Made by a program: the position numbers and the translations under genes. The notes under the pieces are model-generated. The model was not told the DNA's origin and made no database searches. It saw only the letters and a program-made list of their open reading frames with translations. Positions 1 through 43,102 of a stretch of DNA of 43,102 nt are shown one piece after another (within the stretch, counting starts at the first letter, position 1; each line of letters begins with the position of its first letter). The stretch spans positions 1 to 43,102 of the forward strand of contig NZ_KB905747.1 of NCBI RefSeq assembly GCF_000381045.1, written 5' to 3'. The DNA comes from Thermus scotoductus DSM 8553 (GTDB lineage Bacteria; Deinococcota; Deinococci; Deinococcales; Thermaceae).

Positions 1-101
1 ATCCCCGGTTTGGTCAGCCTGTGTCACGCGTTAGCGTATCTTGAGGGCTATCTTGGAAACCGGGGGATTATAGCTCCCCCACACCCCCACTTTTCTCTAA
101 A
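1..101 (+). repeat. Left copy of an inverted terminal repeat with hairpin
   Basis: Positions 57-101 are repeated in reverse complement at 43039-43083 with a single mismatch over 45 bp. Positions 1-11 (ATCCCCGGTTT) pair with 57-68 (AAACCGGGGGAT) across a 45-nt loop. In the right copy the matching arms are only 2 nt apart. The shared block also holds GGGGGA...TCCCCC arms around an AT-rich centre that reads TATAAT on the minus strand. No transposase is visible. It could be the end of an insertion sequence, a MITE-like unit or another dispersed repeat; the family is not identified. Confidence 0.7.
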
Positions 102-121
102 ATCGCAGTGGAGGCCAGGTC

Positions 122-712
122 ATGGAGGGCATCCGCAAGGCGGCGGAAAAAGCGATTTTGGAGTTTCTGGACCTCTTCCCCATGCCCAGGGGAAGCCTCT
201 TCGTCCTGGGGGGGTCCACCAGCGAGGTCTTGGGGGAAAAGGTGGGAACGAAGCCCAGTCTCGAGGTGGCCGAAGCCATCCTCGAGGGGCTCCTTCCCCC
301 TCTCCTCGAACGGGGGATATGGATAGCCGTCCAGGGATGCGAGCACCTGAACCGGGCCCTGGTGGTGGAAAGGGAGGCAGCCCGGACCTACAGCCTGGAG
401 GAGGTCACCGTCTTCCCTCATCCCAAGGCGGGAGGGAGTCTGGCCACGGCCGCCTTTCTCCGCTTCCAGGACCCCGTGATGGTGGAATCCCTAAAGGCCC
501 AAGCCCACGGGGGAATGGACATCGGGGGCGTTCTCATCGGCATGCACCTGCGGCCCGTGGCCGTACCCCTTAGGCTTTCCCTGCGCAGGATTGGCGAGGC
601 AGTACTCATCGCCGCCAAAACCCGTCCCAAGCTGGTGGGCGGGGCCAGGGCGGTCTACACCCAGGAGGAGATGCTCAGGAAGCTGGAAGAATATCGGCAA
701 AAGCTTCCCTGA
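122..712 (+). CDS. TIGR01440 family protein (YwlG/UPF0340-like)
   Basis: This 196-residue protein has the family's usual length and conserved stretches: LGGSTSEVLGE near residue 30, the QGCEHLNRALVVER segment in the middle, and AHGGMDIGGVLIGMHLRPVAVP followed by KTRPKLVGGARAVY in the C-terminal third. The family is widespread in Gram-positive and Thermus/Deinococcus bacteria, and its function is unknown. It is predicted to be cytoplasmic with no signal peptide. The ATG at 122 follows a weak GGAGGC at 110-115 and lies 20 bp after the terminal repeat, so its promoter is either in the repeat or missing from the window. The last 38 nt overlap the convergent aminotransferase gene. The family call is firm; the role is not known. 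Confidence 0.85.
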   Translation: MEGIRKAAEKAILEFLDLFPMPRGSLFVLGGSTSEVLGEKVGTKPSLEVAEAILEGLLPPLLERGIWIAVQGCEHLNRALVVEREAARTYSLEEVTVFPHPKAGGSLATAAFLRFQDPVMVESLKAQAHGGMDIGGVLIGMHLRPVAVPLRLSLRRIGEAVLIAAKTRPKLVGGARAVYTQEEMLRKLEEYRQKLP

Positions 713-1733
713 AAAGGGCCGCCACCCCGAGGGCCTCGTAGCGGTTGTAATAACCCATAAGGGAAAGGCGGAATACCCTGCCCTTCAAGGGCCCCTGGCC
801 CCCGGCGATCACCGCCTGCCTTCGGGCAAAGGCCTCCTTCACCTTCTGGTAGGAAACCCCTTCGGGCAGGTAAAAGGCGGCCACCGCCGGGCTTGGCACC
901 TCGGGCAGAGGGCTTAATCCCAGCTCCGCCCCAACCCGGTACAGAAGGTCGTTCTGCCAGGCCTTTAAGGCCAGGTGTTCGGGAAGCTTGGGCAACACCT
1001 CCTCCAGCACCGCCGCCACCGCCCCCACCAGGTTGATGGCCGGGGTCCAGGCGCTTTCCCCTTCCCTCTGGGCTTTGAGCTCCCGGGAGAGGTTCAGGTA
1101 GTAGCCCCGGGGGCGCAAACGTTCCAAGGCCCAAGGGCTTAGGGCCACAAAACCCAGCCCTGGGGGGCACATGAGGCCCTTCTGGCTACCGGAGGCCGCG
1201 GCGTCCACTCCCCAGGCCTCGAGGGCCACCTCCCGTACCAGCAAGCTGGTCACCATGTCGGCCCCCACCAGACCCTCGGGGTTGGCCTCCTTAAAGGCTC
1301 TTGCCAGGGCGGGCAGGTCCACCATGGCCCCGGTGGAGGTCTCCGAGTGAACCAGCAGTAGCCCTTGGTAACCGGGCCGGGCCACCTGCTCTGGGCCAGG
1401 CACCTCCCCGTAGGGGAGGTCCAAGCGATCCACCTCAAGCCCTGCGCTCTCGGCAATCTCGGCAAAACGCTCGGAAAACTTCCCGTAAACCGGCACCAAC
1501 ACCCTTTCCCCGGGAGCGAAGAGGTTCCACACCAAAGCCTCCATGGCCAGGGTGCCGCTTCCCGTGAGGATCAGGACCTCCCCTTGGGTTTGAAAGGCTT
1601 GTTGGAGAAGGTTTCTAGCCCTTAGGAAAAGCTCCCGGGCCGGCTCCGTACGGTGGTGGAGCTGGGGACGGCTAAGGGCCTCCAACGCCTTGGGGTGAAG
1701 GCGAACCGGTCCAGGGGTGAGGAGCCACTCCAT
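675..1733 (-). CDS. Class V aminotransferase (alanine-glyoxylate aminotransferase family)
   Basis: A 352-residue cytoplasmic PLP enzyme. The N-terminal LLTPGPVRLHP motif and the GSGTLAMEALVWNL cofactor-binding region (about residues 58-71) are typical of the serine/alanine-pyruvate-glyoxylate aminotransferase group. The SGSQKGLMCPPGLGF segment carries the lysine expected to form the Schiff base with PLP. The conserved HSETSTGAMVDLPALA stretch contacts the substrate-side carboxylate in relatives. The exact amino donor cannot be told from sequence; serine, alanine or aspartate with glyoxylate or pyruvate are all possible. It is transcribed after the NuoB-like gene on the same strand (9-nt gap), so the two may share a transcript. 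Its 3' end overlaps the converging TIGR01440 gene by 38 nt. Confidence 0.85.
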   Translation of the reverse strand: MEWLLTPGPVRLHPKALEALSRPQLHHRTEPARELFLRARNLLQQAFQTQGEVLILTGSGTLAMEALVWNLFAPGERVLVPVYGKFSERFAEIAESAGLEVDRLDLPYGEVPGPEQVARPGYQGLLLVHSETSTGAMVDLPALARAFKEANPEGLVGADMVTSLLVREVALEAWGVDAAASGSQKGLMCPPGLGFVALSPWALERLRPRGYYLNLSRELKAQREGESAWTPAINLVGAVAAVLEEVLPKLPEHLALKAWQNDLLYRVGAELGLSPLPEVPSPAVAAFYLPEGVSYQKVKEAFARRQAVIAGGQGPLKGRVFRLSLMGYYNRYEALGVAALFREAFADILPAS

Positions 1734-1742
1734 GGGAAAAGT

Positions 1743-2453
1743 TTAGCGTAAGAAGCCTCCCACTAAGCGCTGGACCATTCGGCCAGTGAGAAGCAAGAGC
1801 CCGTGGAGAATGGCCCCCGGCCTAGGCGGGTCTCCCGGCACGTAGACATCCACGGGCACCACCTTATCCACCCCCGCCAGCACCTCTTGGCTTTCCGCAA
1901 AGACCCCGCCCGAAATGGCCTCGTTCCCCACAGCCACCACCCCTTTGGGCTCCGGCATGGCCTCGTAGGTGCGCCTTAGGGCCTCGGCCATGTTGCGGCT
2001 CACGGGGCCCGTGACCAGAAGGGCGTCCGCGTGCCGGGGCGAAGCCACCACCTGGAACCCAAAGCGGCCCATGTCGTTAAAAGGATTGCCAAGAAGGGCG
2101 ATCTCCGAGTCGGCAATGCCTGTGCCCCCGGCGCTCACCTCGCGAAAGGCCAGGGTAGGTAGGCGAAGCTCTGTCCGAGGGGAAGGGGGAGGGCCTGGGT
2201 CCAGAAACCCTCCCCTGTCCAGGTCCACCCGCTGGACCAGGTCCTCCCGCCGGGTCACGGCCACCTCGAGGCGCTTTACCTCCTCCACCGCCTCTGGGCG
2301 GCCCAGAACACACCGGCCACATCCCACGCACCGGGCCAGGTCCAGCTGGAAAACCCCGCCCTCCTCCCGGAAGGCCCCGCTCGGGCAGAGGCGAAGGAGG
2401 TGGGCCCGGGCCTTGAAGAACTCCGCCTTGTAGCGGTGGAGGGTGCTAGGCAT
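1743..2453 (-). CDS. Ferredoxin/NuoB-like (group 4 hydrogenase small-subunit-like) protein lacking cluster ligands
   Basis: This 236-residue protein fuses two domains. Residues about 20-75 resemble a HyfH/HycF-type ferredoxin half, with CP at 23 and CVGCGRC at 42-48. The usual fourth Cys before Pro is replaced (LGRPEA), leaving at most one 4Fe-4S site. Residues about 100-225 match the NuoB/HycG fold, for example VASPRHADALLVTGPVSRNM and MPEPKGVVAVG, followed by VDKVVPVDVYVPG. All four cysteines that hold the N2-type cluster are replaced: the CxxC region reads TGIADSE (T111, A114), GDCA/GACA reads GNEA (E178) and GCPP reads GDPP (D208). No hydrogenase or complex I partner gene is present in the window. 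The ATG at 2453 follows GGAAG with good spacing; a longer reading frame upstream is less likely. It was probably inherited as a structural or regulatory relic, which is inference. Confidence 0.75.
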   Translation of the reverse strand: MPSTLHRYKAEFFKARAHLLRLCPSGAFREEGGVFQLDLARCVGCGRCVLGRPEAVEEVKRLEVAVTRREDLVQRVDLDRGGFLDPGPPPSPRTELRLPTLAFREVSAGGTGIADSEIALLGNPFNDMGRFGFQVVASPRHADALLVTGPVSRNMAEALRRTYEAMPEPKGVVAVGNEAISGGVFAESQEVLAGVDKVVPVDVYVPGDPPRPGAILHGLLLLTGRMVQRLVGGFLR

Positions 2454-2465
2454 ACTTCTTCCTTT

Positions 2466-2483
2466 GGCTATATGCATATAGCC
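2466..2483. promoter_or_regulatory. Perfect 18-bp palindrome, candidate operator
   Basis: GGCTATATGCATATAGCC is its own reverse complement and ends 13 nt before the start codon of the NuoB-like gene. It could be an operator for a dimeric regulator or a leader RNA hairpin. No regulator for it is evident. Confidence 0.55.
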
Positions 2484-2496
2484 ACATACTTCCAAC

Positions 2497-2525
2497 CTTA
2501 GGCCTCTTCGCCCCCCCCCTGTCAA
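2497..2525 (-). promoter_or_regulatory. Candidate promoter with G9 tract in spacer
   Basis: On the minus strand a perfect TTGACA (2520-2525) is followed directly by nine G residues (2511-2519). A weak -10-like CCTAAG/TAAGGT lies 17-19 nt away. It would drive the NuoB-like gene. The -35 hexamer is exact; the -10 is poor. Confidence 0.4.
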
Positions 2526-2564
2526 CATCCCCACGTGGTATCATGTCCCGCCGGCGGCCCCTTT

Positions 2565-3425
2565 ATGCCAGAGCCCATGTTTCGCCTCCGCTACCGAAGC
2601 CCAGGGCAGGAAACCCTCCTGCTTCCCCTGCCCCAAAGCCTTCCCGGGCAGAAAGTGGGGGACCTCTTCCTCTCCCGGCGGCCCGAGGAGGTGTACGAGG
2701 CCCAGGGGAACCTCCTGGCCCGCTTTTCCCTCTCCGAGGGGGAGATCCTCGAGGTGCGCTTCCCCTTGAAGACCGAACCCCTGAAGCACCTCCCCCCCTG
2801 GGGGAAAACCCTCCTCTTTGAACCCCCGGAGGCCTGGCCCGGCATCCTGGCCCACAAGGGACACAAGGTAGAAAGGGCCTTTGGCTTTCTCCTCTCCGGC
2901 CAACCCCACGCCTGGTACCTGGTGGACGGGCTTCCCCTGGATCCCCTTCTCTACCAAACCCTCCAGGAAAACCCCACCCACCTCCTCCCCTTGGGGGTAG
3001 CCCCCGAGCCCCACCTCTACCTGGGGGGGCACGAGGGGAAAAGACTTCTCCTTTTAAGAACCCCCTGGCCAGGAGGGGAGGAACCCCTGTGGCAAGAGCT
3101 CCACCCCCTGGGGTTCCAACCCCTGCCCTTCCTTCGGGGCCTGGCCTTCGCCAGCCTGGGGGTTTCCGCCCTGGGCCTGGCCACCGGTCCTTGGTTCTAC
3201 CTTCCCTACCTGGGGGCGCTGATCCTGCAGCAGGGGCCTGCCCTCAAAAAGCTTTTCCTGCGCACCCCGCGCCACGTTTTGGAAAGCCTGTTCTTCCACG
3301 CCTTCGCCCTTTCCGTAACGGTAAACCCCAGGCCGGAGCTCGGCCTGGGGTACCTGGCGCTCTTCCTCTGGAACCGGCTTAGGCCTTCCGCCGCAACTCC
3401 GAAAGAATCTCCCGAAGAAGCTTGA
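2565..3425 (+). CDS. Hypothetical membrane-associated protein
   Basis: A 286-residue protein I do not recognise. The first 190 residues are soluble-looking and rich in Leu, Pro and Gly, with no obvious catalytic motif. Two hydrophobic stretches follow at roughly residues 192-225 (around LRGLAFASLGVSALGLATG and YLPYLGALILQQG). A third lies near the C-terminus (LESLFFHAFALSVTV, LGLGYLALFLWNRL), suggesting a C-terminal membrane anchor of two to four helices. The ATG at 2565 is preferred; 2577 (MFRLRY) and a GTG at 2535 are in-frame alternatives. It is divergent from the NuoB-like gene across 111 bp that hold the palindrome, and its 3' end overlaps mscL by 47 nt. Codon use matches its neighbours, so it is probably a real Thermus-lineage gene. 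Confidence 0.65.
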   Translation: MPEPMFRLRYRSPGQETLLLPLPQSLPGQKVGDLFLSRRPEEVYEAQGNLLARFSLSEGEILEVRFPLKTEPLKHLPPWGKTLLFEPPEAWPGILAHKGHKVERAFGFLLSGQPHAWYLVDGLPLDPLLYQTLQENPTHLLPLGVAPEPHLYLGGHEGKRLLLLRTPWPGGEEPLWQELHPLGFQPLPFLRGLAFASLGVSALGLATGPWFYLPYLGALILQQGPALKKLFLRTPRHVLESLFFHAFALSVTVNPRPELGLGYLALFLWNRLRPSAATPKESPEEA

Positions 3426-3759
3426 CCTCCTCTGGTGGCTCGGGAGGAGGGGGTGGGGCCGTCTCCTCCGCCTTCTTGCGCCGCTTTTCAATCTCCTGCA
3501 TGGGCACCACGATCAAGAAGTAGATGGCCGCCCCCACCACCAGGAAGTTCACCACGGCGTTGATAAACTTCCCCAAGGCGATGGGCCCCAGCTTGATGGC
3601 GGAAAAATCCGGCGCCCCTCCCAAAGCCCCGATCAAGGGGGTGAGGATATCCGCCACCAAGGAGTTCACCACCTGGCCGAAGGCCCCACCGATGACCACG
3701 GCCACCGCCAGGTCCACCACGTTGCCCCGCATGATGAAATCCCTAAAACCCTTCAACAT
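3379..3759 (-). CDS. mscL: Large-conductance mechanosensitive channel MscL
   Basis: The 126-residue length and sequence fit MscL, the inner-membrane pentamer that opens under high turgor to release osmolytes. It starts MLKGFRDFIMRGNVVDLAVAV, the N-terminal helix and pore-lining TM1. The sequence NSLVADILTPLIG closes TM1, and a second helix follows (FINAVVNFLVVGAAIYFLIV). The short cytoplasmic tail has a charged RRKK patch, then a proline-rich linker (PPPPPEPPEE) before the C-terminal helical bundle KLLREILSELRRK. The prolines in that linker are unusual but tolerable, because this region is a flexible tether in the family. AAGGAGGT precedes the ATG at 3759. An inverted repeat CGGTCC-8-GGACCG lies upstream at 3794-3813; its role is unknown. 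Confidence 0.95.
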   Translation of the reverse strand: MLKGFRDFIMRGNVVDLAVAVVIGGAFGQVVNSLVADILTPLIGALGGAPDFSAIKLGPIALGKFINAVVNFLVVGAAIYFLIVVPMQEIEKRRKKAEETAPPPPPEPPEEVKLLREILSELRRKA

Positions 3760-3951
3760 ACGTACCTCCTTGCACGCTCCCTAACGCCAAACCCGGTCCG
3801 AGTTCCTGGACCGACGGCCACCCTACCCGCTCCCTTTGAAAATCTTGTGAAAAGAACCCTCGCCTGAAAGGCCAACCCCGCCCTTCTCCTGCCTTCCAGA
3901 CCTGGCCCGCTTTGGGAAAGACCCTCACCGAAGGGAGAAGCCCAGGCGGTA

Positions 3952-3957
3952 TATAAT
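3952..3957 (+). promoter_or_regulatory. -10 box of the sugar ABC ATPase gene
   Basis: A perfect TATAAT lies 80 bp before the ATG at 4038, with no recognisable -35 at 16-18 nt. The leader that follows contains a small AGCCC-GAA-GGGCT hairpin. The rest of 3760-4037 shows no gene. Confidence 0.5.
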
Positions 3958-4037
3958 GCCCCCGAACCCCCGATGGGCCAAGGTCAGCCCGAAGGGCTGC
4001 CTTGCGGGCTCAAAGCGCGGGGCCTAGGAGGTAAAGC

Positions 4038-7538
<3,501 letters not shown>

Positions 7539-7554
<16 letters not shown>

Positions 7555-8543
7555 CGGGGTACTACGGGTTTAAAAACGCCGGGGACGAGGCCATCCTCGA
7601 GGCCATCGCCCGGGAGCTGAAGGCCCGGGGGCACCAGGTTCTCGCCCTTTCCGGCGATCCCAAACAGACCGCCAAGGAGCACGGGATCCGGGCCGCCTAT
7701 CGCCTAAACCCCTTGGCCCTTCTCCAGGCGGACCTCTGGCTTTTGGGGGGCGGAGGGCTTTTGCAGGACGCCACCAGCTCCCTAAGCCTTCTTTACTACC
7801 TGTCCGTGCTCCGGACTGCCCGCTTCTTCCGCAAGAGGGTGGTGGTATTCAACCAGTCCCTCGGCCCCCTCACCCCCTGGGGGGAAAAGCAGGTGAAACG
7901 GGCCTTGCGGGGCGTGCCCATAATCCTTCGCGACCAGGATTCCTGGGAATACGCCAAGAACCTCGGCCTTTCCCCCGCCTTGGGTGCCGACCCTGCCCTC
8001 CTCCTCACCCCGCCCCCTGTAAAGCGGGAAGAGGACCTGGTTCTCGTCATTCCTCGGGCTGGGGTGGACCAGGAAGCCCTCACCAACCTCTACATCACCG
8101 CCAACCACCTGGTGCACGAGGGAAAAAGGGTGCTGGTCCTCCTCCTCCAACCCGGATACGACGACGAGGTCATCGAGATCTTCCGCCTGCACCGGGTGGA
8201 GAAGACCGCCGATCCCAGGCGGGTCCTCTACCTGGCCGCCCAGGCGGGGTACGTGATCTCCATGCGCCTGCACGGCCTCATCCTGGCGGCGGCGGCGGGC
8301 ACCCCCTTCGCCGCCCTTTCCTACGACCCCAAGGTGGCCGCCTTCGCCAAGGAAACCGGGGCCTACTACCAGGAGCTCCCCGGCGACCCCATCAAGCTCT
8401 CCAAGGCGGCCGTGTACGGGCGCTACCCCGACTGGGAAAAGGTGGAAGCCCTAAAGGAGCGGGCCCGGCAGAGCTTTGACCTGGCCCTGGGGGAAGCCAG
8501 CCTGGTCAAAAAGACCCACGGACGCGGTTCAAGCGGCCCCTAA
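7539..8543 (+). CDS. csaB: Polysaccharide pyruvyl transferase CsaB
   Basis: A 334-residue enzyme that transfers pyruvate from PEP to the secondary cell-wall polymer, giving the ketal that S-layer SLH domains bind. The N-terminal GYYGFKNAGDEAILEAI motif, the LWLLGGGGLLQD segment, NQSLGPLTPWG and the C-terminal SMRLHGLILAAAAGTPF block are characteristic of the family. The ATG at 7539 is chosen because AAGGAGG lies 8 nt upstream and the protein starts at the expected VVGVAGYYG; upstream in-frame sequence is a shadow of the DUF5693 gene. In Thermus the S-layer protein SlpA has an SLH domain that needs this modification, so the gene links to the cell-envelope theme of the window. The 3' end overlaps the converging gene by 38 nt. 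Confidence 0.93.
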
Positions 8544-9615
8544 GCCCCTGGGCAAAGGCCTCCAGGTCCCGAAGGGCCTCCTCCACCTCCTGCCGGAGGA
8601 GGAACTCCCCCGGGGAGAGGCGCTTGAGCACGAGGAAGGGAGGCTGGGAAAGCACCTCCACCCCCTGGCGCACCACCTCGGGGATGAGGCCTTCCTCCAC
8701 GGCCTCCGCCTCCAGATCCGCCAGCAAAAACACCTCCCCCATGGACTTGCGGGAAAGCAAAAGGAGGAAGGCAGCGAAGGCCCCGCGCTCGGAAAGCTCG
8801 GCCACCAGCCGGTCCTCCAGGGACTCCACCGCCTCGAGGTCCACAAAACCTTCCCGAAGAAGGTCCTCCAGGTCCAAAGGCGAAAGGGGAAAGCGGGCCT
8901 TAAGGCGCACCAGGCGGCTCACCGCCTCCGGGGAAAGGTATCCCACTCCCTCCGGCACCCCTTCCTTCTGGGATTCCGGCGCCAGGATAACCACGTACGC
9001 CCCTTGCTGGCGGTAGGACTTGAGCAGGCTGGGCTCCCCTTCCCCCGGACGCAGCAGCACCAGAAGCACTTGGCGGCGCCCCAAGGGGGCTTTGTACACC
9101 CACGGCGGGCCGCCTTCCAGGAGAAAGCCAAGCAGCCTCAAGTCCTCGGTAACCCCAGGGGGCTCCAAGGTCCTTTGCGGCTCGTTGGGGAAAAGCACCT
9201 CCTTGGGATAGGGTGTCACCCGCACCCGCCGCTTCTCCGGCCTGGGATCCCCTGCCTCCTTGGATTCCCTCCCGGAAGCAGCCGGCCTCGCCTCCCGCCT
9301 CTCGGGCTGGGCAGGCTCCCTGGACTCCGCCTGCCCAAGCCGGGGGAGGCCCCTAGGGGTGGCCTTAAGCTCCACTTCCTCCCCGCGGAAGTGGAGAAGG
9401 ATGGTCTCGTTCGCGGCGAGGCGGCGCTTTTGATAGTAGGGCAGAAGCCCCCGCACCACCCCCTGTTTCCAGTCCACCTCCACCTCGTACACCTCCCCAT
9501 CCTCGTCCACGAAGCGCACCCGCTCCTTGCCGAGGAGATGCTGGCGGAGGGAGACGGTTAAGGTCATGGTTCCCGTTTGAATACAGGTGCTGGTCAGCAC
9601 ATAGCGTGCGGTCAT
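8506..9615 (-). CDS. Hypothetical protein downstream of DnaQ-like exonuclease
   Basis: A 369-residue cytoplasmic protein of unknown function. About residues 12-90 form a compact beta-rich domain (TMTLTVSLRQHLLGKERVRF, EVEVDWKQGVVRGLLPYYQ). A charged, low-complexity linker rich in Arg, Glu and Pro follows at about 95-150. The C-terminal domain contains QVLLVLLRPGEGE and YVVILAPES strands, then a helical end with many Leu/Glu heptads. No catalytic motif stands out. The ATG at 9615 is preferred because GGGAGGTGAT overlaps the end of the exonuclease gene. The stop of that gene and this ATG are one base apart, so the two are translationally coupled. A link to nucleic-acid processing is suggested only by this coupling. 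Confidence 0.65.
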   Translation of the reverse strand: MTARYVLTSTCIQTGTMTLTVSLRQHLLGKERVRFVDEDGEVYEVEVDWKQGVVRGLLPYYQKRRLAANETILLHFRGEEVELKATPRGLPRLGQAESREPAQPERREARPAASGRESKEAGDPRPEKRRVRVTPYPKEVLFPNEPQRTLEPPGVTEDLRLLGFLLEGGPPWVYKAPLGRRQVLLVLLRPGEGEPSLLKSYRQQGAYVVILAPESQKEGVPEGVGYLSPEAVSRLVRLKARFPLSPLDLEDLLREGFVDLEAVESLEDRLVAELSERGAFAAFLLLLSRKSMGEVFLLADLEAEAVEEGLIPEVVRQGVEVLSQPPFLVLKRLSPGEFLLRQEVEEALRDLEAFAQGLRGRLNRVRGSF

Positions 9616-9616
9616 A

Positions 9617-10360
9617 TCACCTCCCGAGGTCCACCAAGGGACGGGGAATCCCTGAAGTAAGCATATAATACACCTCGTAGGCCACGGCAAGGGTACGCTC
9701 CACATCCCCAAGGGCCCGGTGGGCTTCCCTGGGAGGAAGCTCCAGGACCTGGGAAAGAGCGTCCAGGCCGTAGCGCCTGAGGCCAGGCATGGCCCTTTTG
9801 GCCAGGCGGAGGGTGTCTACCACCGGGTTCTCCAGGGAATAGCCCATGCCCTCCAGGGCGGGCCGCAGGAACCCCAGGTCAAAGCTGGCGTTTTGGATGA
9901 CCAAGGTGGCCCCCCGCAAGAGGGGATAGGCCTTCTCCAGAACCTCCTCGAGGGAAGGAGCCTCCTCCAGCTCCCAAGCGCGAATCCCCGTAAGCCTCTC
10001 GATAAAGGGGCTGGGAGGGCGGCTTGGGCGCACCAGGCTCTGAAAGCTCCTGCGCTCTCCCTGCTCCAGCCGCACCAAGCCCACTTCGATCACCTCGTTG
10101 AGGCCGGGGGAAAGCCCGGTGGTCTCCAGGTCCAAGACCACCACCGCCTCCCCGGAATAGGGGAAAGGGTAGTGCCACTCCCAAAGCCCCACCTCCTCCC
10201 CCAAGCGGAAGCGCCCGTCCAAGAGGGGCCGCACCACGGGCTCCACCGGACCCCTTAGCCCCAGGGCCTCCCCCAGGGCGGGAAGGGGCAAGGGCCTGCC
10301 CTCGGCCCTAAGCCTTCGGGCCAGGCGGGTGGCCAGGCGGTGGCGAAAGAAAGCCTCCAC
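9617..10360 (-). CDS. DEDDh 3'-5' exonuclease (DnaQ/PolC epsilon-like)
   Basis: A 247-residue protein with a DnaQ-type exonuclease domain from about residue 70. ExoI is VVLDLETTGLSPG (metal-binding Asp and Glu). ExoII is in VIQNASFDLGFLRPAL, and ExoIII is AHRALGDVERTLAVAY, with the catalytic His and Asp. All four acidic residues and the His are present, so it should be active on 3' DNA or RNA ends. The first 65 residues are an extra N-terminal segment (FFRHRLATRLARRLRAEGRP) that may be a small winged-helix-like module. It starts with GTG at 10360, sharing bases with the gatA stop (TAGTG). It could be a proofreading subunit or a stand-alone nuclease; Thermus Pol III alpha has its own PHP domain, so the role is open. 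Confidence 0.85.
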   Translation of the reverse strand: MEAFFRHRLATRLARRLRAEGRPLPLPALGEALGLRGPVEPVVRPLLDGRFRLGEEVGLWEWHYPFPYSGEAVVVLDLETTGLSPGLNEVIEVGLVRLEQGERRSFQSLVRPSRPPSPFIERLTGIRAWELEEAPSLEEVLEKAYPLLRGATLVIQNASFDLGFLRPALEGMGYSLENPVVDTLRLAKRAMPGLRRYGLDALSQVLELPPREAHRALGDVERTLAVAYEVYYMLTSGIPRPLVDLGR

Positions 10361-11775
10361 TACAAAGCCTCGCCCAAAGGGGTACGAAGGAAAACCCGGT
10401 CGGTAGCCTCCTCAAAAGCCAAGGCCGCCTGCAGGAGGAGTTCATCCCTCGACCAGGGAGCGAAAAGCTGAAGGCCAACAGGAAGGCCATCCTCAAAGCC
10501 GGCTGGGAAGGATAGAGCGGGAAGGCCCGCCAGGTTAGCCCCCACGGTGTAGAGGTCCTCCCGGTACATGGCCAAGGGATCGGGCCTGCCTCCCAGGAGA
10601 AAGGCGGGATGGGGGGTGGTGGGGAGGAGGAGGAGGTCCACCTCCTGAAAAAGGGCTTGGGCCTCCGCCTTAAGCCGCCTGCGGAAGGCCTGGGCCCGGC
10701 CGTAGTAGGCCTCGTAGTACCCACTGGAAAGCACAAAGGTGCCCACCAGGATGCGGCGCTTCACCTCGAGGCCAAATCGGGCCCGCGTCTCCTCCAGCAC
10801 CCGCCACAGCTCCTCCCCTTCGGCCCGATAGCCGAAAAGGGTCCCGTCGTAACGGGCCAGGTTGGAACTGGCCTCGGCGGGGGCCAGGATGTAGTAGGCG
10901 TTTAAGGCCAGGGGCAGGGAAGGCCAGGAGACCTCCTTCACCTGAAGGCCAAGCCCCCGGAAAACCTCCAAGGCCTGCCGCAAAGCCCCCTCTACCCCGG
11001 GGCTATTCCCGGAAAGGGCCTCCCGCACCACCCCAAGCCGCAAGGAGGGCAGGGGCTCCGCCAAGGCCTCCTGAAACCGGGGCTTCAGGTCCAGGCTGGT
11101 GGCGTCCAGGGGATCGGGACCGGAGATGGCGTCCATGACCAGGGCGAGATCCCGCACCGAGCGGGCCATGGGGCCGATCTGGTCCAGGCTCGAGGCGTAG
11201 GCGATAAGGCCATAGCGGCTTACCCGGCCATAGGTGGGTTTAAGGCCATAGATCCCGCAGAAGGCTGCAGGCTGGCGCACGCTTCCCCCGGTATCCGACC
11301 CCAAGGCCAAAGGCGCCAGATCCGCCGCCACTGCCACCGCGCTTCCCCCGCTGGACCCCCCGGGCACCCGGGTGGGGTCAAAGGGATTCCGGCTGGGGAA
11401 AAAGGCGGAGTGCTCGGTGGAGGAACCCATCCCAAACTCGTCCAGGTTGGTCTTGCCTATGACCAGGGCGCCAAGGGCCTTTAGCCGGGCCACCGCCGTG
11501 GCCTCGTAAGGGGGCAGGAAACCCTGCAGAAGCCGGCTTCCCGCCGTGGTAGGGATTCCCTTGGTGACGATGTTGTCCTTAACGGCCACGACAAGCCCCG
11601 CAAGGGGAAGGGAAGGATCCAGGGAACGGGCCTCCTCCAGCACCCCCTCGTTTACCGTGAGGAAGGCTCCAAGGCCTGGGTCCAAGGAGCGGATCCGCTC
11701 CAGGTAAACCTGGGCCACCTCCAGGGGAGATACCTCCCCTTGCGCCACCTTGGCGCGGATCTCGTGGGCCAACAT
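10360..11775 (-). CDS. gatA: Asp-tRNA(Asn)/Glu-tRNA(Gln) amidotransferase subunit A
   Basis: A 471-residue amidase-signature protein. GatA hydrolyses glutamine and feeds ammonia to GatB, which amidates mischarged Asp-tRNA(Asn) or Glu-tRNA(Gln). The catalytic Lys lies in [20 protein letters not shown]. The Gly/Ser-rich signature with the cis-Ser and nucleophile Ser is [20 protein letters not shown], followed by [16 protein letters not shown]. The [12 protein letters not shown] motif and C-terminal LPTTPHPAF segment also fit. The ATG at 11775 ([14 protein letters not shown]) is the family start; a TTG 30 nt upstream would lie in the miaA end. It begins 7 nt after the miaA stop and its stop overlaps the exonuclease GTG. 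gatB and gatC are not in the window. Confidence 0.93.
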
Positions 11776-11782
11776 GCCCCTA

Positions 11783-12691
11783 CTATAGCCCGAAGTGGAG
11801 ATCAAACCAGTCCCGAAAGCCCCGGTAAGCCTCCTCCCCTCCCCTCGGCAAATAGGTGACGTCCCCGGGTTCGTGGCGGAACCAGGTGTACTGCCTTTTG
11901 GCGTAGGCCTTCACCGCCCGGATATCCCGGGCCAGGGCTTCCTCCAGGCTGTACGCACCCTGAAGGTACCCCACCACCTCCTTGTAGCCGATGGCCTGAA
12001 GGGCGGTCGGCATGGCGGGGTACCGCTCCAACAGGCGCTTCACCTCCTCCACCAGACCCCGGGCGAACTGGCACCTGGCCCTTTCCTCCAGTTTGGGAAA
12101 AAGCCAGGTGCGCTCAGGCCAGAGAACCAGTTTCCTGTAGGCGAACCGGGGTGGGCGAAGGGGAAAGCGGGCAGGGGGCGTTCCCGTGCGCCTTACTACC
12201 TCCAAAGCCCGCACCAGCCGCCTAGGGTTCCTATCCACCCGCAGGGCATCCTCCGGGCTAACCCGGGAAAGCTCGGCCACCAAGGCCTCAAGACCCCTTT
12301 CCTCGAGCTCCCGCCGAAGGGCCTCTTGGACCTCTGGATCGGGTGGGGGCAGGGTGGGAAGCCCCTGGGAAAGAGCCCGGATGTAGTACCCCGTCCCCCC
12401 AACCACCAAAGGCACCTTTCCCCGGGCCAGGATATCGGCGATGGCCGCCTCCGCCAGCTCCACCCAGCGCACCACGCTCAGGGCCTCGGAGGGCTCCAGG
12501 ATGTCCACCAGGTGGTGGGGAACCCTTTGCCTTTCCTCCGGACTGGGCTTGTCCGTGCCGATGTCCAGGCCCCGATAGACCATGGTGGCGTCGGCGGAAA
12601 CCACCTCGAGGGGAAGCTCCTCCCCAAGCCTCAAGGCCAGGAGGGTCTTCCCACTCCCCGTGGGGCCCGCCAGGACCGGGATCGCCTTCAC
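11783..12691 (-). CDS. miaA: tRNA dimethylallyltransferase
   Basis: A 302-residue enzyme that puts the isopentenyl group on A37 of tRNAs reading UNN codons. The P-loop is [15 protein letters not shown]. The substrate segment reads [19 protein letters not shown], where most relatives have [31 protein letters not shown] and the anticodon-binding [15 protein letters not shown] motif follow. [14 protein letters not shown] and [10 protein letters not shown] at the C-terminus are also typical. It starts with GTG at 12691, only 18 bp from the divergent hsp20 ATG, with an AAGGG ribosome site inside the shared inverted repeat. It heads a four-gene reverse operon with gatA, the exonuclease and the unknown protein. 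Confidence 0.94.
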
Positions 12692-12693
12692 AT

Positions 12694-12708
12694 CCCTTAT
12701 GCTAAGGG
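12694..12708. promoter_or_regulatory. Inverted repeat between divergent start codons
   Basis: CCCTTA-TGC-TAAGGG fills the 18-bp gap between the miaA GTG and the hsp20 ATG. Each arm places AAGGG next to its own start codon, so the repeat may act as a pair of mirror-image weak Shine-Dalgarno sites, an operator, or both. The promoters must lie inside the opposite gene or overlap the repeat. Confidence 0.5.
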
Positions 12709-12709
12709 C

Positions 12710-13117
12710 ATGCTGGAGCGCTTAGACCGCCTGGAGACCCTGCGCAAGCTGAAAGAGCTACAGGAGCGCATCGCCGAGCTGGCCTACCAGCTCACAGGGG
12801 AGGAACCCGCCGCCTGGACCCCCAAGGTGGACCTCCTCGAGGACGAGGACCACTACGTCCTCCTCGTGGACCTCCCCGGGGTGCGCCCCGAGGATTTGGA
12901 GCTTCTGGAGGAGGGAAGCCGCATCACCCTGGCCGGGATCCGCCATCCCCTGCCCGGGGTCTACCTCCTGGAGGAACGGCCCATGGGCACCTTCCGCCGC
13001 ACCCTGGACCTGCCCAGCCCCATCGAGGAGGGCACCGCCCAGGCAAGCCTCCGGCAAGGGGTGTTGGAGGTGCGCTTCAAGAAGCGCAAAGGGGCTCCCC
13101 TGCCCCTCTCTCAGTAG
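12710..13117 (+). CDS. Hsp20/alpha-crystallin family small heat-shock protein
   Basis: A 135-residue small chaperone that holds unfolding proteins for refolding. The first 45 residues are a helical arm rich in Glu, Leu and Arg ([17 protein letters not shown]). The alpha-crystallin domain runs from about residue 48: [24 protein letters not shown], then a strand/loop region and the conserved [13 protein letters not shown] with [13 protein letters not shown]. The C-terminal tail is short and shows no clear I-x-I motif, ending in APLPLSQ, which is atypical for large oligomers. The ATG at 12710 is the first in frame. It is divergent from miaA with 18 bp between start codons. Its stop overlaps tdk by 7 nt. 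Confidence 0.85.
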
Positions 13118-13689
13118 CGCACCTGGTGGCAGGCCCGGCAACGGGGCTCGTAGTGCTCCTTGGCTCCCACCAGGATCACGGGGTCCGTGTAGCGGGCGGG
13201 CTTCCCGTTCACCAGGCGCTGCGTGCGGGTGGCAGGGGCTCCGCACTGGGCGCAGATGGCCGTAAGCTTCTCCACGAACTCCGCCCGGGCCAAAAGCTCG
13301 GGCATGAGGCCGAAGGGCTCACCCCGGAAGTCCAAATCCAGCCCCGCCAGGATCACCCGTACGCCCTGGCAGGCCAGATCCTCCGCCAGGGAGAGAAGGC
13401 CGGCATCCAAAAACTGGACCTCGTCCACCGTCACCACCTGGGGCAAGGGGGATAGGTACGCCTTGATTTCCCTGGCATCGCCCACGGGGATGGCCTCCAC
13501 CCGCTGGCCGTCGTGGCTCACCACCTGGCTTTCGTGGTAGCGGGTGTCCAGCCGGGGCTTGAACACCAAAACCCGCTGCCGGGCGATGAGGGCCCGCTTG
13601 ACCCTGCGGATGAGTTCCTCGCTCTTGCCCGAGAACATGGGCCCGGTGATAACCTCAATCCAACCCTGACGATGCAGTACCGGGGGCAT
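13111..13689 (-). CDS. tdk: Thymidine kinase
   Basis: A 192-residue type II (TK1-like) thymidine kinase that makes dTMP from thymidine and ATP. It has the P-loop EVITGPMFSGKSEELIRR near residue 11, Walker B-like VVTVDEVQFLD with the catalytic Glu, and the lasso region with a structural zinc site (CAQCG near 147 and CRACH near the C-terminus). The length matches Thermus TdK. The ATG at 13689 gives the canonical start; upstream in-frame sequence looks non-coding. It is convergent with hsp20 (7-nt overlap) and divergent from the small broken ORF at 13734. It joins udk as a second nucleoside-salvage gene in the window. Confidence 0.93.
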   Translation of the reverse strand: MPPVLHRQGWIEVITGPMFSGKSEELIRRVKRALIARQRVLVFKPRLDTRYHESQVVSHDGQRVEAIPVGDAREIKAYLSPLPQVVTVDEVQFLDAGLLSLAEDLACQGVRVILAGLDLDFRGEPFGLMPELLARAEFVEKLTAICAQCGAPATRTQRLVNGKPARYTDPVILVGAKEHYEPRCRACHQVRY

Positions 13690-13718
13690 CCTGGCCCAGA
13701 TTCTACCCGGGCATAGGA

Positions 13719-13724
13719 TATACT
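13719..13724 (+). promoter_or_regulatory. -10-like TATACT before the small ORF
   Basis: TATACT ends 9 nt before the ATG at 13734. No convincing -35 lies 16-18 nt upstream. If used, the transcript would be nearly leaderless. Confidence 0.3.
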
Positions 13725-13733
13725 TTCTCCAAA

Positions 13734-13863
13734 ATGTCGGCCTTGGACCGGGTTCGGAGGATGCTGGAGGAAGGCTCTGAGGGGAAGGCCCTGGTCTTTC
13801 TTTGCCAACTCTCCTCCCCTCAACCCCCACGAAGAGGCCCTGGCCCGCGCTTATGACGAATAG
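13734..13863 (+). pseudogene. Possible frameshifted small ORF
   Basis: From the ATG at 13734 the frame reads MSALDRVRRMLEEGSEGKALVFL, which is protein-like with an amphipathic helix. It then degrades into proline/arginine-rich sequence. The +1 frame becomes protein-like from about 13801 (NPHEEALARAYDE) and stops at 13861-13863. Joining the two gives a protein of about 43 residues with a TPR-like second half, so a one-base indel or a larger deletion is likely. A sequencing error cannot be excluded. The remaining 13864-13994 shows no gene on either strand. Confidence 0.35.
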
Positions 13864-13994
13864 CGAGCGGAGGGAGCGATCCTGGGGAAGAGGGGACGAT
13901 AAAAGCACACCTGCCCCATTCCCCATAGAAGTGCTGGGAATAAGCCGAAGGGAGCCGCCACGGGAAACCCTGTTCCTGACCCTAACCACGGAAA

Positions 13995-14020
13995 CGGCGA
14001 GGCCTTAAAGGGCCTCGCCG
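13995..14020 (-). terminator. Terminator after rpmE
   Basis: A perfect 10-bp stem CGGCGAGGCC / GGCCTCGCCG with a 6-nt loop lies 18 nt past the rpmE stop on the minus strand. Only a short GTTTCC follows, so it is a weak-tailed intrinsic terminator. Confidence 0.65.
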
Positions 14021-14038
14021 GAGACCAAAAACCTGCCC

Positions 14039-14254
14039 TTACCGTCCCTTGCGGTAGGAACCCCCGTAGCGGCGCTGGAAGCGTTCCACGCGGCCTTCCG
14101 TGTCCACAAAGCGCTGCTGCCCCGTGTAGAAGGGGTGGCAGTTGCTGCACACTTCCACGTGGATCTCCGGGCGGGTGGAATAGGTGTGGATGACGTTGCC
14201 GCAACCGCAGATGATGCGGGCGGGAACCAGCTTGGGGTGGATGCCTTCCTTCAC
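14039..14254 (-). CDS. rpmE: 50S ribosomal protein L31
   Basis: A 71-residue large-subunit ribosomal protein that helps bridge the 50S and 30S subunits. It begins MKEGIHPKLVPARIICGCGNVI and carries the zinc-binding cysteines CGCG and CSNCHPFYTG, so it is the zinc-containing (C+) form. The sequence GQQRFVDTEGRVERFQRRYG and a basic tail (GGSYRKGR) complete the family. A purine-rich AAAGGAGGCGAAACGT region precedes the ATG at 14254. It is monocistronic, with a terminator hairpin after the stop. The upstream 80 nt separate it from the small membrane protein gene. Confidence 0.95.
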   Translation of the reverse strand: MKEGIHPKLVPARIICGCGNVIHTYSTRPEIHVEVCSNCHPFYTGQQRFVDTEGRVERFQRRYGGSYRKGR

Positions 14255-14334
14255 GTTTCGCCTCCTTTCGCACGGTCTTGGCCGTGCGCAAAACCATCTC
14301 CTACTCTACCAGGACCCCGGGGCATCCCGCAACC

Positions 14335-14517
14335 TCAAGGCGGGGGCAGGCGACGCCACCTGGGTCCGAAGAGGCGGCGGCGTAGCCGCTCCCAGGCCAT
14401 CCAGAACACCCCTACCCCCACGCCCAAAACCGCCAGGAGCCAGAGAATCCCCAAAACCCCAAGCCCCACCAGGGCGAAAAAGAGGAGGAGAAGGGGCAGA
14501 TACCAGGGAAGCCTCAC
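14335..14517 (-). CDS. Small hydrophobic hypothetical protein
   Basis: A predicted 60-residue protein that starts with GTG at 14517. Two hydrophobic stretches (LPLLLLFFALVGLGVLGILWLL and AVLGVGVGVFWMAW) span residues 6-42 and could form a helical hairpin. A strongly basic tail follows (ERLRRRLFGPRWRRLPPP) that should stay in the cytoplasm by the positive-inside rule. No family is recognised. The ribosome site is weak (GAAGG one base from the GTG). It lies between rpmE and rnpB, which run away from it. It could be a genuine small membrane protein or a chance frame in GC-rich DNA. Confidence 0.45.
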   Translation of the reverse strand: MRLPWYLPLLLLFFALVGLGVLGILWLLAVLGVGVGVFWMAWERLRRRLFGPRWRRLPPP

Positions 14518-14543
14518 GCCTTCACTTTACTCCCTAACTGGAC

Positions 14544-14549
14544 TAGAAT
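14544..14549 (+). promoter_or_regulatory. -10 box of rnpB
   Basis: TAGAAT lies 8 nt before the predicted 5' end of RNase P RNA. The hexamer 17 nt upstream reads TTCACT, a weak -35. Confidence 0.5.
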
Positions 14550-14556
14550 AAAGGAT

Positions 14557-14930
14557 GCCCCAGGACAGGGGGGCGGTCGCGCCCGGGAGCCGAACCTCCC
14601 GGGTGAGGAAAGTCCGGGCACCATAGGGCAGGGTGCCAGCTAACAGCTGGGCGGGGTAACCCGACGGAAAGTGCCACAGAGAAAAGACCGCCAGCGGCCA
14701 GGCCAAGGCCTGGTGCGGGCAAGGGTGAAACGGTGGGGTAAGAGCCCACCGCGCCTCCTGGAGACAGGGGCGGCACGGCAAACCCCACCCGGTGCAAGGC
14801 CCAGTAGAGGGGAAGGGCTTGCCCGGCCCGCCACAACCCCTGGGATGGGCCGCTTGAGGCCGGCGGCGACGCCGGTCCCAGAGAGATGACCGCCGAAAAC
14901 AGAACCCGGCTTACGCCCTATCCTGGGGCT
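14557..14930 (+). ncRNA. rnpB: RNase P RNA (bacterial type A)
   Basis: The catalytic RNA that cuts the 5' leader from pre-tRNA. The terminal P1 helix pairs GCCCCAGGA (from 14557) with TCCTGGGGC (ending 14929). Universally conserved blocks appear in order: GAGGAAAGTCCGGGC with the 5' strand of P4, ACAGAGAAAAGACCGCC, AGGGTGAAACGGTGGGGTAAGA, AGAGAGATGACCGCC, and ACAGAACCCGGCTTAC with the 3' strand of P4. The length of about 374 nt and very GC-rich helices fit a thermophile. It sits just upstream of the MraZ operator. Ends are placed from P1 and may be off by a few bases. Confidence 0.95.
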
Positions 14931-14957
14931 CCCCAAGCTTCGGCTTGGGGTTTTTCT
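14931..14957 (+). terminator. Intrinsic terminator of rnpB
   Basis: CCCCAAGC-TTCG-GCTTGGGG (14931-14950) is an 8-bp stem with a stable UUCG tetraloop, followed by TTTTTCTTT. It separates rnpB from the dcw operon promoter region 12 nt later. Confidence 0.9.
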
Positions 14958-14968
14958 TTGCATCCGGG

Positions 14969-15016
14969 GTGGGAACCAAGTGGGACCTAGGTGGGAGGTA
15001 GTGGAAAACTGTGGGG
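14969..15016 (+). promoter_or_regulatory. MraZ operator: five GTGGG-type boxes
   Basis: GTGGGA starts at 14969, 14980 and 14991, then GTGGAA at 15001 and GTGGGG at 15011: five direct repeats spaced 10-11 bp. MraZ family proteins bind such TGGGN repeats upstream of their own gene. The last boxes reach the -35 region of the TATACT at 15026. Confidence 0.85.
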
Positions 15017-15025
15017 AATCCGTGC

Positions 15026-15031
15026 TATACT
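15026..15031 (+). promoter_or_regulatory. -10 box of the dcw operon
   Basis: TATACT lies directly after the MraZ box array and 84 nt before the mraZ ATG. The -35 position falls inside the fourth box, so MraZ binding should block RNA polymerase. Confidence 0.55.
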
Positions 15032-15098
15032 CCTGGGCAAGAACTCCTCTGCGGGCAAGGCTCCAAACCGGACGCCCAAGCCCAGCCAGCCCCAGAGG

Positions 15099-15114
15099 GT
15101 GGGACCAGGTGGGA
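15099..15114 (+). promoter_or_regulatory. Second MraZ-box pair at the mraZ start codon
   Basis: GTGGGA at 15099 and at 15109 (10-bp spacing) end one base before the mraZ ATG at 15116. They overlap the only plausible ribosome binding site. Confidence 0.6.
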
Positions 15115-15115
15115 A

Positions 15116-15550
15116 ATGCCCTTCGGCGAGTATCAGTACAGCCTGGACGACAAGGGGCGGGTGGTGATCCCCGGCCCCTTCCGGGATTTCCTCGAGGACG
15201 GCCTGGTGCTCACCCGCGGAATGGAGGGCTGCCTCTACGTCTTTCCCTCGGACCGCTGGCGCAAGATTGAGGAGCAGCTGGTCAACCTCCCCCTCACCGA
15301 CGCCCAGGCCCGGGCCTTCGTGCGCTTCTTCTACTCCGGGGCCCACAAAACCCGCATGGACAACGCCTCCCGGGTCCTGATTCCCCCACCCCTCCGCCAG
15401 TTCGCTGGTCTTCAGGAAGGTGGGGAGGTGGTGATCGCCGGTGCCCCGGGACGGCTGGAGATCTGGAGCCAGGAACGCTGGTGGAAGACCATTGAGGAGA
15501 TCATGCAAAGCCCCCCGGCCCCCGAGGCCCTCAAGGGGCTTATCGGATAG
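15116..15550 (+). CDS. mraZ: Transcriptional regulator MraZ
   Basis: A 144-residue AbrB-fold protein that forms ring-shaped oligomers and binds arrays of TGGGN repeats to repress the dcw operon. Two SpoVT/AbrB-like halves are visible: FGEYQYSLDDKGRVVIPGPFR with the conserved DxKGRxxxP motif at about residues 8-20, and TRMDNASRVLIPPPLRQFAGL at about 80-100. The ATG at 15116 gives the family's normal N-terminus; upstream in-frame sequence is leader. Seven GTGGG-type boxes lie upstream, two of them touching the start codon, so autorepression is expected. rsmH starts 6 nt after its stop. Confidence 0.95.
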   Translation: MPFGEYQYSLDDKGRVVIPGPFRDFLEDGLVLTRGMEGCLYVFPSDRWRKIEEQLVNLPLTDAQARAFVRFFYSGAHKTRMDNASRVLIPPPLRQFAGLQEGGEVVIAGAPGRLEIWSQERWWKTIEEIMQSPPAPEALKGLIG

Positions 15551-16416
<866 letters not shown>

Positions 16417-16417
<1 letters not shown>

Positions 16418-16680
16418 TGCACCGCCAGGGAAGCCTGGGCACAACCCTTCGCTTCGGCCTCCTCTACCTCCTAGCCCTCCTTCTGGTCTTCGCCGTGGGC
16501 CACCGCAACCAAGCGGAGAAGGCGCACCTGGCCAAGATGGAAGAGGAGCTCGCCAGGTTCAAAGCCCGGGAGGAAGCCTTGCTCAAGGAGAGGTGGCAGG
16601 CCAACGAGCCCCACCGGGTGCTCTCCTGGGCCAAGGAAAAGGGCTTCGTGCCCATGAGCCAAGGGAGGTGGGGGGAGTGA
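16417..16680 (+). CDS. ftsL: FtsL-like cell-division protein
   Basis: An 87-residue bitopic membrane protein. A short cytoplasmic end is followed by one transmembrane helix (LRFGLLYLLALLLVFAVGH, about residues 11-29). A charged coiled-coil segment rich in Lys, Glu and Ala comes next (QAEKAHLAKMEEELARFKAREEA). The C-terminus has the short ANEPHRVLSWAKEKGFVPM stretch typical of FtsL/DivIC. FtsL links FtsQ/DivIB with FtsI and FtsW in the divisome. Sequence similarity in this family is low, so the call rests on length, topology and its position between rsmH and ftsI. It overlaps both neighbours by 1-4 nt. Confidence 0.8.
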
Positions 16681-17996
16681 CCGTAGGGGTAAGCCGGGTC
16701 TCCTGGGTTTTTCTGGGATTCGCCCTCTGGGTGGCCCTCTTCGGCTTGGGCCTTTACAGCCTGATCGCCCGCCCTCCAAGGCTCTCCGCTCCCTTGCCTC
16801 CCGCCGCTCCCCCTCGAGGCACCCTGTATGCCCAGGATGGCACCCCCTTGGCCCTGGACCTCGAGGAAGGGCGCTACTACCCCCTGGGAAAAAGCGCCAG
16901 CCAGCTCCTGGGCTTCGGGGAACGGGGCACGGGGAAGGGGCTTGAGGGGCTGGAACGGGATTTGAACGGGGCCCTGGAGGCAGGCCGCTCCTTCACCCTC
17001 ACCCTGGACCCCTGGATCCAGGCCATGGCGGAAAGGGCCCTATGGGAAGGGTTAGCGCGAAGCCGGGGAGCCTTTGGCACCCTGCTGGTCATGGACCGGG
17101 AAGGCAACCTCAGGGCCGTGGCCAACGGGCCAGCCTTTGATCCCCTAGCCCCCAGGGGGGATCCCAACCGGGACATCTCCTGGCGGAACCACGCCTTTCT
17201 GGTACCCCTGGAGCCCGGTTCCACCATGAAGGCCCTCACCGCGGCCATGCTCCTGGAAGAGGGCAAGGCCACCCTGGCCACCCGGGTGGAAGCCCCCATG
17301 CACCGGGTGGTGGATGGCTGGACCATTCGGGATGCAGTGCCCCACCCTTCCGTCCTCACCCTGGCCGAGGTGCTTCGCTACTCCTCCAACGTGGGCATCA
17401 GCCTAATGGCCGAGGCTTTGCCCAAAGAGGTTTTCTACACGTACATGGAAAAACTGCACCTAACCGACTCCCGTCCCCTCCCCGGGGTGCGGGTGGCAAA
17501 CCCCGTGGTCAGTCCTCCGGGAACCTGGAGCCGTGCCGCCTACGCCAACCACACCTTCGGCCAGGGTTTCCTTATCACTCCCCTTCACCTCACCGCTGCC
17601 TTCAACACCCTGGTGGACGGCCTCTACCGCCCACCCAGGCTCTTCGCCCAGCAAGAAGGCCAGCCTGAGCGGGTCTTCTCCCCCGCCACCGCCAGGGCCA
17701 TCCGCCAGGCCCTGAAAGAAGGCCTTGCTCCCCGTGCCTCCCTAGCAGGGTACCCCTTGGCGGGCAAGACCGGAACCGCCCAGGTGGTGGTAAACGGAAA
17801 GTATTCCAAGGAGGTCTTTACCGCCTGGTTCGCCGGGTTCGTTCCCGGGGATGAGCCCCTTTACACCGTGGTGGTGGCCGTACACCACCCCAAGGGGGAG
17901 ATCAACGGCAGCCAGGTGGCCGCCCCCATCTTCCGGGAGGTGGCCGCCGGGCTCTTGGCGTACCGGGGCGTACCCCCCTATGCTGAAGGGCGGTGA
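16677..17996 (+). CDS. ftsI: Division-specific penicillin-binding protein FtsI (class B)
   Basis: A 439-residue septal transpeptidase. One N-terminal transmembrane helix (WVFLGFALWVALFGLGLYSLI) is followed by a short PRGTLYAQDGTPLALDLEEG segment. The active-site motifs are EPGSTMK (nucleophile Ser182), YSSN (236-238) and LAGKTGTA (Lys364). Other class B motifs (FGQGFLITPLHL, WFAGFVPGDEP) are present. The nucleophile falls at residue 182, against roughly 300 in E. coli FtsI, so the non-catalytic pedestal is strongly reduced. The GTG at 16677 overlaps the ftsL stop (GTGA), after GGGAGGTGGGGGGA. It works with FtsW to make septal peptidoglycan. Confidence 0.93.
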   Translation: MTVGVSRVSWVFLGFALWVALFGLGLYSLIARPPRLSAPLPPAAPPRGTLYAQDGTPLALDLEEGRYYPLGKSASQLLGFGERGTGKGLEGLERDLNGALEAGRSFTLTLDPWIQAMAERALWEGLARSRGAFGTLLVMDREGNLRAVANGPAFDPLAPRGDPNRDISWRNHAFLVPLEPGSTMKALTAAMLLEEGKATLATRVEAPMHRVVDGWTIRDAVPHPSVLTLAEVLRYSSNVGISLMAEALPKEVFYTYMEKLHLTDSRPLPGVRVANPVVSPPGTWSRAAYANHTFGQGFLITPLHLTAAFNTLVDGLYRPPRLFAQQEGQPERVFSPATARAIRQALKEGLAPRASLAGYPLAGKTGTAQVVVNGKYSKEVFTAWFAGFVPGDEPLYTVVVAVHHPKGEINGSQVAAPIFREVAAGLLAYRGVPPYAEGR

Positions 17997-18003
17997 GTGG
18001 CTT

Positions 18004-19290
18004 GTGTATCTTCATCATGTTAGGGAAGTAACGCCGGAGTGGGTGGCCAGGGCCACCGGGGGAAGGCTTCACCCTGGGGGAAAAGCCGTGCGCGACCTCC
18101 ACTGGGATAGCCGCGAGACCACCCCCGGCAGCCTCTTCGTGGCCTTGCCCGGGAAACGGGTCCATGGACGGGAGTATGTGGACGAAGCCCGGGCCAAAGG
18201 AGCCCACCTGGTCCTCTCCGACCGTCCAGGACCCGCCACGGTGGAGGTGGCGGACACCCACCAGGCCCTTCTCCACCTGGGAAGGGCCTTGCGGGAGCTT
18301 TTCCCCGGCCAGGTGGTGGCGGTGGGAGGCAGCTCGGGCAAAACCACCACCAAGGAAGCCCTGGCCCAAGGCCTGGGGTTCCCCGCTCCTCCGGGCAACC
18401 AGAACACGGCTCCGCCTCTCGCCCGCTTTCTCCTGAGGCTGGATCCCCAGGCCCCGGGCTGTGTGGTGGAGCTCGGGGTGGATCGGGTGGGCGAGATGGC
18501 CGAGCTCATGGGCCTGGCCAGGCCGCACCTTGCGGTGCTCACCGCCTTGGGAGAGGAACACCTGGAAGCCTTCGGCAGCCTCCAGGGAGTGGTGGAGGAG
18601 GAAGCCGGCCTGCTCTCCGCCCCCCAGGCCCTGGTGAGCCTCCAGGCGGCCGAGGTCCTGGAGCGCTTCGGCCGGGGCCGGGGCCTTCCCACTTACGGCT
18701 TTGGCGAGGCCACCTTCCGGGGAGAGGACCTGAGGCTTCTCCTTCACGAAACCCGCTTCCGCTATGGGACCCTCGAGGTCCATATCCCCTACCCCGGCAT
18801 GGGCCCGGCCCTGGCCGCCTTGGCCGCCTTGGGGGTGGCGGAGATGCTGGGCCAGGATCCCAAGGAAGTGGCGGAGAGGCTAGCCCACCTGGTGCTTCCC
18901 CCGGGGCGGATGGAGCGGCGGGAAAAGGATGGGGTGGTGTTCTTGAACGACGCGTACAACGCCAACCCCCTTTCGGTGAAAGCGGGCCTGGCCTGGCTGG
19001 CCCTGCAACCCGGCAGGAAGTGGGTGGTCCTGGGGGAGATGCGGGAACTGGGGGAGGAAGCCCTAAGGCTTCACCTGGAAGTGGCCCAGGAAGCAGCCCG
19101 GCTGGGCCTTAGACCCCTTTACGTGGGAAGCCACGCCAAAGCCCAGGCGGCCCTGGGTGGGGAAGCGGTGGAAACCCTCCAGGAGGCCCTCCTTTGGCTT
19201 AAGGAAAGGGTACGGCCCGGCGACCTCGTCTATCTGAAGGCCTCGAGGAGCGTGGGCCTGGAAAGGATTCTGGAGCTATGGGACGCCTGA
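18004..19290 (+). CDS. murF: UDP-MurNAc-tripeptide:D-Ala-D-Ala ligase
   Basis: A 428-residue cytoplasmic Mur ligase that adds D-Ala-D-Ala to the peptidoglycan precursor. The N-terminal domain has DSRETTPGSLFVALPGKRVHG. The ATP site is VAVGGSSGKTTTKEAL; TTTKE, not TNGKT, favours MurF over MurE. The sequence PGNQNTAPPLARFLLRL and CVVELGVDRVGEMAELMGL match MurF. The C-terminal FLNDAYNANPLSVKAGL contains the DAYNANP family motif. The start is uncertain: GTG 18004 has GGTGAG nearby, while ATG 17980 lies 17 nt inside ftsI with a poor ribosome site. No murE lies between ftsI and murF, where many bacteria have it. Confidence 0.92.
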   Translation: MYLHHVREVTPEWVARATGGRLHPGGKAVRDLHWDSRETTPGSLFVALPGKRVHGREYVDEARAKGAHLVLSDRPGPATVEVADTHQALLHLGRALRELFPGQVVAVGGSSGKTTTKEALAQGLGFPAPPGNQNTAPPLARFLLRLDPQAPGCVVELGVDRVGEMAELMGLARPHLAVLTALGEEHLEAFGSLQGVVEEEAGLLSAPQALVSLQAAEVLERFGRGRGLPTYGFGEATFRGEDLRLLLHETRFRYGTLEVHIPYPGMGPALAALAALGVAEMLGQDPKEVAERLAHLVLPPGRMERREKDGVVFLNDAYNANPLSVKAGLAWLALQPGRKWVVLGEMRELGEEALRLHLEVAQEAARLGLRPLYVGSHAKAQAALGGEAVETLQEALLWLKERVRPGDLVYLKASRSVGLERILELWDA

Positions 19291-19985
19291 ACGCCCTGGC
19301 CCTTCTCGCCCTCCTCAGCGCCTGTGCTCCCCTCCAGGCCACTGCCCCTGTGCTTTCCTACCCAGGCGGCTTTGCTGAGGGAGGATGGGTGACGGGCCGC
19401 TTCTTTGTGGCCCTGCCAGGACCTCCCCTCTTGCTGGATGCTGACCAGCAAAGCCTCTACGCCGCCTACCCGTACCAGCTTCTCATCTACCGGGATGGCT
19501 ATTGGCAAAGCCTTCCCCTGCCGGGCATCCCACGATTTCTTAGGGCCTCTTCAGGGAAAGTGGTCGTGGGGCTAGGAGAAGGCGTGTACACGGAGGAAGA
19601 ATTTCTCCCCTACCCTGCCCGGGACGCCGCCTGGAGCCATGAAGGGCTCTTCTGGGTAGGAGAAAAGGGGCTTTACCGGGAAGCCACCCTTCTCCGCCCG
19701 GGGGCTTTCTCCCAGGTAGTGGCCTTGGACGCCGGGGTGGTGGCCCTGGGCCAGGAAGCCTACTTCTACCCGGAGGGCCTCCTCCTCCCCCTGCCCCAGG
19801 TTGTCCGCAAAGCCCAGCCCGGGGCCTGCGGGGTGGTGGCCCTCATGGAAGGCTGGGTCTACTTGGTGCGGCCTGAGGGAGCCAAACCAGTGGCGGAAGC
19901 CCAGGACTTTGCCGCCTGGGGAGAAACCCTCTACCTCACCCCGGGCAGGCGGGTGGTTTCCTGCAAGGAGGTGGTATGGCCCTAG
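19278..19985 (+). CDS. Unknown lipoprotein inside the dcw cluster
   Basis: A 235-residue protein with a lipoprotein signal peptide: MGRLNALALLALLSACAP, with lipobox LSAC and Cys at residue 16. It should be acylated and exported. The mature part contains short beta-strand repeats separated by aromatic turns (FFVALPGPPLLLDAD, LLIYRDGYWQSLPLPG, GLFWVGEKGLYRE). This suggests a small beta-propeller or beta-rich scaffold. No enzyme motif is seen. It overlaps murF by 13 nt and mraY by 10 nt, so it is translated with the wall-synthesis genes. Cys residues occur near the C-terminus (GACG, SCKE). I know no standard dcw gene at this place. Confidence 0.7.
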   Translation: MGRLNALALLALLSACAPLQATAPVLSYPGGFAEGGWVTGRFFVALPGPPLLLDADQQSLYAAYPYQLLIYRDGYWQSLPLPGIPRFLRASSGKVVVGLGEGVYTEEEFLPYPARDAAWSHEGLFWVGEKGLYREATLLRPGAFSQVVALDAGVVALGQEAYFYPEGLLLPLPQVVRKAQPGACGVVALMEGWVYLVRPEGAKPVAEAQDFAAWGETLYLTPGRRVVSCKEVVWP

Positions 19986-20833
19986 CCCTTCTCCTCTCCT
20001 GGTTCCTCACGGCAGTCTGGATCGTGTTCATGAGAAGCCTGGGCCTGGGCAAGAAGGTGCGTACCGACGGGCCTCAAAGCCACCTGGCCAAGCAGGGTAC
20101 CCCCAGCATGGGGGGTGTGGCCTTTCTCCTGGCCGGCTTTCTGGCCTACAGCCTGATAGGGCGGGACGGGTTCGCCGGTCTTTGGCTCCTGGGCCTGGGC
20201 TTCGCCCTCCTGGGGCTTTTGGACGACCTGGGGGGAAGCCTCGCCCGGCCCCTAAGGGCCCGCGAGAAACTCGCCCTGCAGACCCTCATGGCCCTGATCT
20301 TTGCCCTTTGGGCGGTGCGGGAGGTGGCCTACACTCCCTGGCCCCTTGCGGATGTGCTCCTCATCCTCCTGGCGGTGGTGGGCGCGGCCAATGCCTTCAA
20401 CTTCACGGATGGTCTGGATGGGCTTTTAGCCAGCATCGCCGCCGTGCTCCTCCTTCCCTTTTACCCTTACCCCTTTGCCCAAACCCTCCTCGGGGGGCTT
20501 TTGGGCTTCCTGTGGCACAACGCCCCCCGGGCCAAGGTCTTCATGGGGGACACGGGAAGCCAGGCCCTGGGGGCCATGCTGGCCGGGCTTTTCACCCTTA
20601 CGGGAAAGCTTTGGCTTCTGCCCTTGGCAGGCATCATCCCCGTACTGGAGGTGCTCTCCGTGGTGGTTCAGGTCCTCTACTTCCGGAGGACGGGGAAGCG
20701 CCTTCTGCGCATGAGCCCCCTGCACCACCACCTGGAGCTTTCCGGATGGGAGGAAAGCAAGATCGTCTTCCGCTTCGCCATCCTCACGGCCCTGGCCACG
20801 GCCTTGGCCTTCAGCCTGGGGGGAGGAGCATGA
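19976..20833 (+). CDS. mraY: Phospho-N-acetylmuramoyl-pentapeptide transferase
   Basis: A 285-residue integral membrane enzyme with about nine to ten helices that makes lipid I from UDP-MurNAc-pentapeptide and undecaprenyl phosphate. Diagnostic motifs are VRTDGPQSHLAKQGTPSMGG, LGLLDDLGG (catalytic Asp pair), NAFNFTDGLDGL (third catalytic Asp), FMGDTGSQALG and SPLHHHLELSGWEESKIV. It is shorter than the 320-360 residues of most MraY, chiefly at the N-terminus and in loops, with all catalytic parts kept. AAGGAGG precedes the ATG at 19976. The start overlaps the lipoprotein gene and the stop overlaps murD (ATGA). Confidence 0.95.
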   Translation: MALALLLSWFLTAVWIVFMRSLGLGKKVRTDGPQSHLAKQGTPSMGGVAFLLAGFLAYSLIGRDGFAGLWLLGLGFALLGLLDDLGGSLARPLRAREKLALQTLMALIFALWAVREVAYTPWPLADVLLILLAVVGAANAFNFTDGLDGLLASIAAVLLLPFYPYPFAQTLLGGLLGFLWHNAPRAKVFMGDTGSQALGAMLAGLFTLTGKLWLLPLAGIIPVLEVLSVVVQVLYFRRTGKRLLRMSPLHHHLELSGWEESKIVFRFAILTALATALAFSLGGGA

Positions 20834-22083
20834 TCCTGGTCTATGGGCTGGGACGAAGCGGACTTGGGGTTCTGCGCTTCTTGAGGAAGCGGGGACTTCC
20901 CGCCCGCTTCTACGACGACCATTCCAAGGAAATAGAGGTGCAGGAGGCTTTGAGCCTGGGCTTTACTCCGGACTGGAACCTGGAGGGGGACTACCCGGAG
21001 GTGGTGGCCGCCCCTGGGGTACCCTTTTTCCACCCCCACCTCGAGGCCCTGAAGGCCCGCGGGGCCCTGATCCTTGGGGAGGCCGAGCTGGCCTACCGCC
21101 TCTCCCCCACCCCCATCATCGGCATCACCGGCACCGCCGGCAAAACCTCCACCACCCTCTTCACCGCCCATCTCCTTAGGGGGCAGGGGCTTAAGGCCCT
21201 CGAGGGGGGCAACGTGGATCCCCCCTTGGTAAGCGTGGTGGACGAGGCTGAGGTGGCGGTGGCCGAGCTTTCCAGCTTCCAGCTGGAAAGGATCCACACC
21301 TTCCACCCCCGGGTGGCGGTCCTCCTCAACCTGGGGGTGGACCACCTGGACCGACACGGAAGCGTGGAAGCCTACCACCAGGCCAAGTTGAAACTTCTCA
21401 AGAACCTCACCCCCGAGGACGCCCTGGTCTACAACGAAGGGGACCCCAAGGTGCGGCAAGCGGCCCTGGCCTCCCCCGCCCGGCTCTACCCCTTTACCCC
21501 GGGGAACTCCCCCAGGGAAACCAATCTGAGGGCGGCCCTCGAGGCGACCCGGGCCTACCTGGAACTCCTGGGCCGCCCCTTGAACACCGATCTTCTTCAA
21601 GAAAGCTTAAAAACCCTCCCCTCCCCTCCCCATCGCTTCCAGATCTTTGCCCGGAAGGGGGAGGTGGTTTTCATCGATGATTCCATCGCCACCCGCACTC
21701 CCTCGGTGGCCGCTGCCCTGGAGGCCGCCCCGGCCCCCATCGCCTGGATCCTGGGTGGGGAGGACAAGGGAGCCGACCTCGAGGCCCTACGCCCTCTCCT
21801 TTCCCGGGTACGGGTGGTTTTGGCCATCGGCCGGGATGGCCCCAAGATGGCCGAGGCCTTAGGGGGTGGGGTGGAGGTGGTGGTCCTCCCTCAGACCGAT
21901 GGGCGGGCCGCCCTACGGCAGGCGGTGGCCGAGGCCTTAAAGCGCCTGGAACGGGGAAGCGTCCTCCTGGCTCCCCTGGCCGCCAGCTTCGATCAGTTCA
22001 GGAACTACCAGGACCGCGCCCAAGCCTTCCGGGAAGCGGTCTACGCCCTAGGAGGTGAGCCATGGATCCCATCCTCCTCCTAA
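20830..22083 (+). CDS. murD: UDP-MurNAc-L-Ala:D-Glu ligase
   Basis: A 417-residue cytoplasmic Mur ligase that adds D-glutamate. It starts with a Rossmann-like MILVYGLGRSGLGVLRFL, then AAPGVPFFHPHLE. The ATP site is IIGITGTAGKTSTTLFTAHLL, followed by EGGNVDPPLV, VAELSSFQLERI (a MurD hallmark) and LNLGVDHLDRHGS. The C-terminal domain has FIDDSIATRTPSVAAAL and WILGGEDKGADL. The usual DSKATN motif reads DSIATRT here; it keeps the Asp-Ser-x-Ala-Thr core. ATGA overlap with mraY and a 22-nt overlap with ftsW show tight coupling. Confidence 0.95.
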   Translation: MILVYGLGRSGLGVLRFLRKRGLPARFYDDHSKEIEVQEALSLGFTPDWNLEGDYPEVVAAPGVPFFHPHLEALKARGALILGEAELAYRLSPTPIIGITGTAGKTSTTLFTAHLLRGQGLKALEGGNVDPPLVSVVDEAEVAVAELSSFQLERIHTFHPRVAVLLNLGVDHLDRHGSVEAYHQAKLKLLKNLTPEDALVYNEGDPKVRQAALASPARLYPFTPGNSPRETNLRAALEATRAYLELLGRPLNTDLLQESLKTLPSPPHRFQIFARKGEVVFIDDSIATRTPSVAAALEAAPAPIAWILGGEDKGADLEALRPLLSRVRVVLAIGRDGPKMAEALGGGVEVVVLPQTDGRAALRQAVAEALKRLERGSVLLAPLAASFDQFRNYQDRAQAFREAVYALGGEPWIPSSS

Positions 22084-23120
22084 GCGCCCTTCTCCTCATG
22101 GCCTTCGGCCTCCTGGGGGTGGGGGTGGCCGAGCCAACCCTCCTTCCCAACCATCTCCTTCGCATCAGCGTGGCGCTTGGGGCCATGATCCTAGGCCTTC
22201 TCCTGCCTCCCGCAAGGCTCCTTCGCCACGCCCGCTTCCTGCTTGCCGCCACCTTCGTTCTCCTCGCGTTGGTCCTCATGGTGGGAAGCGGCCCGGGAGG
22301 GGTGCGGCGGTGGTTTTACCTGGGGCCCTTAGCCTTCCAACCCTCGGAACTCGCCAAGGTGGTGCTGGTTTATTACCTGGCTTCCTTCGTCGGGCGGAAG
22401 GGAAACGACTACCCCATCGTGGGCGCCGCAGCCCTGGTGGGCCTCACCGCAGGGCTGGTGCTGGTGGAACCCGACTTCGCCACTGCCCTCTTCCTGGCAA
22501 CCCTGGCTGGCCTCCTCTTTATCCTTGCGGGGGTACCCTGGCGGAGGCTCATCATGGTGAGCCTGGCAGGGACCATGGTCCTAGCCCCCTTTTCCGGGAT
22601 CTACTTCGCCCGCTTCCGCTATGTGTCCGAGCGCTTTACGGGCTTTGTGGATTACCTTCAAGGTGAAGCCAGCCCCTCCCAGACCGCCTACCAGGTTCTC
22701 CAGGCCCAGAAAGCCTTGATCCTGGGTGGCCCCTTCGGCCAGGGACCCTCCGGCAACCTCCCCCACCTGCCCGAGGCCCACAACGACATGGTCTTTGCCA
22801 GTGTGGTCTTCGCCACCGGCTGGCTGGGAGGGTTCGTGGTGCTCTTGCTCTACTTCCTTCTCTTCGCCCGGGGGCTCTCCCTGGCCCTCAGGCTCCCTGG
22901 ACCCTTGGGGTTGGTGGCCCTGGGCCTTACCCTTTACCTCACCCTGCAGGCTGCCCTGAACATCGGGGTGACCGTGGGGTTCCTGCCGGTCACGGGGGTA
23001 CCCCTTCCCCTGGTTTCCTATGGGGGAAGCTCCCTTTTGGTTTCCGGCTTCGCCGTAGGCGCCCTGATGCGCCTGGCCCGGGAAGCGTCCAGGAAGGGGG
23101 TGGAGCCATGGTCCTCCTGA
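22062..23120 (+). CDS. ftsW: Septal peptidoglycan polymerase FtsW
   Basis: A 352-residue SEDS-family membrane protein with about ten helices that polymerises lipid II at the septum together with FtsI. SEDS motifs seen are RRWFYLGPLAFQPSELAK, LVEPDFATALFLA (the acidic residue needed for catalysis lies in the following loop region), LGGPFGQGPSGN, LPEAHNDMVFASV and TGVPLPLVSYGGSSLLVSG. The location between murD and murG, and the partner FtsI upstream, favour FtsW over RodA. The ATG at 22062 follows GGAGGTGAG and lies inside the murD end. The stop overlaps murG by 13 nt. Confidence 0.93.
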   Translation: MDPILLLSALLLMAFGLLGVGVAEPTLLPNHLLRISVALGAMILGLLLPPARLLRHARFLLAATFVLLALVLMVGSGPGGVRRWFYLGPLAFQPSELAKVVLVYYLASFVGRKGNDYPIVGAAALVGLTAGLVLVEPDFATALFLATLAGLLFILAGVPWRRLIMVSLAGTMVLAPFSGIYFARFRYVSERFTGFVDYLQGEASPSQTAYQVLQAQKALILGGPFGQGPSGNLPHLPEAHNDMVFASVVFATGWLGGFVVLLLYFLLFARGLSLALRLPGPLGLVALGLTLYLTLQAALNIGVTVGFLPVTGVPLPLVSYGGSSLLVSGFAVGALMRLAREASRKGVEPWSS

Positions 23121-24127
23121 CCGGGGGCGGAACCGGGGGGCACCTTTTCCCCGCCTTGGCGGTGGCGGAGGAACTTAGGAGGCGGGGCCTCGAGGTCTTC
23201 TACCTGGGAAGCCAAGGGGGCCTCGAGGCCCGCCTCCTCCCCGAGACCTCCCTCCCCCACGCCTTGATCCCCGCAGGCAAGCTGGACCGAAGTGCCTTCA
23301 GGCCAAAGGAAGCCCAGAAACTCCTCCTAGGCCTTAGGGCCGCCTGGCGCCTTCTTGTTGGGACAAGGCCCAGGGCCATCCTCTCCACCGGAGGGTACGC
23401 CGGGTTTCCCGGGGCCATGGTGGGGGAACTTAAGGGGATTCCCGTCCTCCTCCACGAGCAAAACGCCAAGCTGGGTCTGGCCATAAGGCTCCTCGCCCCC
23501 CTGGCCCGGGGTCTCGCCCTCTCCGTGCCGGTAACCCTTTCCCCCGGGCTTGCCCGCAAGGCCCGGGTCACCGGTTACCCCGTGCGGGAGGTACGCTACC
23601 CCAAGGCCGAGGCCAAGGCCAGGCTGGGCTTTCCCCCGGACAAGCCCTTGCTCCTCATTCTCGGGGGAAGCCAGGGCAGCCTGGAGCTCAACGAGAAGCT
23701 CCCTCCCCTGCTGAAACCCCTACGCCTCCCTGTCCTTCACCAGGTGGGGGAGCGCTGGCTGGAGCGTTACCGGCATCTGGAGGAAGATGGCTACCGGATT
23801 GCGGGGTTCGTGGACGCACCCCTGGCCATGAGCGCCGCGGATCTCCTCCTTGCCCGGGCCGGGGCGGGCACCCTGGCGGAGGCTGCCTACCACCGCCTCC
23901 CCGCCTTGCTGTTTCCCCTTTCCCCCAGCCTGGACGGAGGTGCCCAGGCGGCCAACGCCCAAGCCTACCGGCAGGCAGGTGGTGCGGAGCTTGGGGATCT
24001 GGCGAGGCTTGCCAAGCAGGTGGAAGGGATCCTGGCCCACCCCGAGCCCTACCGGGAGGGTATGGCCCGCCTTTCCCCTGAGGGCGCCGCGGGCAGGCTG
24101 GCGGATTGGCTGGAGGAATTCCTATGA
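23108..24127 (+). CDS. murG: Lipid II synthase MurG (GlcNAc transferase)
   Basis: A 339-residue peripheral membrane glycosyltransferase (GT28) that adds GlcNAc to lipid I. The N-terminal G-loop is LTGGGTGGHLFPALAVAEEL. The STGGYAGFPGAMVGEL and LLHEQNAKLGLAIRLL stretches form the acceptor side. The donor half has LLILGGSQGSLELNEKLP and LLARAGAGTLAEAAYHRLPALLFPL, the UDP-GlcNAc binding block. Most MurG have GxxGAxxxN at the LLILGG loop; here it reads GSQGSLELN, a mild change. The ATG at 23108 follows GGGGGTGGAGCC and overlaps ftsW. The stop overlaps the murC ATG. Confidence 0.95.
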   Translation: MVLLTGGGTGGHLFPALAVAEELRRRGLEVFYLGSQGGLEARLLPETSLPHALIPAGKLDRSAFRPKEAQKLLLGLRAAWRLLVGTRPRAILSTGGYAGFPGAMVGELKGIPVLLHEQNAKLGLAIRLLAPLARGLALSVPVTLSPGLARKARVTGYPVREVRYPKAEAKARLGFPPDKPLLLILGGSQGSLELNEKLPPLLKPLRLPVLHQVGERWLERYRHLEEDGYRIAGFVDAPLAMSAADLLLARAGAGTLAEAAYHRLPALLFPLSPSLDGGAQAANAQAYRQAGGAELGDLARLAKQVEGILAHPEPYREGMARLSPEGAAGRLADWLEEFL

Positions 24128-25464
24128 CACGGGTACACATCATGGGCCTCGAGGGAGTGGGCATGAGCGCCTTGGCCCGCCTCCTACGGGGAGAAGGAAT
24201 AGAGGTAACCGGGTGCGACCTAGCCCCTGGCCGGCGGGCGGAAAGCCTGGGGGTCCCGGTCCATAGGGGCCATGATCCCGGCCATCTCCAGGAGGAGGAC
24301 ACCCTGGTGGTTCCCACTCCCATCCCCCTGGACCACCCCGAGGTGGAGGAAGCCAGGCGCAAGGGGATGCAGGTGCTGAGGAGGATGGAGCTTCTTGCCC
24401 ATCTGCTAAGGCAAAGACCCTCCTTGGGGGTTACGGGTACCCACGGCAAGACCACCACCACGGGGATGCTGGCCAGCATCCTCCTGGCCGCGGGCCTGGA
24501 TCCCTGGGTACTCCTCGGGGGCGAGCTTTCCCTCCTACCTGGAAACGCCCGCTTCGGCCTCGGCCCCCGCCTGGCGGAGGTGGACGAGTCCGATCCCCTC
24601 TTCCAGGAGGTGGAGGTGGCGGTGGCGGTGGCCACCAACCTCGAGGCGGACCACATCGCTCCCGCCGGGCAAAGGGCCCCCAACTACCATGCGAGCCTGG
24701 AGGAGTTGGAAAAAGCCATGCGGGGCTTTTTGAGCAGGGCCAAGACGGTGGTGGTGCCCACCTTCGACCCCAGGCTTCTAAGGCTTTCCCAGGGATTCCC
24801 CAGGAAGCTTTTCGGGGAGGGAGGGGATCTTTGGGCCGAGGAAACCGAGCTTGGACCCACGGGAAGCCGTTTCCAGCTCGTGTACCAAGGCCGGACCCTG
24901 GGGGAGGCCAGGCTCCAAGTCCCGGGCGCTCACAACGTGCAAAACGCCCTGGCTGCCGCCTTAGCCGCTCTAAGCTTCGGGGTGGAACCCAAGGCCATCC
25001 TCGAGGGCCTGGCCCGTTTCCCGGGGGTGGGGCGCCGGTTCCAAAAAATCGGAGAAGTGCGGGGTGCGTGGGTGGTGGACGATTACGCCCACCATCCCAC
25101 GGAGCTAAAGGCCACCCTGGCCACCGCCAAGCTCCTGGGCCGCCGGGTTCGGGTGCTCTTCCAGCCCCACCGCCTCCTCCGTACCCAGGAGCTTTGGGAA
25201 GGCTTTGCCGAGGCCCTATCCTCCGCACACGAAGTGGTGGTTCTTCCCGTGTACACCGCAGGGGAAAAGGCGGGTATCACCCCCGAAGCCCTTTCCCGAA
25301 GGATCGCCGAACGGCTTCTGGCCCTGGGGAAATCTGCCCGTTTTCTGGACAAGGAGGAGGCCTTGGCCTACGCCAGGGCCACCGCCACCCCAGAGGACCT
25401 CTGGCTCACCCTGGGGGCCGGGGACGTGACGGAGCTCGCCTGGAGGCTCGTCCATGAGGATTGA
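24124..25464 (+). CDS. murC: UDP-MurNAc:L-alanine ligase
   Basis: A 446-residue cytoplasmic Mur ligase that adds the first amino acid of the stem peptide. It starts TRVHIMGLEGVGMSALARLL, where the usual GIGGxGMS reads GLEGVGMS. The ATP site is LGVTGTHGKTTTTGMLASIL. The sequence VDESDPLFQEVE keeps the DESD motif. NLEADH, NVQNALAAALAAL and GVGRRFQKIGEVRGAWVVDDYAHHPTELKATL in the C-terminal part are diagnostic of MurC. LLFQPHRLLRT-like sequence follows. The ATG at 24124 is preferred over an upstream in-frame start within murG. It overlaps murG by 4 nt and murB by 11 nt. Confidence 0.95.
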   Translation: MTRVHIMGLEGVGMSALARLLRGEGIEVTGCDLAPGRRAESLGVPVHRGHDPGHLQEEDTLVVPTPIPLDHPEVEEARRKGMQVLRRMELLAHLLRQRPSLGVTGTHGKTTTTGMLASILLAAGLDPWVLLGGELSLLPGNARFGLGPRLAEVDESDPLFQEVEVAVAVATNLEADHIAPAGQRAPNYHASLEELEKAMRGFLSRAKTVVVPTFDPRLLRLSQGFPRKLFGEGGDLWAEETELGPTGSRFQLVYQGRTLGEARLQVPGAHNVQNALAAALAALSFGVEPKAILEGLARFPGVGRRFQKIGEVRGAWVVDDYAHHPTELKATLATAKLLGRRVRVLFQPHRLLRTQELWEGFAEALSSAHEVVVLPVYTAGEKAGITPEALSRRIAERLLALGKSARFLDKEEALAYARATATPEDLWLTLGAGDVTELAWRLVHED

Positions 25465-26251
25465 ACGGGTGCTTCTTAAGGACTACACCACCTTAGGGGT
25501 GGGAGGCCCGGCGGAGCTTTGGACCGTGGAAACCCAGGAGGACCTCCTTAAGGCCACGGAGGCTCCTTACCGGGTCCTGGGGAATGGCTCCAACCTTCTG
25601 GTAATGGACGAGGGGGTGCCCGAAAGGGTGATCCGCCTTGCAGGGGAGTTCGCCACCTATGACCTAAGGGGCTGGGTGGGAGCGGGGGTCCTCCTTCCCC
25701 TCTTGGTACAGGAGGCTGCCCGCCAAGGGCTTTCCGGTCTCGAGGGCCTCCTCGGCATCCCCGCCCAGGTGGGGGGTGCGGTCAAGATGAACGCGGGCAC
25801 CCGGTTCGGGGAGATGGCGGATGCCCTCGAGGCGGTGGAGATCTTCCACGAGGGCCGTTTTCACATCTACCTCCCCCAGGAACTGGGCTTCGGCTACCGC
25901 CAAAGCCGCCTCCCCCCCGGGGGCATCGTAACCCGGGTCCGCCTGAAGCTGAAAGAGCGCCCCCTGGAGGAGATAAGGCGGCGCATGGCCGAGGTGGACG
26001 CCGCCAGGAAGGGCCAGCCCAAGCGGAAAAGCGCCGGCTGCGCCTTCAAAAACCCCCCGGGCCACTCCGCAGGAAGGCTCATAGACGAACGGGGCCTCAA
26101 GGGCCTCAGGGTGGGCGATGCCATGGTATCCCTAGAACATGGAAACTTTATCGTTAATCTGGGACAGGCCACGGCCAAGGACGTGTTGGAACTCCTAAAG
26201 CGGATCCAGGAAGAACTTCCCCTGGAGCTGGAGTGGGAGGTGTGGCCTTGA
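25454..26251 (+). CDS. murB: UDP-N-acetylenolpyruvoylglucosamine reductase
   Basis: A 265-residue FAD enzyme that reduces enolpyruvyl-GlcNAc to UDP-MurNAc with NADPH. It has TTLGVGGPAELW, LGNGSNLLVMDEG (FAD binding), GLLGIPAQVGGAVKMNAGTRFGEM and the GFGYRQSRLPPG segment. The catalytic segment is SAGCAFKNPPGHSAGRLIDERGLKG. The usual proton-donating Ser (GSxFKNP) is Cys196 here, a variant known in other MurB proteins. The protein is short and lacks the Tyr-loop domain, so it is type II. The start overlaps the murC end. It supplies the substrate for MurC just upstream. Confidence 0.93.
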   Translation: MRIERVLLKDYTTLGVGGPAELWTVETQEDLLKATEAPYRVLGNGSNLLVMDEGVPERVIRLAGEFATYDLRGWVGAGVLLPLLVQEAARQGLSGLEGLLGIPAQVGGAVKMNAGTRFGEMADALEAVEIFHEGRFHIYLPQELGFGYRQSRLPPGGIVTRVRLKLKERPLEEIRRRMAEVDAARKGQPKRKSAGCAFKNPPGHSAGRLIDERGLKGLRVGDAMVSLEHGNFIVNLGQATAKDVLELLKRIQEELPLELEWEVWP

Positions 26252-26284
26252 GGTTTAGTGGCTTTTTCACAGGTGGGGATTAAG

Positions 26285-26869
26285 ATGTGGGGGATGAGGC
26301 TTCTGCTGGCCTTGCTCCTCGCCGCCACCTTATATGTGGCCAGCCTGGTGCTCTTCCCCGTGGAACACATCGTGGTGATGGGCAACCAGCATCTGAAAAC
26401 CGAGGAGATCCTCGCCCGCACCCAGCTCTATGCGGGCGAGCCCTGGCTTTGGATTCGCTCCGACCGCCTCCAAGGCCTTCGGCGGGATCCCTGGGTGGCG
26501 GAAGCCCGGCTGGAGAAGCCCCGAGTAGGAGAGGTTCGCCTGATCCTGAGGGAACGGGAGCCCTTCCTTCCCCTGGCGGACGGCAACGCCTTGGCCACCG
26601 ACGGGACCGTGCTTCCCGGAGGGGCCCCCATGGCCAAGGGCCCCCGGGTGGAGGGCGAAGGTCCCCTACCGGTCCAAGACCTCCTGGCCTTAGCCCGCGC
26701 CTACCCCGAGGCCACCCGGCTTCGCTACACGCCCGCCGGGTTCTGGGTGGAAACACCCCAGGGCGTGGCCTTTGCCCCGGAAGCCCAGCTTCTAGTAAAG
26801 TATGCCCAGGCGGGCGTACCAAAGGGCAGGGTTTACCTGTATTCTTGGGGGGTGAGTGTAAGCCCATGA
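26285..26869 (+). CDS. ftsQ: Cell-division protein FtsQ/DivIB
   Basis: A 194-residue bitopic membrane protein of the divisome. One transmembrane helix (MRLLLALLLAATLYVASLVLF) is followed by a POTRA domain (HIVVMGNQHLKTEEILARTQL and WVAEARLEKPRVGEVRLILREREP). A short beta domain (EGPLPVQDLLALARAYPEATRLRY) completes it. The length is below the usual 250-280 residues, with the C-terminal beta domain reduced. The ATG at 26285 has AGGTGGGG upstream. A GTG at 26258 adds nine residues and has GAGG upstream, so the start is uncertain. The stop overlaps ftsA (ATGA). Confidence 0.85.
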   Translation: MWGMRLLLALLLAATLYVASLVLFPVEHIVVMGNQHLKTEEILARTQLYAGEPWLWIRSDRLQGLRRDPWVAEARLEKPRVGEVRLILREREPFLPLADGNALATDGTVLPGGAPMAKGPRVEGEGPLPVQDLLALARAYPEATRLRYTPAGFWVETPQGVAFAPEAQLLVKYAQAGVPKGRVYLYSWGVSVSP

Positions 26870-28110
26870 TTATCGCTGGATTGGACGTCGGCACCAGCAA
26901 GGTCACCACCGTGATCGGGGAACTGGCCCCCGATGGCGTGCTGGATATCATCGGCGAGGGCAACGTGCCCTCCCAGGGCTTGAAGCGGGGCGTGGTGGTC
27001 AACCTGGAGCGCACCACGGAGGCCATCCGCCAAAGCGTCCACCAGGCGGAGAGGGTGGCCGGGGTGAAGGTGGAGCGGGTCATCCTGGGGGTGGGAGGAC
27101 CCCATCTCAAAAGCGTGACCAGCCACGGCCTGGCCGCCATCCGCCGGGGTCAGAGCATCAGCGCCGCCGACGCGGAGCGGGCCATCGAGCAGGCCAAGGC
27201 CTACCCCTTTGACACCGACCTGGAGCTCCTGCACGCCCTGCCTCTGGAGTTCAAGGTGGACGGCCAGGAGGGCATCCGCGATCCCGTGGGCATGGCGGGA
27301 GTGCGCCTCGAGGTGGACGTGCACCTGGTGGCCGCAGGCCGTGGGCCTTTGGCCAACCTGCGCCGGGCGGTGGGGGAAGCGGGTCTGGAGATCGAGGCCC
27401 TGGTGGCCCAACCCCTGGCCAGCGGTCTCGGCGTGCTGTCCCCCGAGGAGGAACACATGACCGTACTCCTCCTGGACGTGGGTGGGGGCACCACCGAGGT
27501 GGCGGTCTTCCGGGAAGGCCGTCTGGCCCACTCCTCCGTTCTGCCCTTGGGTGGGGATCACGTGACCCAGGACATCGCCCAGCTCCTCAAGATCCCCTTC
27601 GAGGAGGCAGAAAGAGTGAAGCGCAAGTACGGGGCAGCCTTGCCGGAGCTGGCGGATCCCGAGCTGGTTCTGGAGATCAACCAGGAAGGAGGGTCCTTGG
27701 GCGAGGTGCCCGCCCCCGAGCTCGCCCGCATCATCCGCCCCCGCCTGCGGGAGATCCTGCACCTGGCCCGCCAGTCGGTGGACGAGGCCCTAGGACCCTT
27801 GGAGATCAAGGTCAATCGGGTCATCCTCACCGGGGGAAGCGCCCTTCTTAAGGGCTTTGACCTCCTGGCAAGGCAGCAGTACGGCCTTCCCGTGCGGGTG
27901 GGTAAGCCCCATGGGGTTTCCGGGCTCACCGACGTGGTGGCCACCCCCGCCCACGCCACCGCCGTGGGCTTGGTCCGGTACGCCACCACCTTGCCCCTCA
28001 CCGCACCCGAGCCCCGGAGGGCCCGGGAAAGGAGGGAACGGCGTGAGGAAAAGGCTAAGGGTGAGGGTCTTTGGGCGAGGATCAAGGAGATTCTGAATAA
28101 CCTGTTCTAG
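26866..28110 (+). CDS. ftsA: Cell-division protein FtsA
   Basis: A 414-residue actin-like ATPase that tethers FtsZ to the membrane. It begins [20 protein letters not shown] (phosphate 1 loop) and has the SHM-type 1C domain region ([23 protein letters not shown]). The phosphate 2 and connect regions are [15 protein letters not shown], and the adenosine motif is [17 protein letters not shown]. The C-terminus has a basic linker ([16 protein letters not shown]) and the amphipathic helix [14 protein letters not shown], which inserts in the membrane. All functional parts are intact. It is followed by ftsZ after 31 nt, with no strong terminator or promoter visible between. Confidence 0.95.
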
Positions 28111-28141
28111 TTCTGGATCTATTTGGGGAGAGGAGGCAGAG

Positions 28142-29197
28142 ATGGAGGGAGCGGTTATCAAGGTCATCGGTCTCGGGGGAGCGGGGAACAACGCGGTGAA
28201 CCGCATGATTGAGGCGGGGCTTTTGGGGGTGGAGTTCATCGCCGCCAACACCGACGCCCAGGTGCTGGCCAAGAGCCTGGCCGACCAGCGCATTCAGCTT
28301 GGGGAGAAGCTCACCCGGGGCCTTGGGGCCGGGGCCAACCCCGAGATCGGGGAGAAGGCGGCCCTCGAGGCCGAGGACCTCATCGCCGAAGCCTTGGACG
28401 GGGCCGACCTGGTCTTTATCACCGCCGGCATGGGGGGAGGTACCGGAACGGGAAGCGCCCCGGTGGTGGCGGATATCGCCAAGCGGCTTGGAGCCCTCAC
28501 CGTGGCCGTGGTGACCCGCCCCTTCAGCTTCGAAGGCCCGAAACGCCTCAAGGCGGCGGAAGAGGGTATCAAGCGCCTTAAGGAGCGGGTGGACGCCATG
28601 GTGGTGGTGCAAAACGACCGCCTCCTCTCTGCCGTGGACAAGAAGGTAAGCCTCAAGGATGCCTTCCTCATCGCCGACCGGGTCCTCTACCACGGGGTCA
28701 AGGGCATCACCGACGTCATCAATCTCCCGGGCCTCATCAACGTGGACTTTGCCGACGTGAAAACCCTTTTGGAGGGGGCAGGCCAGGTGCTCATGGGCAT
28801 CGGGGCGGGACGGGGGGAAAACCGGGTGGAGGAAGCCGCCAAGACCGCCACCCACAGCCCCCTCCTGGAACGCTCCATTGAGGGAGCCAAGCGGCTTCTC
28901 CTCAACGTGGTGGGCTCCGAGGACCTCTCCCTTATGGAGGCGGCGGAGGTGGTGGAGCGGGTGCGGGAGGCCACGGGCAACGAGGATGTGGACATCCTCT
29001 ACGGGGTCACCTACGATGAACGGGCCCAGGATGAACTGCGGGTGATCCTCATCGCCGCAGGTTTCGGCGAGAGTACCGTGGTCCCCAAGCCCCTGCGCCC
29101 TGTGGATTTCCCGACCCACGCCGATCCCTATAACTTCGACATCCCCGCCTTTATCCGCTACGGGGATGCGGACTACCCCCCTAGAAAGGGAAACTAG
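28142..29197 (+). CDS. ftsZ: Cell-division GTPase FtsZ
   Basis: A 351-residue tubulin homologue that forms the Z-ring. N-terminal [21 protein letters not shown] binds GTP. The tubulin signature is [21 protein letters not shown]. The T7/synergy loop with [17 protein letters not shown] contains the catalytic Asp residues. The linker after about residue 315 is short, and the C-terminal peptide [19 protein letters not shown] matches the conserved tail that binds FtsA and other partners. GAGGAGGCAGAG precedes the ATG at 28142. It ends the dcw operon proper; ruvC follows 12 nt later and may be co-transcribed. Confidence 0.96.
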
Positions 29198-29209
29198 GAA
29201 CCTCGAGGC

Positions 29210-29710
29210 ATGGTGGTTTTGGGCATAGACCCCGGCATCACCCACCTGGGGCTGGGGGTGGTGGAGGTGGAGCCCAAGGGCACCCTAAAAGCCCGCCTCC
29301 TCCACGGGGAGGTGGTGAGGACCTCCCACAAGGAACCCGCCCAGGAACGGGTGGGGCGCATCCACGCCCGGGTAAAGGAGGCCCTTGCCCGCTTCCACCC
29401 CGAGGCCCTGGCGGTGGAGGAGCAGTTCTTCTACCGGCAGAACGAACTGGCCTACAGGGTGGGCTGGGCCCTGGGGGCGGTGCTGGTGGCGGCCTTTGAG
29501 GCCGGGGTTCCCGTTTACGCCTACGGCCCCATGCAGGTGAAGCAGGCCCTGGCCGGGCACGGGCACGCCGGTAAGGAAGAGGTGGCCTTGATGGTCCGGG
29601 GCATCCTGGGTTTAAAGGAAGCTCCCAAGCCCAGCCACCTGGCCGATGCCCTGGCCATCGCCCTCACCCACGCCTTCTACGCCCGCCTGGGGGCGGCTAA
29701 GCCCCTTTGA
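29210..29710 (+). CDS. ruvC: Holliday-junction resolvase RuvC
   Basis: A 166-residue endonuclease that resolves Holliday junctions with the RuvAB motor. It has the retroviral-integrase-like fold: VVLGIDPGITHLGLGVVEV with the first catalytic Asp, ALAVEEQFFYRQNELAYRVGWALG with the conserved Glu and Phe/Tyr contacts, and PSHLADALAIALTHAF with the last Asp pair. The ATG at 29210 lies near CCTCGAGG and follows GGAACC weakly. It is not usually in dcw clusters, but transcription continues from ftsZ without a visible terminator. Its stop is only 2 nt from the stop of the converging NAD(P)-binding gene. Confidence 0.94.
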   Translation: MVVLGIDPGITHLGLGVVEVEPKGTLKARLLHGEVVRTSHKEPAQERVGRIHARVKEALARFHPEALAVEEQFFYRQNELAYRVGWALGAVLVAAFEAGVPVYAYGPMQVKQALAGHGHAGKEEVALMVRGILGLKEAPKPSHLADALAIALTHAFYARLGAAKPL

Positions 29711-29712
29711 GC

Positions 29713-30573
29713 TCAGCAGCGGAGGTAACCGGGCAGGACCTCCTCCAAGGGGGTGAGGCGGGGGAGGAGGTGGGCGGGAGGGGGAAAGGGAGCGGTGTTC
29801 CCCTCCTTCAGCATGAGGTACTGGTCCTGGGTGATGGGGGCGAAGGGCAGGCGGGACAGGAGGGGTACGGCGAGGTCCATAAACCCTAGGGGAATGGAGA
29901 GAAAGGGTTTTTTCCGCCCTAAAACCTCCATGCAAAGCCCTAAAAGCTCCCGGAAGGTGTACTCCCTTGGCCCCACCAGGTCAAAGGTACCCTCGAGGCC
30001 CCTTTCCAAAGCCCCAGCAAAGGCCTCGGCCACATCCCCCACGTAGACGGGGCGAAAGGGGAAGCTTCCATCCCCGATGAGGGGCACAAAGGGCAAGGAC
30101 CCGCAGACGAGACTCCTGAGCACCTGGCCAAAGAACTCATCCCCTGGGCCGAAGATGAGGCTGGGGCGGAAAATGGCGTAGCTTAGGCCGCTATCCCGCA
30201 CCAGCTCCTCGGCCTCCGCCTTGGTTTGGTAGTAACGGCTACCCGTGCCCCGCCTGGCCCCCAGGGCGGACATGTGAAGAAGACGGCCCACCCCAGCCCT
30301 CTTTAGGGCCACAAGAAGGTTCCTGACCCCTTCCACGTGCACCTGGCGGAAGGTCTGGTCCTTCTCCCGGATGATCCCCGCCAGGTAGATGGCGGCCTCC
30401 ACTCCCTCGAGGGTCGGTACCTCCCGGGTAATGTCCCCGGGGATGTGCACCGCCCCCTTGGGAAGGTCCCTGGGGGTGCGGGAAAGGACCAAGGGGATGT
30501 GGCCCCCTTGCACAAGCCGGGCCACCAGGTGCCGGCCCACAAAGCCCGTCCCGCCAACGACCAGAACCCTCAT
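29713..30573 (-). CDS. NAD(P)-binding protein, complex I NDUFA9-like family
   Basis: A 286-residue atypical short-chain dehydrogenase. The N-terminal MRVLVVGGTGFVGRHLVARL is a Rossmann GxxGxxG site. The sequence AAIYLAGIIREKDQTFRQVH and LLHMSALGA, then RYYQTKAEAEELV (YxxxK-like), follow the extended-SDR pattern. RPSLIFGPGDEFF and FRPVYVGDVAEAF are typical of the NDUFA9/ycf39-type group. Its role in bacteria is unclear; the homologue in mitochondrial complex I is an accessory subunit. The ATG at 30573 gives the canonical start; the longer frame would add 26 poor residues. Stop-to-stop spacing to ruvC is 2 nt. Confidence 0.8.
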   Translation of the reverse strand: MRVLVVGGTGFVGRHLVARLVQGGHIPLVLSRTPRDLPKGAVHIPGDITREVPTLEGVEAAIYLAGIIREKDQTFRQVHVEGVRNLLVALKRAGVGRLLHMSALGARRGTGSRYYQTKAEAEELVRDSGLSYAIFRPSLIFGPGDEFFGQVLRSLVCGSLPFVPLIGDGSFPFRPVYVGDVAEAFAGALERGLEGTFDLVGPREYTFRELLGLCMEVLGRKKPFLSIPLGFMDLAVPLLSRLPFAPITQDQYLMLKEGNTAPFPPPAHLLPRLTPLEEVLPGYLRC

Positions 30574-30796
30574 CCCAAGCGTCCCAAGGCTCTCTTCGTC
30601 CTCCTTTGCATCTAGAGAGTTAACGGTAGACTGCCCCAACCTGCCTTCCACCGCCCAGCTCCAGGGCTGGGGACGACTTTAGGTATTCTCCCAGAAAGAA
30701 CAACCCAAGGGTGTTACCCCAGCCACAAAGGAGGCCCCCGCAGCCAAGGCGGGGTAAGCGCTTGTCTAAAAACCCCACCCCTGCCACCATGAGGGC

Positions 30797-31705
30797 ATGG
30801 GAGAGATCCGGGTGGGTACCGCCAGCTGGACGGACGAAACCCTCCTCGCCTCCGGGTGGTATCCTCCCGAGGTACGCCACCATCCCGAGAAGCGCCTCCG
30901 CTACTATGCGGAGCACTTTGACACCGTGGAGGTGGACAGCACCTTCTACGCCCTACCCCGGCGGGAGGTGGTGGCGAAATGGGCAGAGAGGACCCCAGCG
31001 GGCTTTCTTTTCCACGTGAAAGCTTATTCCGCCTTTACCGGGCATGGCCTCGAGGCCGCCACCCTTCCCAAGGACCTTCGCTCCCTTCTCCCCAAAACCG
31101 AAGGCCACCTGGCCCAGCGGGAGGTTCCCAAGGAAGTGGTGGAGGAAGCCTGGAACCGCTTCTTCGCCGCCATCACCCCTTTAAGGGAGGCGGGCAAGCT
31201 GGGGTACCTGCACTTCGGCCTTCCGCCCTGGACCGAACCCAAGCCCCGAAGCTTTCGCTACCTGGAGCGCCTGGCGGAGAGGACCCAGGGCTACTGGGTG
31301 GCGGTGGAGTTTCGCAACCCCAGGTGGTACGTGGCCTGGGGATTCGTGAGGAAGGAACTGGAGCGGCTCGGCCTCATCCACGTGAGCGTGGATGCCCCAC
31401 TCCATCCCGAGGCCCCACCCCGGGTCCTGGAACCCACCCACCCCGTGGCGGTGCTTCGATGCCACGGAAGAAACGCAGAGTCCTGGAAAGGCCCTCACCA
31501 AAAGCCCTACGAGCGCTTCAACTGGCGTTACTCAGAGGAGGAGCTTCAAGACCTGGCCCAGGCTACCCTGACCCTTGCGGAGAAGGCCGAGACGGTTTTC
31601 GTCATCTTTAACAACAACTATGGCACCCAGGGCGTGGAGGCAGCCCTGGGGCTTAAAGGCCTCCTGGGCCTAGGCCCTCCTCCCTGGGCCAAGAAGCTTC
31701 TTTAA
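30797..31705 (+). CDS. DUF72 domain protein (YecE family)
   Basis: A 302-residue protein with the DUF72 (YecE) TIM-barrel fold. Seen motifs are IRVGTASWTDETLL, KRLRYYAEHFDTVEVDSTFYALP and FLFHVKAYSAFTGH. The central ERLAERTQGYWVAVEFRNPRWY and the C-terminal VFVIFNNNYGTQGVEAAL, with a run of Asn, are also family features. No biochemical function is known. The ATG at 30797 is 8 nt after another out-of-frame ATG and has GAGGGC near. The 223-nt gap upstream from the NAD(P)-binding gene shows small GC hairpins but no RNA gene that I can name. Confidence 0.82.
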   Translation: MGEIRVGTASWTDETLLASGWYPPEVRHHPEKRLRYYAEHFDTVEVDSTFYALPRREVVAKWAERTPAGFLFHVKAYSAFTGHGLEAATLPKDLRSLLPKTEGHLAQREVPKEVVEEAWNRFFAAITPLREAGKLGYLHFGLPPWTEPKPRSFRYLERLAERTQGYWVAVEFRNPRWYVAWGFVRKELERLGLIHVSVDAPLHPEAPPRVLEPTHPVAVLRCHGRNAESWKGPHQKPYERFNWRYSEEELQDLAQATLTLAEKAETVFVIFNNNYGTQGVEAALGLKGLLGLGPPPWAKKLL

Positions 31706-31735
31706 CCCCTAGGGTTTCATGCTACCTTGAGGGGG

Positions 31736-32407
31736 ATGACGCGCCCTCCCCTGTCCGAGGCCCAGGAGGACTACCTGAAGCAGCTTTTCCTCCTGGAGGC
31801 GGAGCGGCAAGGCCCGGTGCCCACCCAAGCGCTTGCCGAGCGCCTGGGGGTTAAACCCCCCTCGGTGACGGAGATGCTCAAGAAGCTCACCGCCTTGGGC
31901 CTGGTGGAGCATGCCCCCTACCAGGGGGCCCGGCTCACCGAGGCCGGGCGGCGGATCGCCCTGGAGGTCCTAAGGCACCACCGGCTCCTCGAGGCCTACC
32001 TGCACCAAGCCCTGGGCTACGGCTGGGAGGAAGTCCACCAGGAAGCGGAACGGCTGGAGCACGTGATCAGCGAGGCCTTTGAGGAAAGGATCGCCGAGCT
32101 CTTAGGCCACCCTCCCTTTGACCCCCACGGGGACCCCATCCCCACCAAGGACCTGGCCCTGCCGGAAGCCCCAGCCCTCCCCCTCTCCCAGGCTCCCTTA
32201 GGGGAGGCCCGGGTGGTGCGGGCCTTGGCCCAGGACCGGGGCACCCTCAACCTCCTGGCCAAGCTGGGTCTGGTTCCCGGAAAGGTCCTTAGGGTGGTGG
32301 AGAAAGGAGACGGGGTGGGCATCGAAATGGCAGGGGAGGTATTGCGCCTTCCCGAGGAGCTGGCCCAGGCCGTTGGGGTAGAGGCCCTTCAGGAAAGGGC
32401 CCCGTAA
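31736..32407 (+). CDS. mntR: DtxR/MntR family metal-dependent regulator
   Basis: A 223-residue regulator. An N-terminal winged helix (EDYLKQLFLLEAERQG, LAERLGVKPPSVTEMLKKL, GLVEHAPYQGARLTEAG) is followed by a dimerisation and metal-binding domain (LRHHRLLEAYLHQALG, EEVHQEAERLEHVISEAFEERI). The C-terminal SH3-like FeoA domain has LAKLGLVPGKVLRVVEKGDGV. At the site where IdeR/DtxR have Cys102 the residue is Glu105, with Glu108 and His109 following. This is the pattern of MntR, which favours manganese; that metal choice is inference. ATG 31736 is preferred. It is convergent with the beta-lactamase-like gene (19-nt overlap). No target transporter is seen next to it. Confidence 0.82.
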   Translation: MTRPPLSEAQEDYLKQLFLLEAERQGPVPTQALAERLGVKPPSVTEMLKKLTALGLVEHAPYQGARLTEAGRRIALEVLRHHRLLEAYLHQALGYGWEEVHQEAERLEHVISEAFEERIAELLGHPPFDPHGDPIPTKDLALPEAPALPLSQAPLGEARVVRALAQDRGTLNLLAKLGLVPGKVLRVVEKGDGVGIEMAGEVLRLPEELAQAVGVEALQERAP

Positions 32408-33555
32408 ACCAGGGTGCGGAAGGCCAGGCCAAGCCGCTGCCCAAGCCGGGAGTGAAGAGCCCTTTCCGGCTCCAGCACGGAAAGGAGATTGGGGGCCTGG
32501 GTGAAAAGCAAGGCGCTCAGTTCCAGGGCGGGATCCACCAGGAAATACGTGCCGGCAAACCCCCACCAGTAGAAGTCCCCGGGGCTTCCCGGCGCCAGAC
32601 CCCCAGGGCCCAAACGCACCGCCACCCCAAGGCCAAAGCCGTAGCCGGGGCCAGGAGTGTACTCCAGGCCCCTTCTCAACCCCGCCTCGTAGAGGGGACC
32701 CAGGTGATCCTGGACCAGGAGGCGACAGAGGCTTTTGTGCAAAAACCCCCGTCCCGTGCGCAGGGCCTCCAGGAACCGCAGGTAGTCCCAGGCCGTGCTT
32801 ACCCCGCCCAGGCCCCCCGCATACCGGGGGGGCTCCGCCTCCACGGGAATGAGGCGGATGGACCTGCCTGTTTCCGGATCCCGGGAAAAGGGCTGGGCCA
32901 GCCGGGTAGGGTCTTGGGCCACGAAGCCCGAATCCCACATACCCAAGGGGGAAAACACCCGCTCATTGAGGAGCTCCGCCAGGCTTTTGCCCGCCATGGC
33001 CTCCAAGAGATGCCCCAGCACATCGGTGGAAAGCCCGTACTCAAAGGCTTCTCCCGGCTGGAAGCGCAGGGGCAAAGAGGCCAAGCGGGTAAGGAACTCC
33101 TCCCGGGGAAGGTCAAACCGATCCACCCCCGCCTCCAGGTAGAGCCGTTTCACCGGGGAGCGGAAGAAGACCCCATAGGTAAAGCCCGCGGTGTGGGGGA
33201 GGAGGTCGTAGACAGTGAGGGGCCGCCTAAGGGCCTCGAGGGCCACCTCCTCCCCCACTTCCCGCCCCACCTTGACCCCGGCGAACCCCGGCAGGTACTT
33301 TTCCACAGGGTCCAGAAGGGAAAGGCTGCCCTCCTCCACGAAGGTGAGGGCTAGGGCGGAAACCCATGGCTTGGTCATGGAGTAGATGCGGAAAAGAGCG
33401 TCTTCCCGCATGGGAAGAGCCTTTTCCGGATCCAGATACCCCCCCACTCCCTGGTAGATCACCTCTCCCCCCCGGGCCACCAGGGCCACGTACCCGGGAA
33501 GAAGACCCTCAGCCACCTGCCTTTTCAAGAATTCATCTAGTCGGGAAAAGTCCAT
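32389..33555 (-). CDS. Serine beta-lactamase-like hydrolase (class C/EstB family)
   Basis: A 388-residue protein of the beta-lactamase/transpeptidase-like family (Pfam Beta-lactamase). The nucleophile motif is IYSMTKPWV (SxxK). The second motif is the Tyr of FEYGLSTDVLGHLLEAM (YxS/N). HTAGFTYGVFF, FSPLGMWDSGF and the third-motif-like WWGFAGTYFLVDP complete it. Relatives are esterases, D-aminopeptidases or lactamases, so the substrate cannot be given. No signal peptide is visible (MDFSRLDEFLKRQVAEGLLPG), which suggests a cytoplasmic esterase role. It is 9 nt after the SDR gene on the same strand, so they probably share an operon and perhaps the PfmR-like control. Confidence 0.85.
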   Translation of the reverse strand: MDFSRLDEFLKRQVAEGLLPGYVALVARGGEVIYQGVGGYLDPEKALPMREDALFRIYSMTKPWVSALALTFVEEGSLSLLDPVEKYLPGFAGVKVGREVGEEVALEALRRPLTVYDLLPHTAGFTYGVFFRSPVKRLYLEAGVDRFDLPREEFLTRLASLPLRFQPGEAFEYGLSTDVLGHLLEAMAGKSLAELLNERVFSPLGMWDSGFVAQDPTRLAQPFSRDPETGRSIRLIPVEAEPPRYAGGLGGVSTAWDYLRFLEALRTGRGFLHKSLCRLLVQDHLGPLYEAGLRRGLEYTPGPGYGFGLGVAVRLGPGGLAPGSPGDFYWWGFAGTYFLVDPALELSALLFTQAPNLLSVLEPERALHSRLGQRLGLAFRTLVYGALS

Positions 33556-33564
33556 GCTCGCCTC

Positions 33565-34302
33565 TCAAGCGGGAGCAGCGCCGATGGTTCTACCCCCGTC
33601 CACGAAGAGCACCTGGCCGGTGATGTAGCTGGACTCATCGGAAACCAGGAAAAGGGCAGCGTAGGCCACCTCAATGGGCTTCCCCGTGCGCCCCAAAGGG
33701 GTGGCGGCGATGGCCTTCTCCCGCACCTTCTCCGGCACCTTAGCCGTCATCCGGGTCTCAATAAAGCCCGGAGCCAGGGCGTTCACCCGGATCCCCCACC
33801 GGCCAAGCTCCAAGGCCAGGGTCCGGGTCAGCCCCACCACCCCCGCCTTGGCCGCGCTGTAGTTGGCCTGCCCCAGATTCCCCAGGTACACCCGGGAACT
33901 GGTGAGAACAATGGAACCCGGGTTCTTCTCCCGCATGGCCTCGCTGGCCGCCTTGGCCACCAGGAAGCTTCCCGTGAGGTTCACCCGGATCACGGCCTCC
34001 CAGTCCTCGAGGGGCATCTTCCAGTGGAAGTTGTCCCGGGTGATCCCCGCGTAGTGCACCACGCCATCCAAGCGGCCCATGGCCTCTAGGGCCTCCCGGA
34101 ACCCTTTCTCCACCGAGAGGGGATCGGCCACGTCCATGGGTACGGCCAAGGCCCCCGTGGCCTTCGCCGCCTCCTGCAATGAAGCCGCCTCGAGGTCACA
34201 GGCCACAAGCCTCGCCCCTTCCCCAGCGAAAAGCTCCAACGTGGCCCGGCCGATCCCGTGGGCCGCCCCGGTGATCAGGACCACCTTATCCTTAAGCCGC
34301 AT
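33565..34302 (-). CDS. SDR family 3-ketoacyl-ACP reductase-like dehydrogenase
   Basis: A 245-residue classical short-chain dehydrogenase. The NAD(P) site is LITGAAHGIGRATLELF. The active-site Ser region SIVLTSSRVYLGNLGQ is followed by the YSAAK catalytic pair. LALELGRWGIRVNALAPGFIET and SDESSYITGQVLFVDGG complete the fold. FabG and beta-hydroxyacyl dehydrogenases are the closest relatives. The ATG at 34302 has AAGGAGGTGAGGG. Upstream lies a near-perfect PfmR-type operator, which fits a role in fatty-acid or aromatic acid breakdown instead of core synthesis. The exact substrate is not determined. Confidence 0.85.
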   Translation of the reverse strand: MRLKDKVVLITGAAHGIGRATLELFAGEGARLVACDLEAASLQEAAKATGALAVPMDVADPLSVEKGFREALEAMGRLDGVVHYAGITRDNFHWKMPLEDWEAVIRVNLTGSFLVAKAASEAMREKNPGSIVLTSSRVYLGNLGQANYSAAKAGVVGLTRTLALELGRWGIRVNALAPGFIETRMTAKVPEKVREKAIAATPLGRTGKPIEVAYAALFLVSDESSYITGQVLFVDGGRTIGAAPA

Positions 34303-34323
34303 CCCTCACCTCCTCCTTGCCAC

Positions 34324-34339
34324 GACCGAACGGTCGGTA
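34324..34339 (-). promoter_or_regulatory. PfmR-type (TetR family) operator
   Basis: On the minus strand the sequence reads TACCGACCGTTCGGTC. It matches at every fixed position the PfmR consensus that I recall for Thermus thermophilus, TACCGACCGNTNGGTN. It lies 21 bp before the SDR start codon. Confidence 0.7.
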
Positions 34340-34347
34340 GGCCTACC
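34336..34347. promoter_or_regulatory. 12-bp palindrome next to the PfmR-like site
   Basis: GGTAGGCCTACC is perfectly palindromic and shares four bases with the PfmR-type site. It may extend the operator or bind a second dimer. TAGGGT just upstream on the minus strand is a weak -10 candidate. Confidence 0.4.
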
Positions 34348-34430
34348 CTACCCCTTCTCCCGGCCGGCGGTCAAGGGCGGGTAAACACCCCTTGAGGGTG
34401 CCTACGCCAAAGCAGGGACTCAGGCAGCCC

Positions 34431-34742
34431 CTATAGCCGCCAGGCGTAATAGGGCGTTTCCACAAAAAGGGGTGGGCCTCCCAGATAGACCCTAAGCCCA
34501 GGCAGGATTAGCGTTTCCCCCTCCCATTCAAAGGCCAAGGGGTCCACCGATAGGGGATAGTGGAGCACCCCCGTAAGGGGCAGGCCAAGCCGCAGGCGCT
34601 CGGGTAGGGAAAGCTTACCCACCAGGAGGTAGCGGGCCCTCTTGGGTCCGGATTCCGTGTAAAAAGCCACCTCCTCCCCTAGGTCCAGGAGGAAAGCCCG
34701 GCCCCGGATGTAGAGCCTAGCCCTATCCGTCCAGGTAGACAT
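34431..34742 (-). CDS. Hypothetical protein of the B12-uptake operon
   Basis: A 103-residue soluble protein of unknown function: no signal peptide, membrane helix or cysteine motif is visible. It is beta-rich with segments such as ARLYIRGRAFLLDLGEEVAFY and ETLILPGLRVYLGGPPLFVET. It overlaps the ATPase gene by 20 nt and is the last gene of the operon that starts at the cobalamin riboswitch. It should therefore be made when B12 is scarce. The start ATG at 34742 lies within the btuD end. Codon use is like its neighbours, so it is probably real. A role in B12 handling is inferred only from the operon. Confidence 0.6.
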   Translation of the reverse strand: MSTWTDRARLYIRGRAFLLDLGEEVAFYTESGPKRARYLLVGKLSLPERLRLGLPLTGVLHYPLSVDPLAFEWEGETLILPGLRVYLGGPPLFVETPYYAWRL

Positions 34743-35475
34743 GCGGCCTCCCCATGAGGTGGGCCACCCGCACCCCTGGGCCGTAGAGGTTTTGCAGAAG
34801 GGCTTCCGTGAGCACCGCCTCCGGCCTTCCTTCCGCCAAAAGCCGTCCCCCTTTCAACACCGCCACCCGTCCGGCCAAAGCCGCCTGGTTGGGGTCGTGA
34901 AGGACGGAAAGAATCCCCATCCCCTTGGCAACCAGGTTTTGGAAGAGGGCCAGAAGCCCACCCTGGTATTCCAGGTCCAGGAAGGTGGTGGGTTCGTCCA
35001 GAAGGAGGTAGCGGGGCCTAGCCGCCAGGGCCCGGGCCAGAAGAACCCGCTGGCGCTCCCCGCCGGAAAGGCTGCCCAGGTACCGGCCCCGGAAACGGGA
35101 AGCCCCCGTAACCTCCAAAGCCCACTCCACCGCTTCCACATCCTCCCGCCCTTCCCGCCCCCAAAGGCCCAGGTGGGGAAGCCTTCCTAAGCGCACCACC
35201 TCCTCCACCAAGAGCCCCTCCGGGTAGGGGCCTCCCTGGGGCAGGTAGGCGAGGAGCCGGCCCCGGGCATAGCTTCCATAGGCCCGAAGGGGCTTTCCCT
35301 CCAGAAAGACCCCCCCTGCCCTGGGCCGGAGGAGCCCCGCCATAACCCTCAGAAGGGTGCTCTTCCCCGATCCATTGGGGCCCAAAAGGGCCACCCACTC
35401 CCCCGGCCTTACGGCCAGGCCCACCCCTAAGAGGGCATAGGGCCCCACGATCCCCTTGGCCTCAAGCCCTTCCAC
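34723..35475 (-). CDS. btuD: Cobalamin/iron-siderophore ABC ATPase
   Basis: A 250-residue ATPase of the FecE/BtuD type. It has Walker A LLGPNGSGKSTLLRVMAGLL, the Q-loop LLAYLPQGGPYPEG, signature YLGSLSGGERQRVLLARAL, Walker B RYLLLDEPTTFLDLEYQ and switch SVLHDPNQAAL. The family also includes iron-chelate importers, but the upstream riboswitch makes B12 the likely cargo. It overlaps btuC by 14 nt and the unknown 103-residue gene by 20 nt. Confidence 0.88.
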   Translation of the reverse strand: MEGLEAKGIVGPYALLGVGLAVRPGEWVALLGPNGSGKSTLLRVMAGLLRPRAGGVFLEGKPLRAYGSYARGRLLAYLPQGGPYPEGLLVEEVVRLGRLPHLGLWGREGREDVEAVEWALEVTGASRFRGRYLGSLSGGERQRVLLARALAARPRYLLLDEPTTFLDLEYQGGLLALFQNLVAKGMGILSVLHDPNQAALAGRVAVLKGGRLLAEGRPEAVLTEALLQNLYGPGVRVAHLMGRPHVYLDG

Positions 35476-36490
35476 GCCGCCTCCACATCAGGTACAGGAA
35501 GAATGGCCCCCCAAGAAGAGTGGTCACCACCCCCACGGGAAGCTCCGCCGGTCGGGTGAGGGTGCGGGCCAAAAGGTCGGCCAGAGCCAAAAGGGCCGCC
35601 CCTCCCAAAGCGGAAGCCGGCAAGAGCAGCCGGTAGTCCTCCCCCAGGAAGCGCCTCAGGAGGTGGGGGGTGATGAGGCCCACAAAGCCAATGATCCCCG
35701 CTTGGGCCACGGCGGCGGCCACCAGGAGGCTTGCGGCCAGGAGGAGAAGAAGCTTCAGGCCCTCGAGGGGCAATCCCAGGCTCTTGGCCACATCCTCCCC
35801 CAGCTGCAAGGCATTCAGGACCCGCCCCAGAAGCAGGAGGGGTGGAAAGGCCACCAGGAAGAAGAGGAGCAAGGCCTTCACCCCCGGCCAGCCCAAAAAG
35901 GCCAGGTTGCCCAGGGTGTAGGCGAAGACCGCCCGCACCCGGTCGGCATCCTGGAGCATCAGGTAAGTGGTGGCCCCGGTCAGGACGCTCCCCACCACGA
36001 CCCCGGCCAGCACCAGCTCCCCCGTGCGGGCGGCACCCCCCGCCAAGACCAAGGTGACCAGGGTAGCCAGAAGGGCACCGAAAAAGCCGAACAAGGTGGC
36101 GGAAAGGGGTAGGCTTTGGAAAACGGCGTGCTGGGCAAAGGCAGGGGAAAGCCCCCCGAGAAAAGCCGCCAAGAGGGTCACGGCAAAGGCCGCCCCCGCC
36201 GCCGAGCCCATGAGGTAGGGGTCGGCCAAGGGGTTGCGGAAAAGCCCTTGGAAGCTGGCTCCCGCCACCCCCAAGGCCGCCCCCACCAGCATGCCCCCTA
36301 GGACCCTGGGAAGCCGCATTTCGGTAACGATGGGATTCTCCTTCAGGCCCAAGAGGGCGGAAACCACCTCGCCCACCGGGAGGCTGACCGCCCCCAAGGC
36401 TACCCCCAGCACCAAAGCCAGGAGGAGAAGGAAAACCAGCCAAAGGAAGACCAGGCTTCGCTTAAGGGCTAGGGGAAGGGCCTGGGTCAT
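35462..36490 (-). CDS. btuC: Cobalamin ABC transporter permease (FecCD family)
   Basis: A 342-residue membrane protein with about ten helices. The first is in SLVFLWLVFLLLLALVLGVALG. Family motifs include RLPRVLGGMLVGAALGVAGASFQGLFRNPLADPYLMG and GFVGLITPHLLRRFLGEDYR, the loop that contacts the ATPase. The C-terminus (LPVGVVTTLLGGPFFLYLM) is also characteristic. It forms a dimer with BtuD below and receives cargo from BtuF. btuF stops 3 nt before its ATG. The B12 assignment again comes from the riboswitch. Confidence 0.9.
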   Translation of the reverse strand: MTQALPLALKRSLVFLWLVFLLLLALVLGVALGAVSLPVGEVVSALLGLKENPIVTEMRLPRVLGGMLVGAALGVAGASFQGLFRNPLADPYLMGSAAGAAFAVTLLAAFLGGLSPAFAQHAVFQSLPLSATLFGFFGALLATLVTLVLAGGAARTGELVLAGVVVGSVLTGATTYLMLQDADRVRAVFAYTLGNLAFLGWPGVKALLLFFLVAFPPLLLLGRVLNALQLGEDVAKSLGLPLEGLKLLLLLAASLLVAAAVAQAGIIGFVGLITPHLLRRFLGEDYRLLLPASALGGAALLALADLLARTLTRPAELPVGVVTTLLGGPFFLYLMWRRRGRA

Positions 36491-36493
36491 GGC

Positions 36494-37348
36494 CTAGCGC
36501 CCGTGGAAGCAATCCACCAGAAGCCTCAAGCCCTGGGCCACCCGAGGACCTGGGCGGGAAAGGAGGCTATCCTGGCCCCCGGTAAACACGCAGATGCGCC
36601 CAGTCTGCACCGCCTTCACCCGGCTCCAGCCAGGCCTGGCCCGGATGGTTTCCAGGGCACCCGGGTAGGTGGCCACGATCACCTCGGGGTTTTTCTCCAC
36701 CACGAACTCGGGGGCGATCTTGGGGAAAAGACCCAGCTCCTTGGGGATGATGTTCACCCCCCGGGCCTTTTGGATCAGCACCCCGATGAAGCTCTCGGGC
36801 CCTACGGTGTAGGGGGTGGGGTCAATCTCGTAGTAAACCCGGGGCCGGGTCTTGGCCTTGGCCGCCCGGGATTCCTCCTGGTATACCTCCCGCTGGATCT
36901 GGGCCACCAGGCGCTCCGCCTGGGCCTCGAGGCCAAGAAGCTTCCCCAGGGTACGGGTGGTGCGGAAGATATCCTCGTAGGTCTCAGTGCGCACCGCATA
37001 CACCGTTAGGCCCGCCCGCTCCAGGGTCTCATAGAGCCGGCCGTACTTGGAAACCAGGACCAGGTCCGGCTTCAGGGAAACGATGAGCTCGGGGTTGGGG
37101 TTGTAAAGCCCCCCGGCCTTGGGCAGGGCCTTCACCCTCTCGGGCCAGTCGGAGTAGTTGTCGGTGGCCACGATGCGATCGCAGGCCCCGAGGGCGCACA
37201 CCGTTTCCGTCACCGATGGGAGCATGGTAACGATGCGCTTTGGGGGTGCCTTGACCGTGACCGTGCGCCCTAGGTCGTCGGTGAGGGTTAAGGGAAAAGC
37301 GAAGGCCAAGGCCAAAAGGACCGAAAGAACCGCCCAAACTCTCTTCAT
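36494..37348 (-). CDS. btuF: Cobalamin-binding protein BtuF
   Basis: A 284-residue periplasmic class III solute-binding protein. The signal peptide is MKRVWAVLSVLLALAFAFPL. Mature motifs are TDDLGRTVTVKAPPKRIVTMLPSVTETVCALGA and YNPNPELIVSLKPDLVLVS. The C-terminal lobe has GGQDSLLSRPGPRVAQGLRLL. Cys residues in VCALGACDR could bond, which is unusual for the family. ATG 37348 follows AGGGAGGTAGGC; a longer frame would remove the signal peptide start and is rejected. It is first in the operon after the cobalamin riboswitch and its terminator. Confidence 0.88.
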   Translation of the reverse strand: MKRVWAVLSVLLALAFAFPLTLTDDLGRTVTVKAPPKRIVTMLPSVTETVCALGACDRIVATDNYSDWPERVKALPKAGGLYNPNPELIVSLKPDLVLVSKYGRLYETLERAGLTVYAVRTETYEDIFRTTRTLGKLLGLEAQAERLVAQIQREVYQEESRAAKAKTRPRVYYEIDPTPYTVGPESFIGVLIQKARGVNIIPKELGLFPKIAPEFVVEKNPEVIVATYPGALETIRARPGWSRVKAVQTGRICVFTGGQDSLLSRPGPRVAQGLRLLVDCFHGR

Positions 37349-37394
37349 GCCTACCTCCCTAAGGCCGCTAGGGCCAGGCCCGGGGGAGGTAGGG

Positions 37395-37421
37395 AAAACC
37401 CCTGCCGGAAAGCGGCAGAGG
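37395..37421 (-). terminator. Riboswitch expression-platform terminator
   Basis: On the minus strand CCTCTGCCG pairs with CGGCAGGGG (one G-U pair) around a 5-nt loop and is followed by TTTT. It lies 74 nt downstream of the aptamer and 46 nt before btuF, as expected for transcription termination when B12 is bound. Confidence 0.75.
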
Positions 37422-37494
37422 CGCAAATGGCTTTGCAAACCCCCATCGCTCCCCCATCCGCGTGAGGTGCCCGCCTAAGGGGTTTGGCGGGCGG

Positions 37495-37605
37495 CCCTGG
37501 CAGGTATTCGGGCTTCCGGCCTGCGAAGTTTAAGCTTAAAGAATGGCCGGTTACCGTTGCGGGACAGCGCCGGACTTGCACCGGACTTCCCCACTTTAAG
37601 CCTGG
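37495..37605 (-). promoter_or_regulatory. Cobalamin (adenosylcobalamin-type) riboswitch
   Basis: The minus strand carries the conserved core GGTGCAAGTCCGGCGCTG, then TCCCGCAACGGTAA. The B12-box-like GCCGGAAGCCCGAATACCTGCC pattern follows (B12 box complement at 37499-37509). A further stem GCCCGCC/GGCGGGC (37469-37492) lies between aptamer and terminator and may be the switching helix. It controls btuF, btuC, btuD and the 103-residue gene. Ends are approximate. Confidence 0.9.
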
Positions 37606-37700
37606 ACTACGCGCCCAGGCACCAGGGCAACGGACCTGGCTTTGAGGCCCTAGCGGGCCTTAAGGCCAGGCTAAGCCTAATGGGGCAAAAAGGCAAGGGC

Positions 37701-37729
37701 TTGACACATTCGGGGACGGGTGATTTACT
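37701..37729 (+). promoter_or_regulatory. Promoter of the ROK regulator
   Basis: Exact TTGACA (37701-37706), a 17-bp spacer and TTTACT (37724-37729) make the best promoter in the window. It lies 43 bp before the ROK start codon. Confidence 0.75.
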
Positions 37730-37749
37730 TAGTCCCGAGAACGAACTAA
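37729..37749. promoter_or_regulatory. Candidate ROK/XylR-like operator
   Basis: TTAGT (37729-37733) and ACTAA (37745-37749) form an inverted repeat with an 11-bp spacer that overlaps the -10 box. The arms resemble the TTAGTTT/AAACTAA arms of XylR-type operators. Autoregulation is inferred. Confidence 0.5.
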
Positions 37750-37772
37750 AGGGCAAAGGGAAAAGAACTGGG

Positions 37773-38864
37773 ATGCGCAAAGGGGACACGCAGGAAATCC
37801 GCAGGCTCAACCGCCGGGCTATTCTGGCCCACCTGAGGCGGGGCCCCCTTACCCGGGCGGACCTTTCCCGGCTTACCGGTTTGGCTAAAAGCGCGGTAAG
37901 CCGCCTGGTGGATGAGCTTTTACAGGAGGGCCTTCTGGAGGAAGGGGCCTTTACCTCTCCCCCCGTGGGCCGGCCCGGCACCCTCTTGCACCTACGCCCT
38001 GGCGCCCGCTTTGCCCTAGGCGCGGAACTGGGGGTGGAGGAAACCGTCCTTCTGGCCCTGGACTGGCGGGGAGAGGTTCTATGGGCCAAGGAATGGAGCC
38101 ACCCCCGGGAGGCCGGTCCCAGGGAACGTCTGGAACGGCTTCTGCAGGAGATTCTTCCCCATGTACCGGGGCCCTTGGGCCTGGGGTTCACCCTGCCTGG
38201 GGTGGTGGTGGAGGACCGGCTCCTCCTGGCCCCCAACCTGGGCTGGAAAAACCTGGACCTCCGGCCCCTGCTTTCCCACTTTCCCCTGCCCACGGCCTTG
38301 GAAAACGATGCCAAGGCCTCGGCCCTGTCCGAGGTCTTCTTTCACGGCGAGGCTAACCTCGCCTACCTGGTGCTCAGCACGGGCTTGGGAATCGGGGTGG
38401 TATCGGATAGCCGGATCCTGCGGGGAGCGGGTGGGGCCGCTGGGGAGCTGGGCCACTGGCTCGGCCAGGGGCACAAGCCCTGCGCCTGCGGCCGGGTGGG
38501 GTGCCTGGAAACCGAACTGGGCCTCGGTGCCCTCTTGGAGCATTACCGGTCCCTGGGCGGAAAGGCGGGGGCCCTCGAGGCCCTGCTCCAGCAGGCCAAG
38601 CAGGGGGAGGCTTTGGCCCTCGAGGCCATCCATCATCTGGGCGAGGCCTTGGGGCGGTTCCTCGCCAACCTGGCGGTGGCCTACGACCCGGCCCGGGTGG
38701 TCATAGGGGGCAAGGCAGCCGAGTTCTTCCCCTACCTGGAGCAATCCTTGCGCCAGTCCTTGGCGGCCCATGCCTTCCTGGAAGCCCATCGTTCCTTGCC
38801 CGTGCAACCTTCCCTTTATGGTCACCTGCCCCGGCGGTGGGTGGGGCTAGCCTCTTTTTGGTGA
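37773..38864 (+). CDS. ROK family transcriptional regulator
   Basis: A 363-residue ROK repressor. The N-terminal winged helix is EIRRLNRRAILAHLRRGP, LSRLTGLAKSAVSRLVDELL. The sugar-binding/kinase-like domain has LGAELGVEETVLLALD and ENDAKASALSEVFFHG. The zinc motif lies in GHKPCACGRVGCLET (CxCGxxGC), and RVVIGGKAAEFF is near the end. ATG 37773 is preferred; the upstream frame is antisense to the riboswitch. The gene lies before the sugar transporter genes on the same strand and probably controls them in response to a sugar. Confidence 0.88.
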   Translation: MRKGDTQEIRRLNRRAILAHLRRGPLTRADLSRLTGLAKSAVSRLVDELLQEGLLEEGAFTSPPVGRPGTLLHLRPGARFALGAELGVEETVLLALDWRGEVLWAKEWSHPREAGPRERLERLLQEILPHVPGPLGLGFTLPGVVVEDRLLLAPNLGWKNLDLRPLLSHFPLPTALENDAKASALSEVFFHGEANLAYLVLSTGLGIGVVSDSRILRGAGGAAGELGHWLGQGHKPCACGRVGCLETELGLGALLEHYRSLGGKAGALEALLQQAKQGEALALEAIHHLGEALGRFLANLAVAYDPARVVIGGKAAEFFPYLEQSLRQSLAAHAFLEAHRSLPVQPSLYGHLPRRWVGLASFW

Positions 38865-38921
38865 GGTTTTTCGAGCTGGGCGGCCTGTGGGCGGAAAGCC
38901 CACGTCGCAATGGAGGTAGGT

Positions 38922-40157
38922 ATGAGGAAGTGGCTTTTGGCGATCGGCGTGGCCTTGGGGCTTAGCGCCCTGGCCCAGACGGGCAAGCTGGAGATCTTCT
39001 CCTGGTGGGCAGGGGATGAGGGACCGGCCCTCGAGGCCCTCATCCGGCTTTACAAGCAAAAGTACCCCGGCGTGGAGGTCATCAACGCCACGGTTACCGG
39101 CGGGGCCGGGGTGAACGCCAAGGCGGTCCTGAAGACCCGCATGCTGGGCGGTGACCCGCCCGATACCTTCCAGGTGCACGCCGGGCAGGAACTCATCGGC
39201 ACCTGGGTGGTGGCCGACCGCATGGAGGACCTCACCAGCCTCTTCCGGCAGGAGGGTTGGCTCCAAGCCTTCCCCAAGGGCCTCATCGACCTCCTCTCCT
39301 ACAAGAGAGGCATCTGGAGCGTGCCCGTCAACATCCACCGCTCCAACGTCATGTGGTACATCCCCGCCAAGCTGAAGGAATGGGGGGTGACCCCGCCCAA
39401 GACCTGGGCGGAGTTCCTCGCCACCTGCCAGACCTTGAAGCGGAAGGGCCTTGAAGCACCCTTGGCCCTGGGCGAGAACTGGACCCAGCAGCACCTTTGG
39501 GAAAGCGTGGCCCTGGCCACCCTGGGAGCCGACGGCTGGAATAACCTCTGGAGCGGCAAGCTAAAGTTCACCGACCCCAAGGCGGTGGCCGTATGGGAAA
39601 CCTTTGGCAAGGTGCTGGATTGCGCCAACAAGGACGCCGCGGGGCTTTCCTGGCAACAGGCGGTGGACCGGGTAGTCCAGGGCAAGGCCGCTTTCAACAT
39701 CATGGGCGACTGGGCCGCCGGCTACATGAGCACCACGCTGAAGCTGAAGCCCGGTGTGGACTTCGCCTGGGCCCCCTCCCCCGGCACCCAAGGGGTCTTC
39801 ATGATGCTCTCCGACTCCTTTGGCCTCCCCAAGGGAGCCAAGAACCGGCAAAACGCCATCAACTGGCTCAAGCTGGTGGGCTCCAAGGAGGGCCAGGACA
39901 CCTTTAACCCCCTGAAGGGCTCCATCTCCGCCCGGCTGGACTCCGACCCCGCCAAGTACAACGCCTACGGCCAGTCGGCCATGAAGGACTGGAAGTCCAA
40001 CCGCATCGTGGGCTCTTTGGTCCACGGGGCAGTGGCACCCGAAAGCTTCATGAGCCAGTTCGGCACCGTGATGGAGATCTTCCTGCAGACCAAGAGCCCC
40101 CAGGCGGCCGCCAACGCCGCCCAGGCCATCGCCAACCAGGTGGGCTTGGGCCGCTAA
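38922..40157 (+). CDS. Sugar ABC transporter solute-binding protein (glucose-binding-like)
   Basis: A 411-residue CUT1-type periplasmic receptor. The signal peptide is [19 protein letters not shown]. Mature motifs are [19 protein letters not shown] and [33 protein letters not shown] and [16 protein letters not shown] follow, then [12 protein letters not shown]. It closely resembles the Thermus glucose/galactose-binding protein, so glucose, galactose or mannose is the likely ligand. ATG 38922 follows TGGAGGTAGGT. A 12-bp terminator hairpin follows the gene, which would make receptor mRNA more abundant than permease mRNA. A GTGGGC/GCCCAC hairpin lies before it. Confidence 0.88.
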
Positions 40158-40166
40158 GCTTCCTCG

Positions 40167-40198
40167 GCCCGTGGGGGCAAAAGCCCCCACGGGCTTTT
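40167..40198 (+). terminator. Attenuator between receptor and permease genes
   Basis: A perfect 12-bp stem GCCCGTGGGGGC / GCCCCCACGGGC (40167-40178, 40183-40194) with an AAAA loop and TTTT tail. It lies directly after the receptor stop, before the permease ATG at 40210. Partial termination here would lower permease expression. Confidence 0.85.
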
Positions 40199-40209
40199 CC
40201 GGAGAGAGC

Positions 40210-41319
40210 ATGCGCGACCGGATCGTAGCCTTCCTGGTCCTCCTCCCCTCCTTGGTGGCCGTGGGCATCTTCGTCTACGGCTTCATCGGGCAAAACCTCT
40301 GGGTTTCCCTCACCGACTGGGGAAAGAACCCAGCCCAGGCCCTGGCCCTGAGGCCAGAGCTCCACTTCGTGGGCCTGGAAAACTACCGTGAACTCTTCAC
40401 CGGCTTCGTGGACGTGCGTTTCCGCCAAAGCGTGGTCAACCTCATCTTCTTCACCCTCTTTTTCATGGGGGGAAGCCTGGGCCTAGGCCTCCTCCTGGCC
40501 ATGGCCCTGGACCGCGGGCCCAAGGGAGAAGGCCTTTTCCGCACCGTCTTCCTCTTTCCCATGGCCCTCTCCTTCGTAGTCACCGGCACCATCTGGCGCT
40601 GGCTCTTGCAGCCCCAAGGTGGGATCAACGTCCTGCCCACCCTCTTTGGCCTACCCCCCTTCCACTTCCCCTGGCTCACCACCAGGCAGCAGACCTGGGT
40701 CTTTGACTGGAACCAACTGCCCTTTTACACCGCCTTGGCGGTGGGCCTAACCCTCTTGTACGTGGCTTGGAAAGCCCACCAGGAAGGGGAAAGGAAGCGG
40801 CTTTTCTGGAGCCTGTTGTCCAGCGGGGTCCTCCTGGTTTGGGCCTTCACCCTGGGCAGGACCACCCACCTTCTCCCCTACCCCGAGCCCCACGGCTTCA
40901 GCCTAGCCCTGGTGGGGGTGATTCTGGCGGCGGTCTGGCAGATGTCCGGCTACACCATGGCCCTTTATCTGGCGGGTCTAAGGGGAATCCCCGTGGAGGT
41001 GCTGGAAGCGGCCAAGGTGGACGGGGCCAGCGAGTGGCAGACCTACCGGCACGTCATCCTTCCCCTCCTCGCCCCCATCACCCTTTCCGCCATGATCGTC
41101 CTGGGGCACATCGCCCTGAAGATCTTTGACCTCATCTTCGCCATGGCCGGGTTGGATTACGCCCCCACCGATGTACCCGCCATCTACATGTACCTCCTCG
41201 CCTTCCGCGGCAACCAGTTCGCCAAGGGGGCGGCCATCGGCATACTCCTCTTGCTCTTGGTGGCCTTGGTGGTCATCCCCTACCTGGTAAGCCAGCTTCG
41301 GAAGGAGGTCAGGCGCTGA
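40210..41319 (+). CDS. Sugar ABC transporter permease 1 (MalF type)
   Basis: A 369-residue membrane protein with an extended first-half loop and about eight helices. N-terminal [20 protein letters not shown] is helix one. GENLYRELF-like segment [12 protein letters not shown] is typical of CUT1 permeases. The cytoplasmic EAA loop that docks the ATPase is [25 protein letters not shown]. The middle extra region ([24 protein letters not shown]) is longer than in MalF-class averages. The ATG at 40210 follows GGAGAGAG, after the attenuator. Its stop overlaps the second permease start. No ATPase gene follows. Confidence 0.9.
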
Positions 41320-42125
41320 TGGGCCGGTTCTTCCTGTACGCCTTCTTACTCCTCGCCACCCTCTTCTTCCTTCTCCCCGTCTATCTGGTGATCCTCACCG
41401 CCCTGAAGGAACCCGCCAAGATTACCCTGGACACGGTCTGGCGCTGGCCGGACCCCGTGTACTGGGAAAGCTTCAAAATCGCCTGGGATGCCTTCCGGCC
41501 CAAGTTCCAAAACAGCGTGGTCCTGGCCCTTTCCGCCACGGCGCTGTCCGCCCTGGTGGGAGCCCTCAACGGCTACGTCCTGGCCAAGTGGCCCTTTAGG
41601 GGTTCTAACCTCCTGTTTGCCCTCATGCTCTTCGGGATGTTCATCCCCTACCAGAGCATCCTCATCCCCCTTTTCCAGTTCGTAAAGGCCATAGGCCTTT
41701 ACGGCACCCTATGGGGCCTCATCCTGGTCCACGTGGTCTACGGCATCCCCATCGTCACCCTTATCTTCAAGAACTACTACAGTGAAATCCCCGATGAGCT
41801 GGTGGAGGCTGCCCGCATAGACGGGGCAGGCTTCTTCGGCATCTTCCGCCACGTAATCCTGCCCCTTTCTGCCCCCGCCTTCGTGGTGGTGGCCATCTGG
41901 CAGTTCACCCAGATCTGGAACGAGTTCCTCTTCGCCGTGACCCTGACCCGGCCGGAAAGCCAGCCCATCACCGTGGCCCTGGCGCAACTGGCAGGCGGTG
42001 AGGCAGTGAAGTGGAACCTGCCCATGGCCGGGGCCATTCTGGCCGCTTTACCCACCCTTCTGGTCTACATCTTCCTGGGCCGGTACTTCCTTCGGGGGCT
42101 CCTGGCTGGCTCGGTAAAGGGGTAG
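41319..42125 (+). CDS. Sugar ABC transporter permease 2 (MalG type)
   Basis: A 268-residue membrane protein with six helices. It starts [33 protein letters not shown], the first helix of a CUT1 inner permease. The EAA loop is [51 protein letters not shown] and the [10 protein letters not shown] segments are also typical. It pairs with permease 1, overlapping it by one base (TGATG). The ATP-driving subunit must come from elsewhere; the ATPase at 4038-5168 is a candidate. Confidence 0.9.
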
Positions 42126-42134
42126 ACTCCTGCC

Positions 42135-43043
42135 ATGCGCGCCTGGGTGCAAGAACGCCTTCAAGGCCCCATGACCTTTAAGGAGATCCCCGACCCCACG
42201 CCGGGCCCGGGAGAGGTAGTGCTGGAAGTGGAGGCGGTGGGCCTGAACTTCGCCGACCACCTCATGCGGCTTGGCGGATACCTCACCCGGATTCATCCGC
42301 CCTTCGTGCCGGGCATGGAGGTGGTGGGCCGGGTGGAGGGGCGGCGCTTTGCCGCCTTGGTAGGGCATGGGGCCCTGGCGGAGAAGGTAGCCGTGCCCAG
42401 GGAAGCCCTTCTACCCGTGCCCGAGGGGCTCTCCCCGGAGGAGGCCGCCGCCTACCCGGTTTCCTTCCTCACCGCCTACCTGGCCCTGAGGCAGGCGGGG
42501 GCCAAGCCCGGGGAAAAGGTCCTGGTGCAGGCAGCGGCGGGAGCTTTGGGAACAGCTTCGGTGCAGGTGGCAAAGGCCATGGGCCTAAAGGTGCTGGCCT
42601 CCGCCTCGAGGCCCGAGAAGCTGGATCTTCCCCAGGCCCTGGGGGCTGAGGCCGTCGCCACCTATGCGGAGCTCCCCGAAAAGGCCAAGGCATTCGGCGG
42701 GGTGGATATCCTTCTGGAGGTGCGGGGTAACCAGCTGGAGGAAAGCCTTTCCCTTCTGAACCCAGGGGGAAGGCTGGTCTATATTGGGGCCGCCGAGGGA
42801 GAGGTGGCGCCCCTGAATCCCTTGCGCCTCATGCGGAGGAACCTCACGGTAATGGGCTTTTGGCTTGCTCCCCTCCTCAGGGAAAAAGCCCTGGTGCAGG
42901 AGGCCTTGCGGTTTCTCCTGCCCCGTTTGGGCAGGGAGCTCAAGCCCGTGGTGGGAAGGGTTTTCCCCTTCCCCGAGGCTGAAGCCGCCTTCCAAGCCCT
43001 CCTGGACCGGGGCCATGTGGGCAAGATCGTCGTCCGCCTTTAG
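42135..43043 (+). CDS. NADPH:quinone oxidoreductase (MDR family)
   Basis: A 302-residue medium-chain reductase of the zinc-free QOR/zeta-crystallin group. Motifs are GPGEVVLEVEAVGLNFADHLMRLGGY, VPGMEVVGRVEG, the NADPH fold VLVQAAAGALGTASVQVAKAMGLKVLA and GGRLVYIGAAEGE. No zinc-ligand cysteines are present. It matches the length and layout of the structurally known Thermus QOR. The ATG at 42135 comes 9 nt after the permease stop, so it may be co-transcribed. Its stop codon lies inside the right terminal repeat, whose shared block starts at 43039. Confidence 0.9.
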   Translation: MRAWVQERLQGPMTFKEIPDPTPGPGEVVLEVEAVGLNFADHLMRLGGYLTRIHPPFVPGMEVVGRVEGRRFAALVGHGALAEKVAVPREALLPVPEGLSPEEAAAYPVSFLTAYLALRQAGAKPGEKVLVQAAAGALGTASVQVAKAMGLKVLASASRPEKLDLPQALGAEAVATYAELPEKAKAFGGVDILLEVRGNQLEESLSLLNPGGRLVYIGAAEGEVAPLNPLRLMRRNLTVMGFWLAPLLREKALVQEALRFLLPRLGRELKPVVGRVFPFPEAEAAFQALLDRGHVGKIVVRL

Positions 43044-43102
43044 AGAAAAGAGGGGGTGTGGGGGAGCTATAATCCCCCGGTTTTTAAACCGGGGATACAT
43101 GG
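43039..43102 (-). repeat. Right copy of the inverted terminal repeat with hairpin
   Basis: 43039-43083 is the reverse complement of 57-101 with one mismatch. Here the outer arms are 2 nt apart: CCCCGGTTT-TT-AAACCGGGG (43075-43094), a perfect hairpin. TATAAT (43068-43073) lies inside. The qor stop codon is included in the repeat, so the repeat boundary falls at a gene end. Confidence 0.7.

Follow-up and report, generated by a model that had tools for sequence, protein, structure and literature searches.

A chimeric small-subunit gene in Thermus scotoductus, most likely the scar of a deletion in an energy-converting hydrogenase-related operon

The window, the whole stretch of 43,102 nucleotides from Thermus scotoductus DSM 8553 that was analysed, contains a chimeric open reading frame of 236 amino acids (1743-2453, minus strand) in which, by alignment to relatives, the start of an arsR gene is followed by a truncated small-subunit gene of the energy-converting hydrogenase-related (Ehr) type. 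The gene is best explained as the scar of an in-frame deletion of ~6.2 kb in an Ehr operon and is most likely a relic, a reading to which we give a probability of about 0.87. The scar itself is ordinary, although it serves as a caution that an unusual fusion gene may have arisen by deletion. Of greater interest is the Ehr variant from which it derives, in which the small subunit is without the cysteines of the proximal (N2) cluster.

The deletion junction

The reading frame starts with an ATG at 2453 and ends with a stop codon at 1743-1745. Codons 1-15 (2409-2453, minus strand; MPSTLHRYKAEFFKA) match the start of the arsR gene in 12 relatives and run on in frame into the small-subunit gene, which they enter seven codons ahead of its CP motif. 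In the relatives, the arsR product matches the ArsR helix-turn-helix family (PF01022, E 6.8e-12) and scores above the cut-off for NF033788; in the window, 15 codons of it are left. When the window is compared with the loci of relatives, two clean alignment blocks are obtained that abut in the window and lie 6.0-6.2 kb apart in the relatives. The junction (2408-2413, minus strand) is marked by a 6-nt microhomology, AGGCCC, which is common to arsR and the right-hand parent and is clearest in locus L040. What the genome retains is thus arsR codons 1-15, a palindrome upstream of them and, of the small-subunit gene, the 3'-terminal 221 codons.

A search of 27 genus genomes identified, in 14 besides the window's own, orthologs of residues 14-236 (79-86% identity); in the same 14, the first residues of the chimera were matched separately, ~6 kb upstream. 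The deletion was found in one genome only. When a 6.1-kb probe covering the deleted DNA was searched against the window's own genome, no match was obtained; in two other genomes, which served as controls, it produced full-length matches at 97% and 91%. Relocation of the operon within the genome is thereby ruled out. The large subunit, present in 14 of the 26 other genomes of the genus, was likewise not found in the window's own genome; with neither a large subunit nor a membrane arm there, the window gene is not part of a working Ehr complex. The observation in the earlier note that no large subunit or membrane partner lies nearby is true of the window, but it is explained by the deletion of ~6.2 kb, since relatives carry these genes directly upstream.

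Illegitimate recombination at the microhomology of 6 nt is the probable cause of the deletion. As the locus is mosaic, DNA entering the cell was perhaps involved. Within positions 1-2408, the window is ~99% similar to relative G004 below position ~1330, parts of ~1400-1960 are nearer to G003, G002 or G001, G004 is again nearest at ~1960-2228, and G014 is nearest from ~2228 to the junction. Most simply, this pattern would reflect recombination with DNA from other species of Thermus. Patchy similarity to several relatives, in a draft genome of 84 contigs, might also be expected if reads of related sequences had been mis-joined, in which case both the deletion and the mosaic would be artefacts of assembly. 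This is extremely improbable: contamination is low (0.27) and completeness is high, neither the deleted DNA nor the large subunit is on any contig, and mosaics are expected in the naturally competent Thermus.

Fold and ferredoxin segment of the chimeric protein

The chimeric protein matches the Pfam family Oxidored_q6 (E 1.3e-23, 83.5 bits, cut-off 27) and the NCBIfam NuoB subfamily PRK06411. Its predicted structure has a mean pLDDT of 92.7 and a HycG/MbhJ fold, and structure comparison of the NuoB-like domain (1779-2156, minus strand) with MbhJ of MBH (6cfw) and HycG of Escherichia coli formate hydrogenlyase (7z0s) gave Z scores of 19.7-22.8, the highest (22.8) to HycG. The family matches and the fold together bear out the earlier assignment of the gene as a NuoB/HycG-type small-subunit-like protein. 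Hence the reading frame keeps the Oxidored_q6 domain and the fold of NuoB and of group 4 hydrogenase small subunits; the four cysteines of the proximal [4Fe-4S] cluster are missing. A high-confidence fold is expected since the parent gene of the chimera was recent and intact, and the well-folded predicted model carries no information on function.

The same domain family and fold are found in the complex I subunit NuoB (Nqo6 of Thermus thermophilus, 2fug). Unlike Nqo6, the window gene has lost its cluster cysteines. A canonical NuoB is encoded by a separate gene of the same genome; 179 of its 181 residues are the same as in Nqo6, and its cysteines are kept. As this gene is intact, the chimeric gene is not the complex I subunit of the genome.

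The amino terminal half of the protein contains a one-cluster ferredoxin segment (2310-2387, minus strand), outside of which lie the first 15 residues that originate from the ArsR regulator. C23, the cysteine of the CP motif, is predicted to make up one complete [4Fe-4S] ligand set with C42, C45 and C48, and all four are invariant among the 44 small-subunit homologues aligned. This ferredoxin half had been described as lacking its last cysteine. The complete and invariant set refutes that description and rules out a ferredoxin part that is short of a ligand; the "missing" cysteine belongs to a second cluster, the motif of which is absent from all orthologs.

Loss of the proximal cluster in the Deinococcota orthologs

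The N2 positions were assigned by a gap-free alignment of an ortholog of the window gene to MbhJ (6cfw_J). On the minus strand of the window, they are occupied by T111 (2121-2123), A114 (2112-2114), E178 (1920-1922) and D208 (1830-1832), which confirms by an alignment of the window gene itself, and by comparison with MbhJ, the Thr, Ala, Glu and Asp that had been claimed for the four cysteines. The N2 cysteines are missing from 13 sequences of the genus and from 7 others of the class, and none of the four is present in any ortholog of the genus or of the related genera tested. The residues found instead are T/(A or T)/E/D in the genus, T/D/E/S in related genera, and G/D/E/S in a more distant genus. 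Within the genus, T, E and D are invariant at positions 1, 3 and 4, and position 2 is either A or T.

The earlier note had proposed an alignment of orthologs and had named retained cysteines, and hence local decay, as the outcome that would speak against it. Here the loss of the cysteines is shared by all orthologs, which rules out local decay in the window gene, while the exact T/A/E/D set varies, which rules out a conserved ligand set of that composition. One may still ask if the four residues are a new conserved site for a different metal or cluster, since T, E and D do not vary within the genus and both E and D could bind metal. This is very unlikely, as position 2 is A or T in the genus and D outside it, position 1 changes to G and position 4 to S in relatives, and A and T are poor ligands. 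The drift of non-ligand residues at the N2 positions suggests that the cluster was lost rather than replaced. As read from the alignment, it is clear that the N2 loss predates the deletion because every related copy of the small subunit is without the proximal cysteines. Most simply, the loss would date to a common ancestor of the copies in Deinococcota.

The intact complex of the relatives

The operon is present in 14 of the 26 other genomes of the genus, mostly at the window site, with the gene order ArsR-HyfB-HyfC-HyfE-HyfF-HyfG-small subunit (composition examined over the full locus in 12 of the 14 genomes). From its gene content and sequence motifs, the intact operon is identified as encoding an Ehr complex. 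The homologues of HyfB, HyfC, HyfE and HyfF, which are antiporter-like and NuoH-like membrane subunits, adjoin in order, and their pump Glu/Lys motifs are conserved. The large subunit, for which HycE of E. coli formate hydrogenlyase is nearest among solved structures, is without both NiFe CxxC motifs and has ERAGSEPVAHAL and SFDLSYAGNDL instead (12 genus sequences and 6 related); true group 4 hydrogenases aligned with it retain the NiFe motifs. Its C-terminus, DFPLCNKSFDLSYAGNDL, has the form found in the Ehr complexes of many phyla (DFPLCNKSFxLSYxGxDL). In a quick tree, the large subunit sits among the Ehr rows and apart from four true hydrogenases.

Ehr complexes have been reported in Sulfobacillus (PMC4378227), in comammox Nitrospira (PMC10284858), and in sibling lineages of the Cyanobacteria (PMC6349859). 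The operon of the relatives is like these in its subunit set and in a large subunit without NiFe cysteines; the window genome differs in retaining a fragment only. No function was found to be assigned to Ehr complexes in the open literature searched. Compared to MBH, to whose MbhJ the ortholog of the window gene aligns without gaps, and to formate hydrogenlyase, the Ehr-type complex considered here is without the NiFe site and without the proximal cluster.

Median pairwise dN/dS among intact orthologs is about 0.15 (0.144 for the small subunit and 0.154 for the large subunit), and both subunits are therefore under purifying selection. The absence of selection, which the earlier note had counted against its own proposal, is thus not what the intact orthologs display. 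A structural rather than an electron-carrying role for the NuoB-like domain is reasonable for the small subunit of the intact complex, given that the cysteine loss is shared and the gene is under purifying selection. The structural role that had been suggested for the window gene is in that respect sound; the window gene itself, however, is a remnant of an operon that has been deleted.

From the conserved residues, the intact complex may move ions through its antiporter-like subunits. Its former redox arm, with no NiFe site, no proximal cluster and one ferredoxin cluster, would then be a structural or regulatory cap and not a full electron wire. The complex might instead be a true redox pump in which electrons take another route that bypasses the lost proximal cluster, and the ferredoxin cysteines are indeed invariant in every aligned Ehr small subunit, including those without N2 cysteines. 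A redox pump is nevertheless doubtful. Sequence and family scans found no other cofactor-binding motif in the small or large subunit, and no relay to the active-site cavity other than the proximal cluster is known in the structures of MBH and complex I.

Fate of the chimeric gene

Without a large subunit and a membrane arm, the chimeric protein could not do its ancestral job and would accordingly be a relic. It may still be expressed and folded, and would be derepressed, since its own ArsR is gone. Upstream of the gene is a perfect 20-bp palindrome (2465-2484; TGGCTATATGCATATAGCCA) that is identical upstream of arsR in three relatives and is probably the operator of the deleted ArsR. Upstream of the palindrome, a TTGACA that is also present in the nearest relatives (2520-2525, minus strand) may serve as a -35 element.

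Decay after the deletion was looked for in the chimeric frame by dN/dS and by unique changes, and none was measurable; there is no stop or frameshift. At sites that are otherwise invariant, the frame has three changes, a number that falls in the range of 0-4 observed for the orthologs and points to neither decay nor selection. Two of the three, D to G at residue 110 and L to I at residue 113, lie on either side of T111 in what was the cluster loop.

The in-frame joint, the preserved ferredoxin cysteines, the mean pLDDT and the lack of an excess of changes speak against a relic, and a retained function is possible. In such a case, the fusion would be kept as a soluble ferredoxin-NuoB-like protein with a new role as a small electron carrier, redox sensor or scaffold. 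The joint does retain the promoter side, the start codon and the four ferredoxin cysteines, the predicted fold is of high confidence, and the frame is free of stops, frameshifts and any excess of unusual changes. Yet chance alone would put one third of joints in frame, two of the three unusual changes lie next to T111, and the stand-alone form is present in no relative among the genus genomes searched. Furthermore, a NuoB domain alone would expose faces that are normally packed on the large and membrane subunits. A new role is for these reasons unlikely, and a relic of the Ehr operon is the preferred reading. A stand-alone repurposed protein as the ancestral state is ruled out, as the relatives carry the operon in full and the short form occurs in none of them.

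Proximal cluster loss across Ehr complexes

A wider sample of 80 related loci was assembled from public genomes. Most Ehr small subunits in this sample keep CCCC at the N2 positions, unlike the Deinococcota small subunit, which is without all four proximal cysteines. Small subunits of the Bacteroidales type have D/C/D/N (L097, L105, L110, L113, L120, L131, L133, L146, L154, L158 and L160) or, in L155, D/Y/D/N. Three loci from Dehalococcoidales, Altiarchaeales and Methanosarcina (L087, L114 and L117) have a common D/T/D/N and are placed together on the large-subunit tree. On a quick 91-row large-subunit tree, on which support for the Deinococcota clade is 100, at least seven changes between kept and lost are needed, a count that is approximate given a short tree search, a very long row (L082), and four hydrogenases that are not on one side of a branch. 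By this approximate count, Ehr complexes outside the Deinococcota would have lost the N2 cysteines independently, in both bacteria and archaea.

Two side observations concern the replacement residues. The Bacteroidales D/C/D/N set is almost unchanged and has the appearance of a conserved alternative, unlike the drifting set of the Deinococcota. In two verrucomicrobial small subunits, L152 and L162, the fourth position is Trp (D/V/C/W and S/E/E/W), and near relatives keep CCCC.

For complex I and the group 4 hydrogenases, ion pumping is believed to be coupled with electron transfer at the proximal cluster. It is tentatively proposed, as a possibility that we hold to be rather less than even, that Ehr complexes repeatedly became redox-poor ion transporters. 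The proximal cluster would have been lost after the NiFe site, the pump residues and the ferredoxin cluster would have been kept, and the former redox arm would act as a regulatory cap; this may have taken place in the Deinococcota, Bacteroidales, the archaeal/Dehalococcoidales group, some Verrucomicrobia and others. Complexes with a pump but without a proximal cluster would test the role of the peripheral arm without redox chemistry. No account of proximal-cluster loss in Ehr complexes was found in the open literature searched; Marreiros 2013, reportedly the main study on Ehr complexes, lies outside that scope and may already note the loss. Judged by the open literature searched, repeated N2 loss in pump-keeping Ehr complexes is new.

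Distribution of the operon and its site

In genomes without the operon, the site is empty, with MscL, a 283-aa open reading frame, an aminotransferase and DUF436 adjacent. In the window, a class-V aminotransferase (675-1733, minus strand) flanks the downstream side of the operon site, and the 283-aa frame (2574-3425, plus strand), beside MscL, flanks the upstream side. This frame has no Pfam or NCBIfam match, yet it is kept beside MscL in the genus with 66-76% identity. In genome G023, hyfB (L044:2270-4020) is disrupted, with a stop inside the gene and a gap of 100 nt, and loss of the operon is therefore recurrent. From these comparisons, the operon is patchy and repeatedly lost, and the window is one step of that loss. 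The locus presents operon loss in steps within one genus: intact, broken, scar and empty site.

Rv0081 of Mycobacterium tuberculosis is presumably an ArsR-type regulator. Within Rv0081-Rv0087, it adjoins and regulates HycD/P/Q/E-like genes and two oxidoreductases (PMC6901956). Likened by the published gene list, the operon of the Thermus relatives has a comparable gene set under a linked regulator; the gene order differs, as far as that list shows.

In G011 and G012 (L038, L176 and L177), the operon has another location and its usual site is empty, so it would appear to have been moved or acquired twice. In another genome, two copies of the small subunit with equal score are on one contig (G049:C2:21497-22276 and 247222-248001), which may reflect a duplicated operon or an assembly repeat.
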